A DNA stretch of 64,000 nucleotides from Sphingomonadaceae bacterium OTU29LAMAA1 (GTDB lineage Bacteria; Pseudomonadota; Alphaproteobacteria; Sphingomonadales; Sphingomonadaceae). The stretch covers positions 1,530,001 through 1,594,000 of the forward strand of contig CP099617.1 in assembly GCA_024072375.1 (NCBI GenBank), in the 5' to 3' direction. The notes below the pieces were generated by a model. It was given only the letters and a program-made list of their open reading frames with translations. It did no database searches and had not been told where the DNA came from. This document shows positions 1 through 64,000 of this stretch, piece by piece; position 1 is the stretch's first letter; each line of letters begins with the position of its first letter. A program made the translations under genes and the position numbers.

Positions 1-1
1 G

Positions 2-91
2 CAACTGGCGGGCTTCACCGGCACTGCGCCGCCGGGAATCGCCGCGTGGCTGAAGGCGCAGGGACTGGACACGAAGGAGGACGTTCGATGA
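2..91 (+). CDS. C-terminal end of an unidentified protein (cut by window start)
   Basis: The frame that starts at base 2 is open for 29 codons and ends in TGA at 89-91, reading ...WLKAQGLDTKEDVR. The stop overlaps the ATG of the next gene in an ATGA arrangement. A good Shine-Dalgarno sequence (GAAGGAGG, 73-80) lies inside this tail, which supports a real upstream gene that is translationally coupled to the DUF1428 gene. Too little is visible to name the family. Confidence 0.6.
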   Translation, partial: QLAGFTGTAPPGIAAWLKAQGLDTKEDVR

Positions 92-804
92 CCTATGTGG
101 ATGGCTTCGTCGTCGCGGTGCCGACCGACAAGCGGGACGCCTATCGCGAGCATGCCGCCAAAGGCTGGGCGATGCTGAACGCGGCCGGCGCCACCCGCAA
201 TTGCGAATGCTGGGGCGACGATGTGCCGCACGGGACGCTGACCGACTTCCATCGTGCGGTGCAGGCCACGGCGGACGAGACGGTGGTCTTTAGCTGGATC
301 GAATATCCGGACAAGGCGACGCGCAACGCGGTCGCGGCGCGGATCATGGCCGATCCGAAGATGGAGGAACTCGCCGCGACGATGCCGTTCGACGGCAGGC
401 GGATGATCTATGGCGGCTTCGATATGCTGGTCGAGACCGGCGCGCCCTCCCCGGACGACGGCTATGTCGACGGCTTCCTGATGGTGGTGAAGGACCGCGC
501 GGCCTATGTCGCGATGGCCGAACGCGCGGAGATCGTGTTCCGCGACCATGGCGCGACCCGCGTCATCGAGGCCTGGGGCGACGATGTCCCCGCGGGCAAG
601 GTGACCGGCTTCCCACAGGCGGTGCAGTTGCAGGACGGCGAAACGGTCGTCTTCTCCTGGGTCGAATGGCCGTCGAAGGCGGTGCGCGACACCGGCATGG
701 CGGCGACGATGGCGGACGAGCGCATGCAGACCGCGCCGGAGGACATGCCCTTCGACGGCAAGCGCATGGTCTATGGCGGTTTCGCCAAGCTGTTCCAATC
801 CTGA
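88..804 (+). CDS. Tandem DUF1428 domain protein
   Basis: The 238-residue protein is two copies of one DUF1428-type domain (about residues 1-115 and 120-238). Each copy opens with a YVDGF motif, carries a WGDDVP motif and ends with MPFDG(R/K)RM(I/V)YGGF. DUF1428 proteins are small alpha+beta barrel-like proteins of unknown function, usually with one domain, so this is an internal duplication. I chose the ATG at 88 because GAAGGAGG lies 7 bases upstream and the ATGA overlap couples it to the preceding gene; an in-frame start at 46 has no such signal. It heads a run with the VOC and SRPBCC genes, which suggests small-molecule binding or stress, but no reaction can be assigned. Confidence 0.85.
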   Translation: MTYVDGFVVAVPTDKRDAYREHAAKGWAMLNAAGATRNCECWGDDVPHGTLTDFHRAVQATADETVVFSWIEYPDKATRNAVAARIMADPKMEELAATMPFDGRRMIYGGFDMLVETGAPSPDDGYVDGFLMVVKDRAAYVAMAERAEIVFRDHGATRVIEAWGDDVPAGKVTGFPQAVQLQDGETVVFSWVEWPSKAVRDTGMAATMADERMQTAPEDMPFDGKRMVYGGFAKLFQS

Positions 805-818
805 CGGGAGCGACGACG

Positions 819-1610
819 ATGACCCTGACCGATGGCCATCCGATCTGGTTCGAACTGAGCACGCCCGATCACGCCGCCGCCGTGACCTTTTATCAGGCGC
901 TGTTCGCGTGGACGACGCGGGCGTCGCCGGTCGCCGAGCATGGCGGCTACGTCATCGCGTCCGCGCCCGACGGGGACGGGATCGCCGGACTGATGACGCC
1001 GCCGCCGGGTGCGCCGCCGGGCGGGGGCTGGTCGATCTATTTCCTGAGCCACGATATCGCCGCGACGCTGACCAAGGTCGGCGAACTGGGCGGCAGCGTC
1101 GCCTTCGGCCCGATGGACATCCCCCATGTCGGCCGGTTCGCGGTGGTGCTCGATCCGCAGGGCGTCGCGTTCTCGGTAATGCAGCCGTTCGCCGAGGATG
1201 CCGCCCGCCCGTTCAAACAGGCACCCGATGCGCAGGGCCATGCGGTGTGGATCGAGCTTGCGACCCCCGATCCCGACGCCGCCTTCGCCTTCTACGGCGG
1301 CCTGTTCGGCTGGACGAGGGAAGGCGCGATGCCGATGGGCGAGATGGGCGAATACGCGTTCCTCGGCGCGGGTGAGGCTCGGCCCGGCGCGGTGATGTCG
1401 AGCACCCTCACCCGCGCACCGCAGCAATGGAACAGCTATTTCCTCGTCGTCGACATCGACGCCGCGGTCGCGACGGCGGAGGCCGGTGGCGGCAAGCTGA
1501 TCCAGGGTCCCGACCCGATCCCCGGCGGCGACTATTCGGCCAACATCGTCGATCCGTACGGGCATCAGGTCGGCATCGTCGGACCGCGCAAGGGAGGAGA
1601 CGCCGCATGA
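819..1610 (+). CDS. VOC family (glyoxalase-like) protein, two VOC repeats
   Basis: The 263-residue protein has two vicinal-oxygen-chelate domains. Both have the same layout: (I/V)W(F/I)EL(S/A)TPD near the start of each repeat, a (F/Y)Y...LF.W segment, and a DP(Q/Y)G motif near the end of each half. Two-domain VOC proteins act as glyoxalase, extradiol dioxygenase or antibiotic-binding proteins; the substrate cannot be read from the sequence. The ATG at 819 lies 15 bases after the previous stop with a weak GGGAG site. It overlaps the next gene by ATGA, so the three genes form an operon. Confidence 0.85.
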   Translation: MTLTDGHPIWFELSTPDHAAAVTFYQALFAWTTRASPVAEHGGYVIASAPDGDGIAGLMTPPPGAPPGGGWSIYFLSHDIAATLTKVGELGGSVAFGPMDIPHVGRFAVVLDPQGVAFSVMQPFAEDAARPFKQAPDAQGHAVWIELATPDPDAAFAFYGGLFGWTREGAMPMGEMGEYAFLGAGEARPGAVMSSTLTRAPQQWNSYFLVVDIDAAVATAEAGGGKLIQGPDPIPGGDYSANIVDPYGHQVGIVGPRKGGDAA

Positions 1611-2077
1611 ATTACGAATTGTCGATCACCCGCCTGATCGATGCACCGGTCGATGCGGTCTGGCGCGCATGGACCGAGGACACGGGCGCGTGGTTCTGTC
1701 CGAAGCCGTGGATTGCCGAGTTCGTGACGCAGGACCTCGTCACCGGCGGCGCATCGGTGATCGTGATGCGTGGGCCGAACGGCGAGGAGAACCGGCTGGA
1801 GGGCGTGTACCTAGAGGTCGTACCCGGCGCCCGCATCGTCTCGACAGACGCATTCACCGCCGGCTGGCACCCGGCAGGCCCGTTCATGGTCCGCATCGAC
1901 ACGTTCGCGGACGAAGGCGGCAAGACCCGCTACACCGCGACGGCGCGGCACTGGACCGCCGAGGCGCGGGACAGCCATGCAGCGATGGGGTTCGAGGCCG
2001 GCTGGGGCGCTTCGATCGACCAGCTGGAAGAGATTGCGGTAACGGCGCGGGCGAATACGCCGCACATCGCGGAATAA
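1607..2077 (+). CDS. SRPBCC / AHSA1-type START-like protein
   Basis: The 156-residue protein starts with the typical AHSA1 pattern: basic residues followed by IDAPVDAVWRAWTE. It continues with a ligand-cavity fold of the Bet v1/SRPBCC type and ends with an amphipathic helix containing GWGASIDQLEEI. Such proteins bind hydrophobic ligands or act as Aha1-like co-chaperone relatives. The ATG overlaps the VOC stop (ATGA) and AGGGAGGAG lies just upstream, so translation is coupled. Together with the DUF1428 and VOC genes it makes a three-gene set of small ligand-binding folds, a combination often seen in sphingomonad genomes without a defined role. Confidence 0.85.
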   Translation: MNYELSITRLIDAPVDAVWRAWTEDTGAWFCPKPWIAEFVTQDLVTGGASVIVMRGPNGEENRLEGVYLEVVPGARIVSTDAFTAGWHPAGPFMVRIDTFADEGGKTRYTATARHWTAEARDSHAAMGFEAGWGASIDQLEEIAVTARANTPHIAE

Positions 2078-2200
2078 CACGCCCCGCCTTTTCTGGCGCA
2101 GAACCGCGATCGCGAAGGGACGTGATCTGGTCGAACCGTGCCAGCCGCGCGCCGTCCCGGAGCGACGACGAACATCGAAGCCCTGCGAACTGATAAGGCG

Positions 2201-2809
2201 TTACACGAACGCAGGTGCCTGTCGCAGTTGCTGGTATGCCGCGATCACCTTTTGCAAGCTCGCCTCGTGGCTGCGATCGCCGCCGTTCCTGTCGGGATGA
2301 TATTTGCGGACCAGTTCCGAATAACGCTTTCGCAGGGCGGAGCGGTCCGAATCCGGTGCCAGTCCCAGCACCTTCAGGCTGATCCTGTCCTGCCCGGACA
2401 GCGGCTTGCCGTCCGGCCGGTCGGGTGCGACCTCGCGCCGGTAACGCGCGCCGATCGCGTCGAGCGGATCGCTGAAGTCCGCCCAGCGGGGTCCGGCATC
2501 GCCGGTGCCAGCGCGCGCGAACGCACGCGTCTCCCGCTCCCAGCCCGCCAGCGGACGCTGGGCGTGGTGGATCTCGTCCGCGGTCATCCCGTTAAAATAA
2601 TTGTAGCGGCTGTTGAAGGCCCTGACGTGTTCGAGGCACATCCAGCGGAATGCGCCCGGACCGCCGCCGTCCCCCGCACCTTCCAGTGGCGGCGCACGGA
2701 ATTCGCCCGGCTCTTCGCATCCCGGCTCGGCACACACCCGGCCCTGCGCTTCCATCCGGCCGTGAAACCGCGTCTGCGGCCGTTCCTTCTTCTCGCTCCC
2801 GCGCGCCAC
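2201..2809 (-). CDS. J-domain (DnaJ-like) protein
   Basis: The 202-residue protein carries a J domain only at its C-terminus (about residues 140-202): LKVLGLAPDSD, a positively charged helix, then YHPDRNGGD with the essential HPD tripeptide. This tripeptide stimulates the ATPase of an Hsp70 (DnaK). The N-terminal 130 residues contain a short Cys pair (CAEPGCEEPGEF, then WMCLEHVR) that may bind metal. There is no Gly/Phe region or classic zinc-finger repeat, so it is a class III J protein rather than DnaJ itself. The start is GTG. It is transcribed divergently from bolA, 41 bases away. Confidence 0.85.
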   Translation of the reverse strand: MARGSEKKERPQTRFHGRMEAQGRVCAEPGCEEPGEFRAPPLEGAGDGGGPGAFRWMCLEHVRAFNSRYNYFNGMTADEIHHAQRPLAGWERETRAFARAGTGDAGPRWADFSDPLDAIGARYRREVAPDRPDGKPLSGQDRISLKVLGLAPDSDRSALRKRYSELVRKYHPDRNGGDRSHEASLQKVIAAYQQLRQAPAFV

Positions 2810-2850
2810 GAACGCTCCCTAATCTTGCGCAATTCCGCTATATAGGCGCG

Positions 2851-3147
2851 ATGAACGACACCGCCACCGCTGCCGCCCCCGTCCCTTTGGCGGACATCAT
2901 CGCCGCCCGTCTGACTGCGGCACTCGATCCGACGCACCTCGAGGTCGTCAACGACAGTCACCACCATGCCGGCCATATGGGCGACGACGGCACCGGTGAA
3001 TCGCACTTCACGGTGATCGTCGAAAGCCCCGCCTTCATCGGCGCCAGCCGCGTCGCGCGGCAGCGGGCGGTGAACCAAGCGCTCGCCGATCTGTTGTCCA
3101 CGCGCATCCATGCGCTCGCCATCCGGGCCCGCGCTCCCGGAGAATGA
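2851..3147 (+). CDS. bolA: BolA family protein
   Basis: The 98-residue protein matches BolA across its length: an N-terminal helix (IAARLTAALDPTHLEVVNDSHHHAGH), the signature histidine-rich stretch, the ESHFTV strand and the VARQRAVNQAL helix. BolA proteins partner monothiol glutaredoxins in [2Fe-2S] handling. The insertion MGDDGTG between the histidines and ESHF is typical of alphaproteobacterial members. The start at 2851 follows a poor Shine-Dalgarno, but upstream in-frame codons have no family resemblance. A GST gene follows after 3 bases, so the two are probably co-transcribed. Confidence 0.9.
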   Translation: MNDTATAAAPVPLADIIAARLTAALDPTHLEVVNDSHHHAGHMGDDGTGESHFTVIVESPAFIGASRVARQRAVNQALADLLSTRIHALAIRARAPGE

Positions 3148-3150
3148 CGA

Positions 3151-3864
3151 ATGGCCTATCGGCTGTGGTACTGGCCCTCGATCCAGGGGCGCGGCGAGTT
3201 CGTTCGCCTCGCGCTCGAAGCCGCAGGCATCGACTATGAGGATTGCGCGCGGGACGCGGGCGTCGAGGCGATGATGGCCGATCTGGAAGCGCGCGCCGCC
3301 AACGGCCGGGGCCCGTTCGCGCCGCCCTATCTGGCGCTCGATGGCCATGCCGTGGCGCAGGTCGCCAACATCCTCCAGTTTCTGGGCCAGCAGCACGATC
3401 TGGTGCCGTCCAACCTCGCCGACCGATACTGGCTCAACCAGTTGCAGCTGACGATCGCGGATCTGGTGGCGGAGGTGCACAACGTCCACCATCCGGTCGG
3501 CATGATGGACTATTACGACGACCAGAAGGCCGAGGCGACGCGGGCCGCGACGCAGTTCCGCGACGAGCGGCTGCCGAAATACCTCGACCATTTCGAGGAT
3601 GCGGCGCGGCAGGGGCCGAGCCACTGGCTGATCGATCACCGCTGGACCTATGGCGACACGTCGCTGTTCCAGCTAGTCGGGGGGCTGCGTTACATGTTCC
3701 CGCGCCGGATGGCGACGCTGGCGCCCGACTATCCCCATCTGCTGCATATCCATGCCGCGGTGGGCGAGTTGCCGGGTATCCGGGCCTATATGAAAAGCGA
3801 TCGGCGGCTGTCGTTCAACGAGGATGGCATATTCCGTCATTATCCGGAGCTCGACGGGGATTGA
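3151..3864 (+). CDS. Glutathione S-transferase family protein
   Basis: The 237-residue protein has an N-terminal thioredoxin-fold domain starting LWYWPSIQGRGEFVRLALEAAG, the form seen in sigma/mu-like GSTs with an N-terminal tyrosine and R-G-EFVRLAL motif. An all-helical C-terminal domain follows, with the conserved YGDTSLFQ segment (residues about 168-176). It probably conjugates glutathione to electrophiles, or acts as a GST-like peroxidase. GGAGAATGACGA before the ATG gives a clear ribosome binding site. It lies 3 bases downstream of bolA; both families have links to glutathione chemistry, which makes the pairing sensible. Confidence 0.85.
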   Translation: MAYRLWYWPSIQGRGEFVRLALEAAGIDYEDCARDAGVEAMMADLEARAANGRGPFAPPYLALDGHAVAQVANILQFLGQQHDLVPSNLADRYWLNQLQLTIADLVAEVHNVHHPVGMMDYYDDQKAEATRAATQFRDERLPKYLDHFEDAARQGPSHWLIDHRWTYGDTSLFQLVGGLRYMFPRRMATLAPDYPHLLHIHAAVGELPGIRAYMKSDRRLSFNEDGIFRHYPELDGD

Positions 3865-3939
3865 ACGTGAAGGAGGAGCAATCCAGCGTTTCCCGATTGC
3901 CCCTTCGCACCGCCCGACACGCGCCGTAGAACCCGGTCC

Positions 3940-4389
3940 ATGGTTCGCATTCCCCGCCCCGCCGCCCGCATCCTGCTCGTCGATGCGGGCGGCCGCGTGC
4001 TGCTGATGCGCTTCACGCCGGCCGATCGCCCGCCGTTGTGGTGCACGCCGGGCGGTGCGGTCGATCCCGGCGAAAGCTACGAAGCCGCCGCCCGCCGCGA
4101 ATTGTGGGAGGAGGTCGGCCTCGACATCGATTGCGGCCCGCAGGTGGCACAGCGCACCGCTGAATTCCTGACGTTCGAGGGGGTCGAGGTGACGGCCGAC
4201 GAGCGCTATTTCCGCGTGGATGTTAACACGCACGAGGTGCGGGCCGGCGCGCTGACGGCGCTGGAGCAGCGCCTGCTGGCGGGCTCGCGCTGGTTCGATC
4301 CCCGCGAACTGGCCCACTGGCCGGAAACCATCTACCCTGCCGATCTTGCGGCACTGCTCGAAGCAACGGAGCCCCACCATGCTCGATGA
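3940..4389 (+). CDS. NUDIX hydrolase
   Basis: The 149-residue protein contains a complete Nudix box at residues 39-61: Gly39, Glu45, then RREL-x-EEVGL, matching G-x5-E-x7-REU-x-EE-x-GU. This motif binds the divalent metal used to hydrolyse nucleoside diphosphates linked to another group. The substrate is unknown; the C-terminal WFDPRELAHWPE segment is common in small alphaproteobacterial NUDIX enzymes. Its stop lies inside the start of the pirin gene (11-base overlap), so the two are translationally coupled. Confidence 0.9.
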   Translation: MVRIPRPAARILLVDAGGRVLLMRFTPADRPPLWCTPGGAVDPGESYEAAARRELWEEVGLDIDCGPQVAQRTAEFLTFEGVEVTADERYFRVDVNTHEVRAGALTALEQRLLAGSRWFDPRELAHWPETIYPADLAALLEATEPHHAR

Positions 4390-5278
4390 TTTCGTCCTTC
4401 AGACCATTACTCCGGTCACGCACGATCTGGGCGGGTTCAAGGTCCACCGGACCTTGCCGAACAAGGAGCGGACGATGGTCGGGCCGTTCCTGTTCTTCGA
4501 CCAGATGGGACCGGCGCATCTGGGGGTCGGCAACGGCATCGACGTGCGCCCGCATCCGCATATCAATCTGGCGACCGTCACCTATCTGTTCGACGGAGCG
4601 ATCGATCATCGCGATTCGCTCGGCACCAGCGCGCGGATCGAGCCGGGCGCGGTCAATCTGATGACCGCCGGTCACGGCATCGTCCATTCGGAGCGGTCGC
4701 CCGGTGACGAGCGCACCAACGGCCCGAATTTGTCCGGCATCCAGACCTGGCTGGCGCTGCCCGAGGCGCAGGAGGAGATGAACCCAGCGTTCGAGCACGT
4801 CGCCAAGGCGCAATTGCCGACGATCGAGGCGCATGGCGCCCGTGCGCGGATCATCATGGGCGACCTGTGGGGCGTCGCCGCGCCGACCACGACCTATGCG
4901 GGCACGATCTATGCCGACATCGTGCTCGATGCCGGCGCCAGCATCCCGATCGACGCCGCGGCGGAAGAGCGCGCGGTGTACCTCGCGATGGGCGAAGCGA
5001 CGCTGGAGGGCGTGCCGCTGGAACCGATGAAGCTCTACGTCCTGCGTCCCGGCATCGCGGCGACGCTGCGCTCGTCGAGCGGCGGACGGGCGATGCTGGC
5101 GGGCGGCGACGCCTTCAAGACGCCGCGCCATGTCTGGTGGAATTTCGTGTCGTCCAGCCGCGAACGGATCAACGAAGCCAAGCGCGCCTGGAAAGCCGGT
5201 GAATTCCCGGTCGTGCCCGGCGACGACAAGGAATGGATCCCGATCCCCGAAGTACCGAACACCGTGAGCTATCCGTAA
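4379..5278 (+). CDS. Pirin family protein
   Basis: The 299-residue bicupin shows the pirin N-terminal signature: FFDQMGP at about residues 41-47, then VRPHPHINLATVTYLFDG and MTAGHGIVHSER. These supply the three His and one Glu that bind Fe(II). Pirins act as quercetinases or redox-sensing co-regulators; which applies here cannot be told. The C-terminal cupin lacks obvious metal ligands, as is usual. The start at 4379 overlaps the end of the NUDIX gene. Confidence 0.9.
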   Translation: MLDDFVLQTITPVTHDLGGFKVHRTLPNKERTMVGPFLFFDQMGPAHLGVGNGIDVRPHPHINLATVTYLFDGAIDHRDSLGTSARIEPGAVNLMTAGHGIVHSERSPGDERTNGPNLSGIQTWLALPEAQEEMNPAFEHVAKAQLPTIEAHGARARIIMGDLWGVAAPTTTYAGTIYADIVLDAGASIPIDAAAEERAVYLAMGEATLEGVPLEPMKLYVLRPGIAATLRSSSGGRAMLAGGDAFKTPRHVWWNFVSSSRERINEAKRAWKAGEFPVVPGDDKEWIPIPEVPNTVSYP

Positions 5279-5358
5279 CGCCTGCTCGCACTACCGCGAT
5301 GGCGCGAGCCCAATATAGTGTCCCGGCCTCCGCGGGGGCACATGATCGGATGCGAAGA

Positions 5359-5388
5359 AGACCATAAGAACCCAAGACCATAAGAACC
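5359..5388 (+). repeat. 14-bp direct repeat in the leader of the hydrolase gene
   Basis: AGACCATAAGAACC occurs at 5359-5372 and again at 5375-5388, just before the AAGGAGAG ribosome binding site of the gene at 5403. It may be a slipped-strand duplication in the 5' leader or a tandem regulator site. Nothing else is visible in the 124-base gap after the pirin gene. Confidence 0.7.
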
Positions 5389-5402
5389 AAGGAGAGCCAC
5401 CG

Positions 5403-6287
5403 ATGACCACTCCCCCGCTGCAACGCATCGCGCTCTCCACCGGCGTCGAACTCGACGTCGCGATCGCCGGCGATCCCGCGCATCCGCCGGTCATCCTGCT
5501 CCATGGCTTTCCCGAATCACACCGCACCTGGCGCGGGATCATCCCCGACCTCGCCCGCGACCATTATGTCGTCGCCCCCGACCAGCGCGGCTTCGCACGA
5601 TCGTCCAAGCCCGAAGGCGTCGAACATTACGCGGCCGACAAAATTCTGGGCGACCTGATCGCACTCGCCGACCATCTGAAGATCGATCGCTTCACGCTCG
5701 TCGGCCACGACTGGGGCGGCGCGATCGCGTGGATGGCGGCGCTCGGTCGACCGGATCGCATCGCGCGACTGGTGATCGTCAACGCGCCTCACCCCTATCT
5801 CTTCCAGCGCGCGCTGTTCGACGAGCCGGAGCAGCGCAAGGCCAGCCAGTATATCACCCGCTTCCGCGACACGACGATCGATCGGGGGCTGACCGGTTCG
5901 GGGCTGGAGAAGTTCCTCGGATCGACCTTCGCCCATCATGTCACGCACGCGATCGGCGGGGCGGACAAGGCGGCGTACCTCGACGAATGGTCGCAGCCGG
6001 GGGCGATGACGGCAATGCTCAACTGGTATCGAGCATCGGGCGTCGTGGTGCCCGCGATGGGCGAGGATGCGCCCCGCCCCGCCTTCCTCGACAAGCCGTT
6101 TCCACCGGTGACGCAGGATACGCTGGTGGTCTGGGGGATGCGCGATTCGGCCTTGCTGCCGGTGCTGGTCGACGATCTGGGACCGTACGTGCCCCGGCTG
6201 ACGGTGGAGAAGATCGACGCAGGGCATTTCGTGCCGTGGGAAAAACCCGATGCGGTCGTCGCGGCGATGCGGCGCTGGAACATCTGA
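5403..6287 (+). CDS. Alpha/beta hydrolase, epoxide hydrolase / haloalkane dehalogenase type
   Basis: The 294-residue protein has the oxyanion motif HGFPES (residues 34-39) and the nucleophile elbow GHDWGG with Asp103, not Ser. This is the mark of epoxide hydrolases and dehalogenases that form an alkyl-enzyme ester on aspartate. The catalytic His lies in DAGHFVPWE near the C-terminus. No signal peptide is present, so it is cytoplasmic. AAGGAGAG precedes the ATG. The substrate is not known; the HGFPES motif favours an epoxide hydrolase. Confidence 0.85.
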   Translation: MTTPPLQRIALSTGVELDVAIAGDPAHPPVILLHGFPESHRTWRGIIPDLARDHYVVAPDQRGFARSSKPEGVEHYAADKILGDLIALADHLKIDRFTLVGHDWGGAIAWMAALGRPDRIARLVIVNAPHPYLFQRALFDEPEQRKASQYITRFRDTTIDRGLTGSGLEKFLGSTFAHHVTHAIGGADKAAYLDEWSQPGAMTAMLNWYRASGVVVPAMGEDAPRPAFLDKPFPPVTQDTLVVWGMRDSALLPVLVDDLGPYVPRLTVEKIDAGHFVPWEKPDAVVAAMRRWNI

Positions 6288-6455
6288 GGCGGTACGGCGC
6301 CTGTCTCCTCGCCCCCCGGGAGAGGGGGCAAGCCCGGCACAACCCTTTCGCAACGCTGACCAAAACATTCCTCATGCGTTCAGCCGATTCGGCGCAAAAC
6401 GCCGCCATGCCGCATCCTTCGGGACGCGGCGGATCGTTACGAGGAGAGACGTATC

Positions 6456-6938
6456 ATGCGTAAGTTCATCATCGCCGCGCTGGCTGCCGCGACCATCCTG
6501 CCGGCCGGAGCCGCCACCGCGCAAAGCGGTCGTGAAGTCCGGCAGAGCCAGCGCGAGGTTCGCCAGAGCCAGCGCGAGCTGGCCGAAGCCCGTCGCTATG
6601 GCGACCGCGGTGATATCCGCGAGGCCCGCCGCGAAGTGCGTGAGGATCGCCGCGAGCTGCGCGAGGACTGGCGCGACTATCGCCGCAGCCACCGCAACGT
6701 CTATACCCGCGGTGCCTATGCCGGCCCGCGCGGCTATCGCTATCGCCCGGTGAACGTCGGCTATCGCTTCGCCCCGCAATATTACGGGCAGCGGTACTGG
6801 ATCAACGACTACAACACCTATCGCCTGCCGCGTCCGGGCTACGGCTATCAGCGCTGGGTCCGCTACGGCAACGACGTGGTGCTGGTCGATACGCGGTCGG
6901 GTCGCGTCGCGCAGGTCTACAACCGCTTCTTCTACTGA
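6456..6938 (+). CDS. RcnB-like periplasmic protein
   Basis: The 160-residue protein has a clear signal peptide (MRKFIIAALAAATILPAGAATAQ, residues 1-22 region). A long Arg/Glu heptad-like stretch (about 25-75: repeated QSQRE, REARREV units) follows, probably coiled coil. The C-terminal domain has RYWINDYNTYRLP and the ending VLVDTRSGRVAQVYNRFFY that defines the RcnB family, named after the E. coli nickel/cobalt homeostasis protein. In sphingomonads such proteins are common and a metal role is unproven. GAGGAGAG lies before the start. Confidence 0.85.
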   Translation: MRKFIIAALAAATILPAGAATAQSGREVRQSQREVRQSQRELAEARRYGDRGDIREARREVREDRRELREDWRDYRRSHRNVYTRGAYAGPRGYRYRPVNVGYRFAPQYYGQRYWINDYNTYRLPRPGYGYQRWVRYGNDVVLVDTRSGRVAQVYNRFFY

Positions 6939-6945
6939 GCCGGTC

Positions 6946-6973
6946 GACCGGGGCGGTTCGCGCCGCCCCGGTC
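6946..6973. terminator. Bidirectional hairpin terminator
   Basis: A perfect 11-bp stem, GACCGGGGCGG / CCGCCCCGGTC, surrounds the 6-base loop TTCGCG. It sits between two convergent genes and overlaps the stop of the DUF2254 gene. There is no T-tract on either side. The placement suggests it ends transcription from both directions. Confidence 0.6.
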
Positions 6974-8273
6974 AGCCCCGGTGGATGTCGCCGCTGCGCA
7001 AGGTGGCGACATCGTCCGCGTCCAGCGCATCTTCGGCGCGGGTCATCGCGGACCGGGACGCGGCCCGCGCCGCCGCGCCGAACCGTGACGGCGCATGGTC
7101 CGCCAGCGCCGCCAGCGTCGCCTGCAGGCGCAATTGCACCTCTACTACCCCCGCGCCGTCCCGCGCGATCGGCCGGAAGGCGTCGACGAACAGGTCGTCC
7201 ACGTCGAGATCGGGTACATGCACCCGGTCGAACCGCCGCTCGCCGTCCGCCGGTGTGTCGACCAGAGCCGCGAGCACCCGATGCGCGCCGCCGATGACGC
7301 GGATGGCGGTGCCGGGATCGTTGACGGCCGGCGACAGGGCGCGCGACGCGATTTCGGCCAGCACGATCAGGCCGAAGCGCGGATCCTGATCGAAATTGCG
7401 GTCGGGCTGGATCGAGAAGGCGTCTGCGATCGACACCGATACCGCCGCCAACAGGGATTCGTCGCAACGTCCCTCGATCCGGGCCACCGGGCGGGCCGGA
7501 TGGACGAACGACCCCGGCAACGTGGCGACATGGACGATCAGGTCATGTCGGGTCGCGATCCGGCACAGCGCGACCATATCGATGTGGCCGACGTACCCGG
7601 TGCCGTCGGCACACACGGCGACGGCATCGGCCGGAACCGAGACGGCGCACGTCCCGCCCAGACACGGCGCCTCCGCCCAGGCGGTCATCGCCTCCAGCGC
7701 GGCACGCTCGACCCGCTCGATAGTGTTCTGCACCCGGCCGAAGGTCGACAGGTGCTGGATCCAGCGCAGCAGCGTGATCGCGATGATCGCGACGATCACG
7801 ACCGATGCGAAGAACAGGACGACCCGGCCCTTGTCGCCGTAGAAGCCGGTGGTCAGCGCGATGATCCCGACGATGCTGAACAGGAACGTACCGACGAACG
7901 TCGACAGCGCGTTCTGGGTGAAGCGATCGGCGATCAACAATTGGGTCGCGCGCGGCGTCACCGTGCTGGTTGCCGCGCCATAAGCGGTGACCGCCGCAGA
8001 CAAGGCGAAGGTGGTGACCGCCAGCATGCTGGACGCGAGGATCGTCAGGATGTTGTCGACCGCCTTGCCCCCTACGGTCAGGCTGAGCTCGTCGGGAATG
8101 ACGGGCGCCAGCCATGCCGCCACCAGCGCGGTCAGCACGCCGGCGATGCTGAACAGCGACGCCCGCAACCAGATTTGCCGCGTCAGCCGTTGCAGCAGAT
8201 ACGCGCCCTTGCCCGCCAGATACCCGCCCGTCACGATGCCCCCCAGATTGCGATCCATTCGACAACGCGCCAT
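6972..8273 (-). CDS. DUF2254 integral membrane protein
   Basis: The N-terminal third contains four hydrophobic helices, including SLFSIAGVLTALVAAWL, ILASSMLAVTTFALSAAV, FVGTFLFSIVGIIALTTG and a long VVLFFASVVIVAIIAITLL segment. A roughly 250-residue soluble part follows with HIDMVALC, FVHPARPV and the conserved RALSPAVNDPGTA motif of DUF2254 proteins. The function of the family is unknown. The start is uncertain: I use the ATG at 8273, but an ATG at 8258 and a GTG at 8339 are in frame. It is transcribed divergently from hisG. Confidence 0.8.
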   Translation of the reverse strand: MARCRMDRNLGGIVTGGYLAGKGAYLLQRLTRQIWLRASLFSIAGVLTALVAAWLAPVIPDELSLTVGGKAVDNILTILASSMLAVTTFALSAAVTAYGAATSTVTPRATQLLIADRFTQNALSTFVGTFLFSIVGIIALTTGFYGDKGRVVLFFASVVIVAIIAITLLRWIQHLSTFGRVQNTIERVERAALEAMTAWAEAPCLGGTCAVSVPADAVAVCADGTGYVGHIDMVALCRIATRHDLIVHVATLPGSFVHPARPVARIEGRCDESLLAAVSVSIADAFSIQPDRNFDQDPRFGLIVLAEIASRALSPAVNDPGTAIRVIGGAHRVLAALVDTPADGERRFDRVHVPDLDVDDLFVDAFRPIARDGAGVVEVQLRLQATLAALADHAPSRFGAAARAASRSAMTRAEDALDADDVATLRSGDIHRG

Positions 8274-8354
8274 CGCCCGGATCGGCACATGCGGTGATCC
8301 GACCACGTTCGCGGCCGTGTTGCACGCGTCCCACCCCACCGGTAAGGCCCGCCT

Positions 8355-9017
8355 GTGCCGACACCACCCCTAGTCATCGCCGTGCCGAAAGGCCGCATCC
8401 TCGCCGAGGCCCTTCCCCTGCTCGCCCGTGCCGGCGTGCATCCGGAGGCGGCGTTCGGCGATCCCGACAGCCGCGCGCTGCGCTTCGCCACCGATGTGCC
8501 GCATATCGAACTGATCCGGGTGCGGGCGTTCGATGTCGCCACCTTCGTCGCGCACGGGGCGGCGCAGCTCGGCATCGTCGGGTCGGACGTGCTGGCGGAG
8601 TTCGATTATTCCGAGCTCTATGCGCCGGTCGATCTCGGCATCGGCCATTGCCGCATCTCGGTCGCCGAACCGGTCGCGATGGCTGCGACCGACGATCCGC
8701 GCGGCTGGAGCCACGTCCGCGTCGCCACCAAATATCCGCACATCACGGCCGCACATTTCGCCGCGCGCGGCGTGCAGGCGGAATGCGTCAAGCTGAACGG
8801 CGCGATGGAGCTGGCCCCCACGCTGGGCCTCGCCCCGCGCATCGTCGACCTCGTCTCGTCGGGCCGCACGCTCAAGGAGAACGGACTGGTCGAGGTCGAG
8901 GTGATCGCAGAGGTGACCAGCCGCCTGATCGTCAACCGCGCCGCGATGAAGACCCGCCCGGAGGTCGTGCCGCTGGTCGAGGCATTCCGCCGCGCCGTCG
9001 CAGGAGCCGCCAAGTGA
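8355..9017 (+). CDS. hisG: ATP phosphoribosyltransferase (short form)
   Basis: The 220-residue protein catalyses the first step of histidine synthesis, joining ATP and PRPP. It begins [17 protein letters not shown], has GIVGSDVL and the PRPP-binding [15 protein letters not shown] motif. It lacks the C-terminal regulatory ACT-like domain, so it is the short HisG, which in other organisms needs HisZ as regulatory partner; no hisZ is in this window. The GTG start is at 8355. Its stop overlaps the GTG of hisD (GTGA), so the two genes are translationally coupled. Confidence 0.95.
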
Positions 9018-10309
9018 TCCGCCTCGACACCACCGACGCCGGGTTCGCCGACGCGTTCACCGCGCTGGTCGAGGGGCGCCGCGAAGCCTCCGCCGACGTT
9101 ACCCGCGATGTCGCCACCATCATTCGCACCGTCCGGGACGATGGCGAGGCGGCGGTGGATGCCTTCACCCGCAAGCTCGATCGGCACGACCTGTCCGAAA
9201 CCGGCTGGCGCATCGAACCCGCCGCCTGCGCCGCGGCGTACGAGGCGCTGGAGCCCGAACTCCGCCACGCGCTGGATCTCGCCGCGACCCGCATCCGCGC
9301 CTATCACGAACGTCAGAAGCCGGAGAATACCGACTATACCGACGACGCCGGCGTTCGCCTCGGCGCACGCTGGAGCGCCGTCGACGCGGCCGGCATCTAC
9401 GTCCCCGGCGGCCGCGCGGCCTATCCGTCGTCGCTGCTGATGAACGCAATCCCCGCCAAGGTCGCCGGCGTCGAACGTCTGGTGATGGTCACGCCCACGC
9501 CGGACGGCCAGATCAACCCCCTCGTCCTCGCCGCCGCGCACCTCGCCGGGGTGGACGAGGTATGGCGGATCGGCGGCGCGCAGGCGATCGCCGCGCTTGC
9601 CTATGGCGCCGGCCGCATCCTGCCCGTCGATGTCGTCACCGGCCCCGGCAACGCCTGGGTCGCGGAGGCCAAGCGCCAGGTCTATGGCGTCGTCGGCATC
9701 GACATGGTCGCCGGCCCCAGCGAGATCGTCGTCGTCGCCGATGCGAGGAACGATCCCCAAACGACCGCCGCCGACCTGCTCAGCCAGGCCGAGCACGACA
9801 CCACCACCCAATCGATCCTGTTCACCGACGATGCCACCTACGCCGAGCGCGTCGCACGGGCGGTCGACGACGAACTCGCGATCCTGCCCACCGCCGCCGT
9901 GGCGCGCGCGGCATGGGACGCCAACGGCGCGATCGTCGTCGTGGAGACACTCGAACAGGCCTGCCCCCTGATCGACCGCCTCGCCCCCGAACATCTGCAA
10001 CTGGCGGTCGACGACCCGCAGGCCCTGTTCGACCGCGTTCGTCACGCCGGCAGCGTCTTCCTCGGCCGCCACACGCCCGAAGCGATCGGCGATTACGTCG
10101 CCGGACCCAACCACGTCCTCCCCACCGGCCGCCGCGCCCGGTTTGCCAGCGGCCTGTCGGTGCTCGACTTCATGAAGCGCACCAGTTTCCTGGGCCTGGA
10201 CGAAACCGCGCTGGCAGAGCTCGGCCCGGCAACGGTCGCGCTGGCCGAGGCCGAAGGCCTACCGGCACATGCGCGGTCGGTAGCGCTAAGGCTGCGGCTG
10301 AACCGGTAG
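9014..10309 (+). CDS. hisD: Histidinol dehydrogenase
   Basis: The 431-residue enzyme carries out the last two oxidations of histidine synthesis (L-histidinol to L-histidine, NAD+, Zn2+). Characteristic segments are [61 protein letters not shown], the metal-site QAEHD, and AGPNHVLPT. The length matches the family. It starts with GTG at 9014 inside the hisG stop. The protein ends RLRLNR and no further his gene follows. Confidence 0.97.
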
Positions 10310-10373
10310 CGAGGCGGGCGAACGCCTGTAAGCGCCCATTCCGGATATTTGGCGCAGATCGTAGGATAGCGTG

Positions 10374-10643
10374 ATGAACGACGATACCAGCTTACGAATG
10401 ATCCAAGTTGCCCTGCACTGGGCCTGGGACCCGATCGGCGTGCGGGGTATCGAAGCGGCTGCGGACGAGTACGACATTTATGCGCCTCGGGTGCTCGAAA
10501 TGCTGAAAGCCGATGCGCCCGTGGAGCAAATCGCCGACTATCTTACGAGCGTCGTTCGGGATCGAATGGAGCTTCCGGTGCGGCCCGACCGGGACAGGGA
10601 CCTGTCGTCCATGCTGCAACAAATGTTCGTCATCACCCGGTAA
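10374..10643 (+). CDS. Small protein resembling DUF1871
   Basis: The 89-residue acidic protein reads like one compact helical domain with the pattern WDPIG, EYDIYAPRVLEML and IADYLTSV. This resembles the DUF1871 family, a group of small proteins of unknown function often found in polymorphic-toxin immunity or housekeeping contexts. The family call is from memory of the pattern and tentative. The start is the ATG at 10374, preceded in frame by a GTG at 10371. No partner toxin is visible nearby. Confidence 0.6.
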   Translation: MNDDTSLRMIQVALHWAWDPIGVRGIEAAADEYDIYAPRVLEMLKADAPVEQIADYLTSVVRDRMELPVRPDRDRDLSSMLQQMFVITR

Positions 10644-10837
10644 GCAGTCCGACCGCTTTCCACCCACTTTCGGCATCACCAGCACCGCTTGGTCATCCAA
10701 CAGGAGCGACCTTCACAAAGTTCTCCGCCGCCTCAACGCTCTAGCCGATCTCCTATCGCTACCCTCATCCATTCCCGACCCGGCAGCGTACCTCCTTCCA
10801 GCAACCCTCACCGGGTGCGACACGAGAAGGATGCCCC

Positions 10838-11392
10838 ATGACGAAATTCCAGTTCCGCAGCGCGATCGCCGCCGTTGCCCTGCTCGCCGCGGGTCCCGCG
10901 ATGTCGGCCGCCAAGAACCCGATGGTCGGCGGCGCCGCGATGCTCACGACCCGCAACATCGTCGAGAATGCGGTGAATTCGAAGGATCACACCACGCTGG
11001 TCGCCGCAGTGAAGGCCGCCGGCCTGGTCGAGACGCTGTCGGGTCCGGGACCGTTCACCGTGTTCGCACCAACCAACGCCGCCTTCGCCAAGCTGCCCGC
11101 CGGCACCGTCGACACGCTGGTGAAGCCCGAGAACAAGGCGACGCTGACCAGCATCCTGACCTATCATGTCGTCGCCGGCACGATGACGTCGAAGCAGCTG
11201 GTCGCCGCGATCAAGGCCGGTGGCGGCAAGGCGACGCTGACCACGGTACAGGGCGAACCGCTGACCGCATCGCGCATGGGCAACAAGATCATGCTCACCG
11301 ATGCCAAGGGGGGCATGAGCCACGTCATGATCGCCGACGTGATGCAGTCGAACGGCGTGATCCACGTCGTCGACACGGTGCTGATGCCGTAA
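10838..11392 (+). CDS. Secreted fasciclin-domain protein
   Basis: The 184-residue protein has an N-terminal signal peptide (FQFRSAIAAVALLAAGPAMSA) followed by one FAS1 domain. The H1 motif FTVFAPTNAAFAKLP and the H2-like motif near the end (NGVIHVVDTVLMP) are both clear, as is ILTYHVVAGTM. FAS1 proteins are extracellular or periplasmic adhesion modules. AGAAGGATGCCCC precedes the ATG. It is a stand-alone gene, followed by a GC-rich repeat region. Confidence 0.9.
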   Translation: MTKFQFRSAIAAVALLAAGPAMSAAKNPMVGGAAMLTTRNIVENAVNSKDHTTLVAAVKAAGLVETLSGPGPFTVFAPTNAAFAKLPAGTVDTLVKPENKATLTSILTYHVVAGTMTSKQLVAAIKAGGGKATLTTVQGEPLTASRMGNKIMLTDAKGGMSHVMIADVMQSNGVIHVVDTVLMP

Positions 11393-11399
11393 ATTACGC

Positions 11400-11545
11400 C
11401 TGATTTCCTTCCCGCAAGGAAAGGGTACCGTTCGGCGCAAGCCGAATGGTGGAGGGGGAGGTAAGTAGCGTCCGCGATATCGGGGTTCGTCGCTTACCTC
11501 CCCTCCGTCATTCCCGAACTCCCTCGCGGGAGAGGCTTAAAGGTG
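11400..11545. repeat. GC-rich intergenic mosaic repeat, copy 1
   Basis: The gap after the fasciclin gene is filled with inverted repeats: CCCGCAAGGAAAGGG, TTCGGCGCAAGCCGAA, and a GGAGGGGGAGGTAAG unit (11451-11465). The last has an inverse counterpart, CTTACCTCCCCTCC, about 40 bases downstream. The 15-base unit is repeated exactly at 12475-12489. This looks like a dispersed, foldable, non-coding repeat of the kind scattered in sphingomonad intergenic DNA. Confidence 0.6.
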
Positions 11546-11569
11546 CCCCGGCCGATCCGGACACGTGAC

Positions 11570-11830
11570 CTACCGCCCCTGTCCCGGCGGCACGTTGGTG
11601 ACGCCCGGCCGCGTCACGCCCTCCGCCTCCATCGCGCTGTGGCGCAGGTACATATACGCCCCCGCCCCGAACAGCGGTGCGATCGAGGCGATCGCCCAGA
11701 TCAGCGCGATGCGGCGCGAGCGCAGGCGATGCGACCGGCCCAGCCAGATGCCGACGGCTGCCATCACCACCGATAGCGCGATTAGCCACAGCACGACACC
11801 GATGACCACATTATCCGAGCTATCACCCAT
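11570..11830 (-). CDS. Small two-helix membrane protein
   Basis: The 86-residue protein has two predicted membrane helices (VVIGVVLWLIALSVVMAAVGIWL and IALIWAIASIAPLFGAGAYMYL). A basic loop (GRSHRLRSRR) separates them, and a short hydrophilic tail ends PPGQGR. The start at 11830 has a GGAGG site upstream in the transcript. I do not recognise a family. It is convergent with the fasciclin gene and divergent from nusB. Confidence 0.65.
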   Translation of the reverse strand: MGDSSDNVVIGVVLWLIALSVVMAAVGIWLGRSHRLRSRRIALIWAIASIAPLFGAGAYMYLRHSAMEAEGVTRPGVTNVPPGQGR

Positions 11831-11951
11831 GTTTAGCCTCCATCCTCGTCCCTTGAACGCGGAACGAGCCAAGGCGTTTTTGGATGCCCCGGCGCGCGCG
11901 CAACGGGCAAAGGGGTGACGGATGGCGCCCGGACGACTACATGCCGGCCCG

Positions 11952-12410
11952 ATGTCACGAACCTCGAACCGCACTCAGGCGCGCGCCGCCGCCCGCCTCG
12001 CCGCCGTCCAGGCACTGTACCAGCACGAAATGGAGGGGACGGCCGTGCCCGCCCTGCTCCATGAATTCCACAACCACCGGTTGGGCGCGACGATCGAGGA
12101 CGCCGAATATGCCGAAGCCGATCAGGATTTCTTCGACGATCTGGTGAAGGGTACCACCGCCCGTGGCGGCGAGATCGACCTCGCGATCGAAAAGAAGCTG
12201 GCGAGCGGCTGGACGCTCGCTCGCCTCGACAAGCCGATGAAGGCGATCCTGCGCGCCGGCACCTACGAACTGATGGCCCGCGCCGACGTGCCGGTCGGCG
12301 CGACGATCAGCGAATATGTCGACGTCGCCCACGCCTTCTACGAACGGCGCGAGACCGGCTTCGTCAACGGATTGCTCGACGGGATCGCCAAGGACGTGCG
12401 GCCCGCCTGA
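11952..12410 (+). CDS. nusB: Transcription antitermination factor NusB
   Basis: The 152-residue protein binds BoxA RNA with S10 and takes part in rRNA antitermination. It shows the NusB pattern: ARLAAVQALYQHEM near the N-terminus, DQDFFDDLVKGT, LDKPMKAILRAGTYELM and the end motif ETGFVNGLLDGIAKD. The ATG at 11952 gives the expected N-terminus (MSRTSNRTQARAAARL). It is followed after a repeat-filled 217-base gap by thiL. Confidence 0.95.
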   Translation: MSRTSNRTQARAAARLAAVQALYQHEMEGTAVPALLHEFHNHRLGATIEDAEYAEADQDFFDDLVKGTTARGGEIDLAIEKKLASGWTLARLDKPMKAILRAGTYELMARADVPVGATISEYVDVAHAFYERRETGFVNGLLDGIAKDVRPA

Positions 12411-12419
12411 GGCCTCCTG

Positions 12420-12600
12420 ACGGAGACTTTATCCGCCGTCCCCCGCGAAGGGGGGCGCGCCGCTACGTCGTGACGGAGGGGGAGGTAAGCGACGGACCCG
12501 TTCCGAAGGACGCCGCGTATCTCCGCCGCTCGGCTGGCGCCGAACGGTCCCCCTTCCCCTTGCGGGGGAGCAATCCGCATCGTTGAGTGGGGCAACCGGA
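12420..12600. repeat. GC-rich intergenic mosaic repeat, copy 2
   Basis: The nusB-thiL gap contains CCCCCGCGAAGGGGGG, GTGACGGAGGGGGAGGTAAG and CCCCCTTCCCCTTGCGGGGGAG, all able to fold. The unit GGAGGGGGAGGTAAG at 12475-12489 is identical to 11451-11465. A related GC-rich palindrome (CCCCCCGGGAGAGGGGG) lies at about 6312-6328. No riboswitch-like element (for example a THI box) is visible before thiL. Confidence 0.6.
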
Positions 12601-12627
12601 ACGGCCCCGGTAGAGGGAGCAGCACAG

Positions 12628-13527
12628 ATGACCGAAGCCGACTTCCTCGCCGCCTTGCGGACCCTGCCGCTCCATCCCTCCGCACGCGGCCTGCGCGACG
12701 ATGCCGCACGGCTGGTCCACGCCCCCCTCGTCGTCACCACCGACACGCTGGTCGAGGGCGTCCACTTCCTGTCGACGGATACGCCGGCAGACGTGGCGTG
12801 GAAGGTCGTCGCGACCAACCTGTCCGACATTGCCGGCAAGGGAGCGAAGCCCGACGGCATCCTCCTCAACTATCCGCTGAGCGACGACGCATGGGACCGC
12901 GCGTTCCTCTTCGGGCTGGGCGACGTACTGACCGCATGCGGCACCGCGCTGCTCGGCGGCGACACGATCCGGCTGCCCGCGGGTGCGCCGCGCGTCATCA
13001 CCGTCACCGCCTTCGGCTGCGACACGCCGGCTCCTCCCCGCGGCGGGGCGGGCGAGAACGACGCGCTGTGGGTCACCGGCACGATCGGCGATGCGGGCGC
13101 CGGCCTCGCCATCGCGCGCGGTGCGGACGGCCCGGTCGCGCTCGTCGACCGCTATCGCCGGCCGACGCCACGCCTGGCCGAGGGCCGCGTGCTGTCGCGG
13201 ATCGCGCATGCGATGATGGACGTCAGCGATGGTCTGCTGATCGATGCCGCCCGCATGGCCGACGCAAGCGGCCTCGCCGTGATTCTCGACCTCGCCACCG
13301 TGCCGCTATCCGCGGACTATCGTGCCTTTGCCGGCGATGACCGCGATGCGCGTCTGAGGGCGGCCACGGCAGGCGACGATTACGAATTGCTGTTCGCGAT
13401 GCCCGCCAACACGGTCCCGCCCGTACCCGCCACGCGCCTCGGCCGCTTCGCACGCGGCGAGGGATTGAAGCTCCAAGACGGAAGCGAGGCGGTTCCGCTG
13501 CCGGACAGGATCGGGTTTCAGCATTAG
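12628..13527 (+). CDS. thiL: Thiamine-monophosphate kinase
   Basis: The 299-residue enzyme phosphorylates thiamine monophosphate to the active diphosphate. It has the family pattern: GLRDDAARL, VTTDTLVEGVHFL (metal-binding acidic residues), NLSDIAGKGAKP, GGDT, the glycine-rich VTGTIGDAGAGL and DVSDGLLIDA, and GDDYELLFA near the end. The start at 12628 (MTEADF) has GAGGGAGCA upstream. The nusB-thiL-hppA order is typical of sphingomonads. Confidence 0.95.
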   Translation: MTEADFLAALRTLPLHPSARGLRDDAARLVHAPLVVTTDTLVEGVHFLSTDTPADVAWKVVATNLSDIAGKGAKPDGILLNYPLSDDAWDRAFLFGLGDVLTACGTALLGGDTIRLPAGAPRVITVTAFGCDTPAPPRGGAGENDALWVTGTIGDAGAGLAIARGADGPVALVDRYRRPTPRLAEGRVLSRIAHAMMDVSDGLLIDAARMADASGLAVILDLATVPLSADYRAFAGDDRDARLRAATAGDDYELLFAMPANTVPPVPATRLGRFARGEGLKLQDGSEAVPLPDRIGFQH

Positions 13528-13675
13528 GCGTCACCCGTCGTCCCACACATGGGGGTGATCAGACGGCCTTAACCTCAATCGCTTGCGCTTGTCCCCGCAT
13601 CGCCATAGCCTCCGCCCAACCGCACGAGACCGGGGTCACACCGGCAGGGCGTCAACAGGAGAAGGATATGCGGGA

Positions 13676-15844
13676 ATGACCACGGTCGCCATCGCCATCC
13701 TCTGCGGCGTCATCGCCGTGGTCTATGGTTTCATCACCAGCCAGCAAGTGCTGCGCGCGTCGCCCGGCGATGCCAAGATGCAGGACATCGCCGCCGCCAT
13801 CCAGGAAGGCGCCAAGGCCTATCTGGGCCGCCAATACACCACCATCGCGATCGTCGGCGTCATCGTCGCGGTCATCCTGTTCTTCGCGCTCGATACCGTA
13901 TCGACTATCGGCTTCGTCATCGGCGCGGTCCTGTCGGGTGTCGCCGGCTACGTCGGCATGAACATCTCGGTTCGCGCCAACGTCCGCACCGCGGAAGCCG
14001 CACGCACGTCGTTGCAGGGCGGCCTGACCATGGCGTTCCGCTCCGGTGCGGTCACCGGCATGCTCGTCGCCGGGCTGGGCCTGCTCGCGATCAGCACCTT
14101 CTTCTGGTATCTCACGGGTCCTGCCGGCCACGCGCCCAACGACCGGATCATCGTCGAGGCGCTGACCGCGCTCGCCTTCGGTGCCTCGCTCATCTCGATC
14201 TTCGCGCGCCTCGGCGGCGGCATCTTCACCAAGGCCGCGGACGTCGGCGCCGACCTCGTCGGCAAGGTCGAGGCCGGCATTCCGGAGGACGACCCCCGCA
14301 ACCCGGCTGTCATCGCCGATAACGTCGGTGACAATGTCGGCGACTGCGCCGGCATGGCCGCCGATTTGTTCGAGACGTACGTCGTCACATTGGGCGTCAC
14401 CATGATCTCGATCGCGCTGCTTATCCGCGCCGATGCCGCCGAACTGATGCGGCTGATGACGCTGCCGCTGCTCGTCGGCGGCGTGTGCATCATCACCTCA
14501 ATCATCGGCACCTACATGGTCCGCCTCGGCAAGGGGACGATCATGGGCGCGCTCTACAAGGGGTTCTGGACCTCGGCATTGCTGTCGATCCCGGCGATCT
14601 ATTTCGCCACGCAATATGTGCTCGGCGACCTCAGCCGCACCATCGGCAGCGCCGGCTTCCTCGACGCGGTGTCCGACGACCTGACGACGGGCTTCGACCG
14701 CCCCGCCGCGGTGGCGGGTGCGATCCCCAGCTTCACCGGCATGGACCTGTTCTGGTGCATGGTCATCGGCCTCGCCGTCACCGGGCTGATCGTCTGGATC
14801 ACCGAATATTACACCGGCACCAACTATCGCCCGGTGAAGTCGATCGCTGCCGCCAGCCAGACCGGTCACGGCACCAACGTGATCCAAGGCCTCGCGATTA
14901 GCCTCGAATCGACCGCGCTCCCCACCTTGGTCATCGTCGTCGCGGTCATCGCCACCTATCAGCTCGCTGGCATCATCGGCATCGCCTTCGCGGCGACCGC
15001 GATGCTCGCGCTCGCCGGCATGGTGGTGGCGCTCGACGCCTACGGACCCGTCACCGACAATGCGGGCGGTATCGCCGAGATGGCGGGCCTGCCCGACGAC
15101 GTCCGCCAGCGCACCGATGCCCTCGACGCGGTCGGCAACACGACCAAGGCAGTGACCAAGGGCTATGCCATCGGCTCCGCCGGCCTAGCCGCGCTGGTGC
15201 TGTTCGGCGCGTACACCACCGACCTCCAGACCTACTTCCCTGACGTCACCGTCGATTTCAGCCTGTCCAACCCCTACGTCATCGTCGGCCTGCTGCTCGG
15301 CGCATTGCTGCCCTATCTGTTCGGCGCGTTCGGCATGACCGCGGTCGGCCGCGCGGCGGGCGCGGTGGTCGAGGAGGTGCGCGGCCAGTTCCGCGACAAT
15401 CCCGGCATCATGCTCGGCACCAGCCGGCCAGACTACGCCCGCACCGTCGACCTCGTCACCCGCGCCGCGATCAAGGAGATGATCGTACCCAGCCTGTTGC
15501 CCGTCGTCAGCCCGATCGCGCTCTACTTCATCATCACCGCGGTCGCCGGTCAGGCACAGGGCTTCGCTTCGCTCGGCGCGATGCTGCTCGGCGTCATCGT
15601 CTCCGGCCTGTTCGTCGCGATCTCGATGACCAGCGGCGGGGGCGCGTGGGACAATGCCAAGAAATATATCGAAGACGGCAATTACGGCGGCAAAGGCTCC
15701 GAAGCCCATAAGGCCGCGGTGACCGGCGACACCGTCGGCGATCCGTACAAGGACACCGCCGGCCCGGCGGTCAACCCGATGATCAAGATCACCAACATCG
15801 TCGCGCTGCTGCTGCTCGCAGCGCTGGCGGGCGGGGGCGGCTGA
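13676..15844 (+). CDS. hppA: Membrane-bound proton-translocating pyrophosphatase
   Basis: The 722-residue protein has about 16 hydrophobic helices and couples pyrophosphate hydrolysis to proton pumping. Catalytic loops are present: [35 protein letters not shown] in the centre and a C-terminal [21 protein letters not shown]. The segment GNTTKA has Lys where potassium-dependent enzymes have Ala, so it should be the potassium-independent type. The ATG at 13676 follows AGGAGAAGGA; the earlier ATG at 13668 is out of frame and closes immediately. Confidence 0.97.
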
Positions 15845-15848
15845 TCCG

Positions 15849-15890
15849 GGCACGAGCATGGCGGGTCTGCGGACTTGCCATGCTCGTGCC
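15849..15890 (+). terminator. Perfect 14-bp hairpin after hppA
   Basis: GGCACGAGCATGGC (15849-15862) pairs exactly with GCCATGCTCGTGCC (15877-15890) around a 14-base loop. It lies 5 bases after the hppA stop with no T-run behind it. The position suggests transcription termination or mRNA 3'-end protection. Confidence 0.65.
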
Positions 15891-15940
15891 GCGCCGCCAG
15901 ACTTCGCCGCACAGAATAACGAGGGGGCTTGGGGGTTTAC

Positions 15941-17923
15941 ATGCGGATGATGGTCTCTGGCGCTACGGCAGTGGTCGTGGCGGGCGCGCTGACATCGGCC
16001 GGTGCGCCGGCACAGGTCCGGCTGGAGCCGGCGAAGGCCGCAGCGGCGTTCGGCGAGCGTGAGAGCATTTCGGACGCCAGCCTGTCACCCGATGGCACCC
16101 GCGTCGCCTTCATCTCGCCCGGCCCCAAACAGGCGACCGTCGTACAGGTGCTCGATATGAAGTCCGGCAGCGTGAAGCCGGTGAATTACGCCAATGGCGA
16201 CCCGATGACGCTCAGCAGTTGCGGCTGGGCATCGAATACCCGGCTCGTCTGCTCGCTATACGGCGTTTCCAACCGAGAGGGGGCGTGGAGCAGCTATTCG
16301 CGATTGATCGCCATGGATGCCGACGGCAACAATCCGACGCCGCTGGGCATCATGCAAACCGCCCAGGACTACATCAGCCGATCCGATGGCTATGTCGTCG
16401 ACTGGCGTGACGGCGCGACCGACAAGGTGCTGATCGCCCGCAACTACGTGCCGCTGAAAAGCAATTCGATCACCGTCGGCAGCAAGGCGCAGGGTCTGGC
16501 GGTCGACCTGCTCGACACCCGCACCGGGAAGGTCGACCATATCGAAAGCGCAGACCCGATCGTCGGACGCTACATCGGCGATGGCACCGGCAATATCCGC
16601 ATAAAGGCGCAATACGAGGCGTATCGCTTCGGCTGGCAGGGCAACGGCAAGGTAAGCTATTATTATCGTACCGCCGGCAGCAAGGACTGGAAGCCGTTTT
16701 CCGTCTATTCGCAGGTCGACGAGACCGGGATGGTGCCGCTGGCGGTCGATGGCACTGCCAATGTCGCCTACGTCATCGAAAAGACGAAAGGGCGCGACGT
16801 GCTCTACCGCGTCGCGCTGGACGGTTCGATGAAGAAGGACCTCGCCTTCGCCGATCCCGAAGTCGATGTTTCGGGCGTGCTGACGGTCGGCCGTCGCGGC
16901 CGCGTGGTGGGTGCGACCTTTTCCAAAGAGCGTCGGCAGGTCGGTTTCTTCGATCCGGAATACGAAAAGCTCGCCACCGGCCTTTCGCGGGCGCTGTCGA
17001 CCCTGCCCCTCATCAACATCGTCGATTCCAGCGCGGACGAGAAGATCCACCTGATCTATGCCGCCAGCGATACCGATCCCGGCCGCTATTTCCTGTATGA
17101 TGCGAACAAGAAGAGCCTCGTCCCGCTGGGCGCCGATCGTCCCGCGCTCGCCGGCACCCCGCTGGGGGCGATGCGGCCGATCACCTACAAGGCTGCGGAC
17201 GGCACCGATATCCCGGCGTATCTGACCATGCCCCCCGGCGGCGCGGCGAAGGGATTGCCCGCCATCGTCATGCCGCATGGCGGCCCGGCATCGCGGGACG
17301 ACTGGGGCTTCGACTGGCTGGTGCAGTTCTTTGCCAACCGCGGCTATGCGGTCATCCAGCCAAATTATCGCGGGTCGAGCGGCTACGGGCAGGACTGGTT
17401 CCAGCAGAACGGCTTCAAATCGTGGAAGACGGCGATCGGCGACGTCAATGACGCAGGTCACTGGCTGGTGAAGGAAGGAATTGCCGATCCGGCGAAGCTC
17501 GCCATCGTCGGCTGGTCCTACGGCGGCTATGCCGCGTTGCAGTCTCAGGTGGTCGATCCCGACCTGTTCAAGGCGGCGATCGCAATCGCCCCCGTCACCG
17601 ACCTCGGCGCGCTGCGGACCGAGATCGGAGCGCTCGACAAGATTGGCCAGGATTATGTCGGCGACGGCCCCCATCTGCAGGATGGTTCGCCCGCCCGTCA
17701 TGCCGCCGCCTTCAAGGCGCCGGTGCTGCTGTTCCACGGATCGAAGGATATCAACGTGGCAGTCGACGAATCGCGCCTGATGGACAAGCAGTTGCGCAGC
17801 GCAGGCAAGAAGAGCCAGTTGGTCGTCTATCCGCTCATCGACCACCAGCTGCGCGATTCGGAGGTGCGTATCGACCTGCTGACCAGGGCGGACGCATTCC
17901 TTACCAAGGCGCTGGGCAACTGA
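15941..17923 (+). CDS. Secreted S9 family prolyl oligopeptidase-type peptidase
   Basis: The 660-residue protein has a signal peptide (residues 1 to about 25, ending SAGAPAQ). A beta-propeller-like region (about 40-390) comes next, then an alpha/beta hydrolase catalytic domain. The triad is visible: Ser526 in GWSYGGY, Asp603 in HGSKDINV and His635 in PLIDHQL. The motif MPHGGPASRDDWGFDWLVQFFANRGYAV is typical of S9C acylaminoacyl-peptidase/DPP-like enzymes. It probably degrades peptides in the periplasm. I take the ATG at 15941; a TTG at 15929 would leave no room for the GAGGGGG site. Confidence 0.9.
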   Translation: MRMMVSGATAVVVAGALTSAGAPAQVRLEPAKAAAAFGERESISDASLSPDGTRVAFISPGPKQATVVQVLDMKSGSVKPVNYANGDPMTLSSCGWASNTRLVCSLYGVSNREGAWSSYSRLIAMDADGNNPTPLGIMQTAQDYISRSDGYVVDWRDGATDKVLIARNYVPLKSNSITVGSKAQGLAVDLLDTRTGKVDHIESADPIVGRYIGDGTGNIRIKAQYEAYRFGWQGNGKVSYYYRTAGSKDWKPFSVYSQVDETGMVPLAVDGTANVAYVIEKTKGRDVLYRVALDGSMKKDLAFADPEVDVSGVLTVGRRGRVVGATFSKERRQVGFFDPEYEKLATGLSRALSTLPLINIVDSSADEKIHLIYAASDTDPGRYFLYDANKKSLVPLGADRPALAGTPLGAMRPITYKAADGTDIPAYLTMPPGGAAKGLPAIVMPHGGPASRDDWGFDWLVQFFANRGYAVIQPNYRGSSGYGQDWFQQNGFKSWKTAIGDVNDAGHWLVKEGIADPAKLAIVGWSYGGYAALQSQVVDPDLFKAAIAIAPVTDLGALRTEIGALDKIGQDYVGDGPHLQDGSPARHAAAFKAPVLLFHGSKDINVAVDESRLMDKQLRSAGKKSQLVVYPLIDHQLRDSEVRIDLLTRADAFLTKALGN

Positions 17924-18077
17924 CCTCGCCCCGCGTGGATCGTCGGCCGATCCAGGCGGCGATTTGCTCCGGTCCGGATCATCTTGACGCTCGACCAGCC
18001 CGTCCAGCGGCGGTTCGGCACCGTTACGGACGGACTGGCGCGATCCCGCCCGCACCACTCGCGCCACACTGCGGCGC

Positions 18078-19526
18078 ATGCGAAACCGCCCCGACAACCA
18101 CCTGTACTATGGCGACAACCTCGGCGTGCTCCGCGATCATATCGCCGACGCCAGCATCGACCTCGTCTACCTCGACCCACCGTTCAACTCGAACGCCAGC
18201 TACAACATCCTCTTCAAATCCCCCACCGGCACCGGCAGCGACGCGCAGATCGAGGCGTTCGAGGACACGTGGGCATGGAACGACACCGCCGAGGACGCTT
18301 TCGATCAGGTCCTGAAAAGCGGCAACCTGCGCGCCTCGGAACTGCTGCGCGCCATGCGCTCGTTCCTCGGCGAGAACGATATGATGGCCTATCTGGCCAT
18401 GATGGCGATCCGCCTCATCGAACTGCACCGCAAGCTGAAGCCTACCGGCAGCCTGTTCCTCCACTGCGATCCCACCGCCAGCCATTACCTCAAGCTGCTG
18501 CTCGATTCGGTGTTCGGCGCGCAGCGTTATCGCAACGAAATCGTGTGGTGCTACACCGGCCCCGGTTCCCCCGGCATGCGTCAGTTCATGCGCAAGCACG
18601 ACGTCATCTTCTGGTTCAACAAGGGCGACAACTGGACGTTCAACGCCGATGCCGTCCGCGTCGAACACAGCGCCAAGACGCGCGAGAATTACAAACCCGG
18701 CCTGATCGGATCGGGCTTCGTCGGCGCAGATCACCTGATCCATGAAAAGGGCAAGGTGCCGGAGGATTACTGGAATTACGCCATTGCCCCGCGGGGCAAG
18801 GAATACCTCGGCTATCCCACGCAAAAGCCGATCAAGCTCCTCGAACGCATCGTCGCTGCTGCGTCCAACGAAGGCGACGTCGTCCTCGACCCGTTCTGCG
18901 GCTGCGGCACCGCCGTCCATGCCGCGCAAAAGCTCGGTCGCCACTGGATCGGCATCGACGTCACCCACCTCGCCATCTCGCTGATCGAGAAGCGGATGCA
19001 GGCGGCCTTTCCCGACGCGTCCTTCACCGTCGAGGGCACGCCCAAGGACCTCGCCTCCGCCGACGACCTCGCGGCGCGCGACAAATACCAGTTCCAATGG
19101 TGGGCGGTGTCGATGGTCGACGCCGTCCCCTACGGCGGCAAGAAGAAGGGCGCGGACGGCGGGATCGACGGCCTCATCTACTTCAAGCCCGACGGCAAGC
19201 GCACCGAACGCGCGATCGTCTCCGTCAAGGGCGGCGACAATGTCGGCGTCACGATGATCCGCGACCTGCATTCCGCGATGATGCGCGCCGAGGCACCGAT
19301 CGGCATCTTCGTCACCCGCGCCACCCCGACCCAGCCGATGCTGAAGGCCGCCGCCGCAGTCGGCCGGTTCGAGGACGGCTTCGGCCGCACCTATCCCCGC
19401 CTCCAGATCCTGACCATCGCCGACCTGTTCGCCGGCAGGAAGCCCGACCTCCCCTACCCCGACCCCACCGCCGCCTTCCGCCGCGCGGCGCGCGAGGACA
19501 CGGGGAAACAGGGGTCTTTGTTATAG
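18078..19526 (+). CDS. Beta-class DNA methyltransferase with C-terminal Mrr-like nuclease domain
   Basis: The 482-residue protein has methylation motif IV (DPPFNSN, residues about 33-39) near the N-terminus and the SAM-binding motif I (DPFCGCGT, about 273-280) after it, the order of beta-class N4-cytosine/N6-adenine methyltransferases. The last 150 residues look like an Mrr/PD-(D/E)xK fold: WWAVSMVDA, KGADGGIDGLIYF, AIVSVKGG and a GIFVTRA strand. The Asp and Lys are present, but the middle acidic or Gln residue of the (D/E/Q)xK motif appears to be Ser, so cleavage is doubtful. No separate restriction or specificity gene is beside it. It lies 154 bases after the S9 peptidase. The recognition site is unknown. 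Confidence 0.85.
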   Translation: MRNRPDNHLYYGDNLGVLRDHIADASIDLVYLDPPFNSNASYNILFKSPTGTGSDAQIEAFEDTWAWNDTAEDAFDQVLKSGNLRASELLRAMRSFLGENDMMAYLAMMAIRLIELHRKLKPTGSLFLHCDPTASHYLKLLLDSVFGAQRYRNEIVWCYTGPGSPGMRQFMRKHDVIFWFNKGDNWTFNADAVRVEHSAKTRENYKPGLIGSGFVGADHLIHEKGKVPEDYWNYAIAPRGKEYLGYPTQKPIKLLERIVAAASNEGDVVLDPFCGCGTAVHAAQKLGRHWIGIDVTHLAISLIEKRMQAAFPDASFTVEGTPKDLASADDLAARDKYQFQWWAVSMVDAVPYGGKKKGADGGIDGLIYFKPDGKRTERAIVSVKGGDNVGVTMIRDLHSAMMRAEAPIGIFVTRATPTQPMLKAAAAVGRFEDGFGRTYPRLQILTIADLFAGRKPDLPYPDPTAAFRRAAREDTGKQGSLL

Positions 19527-19638
19527 GCGGGCAAGGCTGACGCGTGTCTGGTCTAGGTCAGTTACAGGTGTCTTGGCGATCATCGCCCAATCCCGGACGT
19601 AGAACGTCGGTATGGGTGAGCCAGTAAGCTGCCGTTCC

Positions 19639-19941
19639 TTAATGCCGGAAGCGTTGCTGCAACTTCTTCATCAGAGAGACGATGAGCGCAGCAGGGATGC
19701 CGCCAACGATGCATCCCGCCGCAACCCAAAGCGCGAGCATTACGAGCATAATCGCGAACATGCCGAGTTCTTGCCATGCCCCTATCTGCCATGGCTCCAT
19801 GAAGATCACGCCAAAGCTGTAGGATAGAATGAAAGGCGCTCGAAAGCCCGGACCGTTCTTTGATAAGACAGCCGCGCCGATGATCCAGCAGGCAGTAACT
19901 ACTGCAGCGAGCGGAAGCACGATGAGGCCGGAAAAGTCCAT
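19639..19941 (-). CDS. Hypothetical small membrane protein
   Basis: The 100-residue protein has three hydrophobic helices (FSGLIVLPLAAVVTACWIIGAAVL, FILSYSFGVIFMEPW and FAIMLVMLALWVAAGCIVGGI) and a basic C-terminal tail (MKKLQQRFRH). No family is recognised. The base composition of 19.6-20.5 kb is less GC-rich than its neighbours, so this gene and the next may be recent arrivals. Confidence 0.55.
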   Translation of the reverse strand: MDFSGLIVLPLAAVVTACWIIGAAVLSKNGPGFRAPFILSYSFGVIFMEPWQIGAWQELGMFAIMLVMLALWVAAGCIVGGIPAALIVSLMKKLQQRFRH

Positions 19942-20068
19942 TGGGTAGAGTTAGCGGCAGCTTTAACGATGATCCAGCCGCAAACCGGCCGGTCCGATTC
20001 CCACCCAAAAGCGGACATTCCGCTTACGCCCAATTGCAGACACTGCATGATTGTGCGAGCGTGTGTGG

Positions 20069-20530
20069 GTGAAGCTCCTGCTGCCTTTGGCGCTAGTTAC
20101 GATGGGCGCGGCTCCGGTCGACCATCCTCGCACCTACCTTCTTTCAATCGGGCGGATACCGCTGAAGGATACAGAGAGCATTGAGGCTTTTGCCATAAAG
20201 ACGTGGGGCGTCGAATTTAAATCAGTGTGCAGCATTCCGGGCGGCTGGCGGATCAAGGCCGGTAGTAGTGCCACGCCGAACGGCGACCTTGAGGGAGAAG
20301 GAAGCCAAGGCGCGACGTGGTTCAATACCGCCAGCCCCAAAGAGCTTCGTAACTTCGTTCTCGTTACTCTCTACGCGCCGGTGCAGCGTGCTGACATTGG
20401 TTCACCCGATAATGGTGTCCCGGCGACGTTCAAGGGAACCGCGACTGTTAGCACTGACAACGGTGATGTGCAGCGCACGCTTAGCTATCGAAACATCACC
20501 CTCGTTCCAGCACGTCGTTGTCCTATTTGA
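20069..20530 (+). CDS. Hypothetical secreted protein
   Basis: The predicted 153-residue product starts with a short hydrophobic leader (VKLLLPLALVTMGAAP) that looks like a signal peptide. A globular domain with two Cys follows (one in FKSVCSIPGGW, one in PARRCPI), which could form a disulphide in the periplasm. No family is recognised. The start is uncertain: GTG codons at 20063 and 20069 and a TTG at 20051 are in frame and none has a strong ribosome binding site. Composition is lower in GC than the flanking genes. Confidence 0.5.
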   Translation: MKLLLPLALVTMGAAPVDHPRTYLLSIGRIPLKDTESIEAFAIKTWGVEFKSVCSIPGGWRIKAGSSATPNGDLEGEGSQGATWFNTASPKELRNFVLVTLYAPVQRADIGSPDNGVPATFKGTATVSTDNGDVQRTLSYRNITLVPARRCPI

Positions 20531-21023
20531 TAGGTCCGGTTTCCACCAGAACAAGACATAGCTGCTCGACTTCCAGCCGAAACGCACCCGGTTACTCTTC
20601 CCCTCGCCGGGACCGGCCCCGCTGATCATCAACGCCGCGGTTCATAAACCGACGCAACGCCCCCGCACGAGCATTGATGCCGCCCGACAAACCCCTGTCC
20701 TACACGCTCCGAATCTGCCAGCGAGCCGCCACGACCGCTCTTTGAAAACCTGCATCCCCCTCCCGCCGCCGCTGCGCATGGCACGGCAATCCCCACGCCG
20801 GGGTTCGGCGTCATCGCAAGGATGCATTCCGACCCGGACGTACCGTAAAGTTCGGCAACTTCCCCGGCGCAGCCGACGTTGCGGAACCACCTCGCCGCTC
20901 CCATATCCACTCCACGCAGGCGGCGCGGTACGATGGCGGATCGCCAGCCCCGCCCGCATTGCTTCCCTTTTTCGGTGGCCTGCGCTAAGGGCGCGCCCGA
21001 TAGACGCGAACAGAGGTTGATTT
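20531..21023. other. 493-base gap before infA without a convincing gene
   Basis: I see no frame with protein-like composition plus start and ribosome binding site here. The stretch next to 20530 keeps a lower GC content and the right half returns to high GC, so the boundary between the two hypothetical genes and the infA block probably lies inside it. The infA promoter should be near the right end. Confidence 0.5.
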
Positions 21024-21269
21024 TTGGCCAAGGAAGAACTGCTCGAGATGCGCGGCCGCGTGGTGGAATTGCTCCCCAACGCGATGTTCCGGGTCCAGCT
21101 CGAAAACGATCACGAGATTCTCGGCCACACCGCCGGCAAGATGCGCAAGAACCGCATCCGCGTGCTGGTGGGTGACGAAGTGCTGGTCGAACTCACCCCC
21201 TACGATCTGACCAAGGGGCGGATCACCTACCGCTTCATGCCCGGCCGCGGCGGCCCCGGCCCGCAATAA
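21024..21269 (+). CDS. infA: Translation initiation factor IF-1
   Basis: The 81-residue S1-type OB-fold protein matches IF-1: [26 protein letters not shown], then [29 protein letters not shown] and KGRITYR. Alphaproteobacterial IF-1 typically extends at the C-terminus, here [11 protein letters not shown]. The start is TTG at 21024, 17 bases upstream of the first possible GAA-rich codons; no ATG precedes the conserved sequence, so TTG is forced. maf follows after 17 bases. Confidence 0.95.
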
Positions 21270-21286
21270 GCAGCCGCGCGGCACCC

Positions 21287-21856
21287 ATGCCGCTGGTTCT
21301 CGCCTCCTCCTCGCCGCGCCGGCGCGACCTGCTGGCGCGCCTCGGCTGCGCGCCCGATCGTATCGTCTCGCCGGCGATCGACGAGACGCCGCGCCGGGCG
21401 GAGCCACCGCGCGTCTATGCCTTGCGCCTCGCGGTGGAAAAGGCACGGGCGGTCGATCGCGCTGCGGATGAGGCGGTCATCGCCGGCGATACGACGATCG
21501 CACTCGGCCGCCAGATCCTGCCACCGGCCGAGACGGAGGCGATCCAGCGCGATCTGCTGACGCGCCTCTCCGGCCGCCGCCACCACGCGCTGTCCGCGGT
21601 TTGCGTCATCGCCGCGGACGGCACCGAGCGCACCCGCCTTTCCGATACGATCGTCGCCTTTCGCCCGCTTTCTCCTGCCGAGATCGACGCCTATATCGCC
21701 TGCGGCGAAGGGCTGGGAAAAGCCGGCGGCTATGCGATCCAGGGCCGGGCCGAGGCGTTCGTTCGCTTCATCCACGGCAGTCATTCGGGCGTCATCGGCC
21801 TGCCGTTGACCGAGACGCGCGCGCTGCTCCGTGCCGCCGGACTGCCGCTTGCCTGA
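21287..21856 (+). CDS. maf: Maf-like nucleotide pyrophosphatase
   Basis: The 189-residue protein hydrolyses non-canonical or pyrimidine nucleoside triphosphates. It shows LVLASSSPRRRDLLARLG at the N-terminus, DETPRRAEPP, IAGDTTIALG, LSGRRHHALSAV, and GKAGGYAIQGRAEAFV with HGSHSGVIGLPLTET. The length fits. It overlaps the start of the following RNase gene, so infA-maf-RNase-yacG probably form one transcription unit. Confidence 0.93.
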   Translation: MPLVLASSSPRRRDLLARLGCAPDRIVSPAIDETPRRAEPPRVYALRLAVEKARAVDRAADEAVIAGDTTIALGRQILPPAETEAIQRDLLTRLSGRRHHALSAVCVIAADGTERTRLSDTIVAFRPLSPAEIDAYIACGEGLGKAGGYAIQGRAEAFVRFIHGSHSGVIGLPLTETRALLRAAGLPLA

Positions 21857-22790
21857 ATGGATTTACGAGGCCGGGATCGGCGAATGCCGCGCCGCGCTGA
21901 TCGATGACGGCCAGATCGTCGAGGCTGCGATCGAGCTCCCCTGCCCCTTGCGGCTCGGCACGGTCGCATCGGCCCGTCTGGTCGAACTGACCGCGGGCGG
22001 CATGGGCCGCCTCGACATCGGCGGCGAAGAGGCGGTGATCCCCCGCATCCCCGCCGGCATCACCAAGGGCGCGGCACTGACCGTCGAGATCGTCCGCGAG
22101 GCGATACCGGAACCCGGCCGCCCCAAGCCACCGCGCGCGATCGGCACCGACGCCATCCCGGCGCCCGGTCCCGACCTGCTCACCCGCCTGCACGCCAGCG
22201 GCCATCGCGTCCGCATCCTGCGCGCCCACGAACCCGACGCGCTCGAAGCGGCCGGCTGGTCCGAACTGCTGGAAGAGGCCGCTGGCGGGGCGATCGTCTT
22301 TCCGCTCGGTGCGCTGCGGATGTCGCCGACGCCGGCGATGACGCTGTTCGACGTCGATGGTCCGCCGCCGCTCGACCCGCTTGCCGTCGCCGCCGCCCGT
22401 GCCGTGGCCCACGCGATCCGCCGACACGCGATCGGCGGGTCGATCGGCGTGGATTTTCCGACCCTCGCCAACAAGGCCGGGCGTCAGGCGGTTGCGGAGG
22501 CGATCGACGCCGCCCTGCCGCAGCCGTTCGAACGGACCGCCGTCAACGGATTCGGCTTTCTCCAGATCGTCCGGGCCCGGCCCCGCGCGTCGCTGCCGGA
22601 ACTGCTGCGCGCCGACCCGGCCGCGGCGGCGGCACGCGCGACGCTGCGCCGGCTGGAGCGAGAGCCGCCCGGCAGCCCGCTGCGCCATCGGTTGCCGCCC
22701 GCAGTCCATGCCCGCCTGACGGCCCGGCCGGACTGGCTGGCGGAGCTCGCCCGGCGGACCGGCGTCACCCATCAACTGGACTGCGCATGA
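21849..22790 (+). CDS. Ribonuclease E/G family protein (short sphingomonad form)
   Basis: The 313-residue protein begins LPEWIYEAGIGECRAALIDDG. It keeps parts of the RNase E/G catalytic core, such as GGSIGVDFPTLANKAGRQAVAEAIDAAL (DNase I-like subdomain, with the metal-binding Asp) and GFGFLQIVRAR. It is much shorter than RNase G (about 490) because the central S1/5'-sensor parts are reduced. I choose TTG at 21849, which overlaps the maf stop; a GTG at 21831 is also in frame. Its position between maf and yacG is the conserved sphingomonad order. Confidence 0.8.
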   Translation: MPEWIYEAGIGECRAALIDDGQIVEAAIELPCPLRLGTVASARLVELTAGGMGRLDIGGEEAVIPRIPAGITKGAALTVEIVREAIPEPGRPKPPRAIGTDAIPAPGPDLLTRLHASGHRVRILRAHEPDALEAAGWSELLEEAAGGAIVFPLGALRMSPTPAMTLFDVDGPPPLDPLAVAAARAVAHAIRRHAIGGSIGVDFPTLANKAGRQAVAEAIDAALPQPFERTAVNGFGFLQIVRARPRASLPELLRADPAAAAARATLRRLEREPPGSPLRHRLPPAVHARLTARPDWLAELARRTGVTHQLDCA

Positions 22791-22960
22791 CACCCAAGCC
22801 CTGCCCGATCTGCCGCAAACCCGCGACACCCGACCACACGCCCTTCTGCTCGCGCGGCTGCCGCGATCGCGACCTTCTGCAATGGCTGAGCGAAGGATAT
22901 CGCGTGCCGATGAAGGAAGAAGAGCAAGACGGGCTGGACAGCGACGATCGGGCTGACTAA
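22787..22960 (+). CDS. yacG: DNA gyrase inhibitor YacG
   Basis: The 57-residue zinc protein has the four Cys ligands as CPICRKP and FCSRGCRDRDL, followed by the LLQWLSEGYRVP motif found in all YacG proteins and an acidic tail (EEEQDGLDSDD). YacG binds GyrB and inhibits gyrase. The ATG overlaps the RNase stop (ATGA). Confidence 0.93.
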   Translation: MTPKPCPICRKPATPDHTPFCSRGCRDRDLLQWLSEGYRVPMKEEEQDGLDSDDRAD

Positions 22961-23000
22961 AGGCGCGCTTCCGAACGCGGCGATGCCCGCGCTCCACCCT

Positions 23001-23076
23001 GCCCGGGTAGCTCAGTTGGTAGAGCATGCGACTGAAAATCGCAGTGTCGGCGGTTCGAATCCGTCCCCGGGCACCA
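23001..23076 (+). tRNA. tRNA-Phe (GAA)
   Basis: The 76-base cloverleaf has an acceptor stem GCCCGGG / CCCGGGC, the D arm GCTCAGTTGGTAGAGC, the anticodon stem TGCGA / TCGCA around loop CTGAAAA with anticodon GAA, and the T arm GGCGGTTCGAATCCGTC. The CCA end is encoded. It lies 40 bases after yacG and marks the boundary between the core-like and accessory parts of the window. Confidence 0.97.
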
Positions 23077-23280
23077 CCTGTCCCATAATGATTAATCGCG
23101 CACGCTAGCGAGATTGATGTGCACGCTTACGCAGTGCAGGTGCACGCTAAGGCGCCAGCTCAGGCAGAAGCACCTCGGATTTTGAGCGCAACCTACCTTC
23201 GAACGGGTATGATGACGGCTTGAGTGGTGTCACTCCTCGCTGATCCACGTAGCTGGAGATTTGAGAAAGTGACTGACCGC

Positions 23281-23430
23281 ATGAACCAGGAACAAGATAA
23301 TACCTGTCAGGACGACGCTTTGGACGAGGCCCTGGACGAGACGTTCCCGGCCAGCGATCCTATTTCGATCAGTCGATCGCCCAGGGATCAAGGCGGATAC
23401 GAAAATACATCAGGTCGTTTCTTCGAGTGA
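23281..23430 (+). CDS. Small acidic protein with a DEALDETFPASDP motif
   Basis: The 49-residue product is strongly acidic, with two DEALDE repeats leading into TFPASDPISISRSP. I recognise this pattern as recurring in small uncharacterised alphaproteobacterial proteins, where it appears conserved; the function is unknown. The ATG at 23281 follows a GAAAGTGACTG stretch with only a weak ribosome binding site. It stands alone behind the tRNA. Confidence 0.6.
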   Translation: MNQEQDNTCQDDALDEALDETFPASDPISISRSPRDQGGYENTSGRFFE

Positions 23431-23619
23431 CAGAACGACGGTGGCGGCCTTGGCGAAGGCAGCCGCCACACAGCATACGACAGTGGCACGATCACGCCAT
23501 CTGGGCGGCCGCCTTAGCCCCTCGGATCTTTTCAGCGCCCATCCGATCTCGCACACTCATCCGCAGTAGGAATAGCAACCTAGTTTGGGAGATTTACCGC
23601 TCCATCGTTCTTGAACGAT

Positions 23620-24192
23620 CTACGCCGCTGGCGGTCGCGTATTGAGTATCGAGAAGTTGCCGACGGCATGAACCGTCAGGGCACCGTGCCGGTCGACCAC
23701 CTCCCCCGAGACGTAGACGGTGCGACGACCGACGTTCAGCACACGACCCGTAGCCGTCACGGGCGTGTTTCGGGCGTCTATCGATCGGATGTAGGTCAGC
23801 GTGAGGTCCAGGGTCACTACCGCGCTTCCGACCGGCAGCATGGTGTGCGCTGCAGCGCCCATCGCCGTGTCGAGCATCGTCGCGGCGACTCCGCCATGGA
23901 GCATGCGCAACGTGTTCTCGAGCGAGGCCTCGTAATCAAGCCTCATCGCGATCTCGCCTGGTTCGGCGACGACGCATCGGAAGCCGATCGCGCGAGCCAT
24001 CGGCGGGGCTGGCAGCGTCCCGTCGCGTATTCCCCGCATGATCTCCAGCCCGGACAGCCCAGCCGTCAGCGGACCGGCCATTGCCGCATCATGCCACTGA
24101 ACGGTCCGCTCGCGGAGTGCGTCGGCGGGAATGGGGAATTCGACGAACGGCGACAGCCGGGCACCTTCGTCGTCGCTGGTCGACGAAATCAC
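23620..24192 (-). CDS. PaaI-family hotdog thioesterase
   Basis: The 190-residue protein is a single hotdog domain with the signature LRMLHGGVAATMLDTAMGAA and the strand motif VVTLDLTLTYIRSI. It probably hydrolyses acyl-CoA or aryl-CoA thioesters. I choose the GTG at 24192 because it overlaps the stop of the upstream gene in a GTGA arrangement with AGAGG before it; a longer ATG start at 24258 would run deep into that gene. The last residues (NTRPPAA) are divergent. Confidence 0.8.
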   Translation of the reverse strand: MISSTSDDEGARLSPFVEFPIPADALRERTVQWHDAAMAGPLTAGLSGLEIMRGIRDGTLPAPPMARAIGFRCVVAEPGEIAMRLDYEASLENTLRMLHGGVAATMLDTAMGAAAHTMLPVGSAVVTLDLTLTYIRSIDARNTPVTATGRVLNVGRRTVYVSGEVVDRHGALTVHAVGNFSILNTRPPAA

Positions 24193-24500
24193 CGCGCCTC
24201 TCGCCAACCCTTGGCCTCCTGGACCTCGGCTCTCCCGTGCCGGCGATCGTACAGGCACAGATAGCTTCCCTTCACCCCTCGCAGACCTTTTTGCGGAAAC
24301 TCGCCGGTTACAAGCACCGCGACCTGCCCGATACTGTCGCTGAACACGAGGGGAGCCGACGTGGACGGATGAAGAAGTCGGCTCTCGGCGGAGCAGCGCG
24401 CCTTGGCCTCGGCTGCGAGCTTGGACCAGGCACTGGTCGAAGAAGCATTCCCGGCGCCGGGCATCAGCAGCAGGAGGGGGAGCAGCGCGCGCTTGATCAT
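24189..24500 (-). CDS. Hypothetical small secreted protein
   Basis: The 103-residue product has a signal peptide (MIKRALLPLLLLMPGAGNAS) and a small domain with two Cys (AEAKARCSAESRLL and SYLCLYDRR). No family is recognised. It precedes the thioesterase with a GTGA overlap, so the two form an operon. A near match to the TAC-N4-GTA element (CATACCGAAGTT, read on the minus strand from about 24585) lies about 80 bases upstream. Confidence 0.6.
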   Translation of the reverse strand: MIKRALLPLLLLMPGAGNASSTSAWSKLAAEAKARCSAESRLLHPSTSAPLVFSDSIGQVAVLVTGEFPQKGLRGVKGSYLCLYDRRHGRAEVQEAKGWREAR

Positions 24501-24628
24501 CAGGTTCGTCTTTCCGGGTTGCGGTCCTTCATCGAATAGTCTTCTCCTCCCCCGCTCAAGATCGCGACAGCCCAACTTCGGTATGGGGGCCGCCGATCCG
24601 GCTTCCCTGATTCTGCAGGACCAGGTGA

Positions 24629-26767
24629 CTAGCCTGCCCGAGCTCCGGCCGTATGCGGCAGCGTGAGGACGAACCTTGCCCCCCGCGGGAGGGGGAGCGT
24701 GGCGATCGATCCACCGTGCGACTCCGCGATCGAGCGGCATACCGCCAGGCCGATGCCCATTCCGCGTGGCTTGGTCGTGTAGAAGGAGTCGAAGAGTCGC
24801 TCCCGAGCTTCAGGCGCTATACCCGGCCCGGTGTCGTCGACCGTCAGCATGACCATGTCGCCGTCTCGTCTTGTTGCGATCTCGATCTGCCTCTCGTCCT
24901 CCGGCAGGTCCTGCATGGCCTGTATTGCGTTGAGCACGAGATTGACCACCACCTGCTGAAGCTGGACGCGATCTCCGCAGGTGGAAGGCAGATGCTGCTC
25001 GAAGCGCAGTATGAGCTGGACCTGTCCCTGCTTCAGCTCGTGTCGCAAGAATGGCAGAGCTTCAGACACCATGGCGTCGAGCGAGAGCGGCTGTCGCTCC
25101 GGCGTGATCGGCGCGACGACGGATCGGATCCGCGTCACGATCTCGGTGGCGCGGTTGGCCGCTCCGAGCGTGTGCTCGGCGAGCGAGCGGAGTAGCACCG
25201 GCCTGGACGCGTCCTTCTCCAGGACGCGAAGCGTCGTGCTGGAGTTCGTGATGATGGCCGAGAGCGGCTGACTGATCTCGTGGGCGACGGAAGCCGCCAG
25301 CTCGCCGAGGGTTGCGATCCGGGACGCGTGGGCGAACTCGGACCGAACGAGTTCGAGCCTCTGCTGAGCCTCTATCCGATCGCTGATGTCGACCACGCCG
25401 CACAGTACAGGTTGGTCCGATCGACGCTCCGGCTCCGCCCAGAGCGTGATGTTCACGTCGACCTCGCTCCCGTCCGGCCGACGGATACGGTTGTCCTCAG
25501 GCGGGATCAGCCGCTTTTGGTAGCGCCCGTTAACCGCACGCGCGACGATGCTCCACGTTTCTGGCGGCCAGATCCAGCCGACCCCCTTCGCTCTGACGTG
25601 TTTTCTTTCCAGGCCGAAAATCTGGAGAGCTCTGTCGTTGATCGCGCCCACACGCATGGCGTCGATCATCTCCTGCATTCGTTCGGCATGCCCCATCAGG
25701 TGCCAGCCGAGTTCGACAACGCCTTCAGCTCGGTAGCGCGCGATCAGCCGGTCGGCGTCCGAGAAGTCGTATTCCAGCAGACCTATCGACATGGCGTCGA
25801 AGAGCTTCCTGAACTTCTCCTCGCTCCGCTGCAGCTCTGCGAAAGCCCGCTTCTGCTCGCGGAGGTCAACCACACCTACGACCATCACTCCGCGCTTCGC
25901 GCTTTCGGGCGACCAGGCCACAGTGAAAAGGGCGTCGATCAGGCTGCCATCGAGCGCGCGCAGCCTCGTCTCGCACACGAAGTCAGGCTGCTTGTCCATG
26001 ACTGCCACCAGTGCGCCGACATAGTCTGGGATGCTTTCATCAGGCCACAGCCGACTGCTTCGCCGGCCGCACAGCTCCGCCCCCTCGGTCGCACCGAAGA
26101 GCCTTACGCTGGCAGCGTTGACGTCGACGACCTTCTCGAGATCCATAAGGGCGCGCACCCGGCGGGGATCGCCCAGCAGATGCGCTTTCAGATCAGTGAC
26201 GCCGCTGTCGCGCATCCTTTTCAGCTCGGCTCCGACCATGCGGAAGTCGGTCTCGAAGAAGCTGACTGCCAACGCCTGGAAGAGATTCTCGAACCGGTGC
26301 GTCGCGGATCGAACTTGGCGTCGAAGCTGCTCCAGCTCGCACGCGGTTCGCGCCGTCTCGACGATCTCGCAGAGAAGTCCCTCCTGGTCGCGGCGAGCTT
26401 TCCAGCGGACCTGCAGCAGCGTCGGCCCGACCACTGTTGGGCGGATCACCTCGCCGATCCAGCTTTCGCCCCCGTCCAAGCGCGACCGCCATTCGGCCTC
26501 GGCATCCCCGAAAAGTTCACGCGCATCTCGACCGAGCGCCGTCCCACGCGCATAGCCGTAGAGCTCCTCCGACGCGCGGTTCCAACCGACGATCTTTCCA
26601 TCGGCACCGATACGGACGACGCTGTCGCCAAGCAGATCGTACGGATCGGCAGGACACCCCGGCTGCCCGACAGCCCGGATGCCGGAAGCCTGTTCTTCAA
26701 GGCCTTCGCTCTGTAGCAACCGTTCGACTTCATCCCAGAGGCGCACGCCGCTACGTGCTGCAATCAT
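24629..26767 (-). CDS. PAS-domain sensor histidine kinase 1
   Basis: The 712-residue cytoplasmic kinase has no membrane helix. A standard PAS domain (about 42-140) is followed by two copies of a variant PAS module (about 158-305 and 318-465). In these a helical insert ending (D/N)...G-V precedes the (V/I)-N-x-(A/R) strand. The HisKA domain has His496 in SVAHEISQPL, then the ATPase N-box (LVLNAIQAM), DTGPGIAP and GMGIGLAVC. The H-box resembles the FixL/DctB type with ISQP instead of NQP. GGAGG lies 7 bases before the ATG. It is divergent from a single-domain receiver at 26899, with a TAC-N4-GTA palindrome in the shared gap. Confidence 0.9.
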   Translation of the reverse strand: MIAARSGVRLWDEVERLLQSEGLEEQASGIRAVGQPGCPADPYDLLGDSVVRIGADGKIVGWNRASEELYGYARGTALGRDARELFGDAEAEWRSRLDGGESWIGEVIRPTVVGPTLLQVRWKARRDQEGLLCEIVETARTACELEQLRRQVRSATHRFENLFQALAVSFFETDFRMVGAELKRMRDSGVTDLKAHLLGDPRRVRALMDLEKVVDVNAASVRLFGATEGAELCGRRSSRLWPDESIPDYVGALVAVMDKQPDFVCETRLRALDGSLIDALFTVAWSPESAKRGVMVVGVVDLREQKRAFAELQRSEEKFRKLFDAMSIGLLEYDFSDADRLIARYRAEGVVELGWHLMGHAERMQEMIDAMRVGAINDRALQIFGLERKHVRAKGVGWIWPPETWSIVARAVNGRYQKRLIPPEDNRIRRPDGSEVDVNITLWAEPERRSDQPVLCGVVDISDRIEAQQRLELVRSEFAHASRIATLGELAASVAHEISQPLSAIITNSSTTLRVLEKDASRPVLLRSLAEHTLGAANRATEIVTRIRSVVAPITPERQPLSLDAMVSEALPFLRHELKQGQVQLILRFEQHLPSTCGDRVQLQQVVVNLVLNAIQAMQDLPEDERQIEIATRRDGDMVMLTVDDTGPGIAPEARERLFDSFYTTKPRGMGIGLAVCRSIAESHGGSIATLPLPRGARFVLTLPHTAGARAG

Positions 26768-26820
26768 CTCCTACCTCCGCCTACCTGGAATTCACATCGC
26801 TACTTCGACCATCGACCACG

Positions 26821-26830
26821 TACCTCGGTA
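26821..26830. promoter_or_regulatory. TAC-N4-GTA palindrome, site 1
   Basis: TACCTCGGTA is a perfect 10-base palindrome in the divergent gap between kinase 1 (start 26767) and the receiver gene (start 26899). Read on the minus strand it is CATACCGAGGTAC. It is one of six intergenic sites of this form in the accessory region and a candidate operator for the FixJ-type regulator at 30469. Confidence 0.45.
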
Positions 26831-26898
26831 TGCTTGTGGAAGCAGGATGCGCCGTCTAGTTCTCGGGACGGTGTAGTCGCGGCGGAAGGATTGCTGAC

Positions 26899-27261
26899 TT
26901 GAGCGTCCCATCGCTTGTGGCCGTGATTGACGATGACGAGGACGTGAGGATCTCGCTCGAGATGCTCATCGTGAGCATCGGACATGAGGCGGTACTGTTC
27001 GACTCTGCCGACGCCCTCCTTGCAGCAGGCGGCCTGGAAGCCTTCTCCTGCTTCATCAGCGATGTCCAAATGCCCGGAACGGACGGGATCCAGCTGGCTC
27101 GTCGGCTCCGACAGGCCACATCTGCGCCGGTCATTCTCGTGACCGCGTTCGCGAGCGAGGACGTCGAGCGGCGGGCGCAGGAAGCCGGCGCGTACCGCTT
27201 CCTGAGCAAGCCCTTTGATCCGAACGACCTCATCGGCGAGCTTGAGACCATCCTCGGCTAG
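26899..27261 (+). CDS. Single-domain response regulator 1 (FixJ-like receiver)
   Basis: The 120-residue protein is only a receiver domain. The acidic pocket is IDDDED (residues 10-15), the phospho-acceptor is Asp55 in SDVQMPGTDG, the switch Thr is in VTAF and the conserved Lys is Lys104 in SKPF. It has no output domain, so it probably works as a phosphate shuttle or by protein contact. The receiver resembles those of FixJ-family regulators. It starts with TTG at 26899, 9 bases after GGAAGGA. A close paralogue is at 31371. Confidence 0.88.
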   Translation: MSVPSLVAVIDDDEDVRISLEMLIVSIGHEAVLFDSADALLAAGGLEAFSCFISDVQMPGTDGIQLARRLRQATSAPVILVTAFASEDVERRAQEAGAYRFLSKPFDPNDLIGELETILG

Positions 27262-27293
27262 CGGCCGGCATCGGCCATGGCCCGGCTGTCCCA

Positions 27294-27303
27294 TACTCAG
27301 GTA
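27294..27303. promoter_or_regulatory. TAC-N4-GTA palindrome, site 2
   Basis: TACTCAGGTA in the wider context CCCATACTCAGGTAGG lies about 95 bases before the gene at 27398 and 33 bases after receiver 1. It fits the oriented consensus ATAC-NNN-G-GTAG. Confidence 0.45.
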
Positions 27304-27397
27304 GGTCGCTCACGCCCCTCCGTACGATTTCCGGCAGACCGCGCGTGGCGCAGGAAAGGCACGTCGCCCGGACGGCGGCGTATCCTGGAGCAGGCCG

Positions 27398-27793
27398 ATG
27401 AATGCCTTCACCGCTTTACCCGTCTTCGAGAACGTGATCGAGCAGAGCGCTTCGAAAGAGGAGCCTTCGGCTTGGGCCTTCGACGGCGATCCAGCCTCGG
27501 AGACCTTCGGGCCCTTGGAGTGGCTGGTGATAGCCATCGGGCAGCGGGACGGAACCTCGTCCTTCCGATCGAGGCCACTTCTAGACGCGTTCGGCCGACT
27601 GTTCGCATACCGTCAGCCAAACCGACTTGCGAATTGCCGGCTCGAGGAGCTGCGCCGCATGGCGGCTCTCGCGAGCGAGCGTGGCTGGCACGTTCCTCCG
27701 AGTGAAATGGCCGCCTTCCTACGTGCAGGCTGGTCCGAAGGTCAGCTGGAGCTTCTCATCGAAAAGTTATCTCCAGCCCTGGCCAACGAATAA
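27398..27793 (+). CDS. Hypothetical protein
   Basis: The 131-residue product has no family I recognise. It has a compact look with a hydrophobic core (FGPLEWLVIAIGQRD, then LLDAFGRLFAYRQ) and two helical C-terminal segments (LEELRRMAALASERG and EGQLELLIEKL). No signal peptide or membrane helix is present. It lies between receiver 1 and kinase 2 on the same strand and may belong to that signalling locus. The frame continues in phase for 53 more codons after its TAA. Confidence 0.55.
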   Translation: MNAFTALPVFENVIEQSASKEEPSAWAFDGDPASETFGPLEWLVIAIGQRDGTSSFRSRPLLDAFGRLFAYRQPNRLANCRLEELRRMAALASERGWHVPPSEMAAFLRAGWSEGQLELLIEKLSPALANE

Positions 27794-27830
27794 GCACTGG
27801 AACGTCAGTCGGTCGCTCCGACCTACACCC

Positions 27831-27840
27831 TACCATCGTA
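27831..27840. promoter_or_regulatory. TAC-N4-GTA palindrome, site 3
   Basis: TACCATCGTA sits within CCTACCATCGTATTGTTCC (27829-27847). The same 19-base string with one change occurs at 53036-53054. On the minus strand it reads AATACGATGGTAGG, fitting the shared consensus. Confidence 0.45.
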
Positions 27841-28129
27841 TTGTTCCCAGCGGCCGAACGCAGCTTCTAGAGACTGGCGTAATCTTGGCGGAGTTGATCC
27901 AGTGGACGTCCCTGCAGACCTGATCATCGAGGCAAACCGCGGGCTCGAACGCTGAGACCCGCGTTGCATTGTCTCCACCGCCCTAACGCAGCGGCGCACG
28001 CTTCCGAAGCTGAATGGCCGCTCCCGGGTACTAGCCCTCACCCGTGTGACAGTACGTTCCTGCGCACCTTGAAGCTGGAAGAAGGAGCAATCCTCGCCAG
28101 CAATCATGATACCACGCTGAAGGAAGCGC

Positions 28130-28246
28130 ATGCGATCGGCGACATGTCCTTTGACGGGCTCAGCCGCGTCGCGTCGAGCGTTTGCAAGGGTGGGCCTGGT
28201 CATATCGGCGATCAGCCTGCTGCTGACCGCCGTCGAAGCAGCCTGA
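28130..28246 (+). CDS. Possible 38-residue single-helix membrane peptide
   Basis: The ATG at 28130 has AAGGAAG a few bases upstream and opens a 38-codon frame. Its C-terminal half is a plausible membrane helix (VGLVISAISLLLTAVEAA) behind a basic segment (ASRRAFAR). No relatives are known to me. It ends 130 bases before kinase 2. Chance is a real alternative. Confidence 0.3.
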   Translation: MRSATCPLTGSAASRRAFARVGLVISAISLLLTAVEAA

Positions 28247-28376
28247 CACCGAGAATGGCGGGACCGGCGGTTCGACAGCCTGTCTGCATGGAGCAGGTGT
28301 TGTCACGATCCCGGAAAGCTAGAGTATGGGCCGAGCCGTCGAAGGTGTCGGCTACAGCGGAAGGTGAGGAACACAG

Positions 28377-30398
28377 GTGCAGCGAGTCCTGGCGCAGTTA
28401 CTGGATCTATCCAGCGAGAGCATGATCTCGATAGGCGCCGACGGAGTGGTCACCAGCTGGAACCTGGCTTCGACTACGCTTTACGGCTGGCAGCCTCACG
28501 AGGCTGTGGGACGCAGCGTAGCCGAACTCGTCGGACACTATCCGGAAGCCGCGACACAGGCGCTCGCCGCGACTGGTCTGTGGGAGGGTATCGTCAAGCG
28601 AAGGAAAAGGGACGGCTCCGCCTGTACCGTGCGGCTCCGCGTCGCTCGACTGGCGGAGGCGGACCGTCCCGAGTTCATGGAGGTCAGCTCGCTGCTCGAC
28701 GTAAAGCATCCCGCCGAGCGGGCCCTGGCGACGAGCCAGTATCGCTACCGCAATCTGTTCGGCGCCGTGGCGGCCTCGTTCTGGGAGCTGGACTTCGTCG
28801 AGGTCGGTCGCATGATCCAGCATCTGGCGAAGAGCGGCGTCACCGACATACCGGGCCATCTCCGCAGCAATCCCGAGGTCTCCCGCGACATGATGCGGGC
28901 GACCCGCATCATCGACACGAACGATCGCTCGATCGAGATGTTCGGCCCCGCCACGAAGCGCGAGCTGCTGGCGACGCCGCTCGACTTCTACTGGCCGGAG
29001 GAGAGTACTGGCGACTTCGCCGAGAGCGTCATCTCGGCCATCACGAACAGGCCACGTCACGTCGCCGAAACCCGGATGAGGGCCTTGGACGGGCGGATCT
29101 TCGACGCGCTCTTCACCGTCTCCTTCCTTCCTGGCACCGTCGGGGGCGGAACGCTCCTGGTCGGCTTCACCGACATCTCGGATCGGGTCCAGGCCGCAAG
29201 GCAGCTCGACGAAGTGAGCGCGCGCAGACAGATGCTTCTCGACGTCCCCACGATCGCGCTCTCCGAGCTGTCGGCGCCCGGGATCGCGGATACGTTCCGG
29301 CAGCTCCGGTCGGAGGGCGTCTCCGACATGCATCGGTACATCGACAGTCATCCTGACTTCGTCGACTTCGTCATCGCGAACCTTCGCCTCGTCTCCGTGA
29401 ACGATGCGGCCGTGCGTCTGTTCGGAGCGTCATCGTCGGACGAGCTGATCGGCAGGAGCATGACCGGCATCATCCCGCCCGGCTGCGAGGTCCTGCGCCG
29501 ATCGATCGAAGGGTCGTTCGTGCGCGAGCCGGTCTTCCAGTCCGAAATGCGGATGCTGCGCCTGGATGGGAGCCCGGTCGACACGCTCTTCTGCCGCGTG
29601 TCCAATCCGGATCCTGCCAGCAGCGAGGTGCTCGTCGCCCAGATCGACATCACGGATCAGGTCCGGGCGCGAGACGAGATCGACAGGATGCGTCAGCAGG
29701 TCGCGCATGCCTCCCGCATCTCGCTGCTGGGACAGCTGACCGCCTCGATCGTCCACGAGGTAAGCCAGCCCGTGACGGCCATCGCGAACCATGCCGCCGC
29801 CGCCGAGCGGCTTGCGCGCAGGCCTGACCCGCCCACGGGTAAGCTCGGAAGCGTCCTCTCGCTCATCGGCCAACATGCGGTGCGCGTCGGCGAGATCATC
29901 CAGCGGCTGCGCGCTGTCGCGGCGAACAGGGAAGTGCCGCTCGTACGGCTGTCCCTCGACGACATCGTCGCCGAGACCCGGCTGCTGCTGCGTCAGGAAC
30001 TCGACGAGCAGGGCATCAGGGTAGTGATCGACCGGGGCGTCGGTGCTCCCCTGGTCATGGGCGATCGTATCCAGCTCCAGCAGATACTTGCCAACCTCAT
30101 GATGAACGCGATTCAGGCGCTGGCCGAGGTACCAAGAACGACGCGGAAGATCGATCTGGAGATCCGGTCGGATGGGATTAGCGCACATGTCGCGGTCAGC
30201 GACACGGGCCCTGGTCTCTCCCCGGAGTTCCTCGCAGCGCCCTACCAGACCTTCAGGACCAGCAAGGCCGACGGGCTTGGCATGGGACTGGCCATCTGCC
30301 GCTCGATCGCGGAAGCGCATGGAGGCAGCATAGCGGTGCGGGACCGCGCGGACCGACGCGGCGTCGTATCGACACTGGTCCTGCCCCTCGCGGGATAG
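28377..30398 (+). CDS. PAS-domain sensor histidine kinase 2
   Basis: The 673-residue cytoplasmic kinase has an N-terminal PAS domain (about 10-110) and two variant PAS modules (about 122-270 and 285-430). These contain the inserts KSGVTDIPGHL and SEGVSDMHRYI. The HisKA phospho-acceptor is His460 in SIVHEVSQPV, followed by LMMNAIQAL, DTGPGLSP and GLGMGLAIC. There is no membrane segment. The GTG start at 28377 follows AAGGTGAGGA by about 6 bases. It is convergent with the FixJ-type regulator at 30469. Confidence 0.9.
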   Translation: MQRVLAQLLDLSSESMISIGADGVVTSWNLASTTLYGWQPHEAVGRSVAELVGHYPEAATQALAATGLWEGIVKRRKRDGSACTVRLRVARLAEADRPEFMEVSSLLDVKHPAERALATSQYRYRNLFGAVAASFWELDFVEVGRMIQHLAKSGVTDIPGHLRSNPEVSRDMMRATRIIDTNDRSIEMFGPATKRELLATPLDFYWPEESTGDFAESVISAITNRPRHVAETRMRALDGRIFDALFTVSFLPGTVGGGTLLVGFTDISDRVQAARQLDEVSARRQMLLDVPTIALSELSAPGIADTFRQLRSEGVSDMHRYIDSHPDFVDFVIANLRLVSVNDAAVRLFGASSSDELIGRSMTGIIPPGCEVLRRSIEGSFVREPVFQSEMRMLRLDGSPVDTLFCRVSNPDPASSEVLVAQIDITDQVRARDEIDRMRQQVAHASRISLLGQLTASIVHEVSQPVTAIANHAAAAERLARRPDPPTGKLGSVLSLIGQHAVRVGEIIQRLRAVAANREVPLVRLSLDDIVAETRLLLRQELDEQGIRVVIDRGVGAPLVMGDRIQLQQILANLMMNAIQALAEVPRTTRKIDLEIRSDGISAHVAVSDTGPGLSPEFLAAPYQTFRTSKADGLGMGLAICRSIAEAHGGSIAVRDRADRRGVVSTLVLPLAG

Positions 30399-30468
30399 AT
30401 GACGAACGGACGGCACGACAGCTCAACGTCCGTGAACGGATCGGATGCCCGATCCGCTCAAGGACGGA

Positions 30469-31125
30469 TCAGAGGCCGAGCCGCTCGATCTTTCGGATCA
30501 TGTCGGCGACGGAGACGGATTTCAGCTTCCGGCCTGCGCTGGACCTGTGCATCTTGACCGTGATCTCGGTGATCCCGAGCTCGAACGCGATCTGCTTGTT
30601 CAGCAGTCCCCTCCCCACCCCTCGCAGGACGTCGCGTTCCCGGGGGGTGAGCTGGCTTCCCAGATGACGGATACCGTTCACCTCGTCCTCGTCGCGCCGC
30701 CGCTCGCCATCGAAGCGGAGCGCTTCCGCCACCGCGTCCAGAAGCTCCTGCTCGCGGAACGGCTTCGGCAGGAAGTCCACGGCCCCCGCCTTCATCGCCC
30801 GGACGGAGGTGGGTACGTCGGCGTAGCCGGTGAGGAAGATGATCGGAAGGCGGATACCCTTCTCCGAAAGCTGCGCCTGGAGCTCGAGACCGCTGACGCC
30901 TGGCAGGCGCAGGTCGAGGATGAGGCAGCTCGGACGGTCGGGGAGTCCCGCCGTCATGAGCTCTGCCGTGGAGCCGTAGGTCAGCGTCTCCATGCCCACC
31001 GAGAGGAACATGTCCGTCAGGCTTGCACGGATATCAGCGTCGTCGTCCACGACGAGCACGAGCGGCGCCTGAGCGGTCTCCTCAAGGACGGCCGCCTTCA
31101 CGTTAAGGTTTCCTGCGACGCTCAT
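30469..31125 (-). CDS. FixJ/NarL-type response regulator
   Basis: The 218-residue protein joins a receiver domain (acidic VVDDDAD, phospho-acceptor Asp71 in LILDLRLPG, Lys in LPKPF) to a LuxR-type helix-turn-helix. The HTH has LTPRERDVLRGVGRGLLNKQIAFELGITEITVKMHRSS at about 158-196, the FixJ pattern. It is the only DNA-binding response regulator in this window and so the likely output of the surrounding kinases. I chose the ATG at 31125 because GGAGG lies 9 bases upstream; an ATG at 31143 is in frame. A TAC-N4-GTA site is about 90 bases upstream. Confidence 0.9.
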   Translation of the reverse strand: MSVAGNLNVKAAVLEETAQAPLVLVVDDDADIRASLTDMFLSVGMETLTYGSTAELMTAGLPDRPSCLILDLRLPGVSGLELQAQLSEKGIRLPIIFLTGYADVPTSVRAMKAGAVDFLPKPFREQELLDAVAEALRFDGERRRDEDEVNGIRHLGSQLTPRERDVLRGVGRGLLNKQIAFELGITEITVKMHRSSAGRKLKSVSVADMIRKIERLGL

Positions 31126-31214
31126 CTCTTCCAGCCTCCGCATGATGCCGGACTAGACTTCGACTTAGCGCATCAGCTGCTGTCGTGCCATCTCGGATCG
31201 TCCTCGTGGCTACA

Positions 31215-31224
31215 TACATGAGTA
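31215..31224. promoter_or_regulatory. TAC-N4-GTA palindrome, site 4
   Basis: TACATGAGTA lies in the divergent gap between the FixJ-type regulator (start 31125) and receiver 2 (start 31371). On the minus strand it reads CCCATACTCATGTATG. A site here could serve autoregulation. Confidence 0.45.
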
Positions 31225-31370
31225 TGGGATCGCCCCCTTCGGCTCGCTACTCGCTGCGCTGGCCCGAGAAGTCCAGGAACCTCGACTGCGCTCCGAGAGT
31301 AGTCAGATCAGCCGGTACACGCCGCCGCCGGAGCGGGTGGTATTCCGGCTCAGGAGGAACTGTAGCCTAG

Positions 31371-31736
31371 ATGACCGGTCCGACCTCCCTCATTGCCGTA
31401 GTGGACGACGACGAGGACGTACGGGTTTCACTCGAGGCCCTCATCAGCAGCATCGGACATCAGGTAGTTCTGTTCGAGACCGCAGATGATCTGCTGGGGT
31501 CTCCCCTCCTTTCCGAAGCGGCGTGCATCGTCAGCGACGTTCAGATGCCGGGAACGGATGGCATCCAGCTCGCCAGGCGCCTTCAGGCGAGGGCCGGCCC
31601 CCCGGTCATCCTGATGACTGCATTCCCGGCCGCCCAGCTGGAGCGAAGCGCCTACGGAGCCGGCGTGCTCAGGTTCCTGCAGAAGCCCTTCCCACCCGAC
31701 GATCTGATCGAAGAACTCGAGCTTCTGCTCGACTAG
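31371..31736 (+). CDS. Single-domain response regulator 2 (FixJ-like receiver)
   Basis: The 121-residue receiver has VDDDED (residues 11-16), phospho-acceptor Asp56 in SDVQMPGTDG, Thr in LMTAF and Lys105 in LQKPF. It is a clear paralogue of the receiver at 26899, sharing the SDVQMPGTDGIQLARRL block. No output domain is present. GGAGGA lies about 13 bases before the ATG. The two receivers probably compete for or relay phosphoryl groups between the local kinases. Confidence 0.88.
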   Translation: MTGPTSLIAVVDDDEDVRVSLEALISSIGHQVVLFETADDLLGSPLLSEAACIVSDVQMPGTDGIQLARRLQARAGPPVILMTAFPAAQLERSAYGAGVLRFLQKPFPPDDLIEELELLLD

Positions 31737-31829
31737 GCGAATGCGTTGATCAGTCAGAGGTGATGGAGAGCGCCCTTCCGAAAGAGCAACAGGACGGTGC
31801 TGAGCGCGACCTGCTCCTGAGCGGTCGCG

Positions 31830-32912
31830 CTATGCTTCTCGTGACTGAGCTTCGGTCTTCTGCAGTCGTCCTTCCGCGTCCCACAAAAAGGTGAAATGGT
31901 TCTCCCTCATTCGCCTCTCGACCTCCTCAGCGGGAAGGCCAACCACGTGACCGAAGTACTGTTGCAGCAGCCCGCACTTTATGTACCCGACCAGCTTGTC
32001 GTCGCGATCGAGGAAAACCGGTCCATCACCATCGACGCATCCCTCGATCACCAGACCTGAGCCGTTTTTGTCGAGCATGAGCGAGCGAAACTGGGGCCGG
32101 TTCTCTAGATGAAGGTTCGCGGCCGCTAGCTCGGCCGCCAGTTCGCGCGCCTGCACTCTGTTAAGCGGGCCGTCGATCCGTTCCAGGATCTGATCGATCC
32201 CGGATACAGACGCCTGAGCATCGTTCAGAACCGCAAAGAGAAGCACGTCGCCCAGCTGCAGGTAGATCGTGGATGCGTCGGTGACGGTCGCCGCGTCGAA
32301 CGCCTGATCGAGGTCCGCAGCCTGCATCACGATCAGCGACCCCACCACGTGCGACCCGAGTTCGGCGCCGGTGTAGTGAGCTCGCGCGACGGAGTGCAGG
32401 TGATGGAAATGCTTCCATTCGTAGTCGGCGGAAATAGGCTCCTTCCCCTTACGATCATCGCGATGACGCTGCAGAAGCCGATCCTTCAGGTGGTACTTGA
32501 GATATACCAGCACCAGCCACTGAAACAGGAGAAAGCCGCCGCCGTCTCGCAGCATCGCGTCCACGCCCTGGAAGCCCTTGCCGACCGCTTCGCTGATCGG
32601 CGTCTCAAATATGCGAGACATCTCGGAGTTGCAGTCGACGCAGCATGGCAGCGTGTATGTGCCGTACCGATGGCGCACGCCATTGGGCAGAGTGACGGTC
32701 TCTTTGTGCAGATTGAACCGGTGCAGTAGCCAGTTCGGGAGGATATGTTCGCGGTTGAACCGTACCTCGCGCTCGGAACGGCCACATACGAAGCAGCAGC
32801 TGCCGACGCAGATGTCTCGCACGAATCTCTCGACGCTGCAGAAGATCAGGCGTCCGTCGGAGCTGGTCACGGATCCATCGTGGGCTATTGGCATGCCTCC
32901 ATGTACCTTCAT
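31830..32912 (-). CDS. HNH-like zinc-binding protein, possible nuclease
   Basis: The predicted 360-residue protein has, near its N-terminus, CFVCGRSEREV, FNREHILPNW and then LPCCVDCNSEMSR. This is the two-CxxC and EHI-x-P-x-W arrangement seen in HNH endonuclease-like proteins. The remaining 250 residues are mostly helical and not recognised. The substrate and partners are unknown. The start is uncertain: ATGs at 32912 and 32894 and further upstream in-frame codons exist; I use 32912, just before the conserved Cys region. It has no obvious partner gene, though such orphan HNH genes are common in defence-rich accessory DNA. Confidence 0.6.
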   Translation of the reverse strand: MKVHGGMPIAHDGSVTSSDGRLIFCSVERFVRDICVGSCCFVCGRSEREVRFNREHILPNWLLHRFNLHKETVTLPNGVRHRYGTYTLPCCVDCNSEMSRIFETPISEAVGKGFQGVDAMLRDGGGFLLFQWLVLVYLKYHLKDRLLQRHRDDRKGKEPISADYEWKHFHHLHSVARAHYTGAELGSHVVGSLIVMQAADLDQAFDAATVTDASTIYLQLGDVLLFAVLNDAQASVSGIDQILERIDGPLNRVQARELAAELAAANLHLENRPQFRSLMLDKNGSGLVIEGCVDGDGPVFLDRDDKLVGYIKCGLLQQYFGHVVGLPAEEVERRMRENHFTFLWDAEGRLQKTEAQSREA

Positions 32913-33106
32913 ATCCTGACCTATCCAACCGGCGGCCTCGATCACGCGGCAGTGTAGGCAGACCTCACGGCCCTGCATGCTAGGGGCTGACACCCGGACG
33001 TTGGCATGGCCACCGAGCTGCCGAGAAGGTACGGCCATCGTCATCCGACGAGTACGGCCTTCACCGCGATCGTCGAACGGACTGCCCTTCTCGGCGCTCG
33101 TGCGGG

Positions 33107-34081
33107 TCAGCTTTTGACGAAGGCCAGTAGATCCGGGTTCAGCACGTCCGCATGGGTCGTGAGCATCCCGTGCGGGAAGCCCTTGTAGACCTTGAGCTGT
33201 CCCTGACGGAGCAGCTTGACGGCCAGTGGCGCGGCGTCCGCGATCGGCACGACCTGGTCGTCGTCGCCGTGCATCACCAGCGTGGGAACGGCGATCTGCT
33301 TCAGATCCTCGGTGAAGTCGGTCTCGGAGAAGACGGCGACGCAGTCGTAGTGCGCCTTGGCGCCGCCCATCATGCCCTGACGCCACCAGTTCTGGATCGT
33401 TCCGGGATAGACCTTCGCGCCCTCGCGATTGAAGCCGTAGAAGGGGCCGCTCGCGATGTCGTGATAGAGCTGCGCGCGATTGGCCGCGAGAGCCGAACGG
33501 TAGCCGTCGAATACGGACATCGGCGATCCACCCGGGTTCTTCGCGGACTTCACCATGACGGGCGGTATGGCCGACACGAGGACGGCCTTCGCAATCCTGC
33601 CGGGCTTCGCCTTGGCCGCGTAGCGGCAGGCCTCGCCGCCTCCGGTCGAGTGGCCGATGTGGACGGCGTTCCTGAGGTTGAGGTGATCGGTCAGCTCGAT
33701 CACGTCGGCGACGTAGGTGTCCATGTCGTTGCCGACGTCGGTCTGGGTGGAACGCCCGTGGCCGCGGCGATCATGCGCGATTACCCGATACCCCTTCGAG
33801 AGGAAGAAGAGCATCTGGGTGTCCCAGTCGTCCGACGAGAGCGGCCAGCCGTGATGGAAGAAGATCGGCTGGGCATCCTTGGGCCCCCAGTCCTTGTAGA
33901 AGATCTGCGTGCCGTCCTTGGTCGTGAAGGTGGTCATGGTCATGTCTCCGTGCGTCTGGGATGGGGATGCGAGAAGCGGGGTGGCCGCGGCACCTGCGAT
34001 GACGCCGGCAGCCAGCAGGCTGACGAGCGCGTCGCGACGTGACAGCTCTCCGAACCAGCCGGACAGAGTCTCCGCGTTCAC
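33107..34081 (-). CDS. Alpha/beta hydrolase, non-haem chloroperoxidase type, with Tat-like signal
   Basis: The C-terminal 275 residues match the haloperoxidase/arylesterase family: [25 protein letters not shown], nucleophile elbow GHSTGGG, Asp in [10 protein letters not shown] and His in FPHGM. These enzymes act as esterases or perhydrolases. In front lies a Tat-type leader with [25 protein letters not shown], reached from a GTG at 34081. An internal ATG (about 33937) with GGAG 8 bases upstream would give the usual cytoplasmic form, so both an exported and a cytoplasmic product are possible. The gene is divergent from the NmrA-like gene. Confidence 0.82.
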
Positions 34082-34321
34082 GACCCGGACCTGCTTGCGC
34101 GGACGGGCTGGCCGTCCGCATGGTTTGTGCTTGAAGCGATCATCGGAAGGGCCTCCATCGGGGTACGCGGCATGTGCCGGGCTGCCGACGATGATGACGC
34201 TCGTCCCGCCGACCTCCAATTCTACGAAGGCACGCCACGACCCATACCATCGTGCAGTGCAGTGCGACGTCCCGGTCGAAGTAGGCTCCGTCAGTCAGTC
34301 ACATCCGAACGAGGTATCCAC

Positions 34322-35221
34322 ATGTCCAGAGACGGCTTCAGCAAGGGTCGGCCGCGCATCGTAGTGGCGGGGGCCACGGGCCGTGTCGGCGCGGCTCTGA
34401 TGGCCCGGCTTGCCGATGACCCGGTGGAGGTCCTTGGACTGTCGCGGAGCGCGTCGAATTGCCGCCTGTCGCCCGCGCCCCCCATCGCGCAGATCGATTT
34501 CGACAGGCCTGCAAGCCTCTCCGTCGCGCTCGAAGGCGCCGATAGGCTGTTCCTAGCTCACGGGACGTCGGACAGGCAGGTCGAGAACGAGATCGCGATG
34601 ATCGATGCAGCAGTGCGCGCTGGCGTCTCGCACATCGTCAAGCTGTCCGCGATGGGACCGCCCACCCGTCTGCACCCCTTCGACTGGCACATGAAGATCG
34701 AGGCGCATCTGGCCGACTGCGACATCGGCTACACGGTCCTACGTCCAAGCTGCTTCGTGGACGTCCTCGCACGAGCGAAGGCTCCCGTCGCCAGCGGCAC
34801 CTGGGGCGGGACGGCAGAAGACGGTCGGGTCAACCTGATCGATACGCGGGACGTCGCCGACGTGGCGCGGGTCGCGCTGCTCGACGAACGCTTCCTCGAC
34901 TCCCAGCGGGCGTACCATCTCACGGGCCCGGGCACGGTGAGCATGCCGGAGATCGCGGAGGAACTGTCGCAGCTACTCGGCCGACCCGTGAACTATGCGC
35001 AGCGGACGCGCGCCGAGCATCGGGAGATCCTCGTCGCCTCGGGCGTCAGCGAGATGGTCGCGGACCTGCTGCTCGGGCTCGACCGGATCTTCCGTGATGG
35101 CGTGCTCGCCGAGACGACCAAGACCGTGAGCGATCTCACGGGCAAGGACGCGCGCCCTGTCAGCGGCTGGCTCTCCGACAACCGGGCCGCCTTCGGACCG
35201 TCCGCCGAGGCAGCCGCCTGA
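34322..35221 (+). CDS. NmrA-like / atypical SDR NAD(P)-binding protein
   Basis: The 299-residue protein begins with a Rossmann motif VVAGATGRVGAAL (residues about 13-25). It continues with the NmrA pattern VKLSAMGPPTRLHPFDWHMKIEAHL and YTVLRPSCFVD, and lacks the classical YxxxK site. Members include NAD(P)H:quinone oxidoreductase-like sensors such as QorB. A near match to the TAC-N4-GTA element (CATACCATCGTG, 34243-34254) lies about 70 bases upstream. The ATG at 34322 follows AACGAGGTATCC. It begins a same-strand run with the next two genes. Confidence 0.85.
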   Translation: MSRDGFSKGRPRIVVAGATGRVGAALMARLADDPVEVLGLSRSASNCRLSPAPPIAQIDFDRPASLSVALEGADRLFLAHGTSDRQVENEIAMIDAAVRAGVSHIVKLSAMGPPTRLHPFDWHMKIEAHLADCDIGYTVLRPSCFVDVLARAKAPVASGTWGGTAEDGRVNLIDTRDVADVARVALLDERFLDSQRAYHLTGPGTVSMPEIAEELSQLLGRPVNYAQRTRAEHREILVASGVSEMVADLLLGLDRIFRDGVLAETTKTVSDLTGKDARPVSGWLSDNRAAFGPSAEAAA

Positions 35222-35249
35222 GATCTCCCTTCTTGATCCAGAGACGACC

Positions 35250-36140
35250 ATGAGCATCAGCAGGACCGACATCTCCTTCCGAGCCGACGCGGAGACCGCG
35301 ATCGGCGGCTGGCTATTCCTTCCCGAAGGGGCCGGGCCACACCCTGCGATCACGATGTCGGCAGGGTTCGGCGGCACGATCCATCACGGCCTCGAGCCGT
35401 TCGCGGTTGCCTTCGCCGAGGCTGGCTTCGCGGTCCTGCTGCACGATCATCGCGGCTTCGGGTGCAGTGCTAAGCTGCCTCGCCAGGATGTCGACCCCTG
35501 GCGGCAGATCGCAGATTGGCGGCGGGCCATCTCCTACCTGGAGGGCCGGCCCGAGGTGGACGCGAAGAGGATCGGCCTCTGGGGCACGAGCTACTCCGGC
35601 GGGCACGCCATCATGCTCGGTGCCAGCGATCGAAGGCTGAAGGCGGTCGTCGCCCAGGTGCCGACGATCAGCGGCTACGAGCAGGGCCTGCGACGGGTCC
35701 CGGCCGATCAGCTCGCCGCCGTCGACGAGGCGCTGGCACAGGACGACCGCAACCAGCTCGACGGCCAACCGGGCTATCAGGCACTGGTCGGATCCGATCC
35801 AGGCGTGCCGGCGGCGTATCGGACGAAGGACGCAATCGACTTCATGCTTCGGCCCGTGCCGGAGGGCGTATGGGAGAATACGGTCACGCTGCGCTCGTCG
35901 CGGCTGGCGCGCATGTACGAGCCGGGCGCCTTCGCGAGCCGCGTCTCGCCGACGCCGCTGATGTTCATCGTAGCGCGGGAGGACGGGGCGACGCCGACCG
36001 ACCTGGCGCTCGCAGCCTACCAGCGGGCGCTCGAGCCCAAGCGGCTCGTTCTGGTCCCTGGCGTCCACTACGACATCTACATCGCCCAGCGGTCCGCGGC
36101 GATCGCCGCCGCCCTGGAGTGGTTTCGCGAGCATCTCTGA
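35250..36140 (+). CDS. Alpha/beta hydrolase (dienelactone/S15-like)
   Basis: The 296-residue protein has the nucleophile elbow GTSYSGG (residues about 109-115) and the preceding DHRGFG motif. The acid residue is probably in IVAREDGATP and the His in PGVHYDIY. The family covers dienelactone hydrolase-like and cocaine-esterase-like enzymes. The substrate is unknown. It lies 28 bases after the NmrA gene and 21 before the MBL-fold gene, so the three probably make an operon. Confidence 0.8.
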   Translation: MSISRTDISFRADAETAIGGWLFLPEGAGPHPAITMSAGFGGTIHHGLEPFAVAFAEAGFAVLLHDHRGFGCSAKLPRQDVDPWRQIADWRRAISYLEGRPEVDAKRIGLWGTSYSGGHAIMLGASDRRLKAVVAQVPTISGYEQGLRRVPADQLAAVDEALAQDDRNQLDGQPGYQALVGSDPGVPAAYRTKDAIDFMLRPVPEGVWENTVTLRSSRLARMYEPGAFASRVSPTPLMFIVAREDGATPTDLALAAYQRALEPKRLVLVPGVHYDIYIAQRSAAIAAALEWFREHL

Positions 36141-36161
36141 CCCGAAAAGAAGGACGTCACC

Positions 36162-37022
36162 ATGACCGAGGCAGTCCGTCCCCCGCTCGAATGGGAGCTG
36201 TTCATCATGAAGCGCGCGAGCGCCACCCAGGGCGTCCCGCCGGGGAAGGAGAGCCTGAGCTGGGTCGCCAACACAACGACCCTGTTCTGGGGCGAACGAG
36301 ACGCCGTGCTGGTGGACACCTTCCTCAGCGATGCCCACACGTCGGTGCTCGCCGACTTCATCGAGAGCAAGGGCCGGACCCTTCGCTCGATCTATCTCAC
36401 CCATGCCCATCCCGACCACTTCTTCGGTCTCACCAAGCTGCTGCAGCGCTTCCCCCAGGCTCGGGCGATCGCCCGTCCGAACGTCGTGGACGCGATGCGG
36501 GCGACTTCGTCGCCCCGGGTACTGGAGTCCAACTGGAAGCGACGCTTTCCAGGTCTCGTGCCCGATCGTCTCACAGTAGCGCAGGTACTCGAGAATGATC
36601 GCTTCGAACTCGAAGGCCACGAGTTCCGGGTGATCGATCTCGGACACACCGACACGGACGACACCACCGGTCTTCACGTCCCCTCGCTTGACCTCGTCGT
36701 CTCGGGCGACGCCGTCTACAACGAGGTCCATCCCTTTCTGGTCGAGACGGACAGGGCGGGTCGCAAGGCGTGGCTTGCGGCGCTCGATCGCATCGAGGCG
36801 CTACGCCCGAAGATCGTCATCGTCGGGCATGGACCGCTTACCCCCGACAACAGCCCGCGACACATCGAAGCCACCCGGCGGTACATCGAGGACTTCGACC
36901 GCCTGGCGGAGGAGACGACGACGGCCCGGGAGCTCTATGATGCCATGCTCGCACTCTATCCCGAGCGGGTGAATCCAGGATCGCTGTGGGGCAGCGCGCA
37001 TGCTGCGAAGCGCGAAGCCTGA
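36162..37022 (+). CDS. MBL-fold metallo-hydrolase
   Basis: The 286-residue protein carries the zinc motif THAHPDHFFG (residues about 79-88). The further ligands are His in GHTDTDD, Asp in SGDAVY and His in IVGHGPL, as in metallo-beta-lactamase-fold hydrolases. It could be a lactonase or glyoxalase II-like enzyme. AAGGA sits 8 bases before the ATG. It closes the three-gene operon. Confidence 0.85.
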   Translation: MTEAVRPPLEWELFIMKRASATQGVPPGKESLSWVANTTTLFWGERDAVLVDTFLSDAHTSVLADFIESKGRTLRSIYLTHAHPDHFFGLTKLLQRFPQARAIARPNVVDAMRATSSPRVLESNWKRRFPGLVPDRLTVAQVLENDRFELEGHEFRVIDLGHTDTDDTTGLHVPSLDLVVSGDAVYNEVHPFLVETDRAGRKAWLAALDRIEALRPKIVIVGHGPLTPDNSPRHIEATRRYIEDFDRLAEETTTARELYDAMLALYPERVNPGSLWGSAHAAKREA

Positions 37023-37126
37023 TGGCGTACTTCGATGCCGCGCGGCATCGACCTTCTCGGGATCCATGATCGAGGCGCCACCTCGCCTCCTCCGCAGCGA
37101 CTTTGCGAAGCGAAGGTCGGGAAGGT

Positions 37127-39544
37127 ATGCTCCTGAATAGTGCCGGCCGCGAGCCGGTGCGAACGAAGGGGGCCGGCGTGATGGACGGGCGACTGACAGG
37201 ACCGCTTTCCCTGGTTGCGGCCATTCTGCTCGCGGCAGCCGTCTTCTCCGTCGACAGCATCGCAGTCTACGACTTCTCGGTATCGATCCTCTATCTTGCG
37301 GTCCTGGTACTCGTATCGGTCGGTGGCGGCGTGAAGGCGGTCCTGCGGGCGGCGCAGATATGCGTGGTGCTGACCGTTCTGGCCTGGATCGTCGCACATC
37401 TTCCCCAGCCGACCCTGGCGAACGGGCTGCGCTGCATATTCGCATGCGTGGCCATCGGCGTGACCGCCGCGCTGCTGGTCAGCCGCAAGCGCCTGGAGGC
37501 AGTCAGGCTGGACCTGGACCGCAGCAGATCCGAAGTGGAGCTGTTCGCCAACTCCGTTCCCTTCGTTCTCTGGCGCTCGAACCCGCAGGGCGAGATCGAG
37601 TACCTCAACGAGAGCTGGACGGCGGTGACCGGACTGGACCGCTGGAGCGTTCTGGAAGGGCAGCGCTACAACGACGTCGTCCACCCGGACGACGTGCCGG
37701 CCCTTACCGAGACGGTCTCGCACGCGGTCGCGACGCGTACGATGACGGATCTCAAGATCAGGGTCCGCCAGCGTGACGGCAGCTATCGCTGGATGCAGAT
37801 CTACGACAGCCCTGCCTACTCGCCTCTTACCGGCAAGGTGGAGCGCTTCGGCGGCCTTTCGGACGTCCATGACGAGGTGGTCGCGAAGGAGGAGCTGCAG
37901 AAGGTCCAGCGAGAACTCGAGGTGAGCCGGGCCGAACTGATCAACGTCACCGATTCGGTACCGCAGATCCTCTGGCGGTCGGACGCCTCCGGCACCGTCG
38001 ACTTCTACAACCGGAGGTATCCGGAGCTTACCGGGCGGCAGTTCGGCGACCGGATCGAGCCGGAGGACTACCTGGCGGACATTCATCCCGACGACCGGGC
38101 CGGGTTCGTAGGTCTGCTGGAGGAGGTGATGCCTGCGGAGAAGGAGCTCCGTACGGTATACAGACTGCGCCACGCGGACGGCAGCTATCGCTGGATGTCC
38201 CACGTCGGCCGGCCGGTGCGCGTCGCCGGCAGCTCGGGCGAGATCCGATGGTACGGAGGGATGTCCGACATCCACGAGGAGGTGGCGGCGCATCAGAAGG
38301 TCCGCGAGCTGAACGAGACGCTGGAGCAGCGGGTGGCGGAGCGAACGTCCGAGCTGGTCCGCACCGAACGCCGCTACGCCGGCCTGTTCGACGTCAGCAA
38401 CATGACCTTCGCGGAGATGGACTTCAGCGCGGCAGAGAGGATCCTCGACGGTCTCAGGGCGCGCGGAGTCACCGATTTACGCTCGTACATGGCGACGCAC
38501 CCGGACGAGCTGGCCGCCACCCTGGCGGTCATCCGGACCACGCGGGTCAACGAGGCGCTGGCGTGCATGATGGGCTACGAGAACGTGGCCGAGCTCGTCG
38601 CGAACCCACCGGCCCAGAATGCAGACGACGGCCCCGAGGTACTGCTTCGCCAGCTGGAGATGTACTTCGACGGGCTGAGCCATATCGATGGTCGCACCGT
38701 TCTCGTCGGCAAGGGTGGCAGACGGATACCGGTCTACTTCACCGTGACCAGGCTGGCGGAGGGTCTCCACCTGTCGAGTCACGTCGACCTCTCGGAGCAG
38801 GAGCGGATCGAAGGCATGCGCCGTGCAGCCCAGACGGAGCTTGCGCGCGCGAACCGGATCGCGACCGTCGGCGCCTTCTCCGCCTCCATCGCCCACGAGC
38901 TGAATCAGCCGATCGCCTCCCTGCTGATGGATGCCACGACGGGATTGCGCCTGGCAGGAAGGGAGAACCCGGACTTCGACGCGGTTTCACGCATCCTGCA
39001 GCGCGTCGACAGGACGGCCCAGCGCATCGCCGGTATAGTACAGCGGACGCGGGAGAACATCGTCGCAGGTCAGCCGGCCAGGAAGGCGGTCGATCTCTGC
39101 CGTCTCGCCACCGAGACGCGCGACCTCCTCCACCATGATCTCGCGCGATCGGGGGCGGATCTGCAGATAGTCTGTGGCGAAGGCGTGCCATGCGTCATGG
39201 GCGACCCGATCGAAGTGCAGCAGGTCCTCGTCAACCTGGTGAGCAACGCGGCCGACGCGATGCGGGACCAGCCCGGACGTCGCCGCATATCGATGGAGAT
39301 CGCCGCGGAGGACGCTGCGGTCCGTGTCCATATCGCGGACTCCGGGCCGGGCATTCCCGAAGAGCACCTGTCCAAGCTGTTCGACCCGTTCTTCACGACT
39401 AAATCGACCGGAATAGGGATGGGTCTGAACATCTGCCGCACGACCGTCGAGGCGATGGGCGGGAAGCTGACCGTGCGGAACCTGCCGAACGGAGGCGCCG
39501 GCTTCTCGTTCGACCTGCCGATCGCGGACGCGGATCCGGCCTGA
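37127..39544 (+). CDS. Membrane PAS sensor histidine kinase 3
   Basis: The protein (about 805 residues from this start) has four N-terminal membrane helices in roughly residues 25-115. Two ordinary PAS_3 domains follow (each with an HPDD motif and GSYRWM), then a coiled linker NETLEQRVAERTSEL. One variant PAS module comes next (about 415-560, with RARGVTDLRSYM), then HisKA with His590 in SIAHELNQPI. The ATPase boxes VLVNLVSNAADAM, DSGPGIPE and GIGMGLNIC are intact. The start is uncertain: the ATG at 37181, just before the first helix, has AAGGGGG upstream and is an equal candidate. It resembles kinase 5 closely in the kinase core. Confidence 0.88.
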   Translation: MLLNSAGREPVRTKGAGVMDGRLTGPLSLVAAILLAAAVFSVDSIAVYDFSVSILYLAVLVLVSVGGGVKAVLRAAQICVVLTVLAWIVAHLPQPTLANGLRCIFACVAIGVTAALLVSRKRLEAVRLDLDRSRSEVELFANSVPFVLWRSNPQGEIEYLNESWTAVTGLDRWSVLEGQRYNDVVHPDDVPALTETVSHAVATRTMTDLKIRVRQRDGSYRWMQIYDSPAYSPLTGKVERFGGLSDVHDEVVAKEELQKVQRELEVSRAELINVTDSVPQILWRSDASGTVDFYNRRYPELTGRQFGDRIEPEDYLADIHPDDRAGFVGLLEEVMPAEKELRTVYRLRHADGSYRWMSHVGRPVRVAGSSGEIRWYGGMSDIHEEVAAHQKVRELNETLEQRVAERTSELVRTERRYAGLFDVSNMTFAEMDFSAAERILDGLRARGVTDLRSYMATHPDELAATLAVIRTTRVNEALACMMGYENVAELVANPPAQNADDGPEVLLRQLEMYFDGLSHIDGRTVLVGKGGRRIPVYFTVTRLAEGLHLSSHVDLSEQERIEGMRRAAQTELARANRIATVGAFSASIAHELNQPIASLLMDATTGLRLAGRENPDFDAVSRILQRVDRTAQRIAGIVQRTRENIVAGQPARKAVDLCRLATETRDLLHHDLARSGADLQIVCGEGVPCVMGDPIEVQQVLVNLVSNAADAMRDQPGRRRISMEIAAEDAAVRVHIADSGPGIPEEHLSKLFDPFFTTKSTGIGMGLNICRTTVEAMGGKLTVRNLPNGGAGFSFDLPIADADPA

Positions 39545-39664
39545 AGCGAACCGGACTTCGTCGTGGCCATGCCCGGCACCTACGGGGGTGCGTCCGGATA
39601 ATACCGACGTCCATATCGCTAGCCGCGCCGGCGTGAGCCACGGTCTCCTCAAGGAGATCGAACC

Positions 39665-40498
39665 ATGCAGACGCATCAGAACGCCCCCACTCAGTTCATC
39701 GAAGCGGGCCAGAACCGCTACGCCTACCGCCGGTTCGGCAACTCGACCGGGACGCCGATCGTGCTTCTGCAGCATTTCACCGGTGGGCTCGACCACTGGG
39801 ATCCGGCCTTCACCGACGGCCTGGCCAGGGATCGCGAGATCATCCTCGTGGACAACGCGGGCGTAGGCGCCTCGAGCGGAGAGACACCGAGCACGATCGA
39901 GGGAATGGCGGACTGCGTCGTCGAGTTCGTCGATGCGCTGAAGCTAGGGACCTTCGACCTGCTGGGCTTCTCCATGGGCGGCATGGTCGCCCAGGCGTTC
40001 GCCAAGAAGAACGCCGAGCGTGTCCGGCGTCTCGTCCTGGTCGGTACCAGCCCGCGTGGCGGCGATCCGTCGCCGTATATCGCCGAGGTCTCCCAGCGCG
40101 CCCGCGGCAACGCAGGCCTCGACGACATGGCCTGGCTGTTCTTCGGACAGTCGGACGCCGGCCGCGCGGCTGCGGCGCGGTACTGGGAACGGCGGCATGC
40201 ACGCACCGAGGACGTCGATGCGCCCAGCGGCATGCCGACGATCATGGCGCAGGTCGCCGCCGGGCGGGACTGGCTCGAGCCGCACGGCGAGCGCTTCGCG
40301 GACCTCGCCGCCATCACGATGCCGACGCTGGTGGCGAACGGCCACCTCGACGTGATGCTGAACACGACGAACTCCTTCCACCTGCAGCAGCATCTGCCGA
40401 ACGCGCAGCTCGTCATCTACCCGGACTCGGGACACGCCCCTCACTTCCAGTATCCCGATCTGTTCCTGGCTCATCTGCGACTCTTCCTGGAAGCCTGA
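39665..40498 (+). CDS. Alpha/beta hydrolase
   Basis: The 277-residue protein has VLLQHFTGGLDHWDP (an HG-type oxyanion segment altered to HF), VDNAGVGASSG, nucleophile elbow GFSMGG, Asp in NGHLDVML and His in SGHAPHFQ. The complete triad indicates an active hydrolase. AAGGAG precedes the ATG. The gene at 55537 is a clear paralogue. The SDR gene at 40577 follows on the same strand. Confidence 0.85.
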   Translation: MQTHQNAPTQFIEAGQNRYAYRRFGNSTGTPIVLLQHFTGGLDHWDPAFTDGLARDREIILVDNAGVGASSGETPSTIEGMADCVVEFVDALKLGTFDLLGFSMGGMVAQAFAKKNAERVRRLVLVGTSPRGGDPSPYIAEVSQRARGNAGLDDMAWLFFGQSDAGRAAAARYWERRHARTEDVDAPSGMPTIMAQVAAGRDWLEPHGERFADLAAITMPTLVANGHLDVMLNTTNSFHLQQHLPNAQLVIYPDSGHAPHFQYPDLFLAHLRLFLEA

Positions 40499-40576
40499 GC
40501 GACAACGGCGAGGCGCCACGTCGGGCACCTGCACTTAGACGGGCGCCTCGATCACGCATTGGAGAAGGCACATACC

Positions 40577-41305
40577 ATGGCGACGCTCGAAGGCAGGCTG
40601 GCGGTGGTCACCGGCGGAAGCTCCGGCATCGGCTTAGCCATAGCGAAGGCCTTCATACAGGAAGGCGCGCGCGTGGTCGTGACAGGCCGGCGGGAGAAGG
40701 AGCTCGGCGAGGCGGTGGCTTCGCTTGGGCAGGCCGCCACCGGTTTTCGCGGCGACGTCGGCTCGCTCCAGGATCTCGACCGCCTGTACGAGGTCGTCGC
40801 CGGACTGGGTCGGATAGACGTGCTGGTCGCCAACGCCGGGGTCGCCGAGGTGGAGACGCTGGACGCGATGACCGAGCAGCACTTCGATCGGCTCTTCTCG
40901 ACGAACGTGAAGGGCAACGTGTTCACGGTGAAGAAGGCGCTGCCGCATCTCCGTGACGGCGCCTCCATCATCCTGATCGGCTCGGTGGCGGGATCCAAAG
41001 GTACGCCGGGACTCGGCGTCTACGGCGCGACGAAGGCGGCCTTACGCAACTTCGTACGCTCATGGACGATCGAACTGAAGGACCGGCGGATCCGATCGAA
41101 CGTCGTGAGCCCCGGACCGGTCGACACGCCAGGCACCCAGCGCCTGTCCGCGGAAGCGTTCCAGAAGCTGGTCGCATCGGTTCCGATCGGCCGGGTAGGT
41201 CTGCCCGAGGAGGTGGCCCAGGCGGTGCTCTATCTCGCCTCCGACGCATCCAGCTTCGTCAGCGGCACGGAACTCTTCGTCGATGGCGGTCGGGCACAGG
41301 TCTGA
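40577..41305 (+). CDS. Short-chain dehydrogenase/reductase
   Basis: The 242-residue classical SDR has TGGSSGIG (cofactor), NAG, Ser in IGSVAG and the catalytic YGATK. The ending FVSGTELFVDGGRAQV is typical. Arg after the second beta strand (TGRREKE) favours NADP(H). I choose the ATG at 40577 with GGAGAAGG 8 bases upstream. It is probably co-transcribed with the hydrolase before it. Confidence 0.9.
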   Translation: MATLEGRLAVVTGGSSGIGLAIAKAFIQEGARVVVTGRREKELGEAVASLGQAATGFRGDVGSLQDLDRLYEVVAGLGRIDVLVANAGVAEVETLDAMTEQHFDRLFSTNVKGNVFTVKKALPHLRDGASIILIGSVAGSKGTPGLGVYGATKAALRNFVRSWTIELKDRRIRSNVVSPGPVDTPGTQRLSAEAFQKLVASVPIGRVGLPEEVAQAVLYLASDASSFVSGTELFVDGGRAQV

Positions 41306-41489
41306 TCCTGGCCGACCGGGATCGGGCCTGCCGCCAGTATGCTGGCCATGTTCGGCCACATCGTCTGCCGGCCATCTCCTGCACGGACGAGCATACATCG
41401 GGTCCGAAGATCGTCGCCGCGTGTCAGCTTCGATCCTATGCAGGTCGCTGCTTCTTCAGCCTGACCGAGTTGGCAAAATCGCCTCGAAC

Positions 41490-42095
41490 TCAGTCTTCGT
41501 AAAAATGCCCGCTTTCCCGTGACAGAGCTGCGCGGTCCTGAGCCTCGTGACGATCGTGCTCCGCGTCCATGGCGTGATCGCCACGCTCGCGGTCGACTTC
41601 AAGCTCCTCGTCGCCGACGCAGTCATCAACTTCAGGTTCGATGACCTGGACGGCAGTGAGGAAGCCGGAGCGGCCCGCGATATAGAGGTCCCGGACGTCC
41701 GCATCGAAACGCGCCAGCTCGGCACCGACGGGACTCTTTTCCGGAAACAGCAGCAGTTCGCTCTCTCCCGCGCCCTTGAACGGGAGCGGCCAGGGCACGG
41801 CGTGACGCACATAGGCGTCGAACGGTTCGAAAGCGGCGATGAAGCGCTCCTCCAGATTTTTGGCGTCGTTCTTCGTCGGAGTCTGCTTGAACGCGACTAC
41901 CTTCCAGTCGCTGCAGCCGCAGCACGGAGGTACGGGCTCACCCGTGGTCGGATGTCTGCCATTCAGTCCGATTTCACGCATAGTAGGGCGCTCGCTTATG
42001 CCGACCTTCACAACGACGCGGTCGAACTCCTCCTTCGACCAGGCGAGTAGGCGGTCGCTGGCAGCGACATATACGTAGTGCGGTCGATTATTCAT
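41490..42095 (-). CDS. Hypothetical protein with GIY-YIG-like N-terminus
   Basis: The 201-residue protein starts with a pattern like the GIY-YIG/T5orf172 fold: HYVYVAASD, then VVVKVGISERP, Arg and Gly residues, a W and a late Glu in AKNLEERFIAAFE. That fold supports a nuclease, but the motif is diverged and I am not sure. The C-terminal 60 residues are very acidic and low in complexity (DHAMDAEHDRHEAQD). It has no same-strand neighbours. Confidence 0.55.
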   Translation of the reverse strand: MNNRPHYVYVAASDRLLAWSKEEFDRVVVKVGISERPTMREIGLNGRHPTTGEPVPPCCGCSDWKVVAFKQTPTKNDAKNLEERFIAAFEPFDAYVRHAVPWPLPFKGAGESELLLFPEKSPVGAELARFDADVRDLYIAGRSGFLTAVQVIEPEVDDCVGDEELEVDRERGDHAMDAEHDRHEAQDRAALSRESGHFYED

Positions 42096-42299
42096 CGCGA
42101 CCTACTGCTATACCAGGCGTGAAGGAAAGGTTGCGGAGCTTCGCGGCTAGTCCCGAAGAAGCCGCCGCAGCGTAGCCTCGCCCCCGCGATTCGGACCTGT
42201 CGGATATCGGGTAGCCGGAGCCTCTTCGTCGCTTCTTGGAACCTGTATAATTGCCGCCGCAGCGGCCGCGAGGGATGCATGATCGCCAGGGCCCTCGGA

Positions 42300-42704
42300 T
42301 CAGCCGCTGGTCTGGCTCCGAGCTACGTCCCCCTGATCCTTTTGGATGTCGTATCTCACGCGATTTTCCAGAATCTGTTCAAGGTGGGCGCCCGCCCATT
42401 CGCCCAGATCGCGCAGCGGCCTCGAAAGCGAGTGACCGAGCTCCGTCAGGGCATATTCCACCTGAGGCGGAACGGTCGGATGAACCGTGCGGCTGACCAT
42501 GCCGTCGCGCTCCAGCGCCTTGAGCGTACGCGTCAGCATCTGCTGCGAGATGCCGCCTATCACGCGCTTGATCTCGTTGAAGCGCCGCGGCCGCTCGATG
42601 AGGACCATCACGATCATCACCGTCCACTTGTCGCCGACGATCGTGAGCACTCCGCTCATCTTGCGGCATCGCTCCGTCACGCCGTGAGAGGCAGGCATAT
42701 CCAT
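42300..42704 (-). CDS. HxlR-family transcriptional regulator
   Basis: The 134-residue winged-helix protein shows the HxlR pattern: DKWTVMIVMVL, RRFNEIKRVIGGISQQMLTRTLKALERDGMVSR and VEYALTELGHSL. A Cys near the N-terminus (TERCRKM) could sense electrophiles, as in YodB/QorR-type members. It is divergent from the azoreductase gene with operator-like repeats between them, a standard pairing in which HxlR represses its neighbour until electrophiles appear. Confidence 0.9.
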   Translation of the reverse strand: MDMPASHGVTERCRKMSGVLTIVGDKWTVMIVMVLIERPRRFNEIKRVIGGISQQMLTRTLKALERDGMVSRTVHPTVPPQVEYALTELGHSLSRPLRDLGEWAGAHLEQILENRVRYDIQKDQGDVARSQTSG

Positions 42705-42772
42705 GTGACCTGGTCCTAGAAATATGCGTTCTTGGCGAACGATCTCCGGTCACATAGCTGGTCCTGGTCACA
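42704..42772. promoter_or_regulatory. Operator-like repeats between hxlR and azoR
   Basis: TGTGACC at 42704-42710 has its inverse GGTCACA at 42748-42754 and again at 42766-42772. TGGTCCT occurs at 42711-42717 and 42759-42765. The arrangement brackets both divergent starts and suggests HxlR-type binding that controls both genes. Confidence 0.55.
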
Positions 42773-42793
42773 AATCCAGACCGGAGACCTCCA

Positions 42794-43375
42794 GTGAAAC
42801 TTCTGCATCTCGACTCCAGCATCATGGGCGACGGCTCGGCCAGCCGGGCAATCTCCGCCGCAATAGTCAATCGTCTTCGGGAAGCGGAGCCCGACCTGGA
42901 GGTGACCTACCGCGACCTCGTCGACGAACCGCTCTCCCACCTGACGCTCGAGACCTACCTGGCTCTCGCCGACGGCGAGGACGTGCAGCAGTTCCTGGAC
43001 GCCGACGTCGTGGTCATCGGCGTGGGCTTCTACAACTTCTCGATTCCCAGTCAGCTCAAGGCATGGATCGACCGTATAGCCGTGCGCGGCAGGACCTTCG
43101 GCTATGGCGAGAACGGGCCGGTCGGACTGGTCAGGGGCAAACGCGTCATCGTCGCACTGGCTCGGGGCAACGTCTACGGCGAGGGCTCGCCCTATGCCGC
43201 CTACGAGCATGCCGAGACCCTGCTACGTTCCGTGTTCGGCTTCGTCGGTGCCGACGTGGAGGTGATCGTGGCCGAAGGCATCGGGCGCGGCGAAGCGGAG
43301 CGTCGGGCTGCCGTCGAAGCGGCGATCGACGAGGCTCGGCGCCTTGAGCCGAACGAGGTCGCTGCCGCCGCGTGA
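42794..43375 (+). CDS. azoR: FMN-dependent NADH-azoreductase
   Basis: The 193-residue flavodoxin-fold protein begins KLLHLDSSIMGDGSASRAIS (FMN phosphate loop). It has VGFYNFSIPSQLKAWIDRI, the AzoR hallmark, and a final YAAYEHAETLLRSVFGFVGA. The family reduces azo compounds and quinones with NADH. The GTG start at 42794 follows GGAG. It is divergent from an HxlR regulator. Confidence 0.92.
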   Translation: MKLLHLDSSIMGDGSASRAISAAIVNRLREAEPDLEVTYRDLVDEPLSHLTLETYLALADGEDVQQFLDADVVVIGVGFYNFSIPSQLKAWIDRIAVRGRTFGYGENGPVGLVRGKRVIVALARGNVYGEGSPYAAYEHAETLLRSVFGFVGADVEVIVAEGIGRGEAERRAAVEAAIDEARRLEPNEVAAAA

Positions 43376-43666
43376 ACGTCGCGCGAGGACGTGCCCATCG
43401 GGCGGATCCGGAATGCAGTGCGAGGTCGTGCCTCAAGCGTCCCATAAGCCGCTTCTGATCGCGCGCCGCCACCTACCAAGGAACGTGGCGGCCACACCTC
43501 CTGACGACTGTCCGACGATCGCACCAACAGCCATTTTGCAGATGACCGGGACGGCACCCCTGCCCCCCCCGGCCGGCCAGCCCGTTCCTCCCGCGATGGT
43601 CGGCCCGCCGTTCCGGTCACCTTGCGACTGCATGCAGGTCGCCGATGCTGAATGCAGGAGCGCCTC

Positions 43667-43885
43667 ATGGCCCGAGCAGATCGAAATCTCACGCTGACCC
43701 TGGTCGTTGCGCTCGCCGGCGCCTGCGCCGCTGCAGCGTATGGTGCGATGCAGGCGATCGAGGACGCCGCCATATCGCTCCTCCTCGGCGGTCTGCTCTT
43801 CGTATCGATCCTGTCGCTCTGCCGTCCGCCGCCCGCCGCGATCGCTCGGCCGACACGCGCGCGGCCGGGCCGGCCGGAGCGCTAG
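43667..43885 (+). CDS. Hypothetical small membrane protein
   Basis: The 72-residue product has two hydrophobic helices (LTLVVALAGACAAAAYGAMQAI and AAISLLLGGLLFVSILSL) and a Pro/Arg-rich tail. GCAGGAG lies 7 bases before the ATG. No family is recognised. It converges on kinase 4 and overlaps its end by 4 bases. Confidence 0.5.
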   Translation: MARADRNLTLTLVVALAGACAAAAYGAMQAIEDAAISLLLGGLLFVSILSLCRPPPAAIARPTRARPGRPER

Positions 43886-45603
43886 CGCGAGCGCGGCAGC
43901 GTGAACACGAATGTCGCGCCGCCATTCGGATTGTTACGGGCGACGAGATCGCCGCCGAAGCTCTGGACTATGGTCCGGCAGATCGCGAGTCCCATGCCCA
44001 TGCCTCCTGGGCGAGTCGAGAACAGCGGATCGAAGATCCGGGCCTCCGCGCCCGCAGGCAGCCCGACGCCGCCGTCCTTGACGTCGACGACGAGGTCATC
44101 GACCCGATCCGTCAGCGTCACGTCGATGGTCCGGTCGTTCGAGGATGAGCACTGGCTGGCCGCCAGTGCGTTCAGGATCAGGTTGATGAGGACCTGCTGG
44201 AGCTCGACCCGGTCCGCCGCGACGAGGGCCGGCCTTTCCGGCAGCTCGAGAAGCACCCGGCAGCCCTGTAGCCGTACCTCATGCTCCATGAGGCCGACGC
44301 TTATGCGGATGACCTCGCCCAGATCGACAACTTCCACCGACCTCTCTCTCCGGGACGCCGTTTCCCTGGTGCGGTTCAGCAGCTCGGCTGCCCGGCGCGC
44401 GGAGGAGATCACGCGATCCAGCGCCTTGCTCGCAGTGGCGGTATCGACGGGGGAGCTGGCAAGGGAGCGATGCCCCACGTGCGCATCCATTGCGATGGAG
44501 CTGATCGGCTGGCCCAGATCGTGTGCCAGGGACATGGAGAGAGCGCCCACCGTCAGCGCCCTGTTCGCACGGGATAGTTCCTCGCGCGCCTCCATCAGCA
44601 TCTCGCGCGTGCGCTCGCGCTCGGTGATGTCGCTGAGATGGGTGAAGGCCCGTGTGCGTCCGGGAGTACGCATCAGCGTGACCCCGCAGAGGGCCTGCCT
44701 GATGCTCCCGTCGGCGACCATTAGGGTGACGACACCCTCCCAGTGATCCTCTTCGCCGAGGGCGATGGTATGGAGAAGCTCGGCGAACGGCGCCGGGTCC
44801 ACGATCTCCGGGCGCGAATGCGAGAGGATCGTGTCGCGAGACTTGCCGAGAAACTGCACCGCGGCCGAGTTCACGTCCTCGGTCCTCAGCAGCCGCAGCA
44901 GTCCGGACAGCTCCTCCGGGTTGTCCTGAAGATAAACGGCGAGCTTTGCACCGTGGCGCATCCGCAGCGGCGCGAGGGCCTCGACGAGATCGTCCAGGTT
45001 CTGTTCGAAGAGAGCGACCTGCGATCGCTCGAAGATCGAGCGGTACCGCTGCTCGCTCACGGACAGGTCGCGGGTCCGCTCCGCGACACGCTGTTCCAGC
45101 GTCTGGTTGAGCTTTCGGACGCCGAGCTGCGCCTGCATCTCGGCATGGATATCGGTGGACACGCCGTACCAGCGCAGGATCGCACCGTCCTCGCTTCGCA
45201 CTGGACGGGCAGTGATCTGAAGCCAGCGGTAGGTGCCGTCCGCATGCAGCAGCCGACGGTAGGAATCGAACTGGACGCCCATAGTACGAGCGTGAGCCCA
45301 GTCGTCCAGCAGCCCCTGCCGGTCTTCGGGATGGAACCAGTTCTTCCATGCCCAGCCGTCGTCTTCTAGACCGTCCTCGACCGATGCTCCGGTGATCTCG
45401 GTCCATCGCAGATTCATGAAGGTGACACGCCCGTCCGGCAGTCCCTGCCAGAGTACCTGCGGCACCGAATCCGCGACGTGCCTGAGATCGTTCTCGCCAG
45501 CCCTGACGGCGCGGGCGTTGTTCGTCGCCCCGAGACGATACGCCAGGACAATCGCGCCGAGGGCTATGGTAACAGGCGCGACCGTGACGGCTAGAAACGA
45601 CAT
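43882..45603 (-). CDS. PAS-domain sensor histidine kinase 4
   Basis: The 573-residue kinase has one N-terminal membrane helix (residues about 3-22). A PAS domain follows (about 40-155, with FHPEDR and GTYRWLQI), then a coiled linker NQTLEQRVAERTRDL and one variant PAS module (about 185-330; its insert is diverged: LRMRHGAKLAVYL). The HisKA motif carries His361 in SLAHDLGQPI. The ATPase boxes LILNALAAS, GGVGLPA and GMGMGLAIC are intact. The ATG is at 45603. It is divergent from the M48 peptidase, with TAC-N4-GTA site 5 between them. Confidence 0.88.
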   Translation of the reverse strand: MSFLAVTVAPVTIALGAIVLAYRLGATNNARAVRAGENDLRHVADSVPQVLWQGLPDGRVTFMNLRWTEITGASVEDGLEDDGWAWKNWFHPEDRQGLLDDWAHARTMGVQFDSYRRLLHADGTYRWLQITARPVRSEDGAILRWYGVSTDIHAEMQAQLGVRKLNQTLEQRVAERTRDLSVSEQRYRSIFERSQVALFEQNLDDLVEALAPLRMRHGAKLAVYLQDNPEELSGLLRLLRTEDVNSAAVQFLGKSRDTILSHSRPEIVDPAPFAELLHTIALGEEDHWEGVVTLMVADGSIRQALCGVTLMRTPGRTRAFTHLSDITERERTREMLMEAREELSRANRALTVGALSMSLAHDLGQPISSIAMDAHVGHRSLASSPVDTATASKALDRVISSARRAAELLNRTRETASRRERSVEVVDLGEVIRISVGLMEHEVRLQGCRVLLELPERPALVAADRVELQQVLINLILNALAASQCSSSNDRTIDVTLTDRVDDLVVDVKDGGVGLPAGAEARIFDPLFSTRPGGMGMGLAICRTIVQSFGGDLVARNNPNGGATFVFTLPRSR

Positions 45604-45953
45604 TTCGCCCCATGCTCATGACGCGAGGATCCCCACGTGGCTCCCGCTTCGACCTGTCTGAAGTGCCTGGTCGCACGTGAGAAGCTGGACGCTGGTAGGG
45701 GGTGATCTCCAGGTCATCCGGGGCCCGGGCCGCATCGGTGTTCGGCATCATGACGGCGGGACAGATCAGGCGCCGCCTGGATTCCCTCTACGCTAGCCAT
45801 CATGGACGCAGCTGCGCGGGGCATACCTTGGTAGCGTATGCCGGTGCCAACGTCGGTCTGACCCCATACGACCGCGCGATGGGGCGGCGGCAGGAATGCG
45901 GCGATAGTCCTCCCGGTGTCACGGCGACACGCCAGGCGGAGCGACGGGTAGAT
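45604..45953. other. 350-base divergent gap between kinase 4 and the M48 peptidase
   Basis: Apart from TAC-N4-GTA site 5 near the middle, with GCATACC and its inverse GGTAGCGTATGC around it, I see no gene-like frame. The in-frame codons upstream of the M48 start are open, but their translation has no family resemblance. Confidence 0.5.
45824..45833. promoter_or_regulatory. TAC-N4-GTA palindrome, site 5
   Basis: TACCTTGGTA in the context GCATACCTTGGTAGCGTATGC lies 221 bases before kinase 4 and 121 before the M48 gene. It fits the oriented consensus ATAC-NNN-G-GTAG. Confidence 0.45.
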
Positions 45954-47141
45954 ATGGCAATCGATGTCAGAACGGCGACCGAGGCCTACCTTCATCTTGT
46001 CCCGCCTGCGCGCGAGCTTGCCGCCGCCGCCTACACGAGACAAGGACACTGGCTCCTGCTCTGTTCCAAGCTGCTGGCGTTCGCCATCGCCGCGCTGCTG
46101 GTGCGCATGGACGTGCCGGCGCGGCTGCCTGTCGGGTTCGCATCGCCGTCCAGGCCTGCTCGAGCCTCGTTCGGGATCAGCTTCGCTATCCTACTCCTCT
46201 ACTTCGCCCTCGAGCTACCCTGGTTCGCCGTCTCGGACTGGCGTCGCGAGCGCTCGTACGGCTTCTCGCAGCAGCCTCTCGCAGCATGGACGACGGAATA
46301 TGCGGTCCAGTCCCTCGTCACGGCCCTTGTAGGCGCTGCGCTGCTTGCCGGCTTCTACGCGGCGGTCCGGCGAACGGGTTCACGCTGGTGGCTCTGGGGG
46401 ACCGCGCTAGCGGCGGCCGGGCTCGTTCTCGCCCTCGTGGTCCAGCCTGTCGCACTCGCCCCCTTCCTGCACCGGTACGCGCCCGCCCCCGCCGGCGAGA
46501 TGCGGGAAGCCATCCAGGAACTGGTTGAGGACGGCGGCGTGAACGACGATCGCGTCCTCGTGTACGACGGATCGCGCCAGAGCAGCCGGTACACTGCGTC
46601 GGTCACCGGGCTTGGTTCATCGGCCACCGTGCTGCTGAGCGACTCGATGTTCGCGCACGGTGCGGACGTCGGAGCGGTCAGGGCGGTGGTCGCCCATGAG
46701 CTGGGGCATGAGCGTCATGCTCATCCGCTCCTGCTCGCGTCGTTCCTGACGATCGTAGTCGGAGCCGGCCTCCTCGTGGCGCAACGCTCCTTCGGGCCGG
46801 CGGCGCGCCTGCTGGGGAGGCCGGGAATGACCCTTGGGGATCCCTCAGGCCTGCCGATCCTGCTGGGCATCTTCGCGATCTACACGCTCGTCACCACACC
46901 CCTCGTAAACACGGCCGAGCGGCTGGTGGAGGCCGATGCGGACCGGTACAGTCTCGAGCTCGCCCACGAGCCGGACGGCATGGCCCGGGCGGTGCTCGCC
47001 ACCTCAGACTATCGGGCAAGTCGACCGACACGGCTGGAGGAGTTCCTCTTCTACGATCATCCCAGCAACGCTCGGCGCATCGAGACAGCCATGAAGTGGA
47101 AGGCCGATCACGCAGGGCCGGCCGCCTCGACGTCGCGATGA
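45954..47141 (+). CDS. M48 family (Ste24-like) membrane metallopeptidase
   Basis: The 395-residue protein has about six hydrophobic helices and the zinc motif HELGH (in VVAHELGHERHAH). The third ligand is the Glu of VEADADRYSLELA downstream. The layout, with a long N-terminal membrane part, RRERSYGFS and the YDHPSN-x-RRIE C-terminus, matches CAAX-prenyl-protease-1/Ste24-like M48 enzymes. Their bacterial substrates are mostly unknown, probably misfolded membrane proteins. I start at the ATG at 45954. No prenylated partner is visible. Confidence 0.88.
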   Translation: MAIDVRTATEAYLHLVPPARELAAAAYTRQGHWLLLCSKLLAFAIAALLVRMDVPARLPVGFASPSRPARASFGISFAILLLYFALELPWFAVSDWRRERSYGFSQQPLAAWTTEYAVQSLVTALVGAALLAGFYAAVRRTGSRWWLWGTALAAAGLVLALVVQPVALAPFLHRYAPAPAGEMREAIQELVEDGGVNDDRVLVYDGSRQSSRYTASVTGLGSSATVLLSDSMFAHGADVGAVRAVVAHELGHERHAHPLLLASFLTIVVGAGLLVAQRSFGPAARLLGRPGMTLGDPSGLPILLGIFAIYTLVTTPLVNTAERLVEADADRYSLELAHEPDGMARAVLATSDYRASRPTRLEEFLFYDHPSNARRIETAMKWKADHAGPAASTSR

Positions 47142-47205
47142 GCGGATCACAGGAGCCGAAACGCGGCGCCATGGACCGCGATGCTGTCAGGAACGGAGAA
47201 TAACG

Positions 47206-47988
47206 GTGCAGAACCTGACCGCCTTCGTGCAACCGTCCGGGCCGACGGGCAGCGCCACCACGGTGGCGCCGACGGAGTTCGACGGCCTAGCCGCCGTGCC
47301 GGCAGCAGCCGATCCGTACGGCGGCGGCGCAGTCGCTCGTGCCCTGCGCTCCGCGATGGCCGCCGCCGGCCACGATCTTATGCAGCCGCTCCAGATCATC
47401 TCGCATGCGCTGGAGCGTCTGGTCCTGGCCGAGCAGCTGGCGGGCGACCGCATCTGGATAGAGGCCGCTCGCACGCAGGTCCACCGAATGACGCGCGGGC
47501 TCGGCGATCTCGTCGGCGCAGCGGTCTCGCAGGAGCCGTTCGGACCGCCTACGCTGCAGTGCCTTGGCGTCATAATGGAGGAGACCGAGGCGGTCTGGGC
47601 GAAGTCGGCGGCAGCCGGAGGCGTCACGCTCGAGATCGCCCGCCTGCCCGCCCCCGTCCGCACCGACCGGGCGCGCATGCGCTCGATCCTGGACAACCTG
47701 ATTGGCAATGCCCTGAAGTACGGGCGGAGCCACGTCAGGGTGAGCACCTGCCGCACCGCCGGAAAGGTCCGCGTCGATGTCGTCAACGACGGGACGGTCA
47801 TTCCGGCGGACATCCAGGCCCGCCTCTTCGAGGCGTTCTACCAGGCCGACAGGGCGAGCGAGGGTCTCGGGCTTGGTCTCTCGATCGTGCGCGAGCACTG
47901 CCGCGCCCTCGGGCATCTGGTCGAGGTCACGTCGGAGCCGTCAGGGACCCGCTTCAGCATCGTCATCGACGAGCCGAAGGCCGACTGA
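47206..47988 (+). CDS. Histidine kinase core without a sensor domain
   Basis: The 260-residue protein has His56 in AAGHDLMQPLQII, followed by a DHp-like helix pair. The ATPase domain has LIGNALKYG (N-box), a reduced G1 (NDGTVIP) and GLGLGLSIV. It lacks any PAS, membrane or other sensing part, and its first 45 residues look disordered. The D in HDL fits the phosphorylation motif. It could be a phosphorelay partner or controlled by a binding protein. The GTG start at 47206 follows CGGAGAA. It converges on kinase 5. Confidence 0.82.
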   Translation: MQNLTAFVQPSGPTGSATTVAPTEFDGLAAVPAAADPYGGGAVARALRSAMAAAGHDLMQPLQIISHALERLVLAEQLAGDRIWIEAARTQVHRMTRGLGDLVGAAVSQEPFGPPTLQCLGVIMEETEAVWAKSAAAGGVTLEIARLPAPVRTDRARMRSILDNLIGNALKYGRSHVRVSTCRTAGKVRVDVVNDGTVIPADIQARLFEAFYQADRASEGLGLGLSIVREHCRALGHLVEVTSEPSGTRFSIVIDEPKAD

Positions 47989-48041
47989 CGGGGCCTGTAC
48001 TGGGCCAGGGGGAGAATGCGGGATTAGACTGCTTCGGGATG

Positions 48042-49703
48042 TCAGCCTCGCAGCGCCGGCAGGCGACAGGTGAACACGGCTCCCTGGGAAGGCCCGTTCG
48101 CAACGGTCATCTCGCCTCCCATCCGCTGTATCGTGGAGAGGCAGATCTGAAGCCCCAGCCCGACCCCCTCCTTCTTGGTCGTGAAGAATGGCTGGAAGAG
48201 GCGGGTCCGGTCGTCCTCCGAGATCCCGGCGCCGACGTCGGCGACCGCAAGCTCGACATGGTCCCCGACCCCGCGCACGTCGACCGTGACGACCTTCTCG
48301 TCGCGCTCGACGTCGAGCATGGCGTCGCGAGCGTTGTTGATCAGATTGATGAGCACCTGCTGCAGATCGACGAAGTCGCCTTCCACGGCCGGCGCGTCGC
48401 TTCCGACGTATCTGACGCTCACGCCGCAGCTCCGCATGTCTCGTGCGAGAAGTGCACAGGTCTCCCTCGCAAGCCGACCGAGATCGATCCTGCGGACGTC
48501 CTGCCTCCCGCCCTGGATACGATCGTGCGTGTGCCTGACGATGGTGGATATGCGCTCGATTGTGACGGAGACGCGCTCGAGCACCCTGACCGCGGCCCCC
48601 ACCTCGGGCTGCGGACGCCGCAGCAGCCGCAGGCCCGTGTTCGCATCCATGCTTATCGAGGCGACCGGCTGGTTGAGCTCATGGGCGATGGAAGCCGAGA
48701 ACGCACCGACGGTCGCGATGCGGCTAGCACGCGCGAGCTCCGCCTGCGCCGCGCGGCGCATCTCCTCGACCTCCTCCTGGCTGCTGATGTCCACCAGGCT
48801 GGACAGCTGACGCTCGTCGTCGAGACGGGTGACGGAGTAGAAGACGGGCACGCGGCGTCCGCGCGCTCCGATCAGGACAACCCGTCCCTCCACGCTTTCC
48901 CAGCCGTAGAAGATCATCTCGAACTGCCTCAGCAGCACCGCCTCGATGTCCTCCGCGGTGCCGTCCACCGTCCGGTCCACCGCGCCGTCGACGTCGTCGA
49001 AGCCCAGCATGCGGACGCACGCGTCGTTGACGGATACCGTCTTCACGGAAGCGACGCAGCGGGCGAGCGTCTCGGGATGCTCGGCCATGTAGGCCGCCAG
49101 GTCCTCGATCCCCTGCGCCTTCAGGTCGCGAAGGATCAGGGCGGTCCCGGACATGTCCTGCTCGGCGAAGGCGATCCTGCTGATCGCGAAGAGGCTTGCG
49201 TAGCGGACCTCGAGCGACGCCAGCTCAGCCGCCTGACCGTCCACCCGTTCCCGCAGGCCGCGGCTGATCGCATCGGGTTCACCCCGTGCCGCCCTCTCGT
49301 CTTGGACGTCGGACGCCAGGCCGTGCCAGACGAGATCCCCGGCCTCGTCCTGGACGATCCTGGCGGTCAGTCGCATCCACCTGAACGCTCCGTCCGCGTG
49401 CAGCAGCCGGAAGTCGATCTGCAGATCGCGATCGCCCACCTGGCCGCCTGCGAATGCGCCCTCCAGGCCGTCGAGATCCTCGGGATGTATCCGATCCCGC
49501 CACAGCGCCTCCCGGACAGCAGGACACCGGTCGGCTCCGGTCAGCTCCTCGTACCGCAGGTTCAAGAACGTGATGACCCCGTCGGGTCGAGCTCGAAGAT
49601 GCAGCTGCGGCAGGTAGTCGGCATAGGCGTCCACAGCGCGCACCGAGATGCTTGTCGGTCGCGAGCCGTCCGGAAGCGCTCGCATATCCTCGAGGTTCGT
49701 CAT
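48042..49703 (-). CDS. PAS-domain sensor histidine kinase 5
   Basis: The 553-residue cytoplasmic kinase has a PAS domain (about 28-140, with IHPEDL and GAFRWMRL), a linker, and one variant PAS module (about 165-310, with LKAQGIEDLAAYM). HisKA carries His341 in SIAHELNQPV. The ATPase boxes LINNARDAM, DVGAGISE and GVGLGLQIC are present. Its kinase core closely matches that of kinase 3 (ASRIATVGAFSASIAHELNQP), which points to duplication. No receiver gene is adjacent. Confidence 0.9.
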   Translation of the reverse strand: MTNLEDMRALPDGSRPTSISVRAVDAYADYLPQLHLRARPDGVITFLNLRYEELTGADRCPAVREALWRDRIHPEDLDGLEGAFAGGQVGDRDLQIDFRLLHADGAFRWMRLTARIVQDEAGDLVWHGLASDVQDERAARGEPDAISRGLRERVDGQAAELASLEVRYASLFAISRIAFAEQDMSGTALILRDLKAQGIEDLAAYMAEHPETLARCVASVKTVSVNDACVRMLGFDDVDGAVDRTVDGTAEDIEAVLLRQFEMIFYGWESVEGRVVLIGARGRRVPVFYSVTRLDDERQLSSLVDISSQEEVEEMRRAAQAELARASRIATVGAFSASIAHELNQPVASISMDANTGLRLLRRPQPEVGAAVRVLERVSVTIERISTIVRHTHDRIQGGRQDVRRIDLGRLARETCALLARDMRSCGVSVRYVGSDAPAVEGDFVDLQQVLINLINNARDAMLDVERDEKVVTVDVRGVGDHVELAVADVGAGISEDDRTRLFQPFFTTKKEGVGLGLQICLSTIQRMGGEMTVANGPSQGAVFTCRLPALRG

Positions 49704-49766
49704 GATCCAGAGAGTTCCGTTCCGGCCGTAGCCGCGTCTTCGTTCCAGAGCTGCCGCGACAGAGCG

Positions 49767-50876
49767 TCAGCCAGGCTCCTTGTCGGGCCAGATCCTGACG
49801 ACGGGATCGATGGTCCGCAGCTTCTCGAGCAGATCCGCCACGGGAAGGCTGTCGGATGCGTTCGCCTCGCCCGATGGCACCGCCTCGCGCGACATGACGA
49901 CCTTCCCCGGGCCTCGCCTGCCCTCGAGCAGCGAGAGTATCTCCGAAGTGCGTTCGAACGGCACGATCCGGTCGAGCACCGGCCTGATCGTACCGTCCTC
50001 GACGAGATGCGCGATCCTTGCAAGCTGTGCGCCGTCGGCCCGCATGAAGAGGAAGGAGTATTCGACCCCCCGACGCCCCGCGAGCCTCCGGGTCCTGGAG
50101 CTCATGAGGCGCATGACCTGACGCACCACGACGTTGGCACCGACCGACCGGGCGAAGGCGGGATCGGGAGGTCCGGACAGCGATATCAGCTTGCCGCCGG
50201 GCCGCAGGACCTTCAGCGACCGCTCCAGGACATCGGTATCCAGGGAGGTGAGGACGACGTCGTAGTCGTGCAGCCGCTGCGCGAAGTCCTCGCTGCGGTA
50301 GTCTATCGCGATGTCCGCACCGAGCGAGCGCACCAAGCCGAGGCTTGAGGCGCTCGCGGTGGTGGCGACCGTTGCGCCCAGGTGCCTGGCGAGCTGGATG
50401 GCGACGGTACCGACTCCTCCTGCTCCCGCGTGGATCAGGACCTTCTGCCCGGATCGCAGGCCCGCGCGCTCGACAAGCACCTGCCACGCAGTGAGTGCGA
50501 CGAGCGGGAGCGAGGCCGCCTCGGCCATCGAGACGTTCACGGGCTTGCGCGCGAGATCGCCTTCGCTGACCGCTATGCGCTCCGCGAATGTGCCGATCCT
50601 GGCGACATCGACCTTGCCGAAGACCTCTTCGCCCAGCTTGAAACGGGTGACGCCGGGACCGACGGCGACGATCCTTCCCGCCAGGTCGTTGCCCAGCACG
50701 AGCGGCATGTCGTACCGGAGGAAGGCCTTGAAGTCGCCGTCGCGGATCTTGCCGTCGAGAGGGTTGAGGCTAGCCGCCTCTATCTCGACGACCACCTCGC
50801 CGGCGTGCGCCACGGGCTCGGGCATGTCCCTGAGCTTCAGCTCGCCCTTGTAGCGGTCGATGGCGAACGCCTTCAT
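49767..50876 (-). CDS. NADP-dependent quinone oxidoreductase-type (MDR) enzyme
   Basis: The 369-residue protein is a zinc-free MDR/QOR: AFAIDRYKGELKLRDMPEP, NPLDGKIRDGDF, GNDLAGRIVAVG and the nucleotide-binding GAGGVGTVAIQLARHLGATV. It should reduce quinones or enones with NADPH. The last 40 residues (after KVVMSREA) are an unusual extension beyond the normal C-terminus. It is the third structural gene of the HxlR-headed minus-strand operon. Confidence 0.87.
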   Translation of the reverse strand: MKAFAIDRYKGELKLRDMPEPVAHAGEVVVEIEAASLNPLDGKIRDGDFKAFLRYDMPLVLGNDLAGRIVAVGPGVTRFKLGEEVFGKVDVARIGTFAERIAVSEGDLARKPVNVSMAEAASLPLVALTAWQVLVERAGLRSGQKVLIHAGAGGVGTVAIQLARHLGATVATTASASSLGLVRSLGADIAIDYRSEDFAQRLHDYDVVLTSLDTDVLERSLKVLRPGGKLISLSGPPDPAFARSVGANVVVRQVMRLMSSRTRRLAGRRGVEYSFLFMRADGAQLARIAHLVEDGTIRPVLDRIVPFERTSEILSLLEGRRGPGKVVMSREAVPSGEANASDSLPVADLLEKLRTIDPVVRIWPDKEPG

Positions 50877-50913
50877 GTCTTTGTCCGTCGCTTGAGGAAG
50901 ATGGCTGGCAACG

Positions 50914-51612
50914 TCACCAGGGCTCGTGGAAGGGCCGGACCTCGGCGAGGAAGGACCAGGCGTCGCGCGGCTGGTGCGCCAGGTGGAAGACTTCGGCCGC
51001 GACGGACGAGGGCGAGATGAAGAAGTCGTCCGCGACCTCAGGCCGCATCTCGCGCTGCCAGGGCACGTCGATGGAGGCGTCGATCACAAGATAGGCGACG
51101 TGCACGCCCTTTGGCCCGAGGTCCCGCGCGATGGCTTCCGCGAGTATTCTCTGCGCCGCCTTGGTCGGCGCGAAGCCGGCGAACTTGGCCCGACCGCGCT
51201 GTGCGGACGTGTTGCCGGTCACGATGATCGACCCCTCGCCTGCCGCGATCATCGAGGGCGCGACCAGCCGGGCGAGATGGAACAGCGCCATGGCGTTCAC
51301 CTCGAAGTTCCGTTGGAGCGTCGCCGCATCGATCTCCTGGAACGTTCCGAACGCGCCGCCGACGGCGTTGTGGACGACCACCTGCGGCATGCCGACGGCG
51401 GCCACCGCCCGCTCCAGCGCAGCCGGATCCGCGACGTCGCAGGGAACGGCAATCGACGACGGGATCTCGGCTTCGAGTTTGGCCAGCCGCTCTTCGTTGC
51501 GCGCCAGCATGGCGACCCGGTAGCCGCCTTCCGAGAAGCGGCGGGCGAGGGCCGTTCCCGTGCCCGGACCCACGCCGGTCACCAGCGCCAGTGGCTTTTC
51601 CTGCTCGGTCAT
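50914..51612 (-). CDS. SDR-fold protein lacking the catalytic tyrosine
   Basis: The 232-residue protein has the cofactor motif GVGPGTG and a VVHNAVGG segment, as in SDRs. The active-site region reads GNTSAQRGRAKFAGFAPTK, so Phe replaces the catalytic Tyr of YxxxK. The Lys is kept. It is therefore probably not a normal dehydrogenase; it may be a binding protein, a sensor or a reductase with a shifted site. The ATG overlaps the stop of the isomerase gene (ATGA). The next gene follows after 37 bases. Confidence 0.85.
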   Translation of the reverse strand: MTEQEKPLALVTGVGPGTGTALARRFSEGGYRVAMLARNEERLAKLEAEIPSSIAVPCDVADPAALERAVAAVGMPQVVVHNAVGGAFGTFQEIDAATLQRNFEVNAMALFHLARLVAPSMIAAGEGSIIVTGNTSAQRGRAKFAGFAPTKAAQRILAEAIARDLGPKGVHVAYLVIDASIDVPWQREMRPEVADDFFISPSSVAAEVFHLAHQPRDAWSFLAEVRPFHEPW

Positions 51613-52202
51613 GCCGCTTTATCTACTCGTTCGAGCTCGTCCCGGAGGAAGTCGATCCGGTCGTTTCCGAAGAACATCTCGTTCCCTACGAACATCGTCG
51701 GCGAGCCGAAGACGCCGCGGTCGGCAGCCTCCTGCGTGAACGCGTCCAGCCGCGCCGCCGTCTCCGGAATGTCGATCCGGGCGGAGACGCCGTCCGCGTC
51801 GATCCCGGCGTCCGCGATCGCCTGAATTATGTCGGCGGTGCCTGGCAGCGAACGGCCGCCCGTCCAGATCGCGCGGTACAAAGCCGAAGCGATCGCGACC
51901 GCCTGCGCTTCGTCCCGGGCGGCTAGAACGGCGCGTGCGCAGCCCTCGCCGTCCACGCTGCCCATGCCGGCGGGGTTGAGGGCGACGCCGACTCGACGCG
52001 ACCACCGCCCCAGGTCGGTGCGCGCGTGCCGCCCTTTCGCCTTGCAGGTAGTGGTGGTCGGCGTGTTCCCCACGCGCTCCATCAAGGCCAGGACCTTGAT
52101 CGGCTTGAGCTGGAGCTCGACCGCCAACGTCTGAAGTTGCACAAAGGCGAGGTAGCCATAGGGGCTGCGGAAGTCGAAATAGAGTTCGACGGTCCTGGTC
52201 AT
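51609..52202 (-). CDS. 2-Hydroxychromene-2-carboxylate isomerase-like (DsbA/GST-kappa fold)
   Basis: The 197-residue protein begins VELYFDFRSPYGYLAFVQLQ, the HCCA isomerase signature in which Ser in FRSP replaces the Cys pair. It ends with RGVFGSPTMFVGNEMFFGNDRIDFL. The family uses glutathione to isomerise ring-cleavage products of naphthalene-type aromatics. GGAGAACACG precedes the ATG. Its start overlaps the HxlR stop (ATGA), so regulator, isomerase, SDR and QOR are in one unit. Confidence 0.87.
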   Translation of the reverse strand: MTRTVELYFDFRSPYGYLAFVQLQTLAVELQLKPIKVLALMERVGNTPTTTTCKAKGRHARTDLGRWSRRVGVALNPAGMGSVDGEGCARAVLAARDEAQAVAIASALYRAIWTGGRSLPGTADIIQAIADAGIDADGVSARIDIPETAARLDAFTQEAADRGVFGSPTMFVGNEMFFGNDRIDFLRDELERVDKAA

Positions 52203-52699
52203 CGCGTGTTCTCCTTCCTGAAGCCGAGCAGTCGGTGCGTGCTCTCGTCGGCACCGGGTCCCGGGCGCAGCTCGATGCGGGTCGGCGAGACCGCCTGACC
52301 AGTCTCGCGGTCGACCATCGCCAGCTCGAGCGGCCGGCCGGTCTCGCGATCCGTTATCTCGATGGTGGCAGCGCCGAAGCCGGAGGCGTCCCAGCGGTCG
52401 CCCCATTCGCGAAGCGCGATGCTGACCTTCCAGAGATCGCGCCCCTTTGGGGTCAGGCGATACTCGTCCCGAGGCGGCCGCTCCTGATAGCGATCCCGAG
52501 TGAGGATTTCAGTCTCCTCCAGACGCTTTAGGCGTGCTGCCAGCGTTGCGGGCGGGATCCCCAGGCTTGTCCGCAGGTCGTCGTAGCGGGTCATCCCCAT
52601 CGAGAGATCGCGCACGATGAGCAGCGCCCACCTGTCGCCGATGAGCTCGAGAGCCCCGGCGATGGAGCAGCGCATCCCGACGAACGACTTGACCTTCAT
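52199..52699 (-). CDS. HxlR-family transcriptional regulator
   Basis: The 166-residue protein has a winged-helix region (CSIAGALELIGDRWALLIVRDL, then YDDLRTSLGIPPATLAARLKRLEETEIL, then YRLTPKGRDLW) and a 50-residue extension ending FRKENTR. A Cys at the N-terminal helix (GMRCSIAG) is the position used for redox sensing in many HxlR proteins. I choose the ATG at 52699. A palindrome lies 18 bases upstream, so it is probably autoregulated together with the operon. Confidence 0.88.
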   Translation of the reverse strand: MKVKSFVGMRCSIAGALELIGDRWALLIVRDLSMGMTRYDDLRTSLGIPPATLAARLKRLEETEILTRDRYQERPPRDEYRLTPKGRDLWKVSIALREWGDRWDASGFGAATIEITDRETGRPLELAMVDRETGQAVSPTRIELRPGPGADESTHRLLGFRKENTR

Positions 52700-52716
52700 G
52701 CGGTCGCCGTTAGCAG

Positions 52717-52731
52717 CTTCAATAATTGAAG
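52717..52731. promoter_or_regulatory. Palindromic operator before the HxlR-isomerase operon
   Basis: CTTCAATAATTGAAG has perfect 7-base arms around a central A. A third half-site (TTGAAG) follows at 52739-52744. It lies 18 bases in front of the HxlR start, where an autoregulatory operator would be expected. Confidence 0.6.
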
Positions 52732-52744
52732 TGAATAGTTGAAG

Positions 52745-53108
52745 TCGGCTGCTTCGATTGCGTAGGCCCAGCGTTGACAATTGGACTGGCGAGCGACTGC
52801 AGGCAGTCGGCCGGATTCATCGTCATCGCGACGCTAGCATCTATGAGGTGCACTGGCCTGACGCCAGGAAAGGCAACGCGCTCCAATGACACGCGCGCGC
52901 ATGGCAGCTGGGTGATCAGGGAGACGTCGAAATTTCGACCCCGCATGCATGCCTGCCGAACCAACGACGTGGTCGGGGCGGCTGGCAGCATGACACCGCG
53001 TCACTCGCGAACCCGTCCGTAGGCCCATACCCCTGCCTACCTTCGTATTGTTCCGCCGCACTGCCCGGAAAGCTAGTTTGACGGCAGCTTTCTACTCGGA
53101 GTTTCGCG
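52745..53108. other. Gap between the HxlR operon and the gene at 53109
   Basis: This 360-base stretch, with the operator before it, has no convincing gene. It holds TAC-N4-GTA site 6 and a TTGACA string near 52774 without a matching -10. The divergent promoters for both neighbours should be here. Confidence 0.45.
53038..53047. promoter_or_regulatory. TAC-N4-GTA palindrome, site 6
   Basis: TACCTTCGTA lies within CCTACCTTCGTATTGTTCC (53036-53054), which differs at one base from 27829-27847. It is 62 bases before the gene at 53109. On the minus strand it reads AATACGAAGGTAGG. Confidence 0.45.
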
Positions 53109-53828
53109 ATGGATGATCTCGTATCCACTCTCATCGAATCGCACGGCGGTCTCGCCCGCTGGCACAGCTTCGAGACCCTGACGGCCAGTCTGAAGCAGGG
53201 CGGCGCGCTATGGCAGTTAAAGGGAAAGTCCGGCGTGCTCGACGAGACGACCGTGACTGTCGGGCTCCGGCGCGAATGGGCCTCGCATGCTCCGTTCGGC
53301 GACCCGTCGCGCAAGACGGACTTTACACCTGGCCGGGTCGCGATCCTGTCGAGCAACGGCGACGTTCTGGATGAGCTGGAGCAGCCGCGCTCGTCCTTCG
53401 CAGGCCACACGCTCGAGACCCCCTGGACCGATCCCCAGCTCGCCTATTTCGCCGGAGAGGCCATGTGGACATACCTGAACCTGCCCTTCCTGCTGGCCGA
53501 GCCGGGGGTCGAGGCCGAAGAGATCGAGTCTTGGCAGGAAAGCGAGGAGAAATGGCGGCGGCTCAGGGTCAGGTTCCCCGCGAACATCTCCACCCATAGC
53601 ACCGAACAGATTCTCTATGTGGACGCGGCTGGGCTGCTCAAGCGGCATGACTACGACGTCGAGATCGCCGGCGGCACGCCGGGCGCGCACCTCATCTCCG
53701 AGTATCGCGAGGTGCAGGGCATCATGGTCCCGACCCGTCGGCGCATCTTCCCGCGCCAGCCTGACGGCCACGCGATGACCGACATGCTCGTGGTCTCGAT
53801 CGACCTCGACAACATCCATCTCGCCTGA
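53109..53828 (+). CDS. Hypothetical cytoplasmic protein, possibly LolA-fold-like
   Basis: The 239-residue protein has a beta-rich, all-antiparallel look: FETLTASLKQGGALWQLKGK, VTVGLRREW, FAGHTL, then RLRVRFPANISTHSTEQILYVD and KRHDYDVEIAGG. This resembles LolA/LppX-type folds, but there is no signal peptide, so I do not assert a lipid role. GGAG lies 8 bases before the ATG. The FAD oxidoreductase gene follows after 5 bases, so they form an operon. Confidence 0.7.
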   Translation: MDDLVSTLIESHGGLARWHSFETLTASLKQGGALWQLKGKSGVLDETTVTVGLRREWASHAPFGDPSRKTDFTPGRVAILSSNGDVLDELEQPRSSFAGHTLETPWTDPQLAYFAGEAMWTYLNLPFLLAEPGVEAEEIESWQESEEKWRRLRVRFPANISTHSTEQILYVDAAGLLKRHDYDVEIAGGTPGAHLISEYREVQGIMVPTRRRIFPRQPDGHAMTDMLVVSIDLDNIHLA

Positions 53829-53833
53829 TCGTC

Positions 53834-55504
53834 ATGGCCAGCGTTCTCCAGCCCCTGCCCACCGACGAGCCGCCGCACGCTCGCGAGGCGCAGATGTTTC
53901 CGCTTCTCGATGCGGCCACGATCGGCCGGCTCATGCCCTACGGCACGTTGGAGGACGCGGCAGAAGGTTCGGTGCTGTTCCGGCGCGGCGACAGGGCGGT
54001 CGACTTCTTCGTCGTGCTCGCCGGCTCGATCGAGCTGCTCGACCAGGTCGACGGCGGCGCACCGACCCGGTTTCGCGCCTACGTCGCGGGTCAGTTCAGC
54101 GGAGAGCTGCACCTGTTTAACGAGCGGTCCCTGCTCGTGACGGGACGTGCGACCGCCGACTCGCGGGTGCTTCGCATCCGACGTGCCGAGTTCCGAAACA
54201 TGGTGTCGACCGAGGCGGACATCGGAGAGACGATCATGCGGGCCTTCATCCTGCGCCGCGTGGAACTGATCGCAACCGGTCACGGCGCGGTAACGATCGT
54301 CGGCTCGTCGCATGCGGCGCAGACCCATCGGGTGCGCGCCTTCCTCTCGCGCAATGCGCATCCCTACCGCCTTCTCGATGTCGATGATGATCCCGATGCG
54401 CTGACCGCGTTCGAGGAATTCGCGCTGTCACCGAACGACCTGCCGCTTATGATACTGCCCGACGGAGAGACGCTACGCTCGCCCAGCCCTGCAGATATCG
54501 CGACCGCGCTCGGCATCAGCGAGGAACATGATCCAGCGGCAGTCTACGACGTCGCCGTGATCGGAGCAGGACCCGCAGGTCTCGCCGCATCAGTATATGC
54601 AGCTTCCGAGGGGCTGGCCACGATCGCGATCGAGGGCGACGCGCCCGGTGGCCAGGCGAGCACCAGCAGCAGGATCGAGAACTACCTTGGATTTCCGACC
54701 GGCATCTCGGGTCAGGCGCTGGCCGGACGCGCTCAGGTGCAGGCGCAGAAGTTCGGAGCACGACTGGCGGTTTCCCGGGAAGTGGTGGCGCTCGACTGTT
54801 CCGCACGCCCGTACCAGCTGACGCTGGAGGGTGGAGAGTCGATCCGGGCGACGTCTGTCGTAATCGCCACCGGCGCGCGCTACCGGCGCTTATCCCTGCC
54901 GGGCTATGTTCAACTGGAAGGGCGCGGCGTCTACTACGCGGCGACGCCGATGGAGGCGCAGCTGTGTGCCGAGCGCGAGGTCATCGTGGTCGGTGGCGGC
55001 AACTCGGCGGGCCAGGCGGCAGTGTTCCTCTCGCGATCCTGCCGCCACGTGCACGTCCTTGTCCGGTCGGAGGGCTTGGCCGCGACGATGTCGGACTACC
55101 TCGTGCAGCGGATCGACAGGTCGCCCGACATCACGCTTCATCCGTTCACCGAGGTGACCGAGGTGGAAGGGGACGGCTACCTCACCCACGTCACTTGGAC
55201 GGATAGGCGATCCGGGCAGTCGGAAAGGCGCGCGATCGGCAGCCTGTTCGTGATGATCGGCGCCGAGCCCAACACCGGCTGGCTTCGCGGGTGTGTCCCG
55301 CTGGACGCGGCGGGCTTCGTCAGAACGGGACATGCCGACGACGGGACACCCCTCGCCTCACCCTATGCAACCGCGCTTCCCGGCGTGTTCGCAGTCGGCG
55401 ACGTTCGATCGGGCTCGGTCAAGCGGGTCGCGTCGGGAGTCGGAGAAGGATCGGTGGTGATCTCCGCAGTGCATCAGGCGCTCGCGGATCTGGTCACCCC
55501 ATGA
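53834..55504 (+). CDS. cNMP-binding domain fused to thioredoxin-reductase-like FAD oxidoreductase
   Basis: The 556-residue protein has three parts. An N-terminal cyclic-nucleotide-binding domain (about 18-130, FRRGDRAVDFFVVLAGSIEL) lacks a DNA-binding helix. A thioredoxin-like linker (about 150-230) has no CxxC. A thioredoxin-reductase-like domain (about 235-556) has GAGPAGLAASVYAASEG, the TRIENYLGFP-type motif SRIENYLGFP, VVGGGNSAGQAAVFLS and FAVGDV. The redox CxxC of true reductases is absent (the region reads YYAATPMEAQL). It is an oxidoreductase of unknown substrate that may be regulated by ligand binding. Confidence 0.87.
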   Translation: MASVLQPLPTDEPPHAREAQMFPLLDAATIGRLMPYGTLEDAAEGSVLFRRGDRAVDFFVVLAGSIELLDQVDGGAPTRFRAYVAGQFSGELHLFNERSLLVTGRATADSRVLRIRRAEFRNMVSTEADIGETIMRAFILRRVELIATGHGAVTIVGSSHAAQTHRVRAFLSRNAHPYRLLDVDDDPDALTAFEEFALSPNDLPLMILPDGETLRSPSPADIATALGISEEHDPAAVYDVAVIGAGPAGLAASVYAASEGLATIAIEGDAPGGQASTSSRIENYLGFPTGISGQALAGRAQVQAQKFGARLAVSREVVALDCSARPYQLTLEGGESIRATSVVIATGARYRRLSLPGYVQLEGRGVYYAATPMEAQLCAEREVIVVGGGNSAGQAAVFLSRSCRHVHVLVRSEGLAATMSDYLVQRIDRSPDITLHPFTEVTEVEGDGYLTHVTWTDRRSGQSERRAIGSLFVMIGAEPNTGWLRGCVPLDAAGFVRTGHADDGTPLASPYATALPGVFAVGDVRSGSVKRVASGVGEGSVVISAVHQALADLVTP

Positions 55505-55536
55505 CGAGCCCGACAGGATTTCAAGAGGACAATACC

Positions 55537-56400
55537 ATGGCAGACTACGATTCGACAGCCGAGAACGCGGTCACGACCCCCACCCGCTTCGTCGAGGCGT
55601 CGAACGGCGTCCGATACGCATACCGTCGGTTCGGTTCCGGTCCAGCGGTGCCGCTGGTGATGCTGCCGCGCTTCCGAGGAGACCTCGAGACCTGGGATCC
55701 GCCGCTGCTGGACCGCTTCGCAGAAAACCGTGAGGTGATCCTCGTCAACAATCGCGGCGTCAGCACCACCAGCGGAACGACGCCGTCGACCATCACCGCG
55801 ATGGCGCACGACCTCATCGCCTTCCTCGAAGCCCTGTCGCTCGATAAGGTGGACCTCCTCGGCTTCTCGCTCGGCGGCTTCGTCGCTCAGGAGTTGGTGC
55901 TGATCCGGCCTGATCTGGTGCGCAGGCTGGTACTTGCCGCCACGGGTCCGCGGGGCGGTCCTCAGATGCATGGATGGCGCAAGGACATTGCGGACGCGGT
56001 CCGCAAAGACGAACCCGGCCCGGAGGAACTCCTCTACACCTTTTTCAAGCCGACCGAGACAAGCCAGGCCGCCGGACGCGCCTACCTCGGCCGCTTCATG
56101 GCCCGGACACAGGATCGCGACGCGCCCAGCAGCCTCCAGACCCGCAACGCGCACTATGACGCCGTCTGCGACTGGGGCGTGGAGGATCATTCCAGGCTGC
56201 AGCGCCTCCGGAGCATAGACCAACCGACCTTCGTGGCGAACGGCGATGCGGACGCGATGATCCCGCCGCACCTTACGCACCTTCTCGGCGGGCTGATCCC
56301 GGATGCGACCGTCAAGATCTACCCCGACGCCGGTCACGGCTTCCTCTTTCAGCACCATCGCGAGTTCGGCGAGGACGTCACCGGCTTCCTCGACACCTGA
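55537..56400 (+). CDS. Alpha/beta hydrolase, paralogue of the gene at 39665
   Basis: The 287-residue protein shares RYAYRRFG, LETWDPPLLDRF, NNRGVSTTSG, GFSLGGFVAQE (Ser nucleophile) and the closing SG/AGHGF with the product of 39665. Asp is in NGDADAMI. The oxyanion segment is altered (LPRFRGD), again like its paralogue, so the pair form a diverged subgroup. The ATG at 55537 follows CAAGAGGAC. It lies 32 bases after the FAD oxidoreductase gene, suggesting one operon. Confidence 0.85.
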   Translation: MADYDSTAENAVTTPTRFVEASNGVRYAYRRFGSGPAVPLVMLPRFRGDLETWDPPLLDRFAENREVILVNNRGVSTTSGTTPSTITAMAHDLIAFLEALSLDKVDLLGFSLGGFVAQELVLIRPDLVRRLVLAATGPRGGPQMHGWRKDIADAVRKDEPGPEELLYTFFKPTETSQAAGRAYLGRFMARTQDRDAPSSLQTRNAHYDAVCDWGVEDHSRLQRLRSIDQPTFVANGDADAMIPPHLTHLLGGLIPDATVKIYPDAGHGFLFQHHREFGEDVTGFLDT

Positions 56401-56562
56401 CGTCCTCGGTCGGTCGGCACGGTGTGGGCAGCAGCTGCCCGATTTTTGTCCGGGCACGAATTTGAAGAAGCGGCCGATAAGACGCCGATTTTTACCAAAC
56501 CGATCAGCGCCAGCCGAGATGCGGCCGACACTAAGACATCTGTAAAGCACAAGGATCGAAAC

Positions 56563-57327
56563 ATGAAGATGACCGGCAACACCATCCTCGTCACGGGAGC
56601 TACGTCGGGGATTGGCAAAGCCTTGGCCGAAGCGTTCCATGCCTTAGGAAACACGGTGATCGTCGCGGGACGGCGGCAATCGCTTCTCGAGGAAATCGTG
56701 GCGGCGAACCCCGGCATGGAAGCCGTTACCCTCGATGTCGGCGATCGCGGAAGCATAGCCTCGGCAACGGCTGACGTGACGACCCGCTTCCCCGGCCTGA
56801 ACGTCCTGATCAACAATGCGGGCATTATGCCGTTCGATGATCCCGCCGGCCCGATCGACGATGCGGTCAGCCAGCTCATCGTGGCAACCAACCTTCTTGG
56901 ACCGATCAGGATGACCTCGGCACTGATCGAGCAGCTCAAGAGCCAGCCGCACGCCACGATCATCAATACCACGTCGGTGCTCGCCTTCGTGCCGCTCGCG
57001 AGCAACGCCGTCTACTCTGCGACGAAGGCCGCTCTTCATAGCTACTCGATGTCGCAGCGGTTCGCACTTCGCGACACCTCGGTGCGGGTGCAGGAGATCG
57101 CTCCGCCCTGGGTGGAGACCGGTCTGGTCGGCTCTGACCCCCGCGCCATGCCGCTGCAGGCCTTCATCGCCGAGACGATGAGCAAGCTCGCGTCCGATGA
57201 CGAGGAGGTGATCGTGGACTCGATCAAGGACGTCCGTGATAACCCGGGCATCCACGAGCACGCCATGGTGAATGGCTTCAACCAGATGATGGTCGAGGTG
57301 CCGGTCCCCATTCCCCAGGCCGCTTGA
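56563..57327 (+). CDS. Short-chain dehydrogenase, DltE-like
   Basis: The 254-residue SDR has [23 protein letters not shown], Ser in [10 protein letters not shown] and [19 protein letters not shown] with the catalytic Tyr and Lys. The pattern, with [13 protein letters not shown], resembles DltE-like SDRs. Arg in AGRRQSL favours NADP(H). It starts at 56563 behind a weak AAGGA. The gap before it is 162 bases and holds no other gene. Confidence 0.88.
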
Positions 57328-57506
57328 ACGCAAGACCGGGTCCGAGCCGGAAAAATGCCGGCAAAACAGTCACTGTGGCAAGATCAGGAATCATGGCGGC
57401 GCGCCGTGCCTCCCCTCATGTTCTCCGCCGCAGCCCGCAGACCTGCCCCGGGTGCCGGAAGCACCCTTTAAGTGGCGAGTACGCAGCTCTGGAAAGGAGC
57501 AGAACG

Positions 57507-58352
57507 ATGGCGACGCCTAGTTTTATGGTCGGCGGCGAAATGTCGGTCAGTCGAATCGGCTTCGGGGCGATGCGCGTGACCGGCCCCGGTGTCTGGGGGC
57601 CGCCGCGCGATCCTCTCGCCACCTTGGAAACGTTGCGGCGCGTTCCCGAGCTCGGCATCACGCTCATCGACACCGCCGACAGCTACGGTCCGGACGTATC
57701 CGAGCCGCTGATCCGCGCGGCGCTTCACCCCTACCCGGCCGGGCTTCATATCGCGACCAAGGGAGGGTTGGAGCGGCCAGGACCCGACAGCTGGCGACCG
57801 AACGGTCGGCCGGAGTACCTGGTTCGCCAGGCGCATCGCAGCCGCGAGCTGCTTGGCGTCGAGTGCATCGATCTTTGGCAGCTTCATCGCATCGATCCGG
57901 CGGTGCCCCGCGACGAGCAGTTCGCCGCGGTCCGCCAGCTCATCGATACGGGTGTCATCCGCCATGCGGGCCTGAGTCAGGTCGGGATCGAGGAGATAGA
58001 GGCTGCTGGCCGCGTCTTCCCGGTCGCCACCGTTCAGAACCGCTACAATCTCGCCGACCGCGCCAGCGAGGGGGTGCTGGACCACTGCGAGGCTCGCGGC
58101 ATCGGATTCATCCCGTGGTATCCCCTCGCGTCCGGACAGCTGACGGAGCGAGGCACTGTTCTCGACACAATCGCCCTCCGACACGAAGCAACGGCGGGCC
58201 AGATCGCGCTTGCCTGGCTCCTGCAGCGCAGCTCCGTGCTGCTGCCGATCCCAGGCACGTCCAATGTCGCCCACCTCGAGGAGAACTGGGCCGCAGGCGA
58301 TATCACCCTCAGTGCGGAAGAGTTCGCCGCGCTCGACCACGCAACCCGCTGA
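57507..58352 (+). CDS. Aldo/keto reductase
   Basis: The 281-residue TIM-barrel protein has the AKR signature: [17 protein letters not shown] with Asp and Tyr, IATKGG with Lys, and WQLHRID with His, giving the full catalytic tetrad. [15 protein letters not shown] binds the NADP phosphate and adenosine. GGAAAGGAGC lies 8 bases before the ATG. The next gene follows after 25 bases, so the two are co-transcribed. Confidence 0.92.
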
Positions 58353-58377
58353 GCCCAGCCCAGCAAGGATCTAGAAC

Positions 58378-59208
58378 ATGTGCGACATCTTCGACATCGA
58401 GCCCGAGTTCATCCACATGGAGGGCGCCGCTTTACGGATCGTCCGAGGGGGATCTACAACCGGAACGCCCCTGCTGCTCACCGCGCCCTGGCCGGAAAGC
58501 CTGTTCGCCTTTCATGCGGTCTGGCCGAGACTTGCCGCTCTGGGCCCGGTTGTCGCGGTCGATCTCCCCGGTTTCGGCCAGTCCGAATGGCGAGAGGACG
58601 TGATGTCACCGTCCACGATGGGCGCTTTCCTCCTACGACTGTTGGACCAGCTGGAGCTGCCGAAGGTCCACGCCATCGTCCCCGACGTCGGCACGCTGGC
58701 CGCGCTGTTCGCTGCAGCCGATCGGCCGGACTGCTTCGAGAGCATCGTCGCCGGCAGCGGCGGCGTCGCCATGGAGCTCCTGGGCGACCCGCTGAGGCAG
58801 ATCGTGAACAGCGATCGTGGGAGCTTCGCCGGCCTGGACGGTGGCGAGCAGGTTGTTTCGCTGATCCGCTCGTCCGCGCGGCACCCCACCCCGGAGGCGG
58901 TGATCGAAGACTATCGCCGCTCGTCCGCCGGCAGCCGGTGGAACGAGGCCGCCGACTACGTGCGCGCCTACGCCACCGACCTGCCGCGCCTCTCCGGACT
59001 GCTAGGCCGGATCGAGACACCTGTGCTGGTCATCTCCGGCGACGCCGACCCGTTCGTTCCCCCCGCTAATGGCGAGCGGCTGTTCGCCGCCCTGCCACGT
59101 TGCGCGCACGACGTTGTGGAGAGCGGCCATTTCGTCTGGGAGGATGCGTACGACCGTTACGCCGACCTCGTCGATGCTTGGGTGCGAGGAGGCTACCGCG
59201 CAGCCTGA
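58378..59208 (+). CDS. Alpha/beta hydrolase with aspartate nucleophile
   Basis: The 276-residue protein has DLPGFGQSEW, then the nucleophile elbow as VPDVGTLAA, where Asp replaces Ser. Asp is in SGDADPFVP and His is in SGHFVWED. The Asp nucleophile suggests an epoxide hydrolase- or dehalogenase-like reaction, but the oxyanion segment (TAPWPES) is atypical. It ends 63 bases before the convergent cytochrome gene. Confidence 0.8.
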   Translation: MCDIFDIEPEFIHMEGAALRIVRGGSTTGTPLLLTAPWPESLFAFHAVWPRLAALGPVVAVDLPGFGQSEWREDVMSPSTMGAFLLRLLDQLELPKVHAIVPDVGTLAALFAAADRPDCFESIVAGSGGVAMELLGDPLRQIVNSDRGSFAGLDGGEQVVSLIRSSARHPTPEAVIEDYRRSSAGSRWNEAADYVRAYATDLPRLSGLLGRIETPVLVISGDADPFVPPANGERLFAALPRCAHDVVESGHFVWEDAYDRYADLVDAWVRGGYRAA

Positions 59209-59271
59209 ACTTGCGCCCGGTCCGCTGTCTCAGAACCGGGCGCCGCCAAGCGGCACTGCAATCCGCGCCGT

Positions 59272-59904
59272 TCAGCTGGGGGGGCAGCGGGCGCCCGTCT
59301 CGATCCACGCTTGGGTCAACGCCCCGAACTCCTCCTGCGTACCCGGCGCAGGCTTTCGGCCGACGCCCGGATGCCAGGCCCAGCCAACCAGCTTGTCCTT
59401 GCCGTGATGCTCGACTAGGTCGGCAAGCGTCTTGTGCCCGTTACGGGCCGGATTCTTGATCTGCCGACAGATCTCGCCGAGCGTCTTGCCCTGCCAGGCC
59501 ATCTCGATCGGCGCGAGATGCCAGTTCGGATTGCCGGGAATGCTGCCCCTACCGTTCGCGAACACGACGTTGGCGGGACCGTGACATGTTGCGCATTCCA
59601 GCCCGGGCGCTCCCTGGCCTTCGGGTCCGCGGGTCACGGCGGGCTCATGAGGGACGAACGCATCGGTCTGTGTCGGCCGGTCGGTACGAGGGTGGCAGTT
59701 CATGCACCTGGGGCTCTGGATCACCTTGCCCATTTCGGTGAACAGCGCCTGGGACCGACGCGCGGGATCCCGGATGTCGGCGAACGCTCCGACCGGCTTC
59801 AGCTGGTCCCCGACAACCATGGGCGCGGTGTCGGCACCGCGCGCCAGGATGGCGACCGGCAGCGTCAGCGCCGAAGCGAGCAGCATAGGTAGGCCGAAGC
59901 GCAT
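59272..59904 (-). CDS. Di-haem cytochrome c subunit (isoquinoline 1-oxidoreductase type)
   Basis: The 210-residue protein has a signal peptide ([23 protein letters not shown]) and two haem c sites, CMNCH and CATCH, with a nearby Met in IEMAW that could be an axial ligand. It is the periplasmic electron acceptor usually encoded behind iorAB-like genes. Its ATG overlaps the stop of the molybdenum subunit gene (TGATG), so all three genes are coupled. Confidence 0.87.
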   Translation of the reverse strand: MRFGLPMLLASALTLPVAILARGADTAPMVVGDQLKPVGAFADIRDPARRSQALFTEMGKVIQSPRCMNCHPRTDRPTQTDAFVPHEPAVTRGPEGQGAPGLECATCHGPANVVFANGRGSIPGNPNWHLAPIEMAWQGKTLGEICRQIKNPARNGHKTLADLVEHHGKDKLVGWAWHPGVGRKPAPGTQEEFGALTQAWIETGARCPPS

Positions 59905-62042
59905 CAGACGTTACTCTCGTGGGCGAAGGGAAGACGTCGGACGCTTCGTCCAGTGAGCCGTCGCCAAGCGTTCGCCACCGCTGGCGCGATCGGCGGGAGA
60001 CCTGGTTCGCCGACCCCGGTCGGCTTCTCCTCGGAGGCGATCACCGCGACCTCAACGTCGGGCATCTCGCCGATGCGGAGCGAGCGGTAGTCGTGGAAGT
60101 TGCTCTGCATGACTTGCCCGCCCTCCCCGAGCGTCAGGTCCCCATAGAGCGCATGGCCAAGGCCATACCCGATCCCGCCCTCCATCTGAGCGCGGATGAC
60201 GTTGGGGTTGATCGGCACGCCGCAGTCCACCGCGCACCAGACCTTATGTACGCGCGGCAGGCCGTTCGCCCGGCGCGACACCTCCGCGATCTGTGCGACA
60301 TAAGTCCCGAAGCTGCGGTGCATCGCCACGCCGAACGATCTGCCCGCCGCGGGTGGACGCCCCCAATCCGCCAGTTCGGCGACGCGTCGCAGGACGCCCT
60401 GCCCCCGCGAATCCTTCATTCGCGCGAGCCGCCCTGACACGGGGTCCTTGCCGCCGAGCTGCAGGAGTTCGTCAACAAAGGTCTCGACCGTATAGGCGGT
60501 GTGCGTGTTGCCCACCGACCGCCACCAGAGCGGCGGCACGGGACTTTGCATGACATGCACGCCGACACGGTGATTGTCCCAGTGGTAGCTGCTCTCGGTC
60601 GCTCCCTCGACCATGGTCGCATCCACACCGTTCTTCACCGCCACCGCCTCCATCGGCGACCCTACGAAGATCGATTGGCCAGCGATCACCTGATCCCAGG
60701 CGATGATGTCACCGTCACGATTCAGCCCCCCGCGCAGCTTGTGCACGAATATGGGTCGGTAGCGCCCTCCGGTGATGTCGTTCTCTCGCGTCCATACGAA
60801 CTTGACCGGGGCGTTTGGATAGGCTGCCGCCGCGGCGCCGGCCTCGGTCGCGAAGTCCATGTTCGGTGTGGCGCGACGGCCGAACGAGCCTCCCGCGAAC
60901 TGCTCGTGCAGCGTGACAGCCTCGGCCGGCAGATCCATGGAAGCGGCGATCGCCGCCATGTCGCCCGCCTGCCATTGGCTCCCCATCCACACGTCGGCGC
61001 GGTCACCGCGACGCTCGATCACCGCGTCGAGCGTTTCCATCGGTGCGTGTGCGAGGAAGGGGAAGACGTATGTTGCCTCTAGCGTTCGGGTCGCCGAGGC
61101 GAGAGCTGCCGCCGCGTCTCCCGTCTTCTCCGCTTCCTTGCCCGGGCTGGCCGCGGCGGCAGCCCACGTTCTGATGATCTCCTCGCTCGATCTGGTCTCG
61201 GCGGCCGACAGGTCCCAGTCTACCGTCAGCGCGGCCTTCCCCCGCATCGCCGGGTACGTCCCCTCGGCGTAGACCACGACGCCCTGCGGCACCACTTCCA
61301 CCGCCACGACGCCCGGCACGGCGAGAGCCGGCGCCTTGTCGACCGATCGGACCCGCCCGCCGAACGAGGGCGGGTGAAGTATCGTCGCGGTGACCATGCC
61401 GGGGCGCATGATGTCGACCGTGAACACGGCGCTCCCATCGCTCTTCGCGACGCTGTCGAGCTTGGGCAGGTCCTTGCCGATGAGCGTCCAGCGGTCCGGC
61501 GTCTTCAGCACGGGCTTGTCGGGTACAGGGAGCCGCGCAGCCGCCTCGGCTAGCTCGCCGAAACGGGCGGTCCGGCCCCCGTGCGAGACGAGGCCGCGCG
61601 ACACGGTCACCTCGCCAATGGGCACGCCCCAGCGCCGAGCCGCAGCCTCGACCAGCATCGCGCGTGCCGCAGCGCCGGCGGAGCGCATCTGGATCCAGCT
61701 GTTCGCCATGGCGGTCGAGCCGCCCGTCCCCATCGTGCCGAAGATCAGGTTCTTGTAGAGCGGATCGTTGGCCGGAGCGAACGCCATGCGCATCTGCGAC
61801 CAGTCCGCGTCGAGCTCGTCCGCGACCATCGTGGTGAGACCCGTCGAAGGGCCCTGACCGAACTCGACGTGCTTGATGATCACAGTAACGCTGTCGTCCT
61901 GCGCGATCCGGACGAAGGCGTTGGGTGCGAAGGACGCGGACGCCTTCGGCATCGCGGCAGCACGCCGTCCCATCGGGACAGCGAAGCCGATGACCAGCGC
62001 CGCAGCCCCGATGAACTCCCGTCGCGAGGTTTGAGTAGTCAT
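59904..62042 (-). CDS. Molybdopterin-binding subunit of an isoquinoline 1-oxidoreductase-type aldehyde oxidase
   Basis: The 712-residue large subunit has a Tat leader ([16 protein letters not shown]) and two xanthine-dehydrogenase-type molybdopterin domains. Segments such as [36 protein letters not shown] and [16 protein letters not shown] with its conserved Glu are clear. It should hydroxylate N-heterocycles or oxidise aldehydes in the periplasm. The start at 62042 overlaps the stop of the iron-sulphur subunit (ATGA). An FAD subunit is absent, as in the IorAB type, which passes electrons to cytochrome c. Confidence 0.93.
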
Positions 62043-62500
62043 GCCCCCACCTCCGCCGCGGCGTTCTGGATCGCCTGCTTGATGCGGACGTACGTTGCAC
62101 AGCGGCAAATATTACCGGTCATCGCATGGTCGATGTCCTCGTTGGTGGGCCTTGACTTGACGGCGAGCAGGCCGGCGGCCGACATGATCTGTCCTGATTG
62201 ACAGAAGCCGCACTGAGGTACGTCAATTGCCACCCATGCCTTCTTCAGCGCTGCGGCGGCCGGGCCGGTCAAGCCCTCGATGGTCGTGACGCTCCGTCCA
62301 GCGACTGTAGCGACGGGCGTGACGCAGGACCGCCGGTTCTTGCCGTCAAGGTGCACCGTGCACGCTCCGCACTGAGCCACCCCGCACCCGTATTTGGTAC
62401 CGGTGAGGTGCATCGTGTCCCGCAGGACCCAGAGCAAAGGCGTGTCCGGATCGCCCTCGAAGCGCGCCGATCTGCCGTTCAGGATGAATTCTGTTGCCAC
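62039..62500 (-). CDS. [2Fe-2S] subunit of the molybdoenzyme
   Basis: The 153-residue protein has both iron-sulphur clusters: the plant-type motif [17 protein letters not shown] and the second GFCQSGQIM with [15 protein letters not shown]. It accepts electrons from the molybdenum centre. I choose GTG at 62500 (VATEFILNG), with GAGG 5 bases upstream. Export would occur by hitchhiking with the Tat-leader subunit. A near match to TAC-N4-GTA (CATACTTCGGCA) lies at about 62557-62568, upstream of this gene. Confidence 0.9.
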
Positions 62501-62922
62501 GGCCGCCTCTGCATCTGTGACGCTTACCGTGCTGTAGGAACGACGGGACGGGTACCCATACTTCGGCATGTACGGGACAACCCACCAGCGACGACCTGAC
62601 GTCACTGCTGCGCAGGTTGGCGGAAGTCGCTACTCCCATTGATGGTAGGATCGCGCCTTCAGAGCGACTTGCGCCTGCCGGACGTTCAGCGACACGCAGC
62701 CTGCGGCGCAGAGTATGCGCGCCGCTGCTGCCGCTTGTGTAGGATCGAGCAGCAACGCTCATCAGCAAGCAGTACCGCTGCTAGTTGGAACACTTGACCG
62801 GAGAATGTGCGACTTTGGCAAGCATGGACCCGATTGGCAGCGAGCACGGGAAGGCGCCGCCAAGACGTGGGGGAGCAGGTCAGATCGACCGTGGCGACGA
62901 TTAGTCGGACGACTTGACCATG
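62501..62922. other. Gap between the iron-sulphur subunit and the insertion sequence
   Basis: About 420 bases with no gene-like frame. It contains the promoter side of the molybdoenzyme operon and ends at the left end of the IS. Some GC-rich inverted segments are present, but I cannot assign them. Confidence 0.4.
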
Positions 62923-62985
62923 TGAGCTGCCCCCTTCTGAGTGGTCCATCGACTATGAGAGTCTGGATCAAGGAAGGGACGACGA

Positions 62986-63264
62986 ATGCCTGCCAAGAAG
63001 CACAAGCCCGAGGAGATCATCGGGAAGCTGCGTGAGGTTGAGATCATGCTGGGCCAGGGCGGGACGACCGCGGAGGCATGCCGCCGGATCGCGGTCAGCG
63101 AGCAGACTTACTACCGCTGGCGCAAGGAATATGGTGGCCTGAAGACGGATCAGGCTCGGCGAATGAAGGACCTGGAGAAGGAGAACCTGCGGCTGCGCCG
63201 TGCGATCTCGGACCTGACGCTCGACAAGCTCATTTTGCAGGAGGCCGCGCGGGGAAACTTCTGA
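62986..63264 (+). CDS. IS3-family transposase OrfA
   Basis: The 92-residue protein has a helix-turn-helix ([45 protein letters not shown]) and a leucine-zipper-like C-terminus ([25 protein letters not shown]). It binds the element ends and regulates transposition. AAGGAAGGG lies before the ATG. The last codons carry the GGGAAAC slippage site that links it to OrfB. Confidence 0.93.
63252..63258 (+). promoter_or_regulatory. -1 ribosomal frameshift site (GGGAAAC)
   Basis: The heptamer has the X-XXY-YYZ form in the OrfA frame (G-GGA-AAC). After a -1 slip the frame becomes GGG AAA CTT, which is the OrfB frame and avoids the OrfA stop at 63262. This is the standard way IS3 elements make the OrfAB transposase. 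Confidence 0.8.
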
Positions 63265-64000
63265 GCCCCGCACGGCGCCGGCGCTGCATCGATCAGGTGA
63301 AGGAGACGCTGGATGTGTCCGAGCGACGGGTGTGCCGCGTGCTTGGCCAGCATCGGTCGACGCAGCGCAAGGTGCCGTGCGGGGCAGGCGACGAACAGAC
63401 CCTGACCGAGGACATCATCGAGTTGGCCAGGCAGTACGGGCGCTACGGCTATCGTCGGGTGACCGCGCTGCTGCATGCCGCGGGGTGGTCGGTGAACCAC
63501 AAGCGTGTCGAGCGCATCTGGCGTCGTGAGGGGCTGAAGGTACCGCAGAAGCAGCCGAAACGCGGCCGGCTATGGCTGAACGATGGCTCTTGCGTCCGGC
63601 TGCGGCCCGAATATCCGGGACATGTCTGGGCATACGACTTCGTCGAAGGGCGGACGCATGATGGCCGTAAGTTCCGCATCCTCACCATCATCGACGAGGC
63701 GAGCCCCGAGTGCTTGGCGCTGATCGTTGCGCGCCAGCTCAAGCATGAGGACGTATTGGCAGCACTTGCCGATCTGTTCATTGCTCGAGGCCCGCCGGCG
63801 CACATCAGATCGGATAATGGCAGCGAGTTTATCGCCATCGCGGTCCAGAAATGGCTCGGGCAGGTCGGCGTGAAGACGCTCTACATTACGCCGGGCTCGC
63901 CATGGGAGAACGGCTACAACGAGAGTTTCAACGGGTCGCTGCGCGACGAGCTGCTCAACGGCGAGATCTTCTACAGCCTCGCCGAGGCAAGAGTGCTGAT
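63252..64000 (+). CDS. IS3-family transposase OrfB (partial, runs off the window)
   Basis: The frame continues in the -1 phase and is open to the end. It encodes the rve integrase fold: [43 protein letters not shown] (first Asp), RSDNGSEF (second Asp) and [16 protein letters not shown] (Glu), giving the DDE triad. It should be made as a fusion with OrfA by frameshifting. The C-terminus is outside the window. Confidence 0.9.

Follow-up and report, generated by a model that had tools for sequence, protein, structure and literature searches.

Here we present an analysis of a 556-residue protein encoded in a 64,000-nucleotide stretch of DNA from Sphingomonadaceae bacterium OTU29LAMAA1 (the window), in which a Crp-type cyclic nucleotide-binding (cNMP) domain and a glutaredoxin-fold linker precede a thioredoxin reductase (TrxR)-like FAD/NAD(P) core that has lost its CxxC. 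The protein fits the definition of a single clade, built from a cNMP or receiver (REC) domain, a glutaredoxin-fold linker and a CxxC-less core, and judged by sequence it does not stand out within its subfamily, its core being 68% identical to that of locus L019. Databases name this family a thioredoxin-disulfide reductase (NCBI product name, "cyclic nucleotide-binding domain-containing thioredoxin-disulfide reductase"), yet the defining dithiol is gone across the six-phylum clade. As a tentative reading, we propose that the window protein is a signal-gated NAD(P)H:FAD oxidoreductase that would feed a partner disulfide through a single cysteine, C378. Should turnover be controlled by cyclic nucleotide or phosphorylation, the family would be a rare case in which second-messenger or two-component signalling is wired straight to cellular redox enzymes. 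It also raises the question of how a TrxR fold might reduce a disulfide when it has a single cysteine or lacks cysteines altogether. The window feature already belongs to a widespread, little-studied family with one probably characterised relative, and the interest lies in the chemistry and signalling partners of that family, not in the window copy itself.

Domain organization and the lost active site

Table 1. Coordinates in the window of the flavoprotein gene, its domains and motifs, and the adjoining genes.
Feature	Position	Strand	Evidence or remark
239-aa ORF	53109..53828	+	ends 5 bases before the flavoprotein gene; no Pfam or NCBIfam match
cNMP–glutaredoxin-like linker–CxxC-less thioredoxin-reductase-like flavoprotein	53834..55504	+	ATG-start ORF, 556 aa
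cNMP_binding (Crp-type) domain, residues 43-126	53960..54211	+	Pfam E 1.2e-12; PDB sequence matches
Glutaredoxin-fold linker without Cys, residues 148-235	54275..54538	+	AF2, cGrx1, Mrx1 profile
TrxR-like FAD/NAD(P) core, residues 238-539	54545..55450	+	Pfam Pyr_redox_2 E 9.9e-35; TrxR structures
FAD dinucleotide motif GAGPAG (244-249)	54563..54580	+	sequence; conserved columns
Lost CxxC site YYAATPMEAQLC (367-378), including E374 and C378	54932..54967	+	TrxR alignment; conservation
NAD(P) dinucleotide motif GGGNSA (387-392)	54992..55009	+	sequence; conserved columns
Alpha/beta hydrolase	55501..56400	+	ATG at 55501 overlaps the flavoprotein stop codon (ATGA); another ATG at 55537

In the TrxR fold, hydride passes from NAD(P)H to FAD. 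The Asp after the CxxC is a catalytic residue in E. coli TrxR, and the HRRxxxR stretch of TrxR is the 2'-phosphate site of NADPH. In the PDB, the core of the window protein found its best sequence match in a thioredoxin reductase, at E 2.1e-47, with matches to TrxR-like ferredoxin reductases beginning at E 4e-16, and the AF2 model of the protein (pLDDT 85.7; alignment of 66 rows, comprising the window protein and 65 of 80 loci) matched TrxR structures with Z about 30. Scores against three NCBIfam models fell below the curated cut-offs: 224.5 bits for TIGR01292, the NADPH-dependent thioredoxin reductase (cut-off 343.45), 168.4 bits for TIGR03140, AhpF (502.9), and 55.8 bits for TIGR04018, the YpdA bacillithiol disulfide reductase (339.9). 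YpdA and the TrxR-like ferredoxin-NADP reductase also have a TrxR fold without CxxC and carry no sensor or glutaredoxin domain; both appear far less similar to the window protein than TrxR is.

When the genome's own TrxR GVSACATCDGFFYRGKKV was aligned with the window protein GVYYAATPMEAQLCAEREV, both active-site Cys positions were occupied by other residues, A369 and M373, while the Asp after the CxxC corresponded to E374, the FF pair to Q376-L377 and the next Tyr to C378. There is no CxxC anywhere in the protein, which has four cysteines in all (322, 378, 403 and 487), and the original prediction that the redox-active pair is missing was thus borne out. It had also described the flavin and NAD(P) motifs as intact; this holds for GAGPAG and GGGNSA, but the HRRxxxR stretch after the NAD(P) motif is reduced to VRSEGLA, with one Arg left. 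The window protein therefore shares the fold and both dinucleotide motifs with the TIGR01292 reductases and AhpF, but differs from them in the absence of the CxxC and the FF pair and in the reduced HRRxxxR. The FF pair is described as the thioredoxin-docking motif of TrxR in the accessible part of one report (PMC9025218).

Superposition of the model gave rmsd 3.0 and Z 30.9 against 5mh4 (labelled FR) and rmsd 5.2 and Z 29.1 against the L. lactis structure 5mjk (labelled FO). Reading a conformation from the model was dropped, because 5w4c, also labelled FO, fits nearly as well (rmsd 3.4) as the FR-labelled 5mh4.

The two N-terminal regions agree with what had been predicted from the letters alone, namely a Crp-type ligand domain followed by a thioredoxin-like linker without cysteines. 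The cNMP domain matched cNMP domains in the PDB by sequence search, and conservation analysis indicated that GE (90-91) and R98 are retained in its phosphate-cassette region. The linker is Cys-free, and its thioredoxin fold is of the glutaredoxin type: the AF2 model (59-row alignment, pLDDT 84.7) superposed on cGrx1 with Z 12.0 and rmsd 1.4 over 73 aligned residues. A Foldseek search with this model gave a best E-value of just 1.7e-3, for Mrx1, and the linker profile also found mycoredoxin Mrx1 (E 7.8e-4); the Pfam Glutaredoxin match was weak in the window protein (0.03) and better in a Nostoc homologue (C052, 1.6e-5). In the family alignment, the linker is Cys-free in 15 of the 89 near rows and in 9 of the 36 more distant ones. 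Among the 36, C208 and C225 tend to travel together, with both present in 14 rows, neither in 19 and C208 only in 3.

Distribution, phylogeny and conserved residues

The original prediction that similar three-part proteins occur in other bacteria proved correct: members are common, being present in 29 of 299 sampled Pseudomonadota genomes. A REC-type query of the same 299 genomes returned the same 29, and none of the matches listed covers the receiver. The clade spans six sampled phyla, Pseudomonadota, Actinomycetota, Deinococcota, Cyanobacteriota, Gemmatimonadota and Myxococcota, the last recovered by a search of loci and the four before it from plasmid records. Three architectures are built on one linker and core, with a cNMP domain, a receiver or neither (L133, L135 and L136) as input, and Response_reg matched all ten fetched REC-type proteins. 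These REC-thioredoxin reductase response regulators have the same linker and core as the window protein and fall into one group with the cNMP type, but in them the receiver replaces the cNMP domain and a kinase gene adjoins. In a genome of the same genus as the host, two members (G025:C1:3017041-3018475 and 1611954-1612890) are each split into two overlapping matches, possibly through frameshifts or sequencing errors.

A tree was built from 44 hand-chosen rows, for which the tree tool warned of long branches. The 33 CxxC-less rows formed one group (support 100/100), as did the REC-type rows (93/85), and the cNMP label required three changes, one Streptomyces row that matched neither the cNMP nor the REC model being scored cNMP by default. 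Because the CxxC-less rows form a single group, the CxxC appears, on this sequence comparison, to have been lost once, and the input domain to have been exchanged. The glutaredoxin-TrxR fusion of Ilyobacter polytropus (L139, 2989-4194) likely gives a picture of the ancestral architecture; like the window protein it has a glutaredoxin domain before the TrxR core, but its CPYC and CATC are both intact and it has no input domain.

E374 and C378 were unchanged in all 125 rows of the near-family alignment (124 distinct genes, L082 and L100 being one gene entered twice; the 36 more distant rows represent 35 genes), which argues that the loss of the CxxC is not a matter of chance. Only two CxxC strings occurred in these rows (L022 and L077), both outside the active site. 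Across the wider clade, 29 of 33 rows have C378 and 32 have E374. C378 is replaced by V in D. aetherius, by T in P. aromaticivorans and in Deinococcus QL22, and by A in one Streptomyces protein, which also supplies the sole E374 exception (D); the four C378-less members fall in three separate places on the tree. The 555-residue D. aetherius protein contains a single Cys. The idea that C378 is catalytic throughout the clade was accordingly rejected, members without it being known.

Genomic neighbourhoods

In the window, the 239-aa ORF, the flavoprotein gene and the hydrolase gene likely share one transcript. Neither the ORF nor the hydrolase has a counterpart at the other fetched loci, and no trxA, cNMP-domain histidine kinase or zf-UBP gene lies beside the window copy. 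Two gene groups on the minus strand of the window were also observed. At 50914-52780, genes for an SDR, a DsbA-family oxidoreductase and an HxlR-type regulator adjoin one another and possibly make up another redox-linked group neighbouring the flavoprotein gene. At 59272-62108, the end of a 734-aa protein that, by eye, reads like a molybdenum hydroxylase large subunit is adjoined by a 210-aa protein bearing two CxxCH motifs of the haem-binding type.

A conserved operon partner for the window's subfamily was considered and rejected, since the recurring neighbours were each limited to a subset of loci, with a DUF3297 gene downstream in 19, a 128-aa ORF upstream in 16 and scattered zf-UBP genes. 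Also rejected was an EcfG-type stress promoter upstream; GGAAC-N15-19-GTT, which we take to be its motif, was found at 1 of 123 loci and in 30 of 2460 random stretches (whose draws are not exactly repeatable), and there is therefore no sign of such a promoter.

The host carries a paralogue (G000:C2:2108346-2110234, about 7850-9735 of L140, minus strand) that is 46% identical to the window protein and has a linker Cys pair. The host's only zf-UBP gene starts inside the paralogue's stop codon (ATGA), and a histidine-kinase-like stretch lies about 2 kb away on the other strand. In the near family, a zf-UBP gene accompanies at least 23 of 123 distinct loci, one at 1.3 kb and the rest within 450 bases, the count being a lower bound because the flanks extend up to 8 kb at some loci and about 1.5 kb at others. 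A survey of the host and 60 relatives showed zf-UBP in 10 of the 61 genomes, each of which is one of the 21 that carry a family match of E 1e-60 or better. The overlap has P 4e-6 on the assumption of independent genomes, an assumption that does not hold. By coordinate comparison, 5 of the 11 zf-UBP hits in these genomes lie within about 100 bases of a family member.

Beside the REC-type genes, a downstream gene for a histidine kinase of the cNMP-HATPase type starts no more than about 50 bases away at 9 of 10 loci; at the tenth, from Nostoc edaphicum, it is 2.6 kb away, past a transposase gene. These kinases carry a cNMP domain of their own (domains checked in three), and the phospho-acceptor motifs DDDP, D-x-RMP, LLTAYADT and KPW are kept in all ten receivers; the receiver is probably phosphorylated by the neighbouring cNMP-domain kinase. 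In Tsukamurella, S. fungicidicus and N. farcinica NCTC 11134, a zf-UBP gene is the third in the REC-kinase operon. Two cNMP-domain-type histidine kinases surround the REC-TrxR gene at each of three loci (L130, 588-1967 and 6233-7633; L189, 3484-4914 and 6659-8062; L194, 2439-3812 and 5659-7038), which suggests a two-kinase input. In all three actinobacterial cNMP-type loci fetched, grpE-J-cbpM-clpB-trxA lies directly upstream, with dnaK in two; the third stretch ends before its place.

Proposed electron exit from the flavin core

The original prediction regarded the reaction of such proteins as not known, which is too strong, a probable relative having been reported to reduce both DTNB and thioredoxin. 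According to the accessible part of that report (PLoS One, PMC6544261), ATII-TrxR, from the Atlantis II brine pool and purified in 2019, is a dimeric protein of 552 aa that combines a Crp/cNMP domain with a TrxB domain and shares 87% identity with a protein of C. metallidurans. Its kcat is given as 5.6 per s with DTNB and 28.4 per s with its thioredoxin (Km 1.03 uM), and it takes NADPH or NADH with Km values of 5.2 and 4.2 uM. Cysteines 206-223 and 376-467 were drawn as redox centres on a model, and the enzyme was classed as a high-Mr TrxR; that part of the report contains no remark on the CxxC, no Cys mutants and no assay of control by a ligand (PMC6544261).

The C. metallidurans homologue (L096, trimmed) has no CxxC and has Cys at 206, 223 and 376, three of the four named in the paper; the fourth, 467, is unmatched in the trimmed sequence, the nearest being 462. 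Cys 376 aligns with C378 of the window protein. Because its named cysteines fit this CxxC-less homologue, ATII-TrxR very probably belongs to the clade, as judged by sequence. Both resemble the window protein in joining a cNMP domain to an FAD/NAD(P) core, but the homologue is only 46% identical to it, and the window protein lacks the linker pair 206/223. The original prediction had named a CxxC elsewhere in the active site, or normal thioredoxin reduction, as evidence against itself. Thioredoxin reduction is reported for the relative (PMC6544261, accessible part) but does not carry over to the window protein, because the homologue has the linker Cys pair and the window protein does not.

In the literature outside subscription papers, our search found ATII-TrxR only for the cNMP type, one sentence on REC-TrxR, and no remark on the family's missing CxxC. 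The sentence, in the accessible part of PMC5847659, notes that two Heimdallarchaeota have a REC-thioredoxin reductase resembling that of Mycobacterium. The accessible parts of reviews of Deinococcus and cyanobacterial thiol systems make no mention of cyclic nucleotide or cNMP, and that of a Magnetospirillum paper has nothing on the CxxC-less family; an S. melonis EcfG paper, in its accessible part, mentions a thioredoxin reductase, for which no tie to the family was established.

In the signal-gated oxidoreductase that we tentatively propose, the input domain, Crp-type here and a receiver in relatives, would control the TrxR-derived flavin core through the glutaredoxin-fold linker. Hydride would pass from NAD(P)H to FAD, and electrons would leave the flavin for a partner disulfide, most likely that of a thioredoxin-type protein, via the single C378, located where the helix that formerly bore the CxxC ends, with E374 assisting. 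The exit to a disulfide, probably of thioredoxin, is suggested by the reported activity of the relative and by the trxA neighbours, and the Km values of ATII-TrxR for NADPH and NADH fit the loss of two of the three 2'-phosphate Arg positions. For the window copy itself, we infer the gating, the choice of cofactor, the C378 exit and the thioredoxin partner. Consistent with the proposal are the invariance of C378 and E374 in the near family (125/125), the single CxxC-less group, the swapped input domains, the REC phospho-acceptor motif, the cNMP-domain kinase neighbours and the clpB-trxA operons. Against an exit through C378 to thioredoxin stand the four C378-less rows of the clade, the loss of the FF docking motif, the absence here of linker cysteines of the ATII-TrxR type (206, 223) and a window neighbourhood with no trxA, kinase or zf-UBP gene.

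The single Cys of the D. aetherius protein and the four C378-less rows imply that some members have a core for which a thiol relay is dispensable. A serious, though less likely, alternative is that the reduced flavin gives its electrons straight to an acceptor other than a thiol (quinone, O2, ferredoxin or a nitro compound), in the manner of the TrxR-fold ferredoxin reductases, with C378 structural or regulatory. The clade-wide loss of the CxxC, the absence of C378 from 4 of 33 rows, one of them with a single Cys, and the Cys-free linkers (15/89 near and 9/36 more distant rows) are in line with such a transfer. Invariance of C378 in the 125 near rows is not, nor is a core closer to TrxR (E 2e-47) than to the TrxR-like ferredoxin reductases (best 4e-16), nor the reduction of thioredoxin and DTNB reported for the probable relative (PMC6544261, accessible part).

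Also to be taken seriously, though unlikely, is a pseudo-enzyme or redox switch, in which the core would respond to NAD(P)H or oxidants and signal through its conformation to a partner such as the zf-UBP protein or the chaperones. The FAD and NAD(P) motifs are kept, turnover is reported for the relative ATII-TrxR (PMC6544261, accessible part), and the window copy has no zf-UBP neighbour; on the other side, the input domains and the kinase partner are typical of signalling proteins, zf-UBP genes accompany at least 23 of 123 loci, the 10 of 61 genomes that have one all fall within the 21 with a family match of E 1e-60 or better, and the genome's only zf-UBP gene overlaps the paralogue's stop codon. 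Quite unlikely, in our estimate, is a history in which a glutaredoxin-TrxR fusion was converted once to a signalling output. Both thiol centres would have decayed, a cNMP or phosphorylated receiver domain would gate the flavin core, and zf-UBP and chaperone partners would read the NAD(P)H-driven change of conformation in place of any thiol exchange; the clearest cases of this would be the C378-less members, among them the Cys-poor D. aetherius protein.

A disulfide reductase that uses the distant, lineage-specific pair C322-C487 instead of the CxxC is improbable. Of the 89 near rows, 87 have the two residues together; of the 36 more distant ones, 17 have both, 13 neither, 6 C487 alone and none C322 alone (P 1.2e-5, ignoring kinship). 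But both are absent from the REC-type and actinobacterial members, and the pair is therefore not the common mechanism of the clade. On the sequences compared, C322/C487 and C208/C225 are lineage features and not a clade-wide relay.
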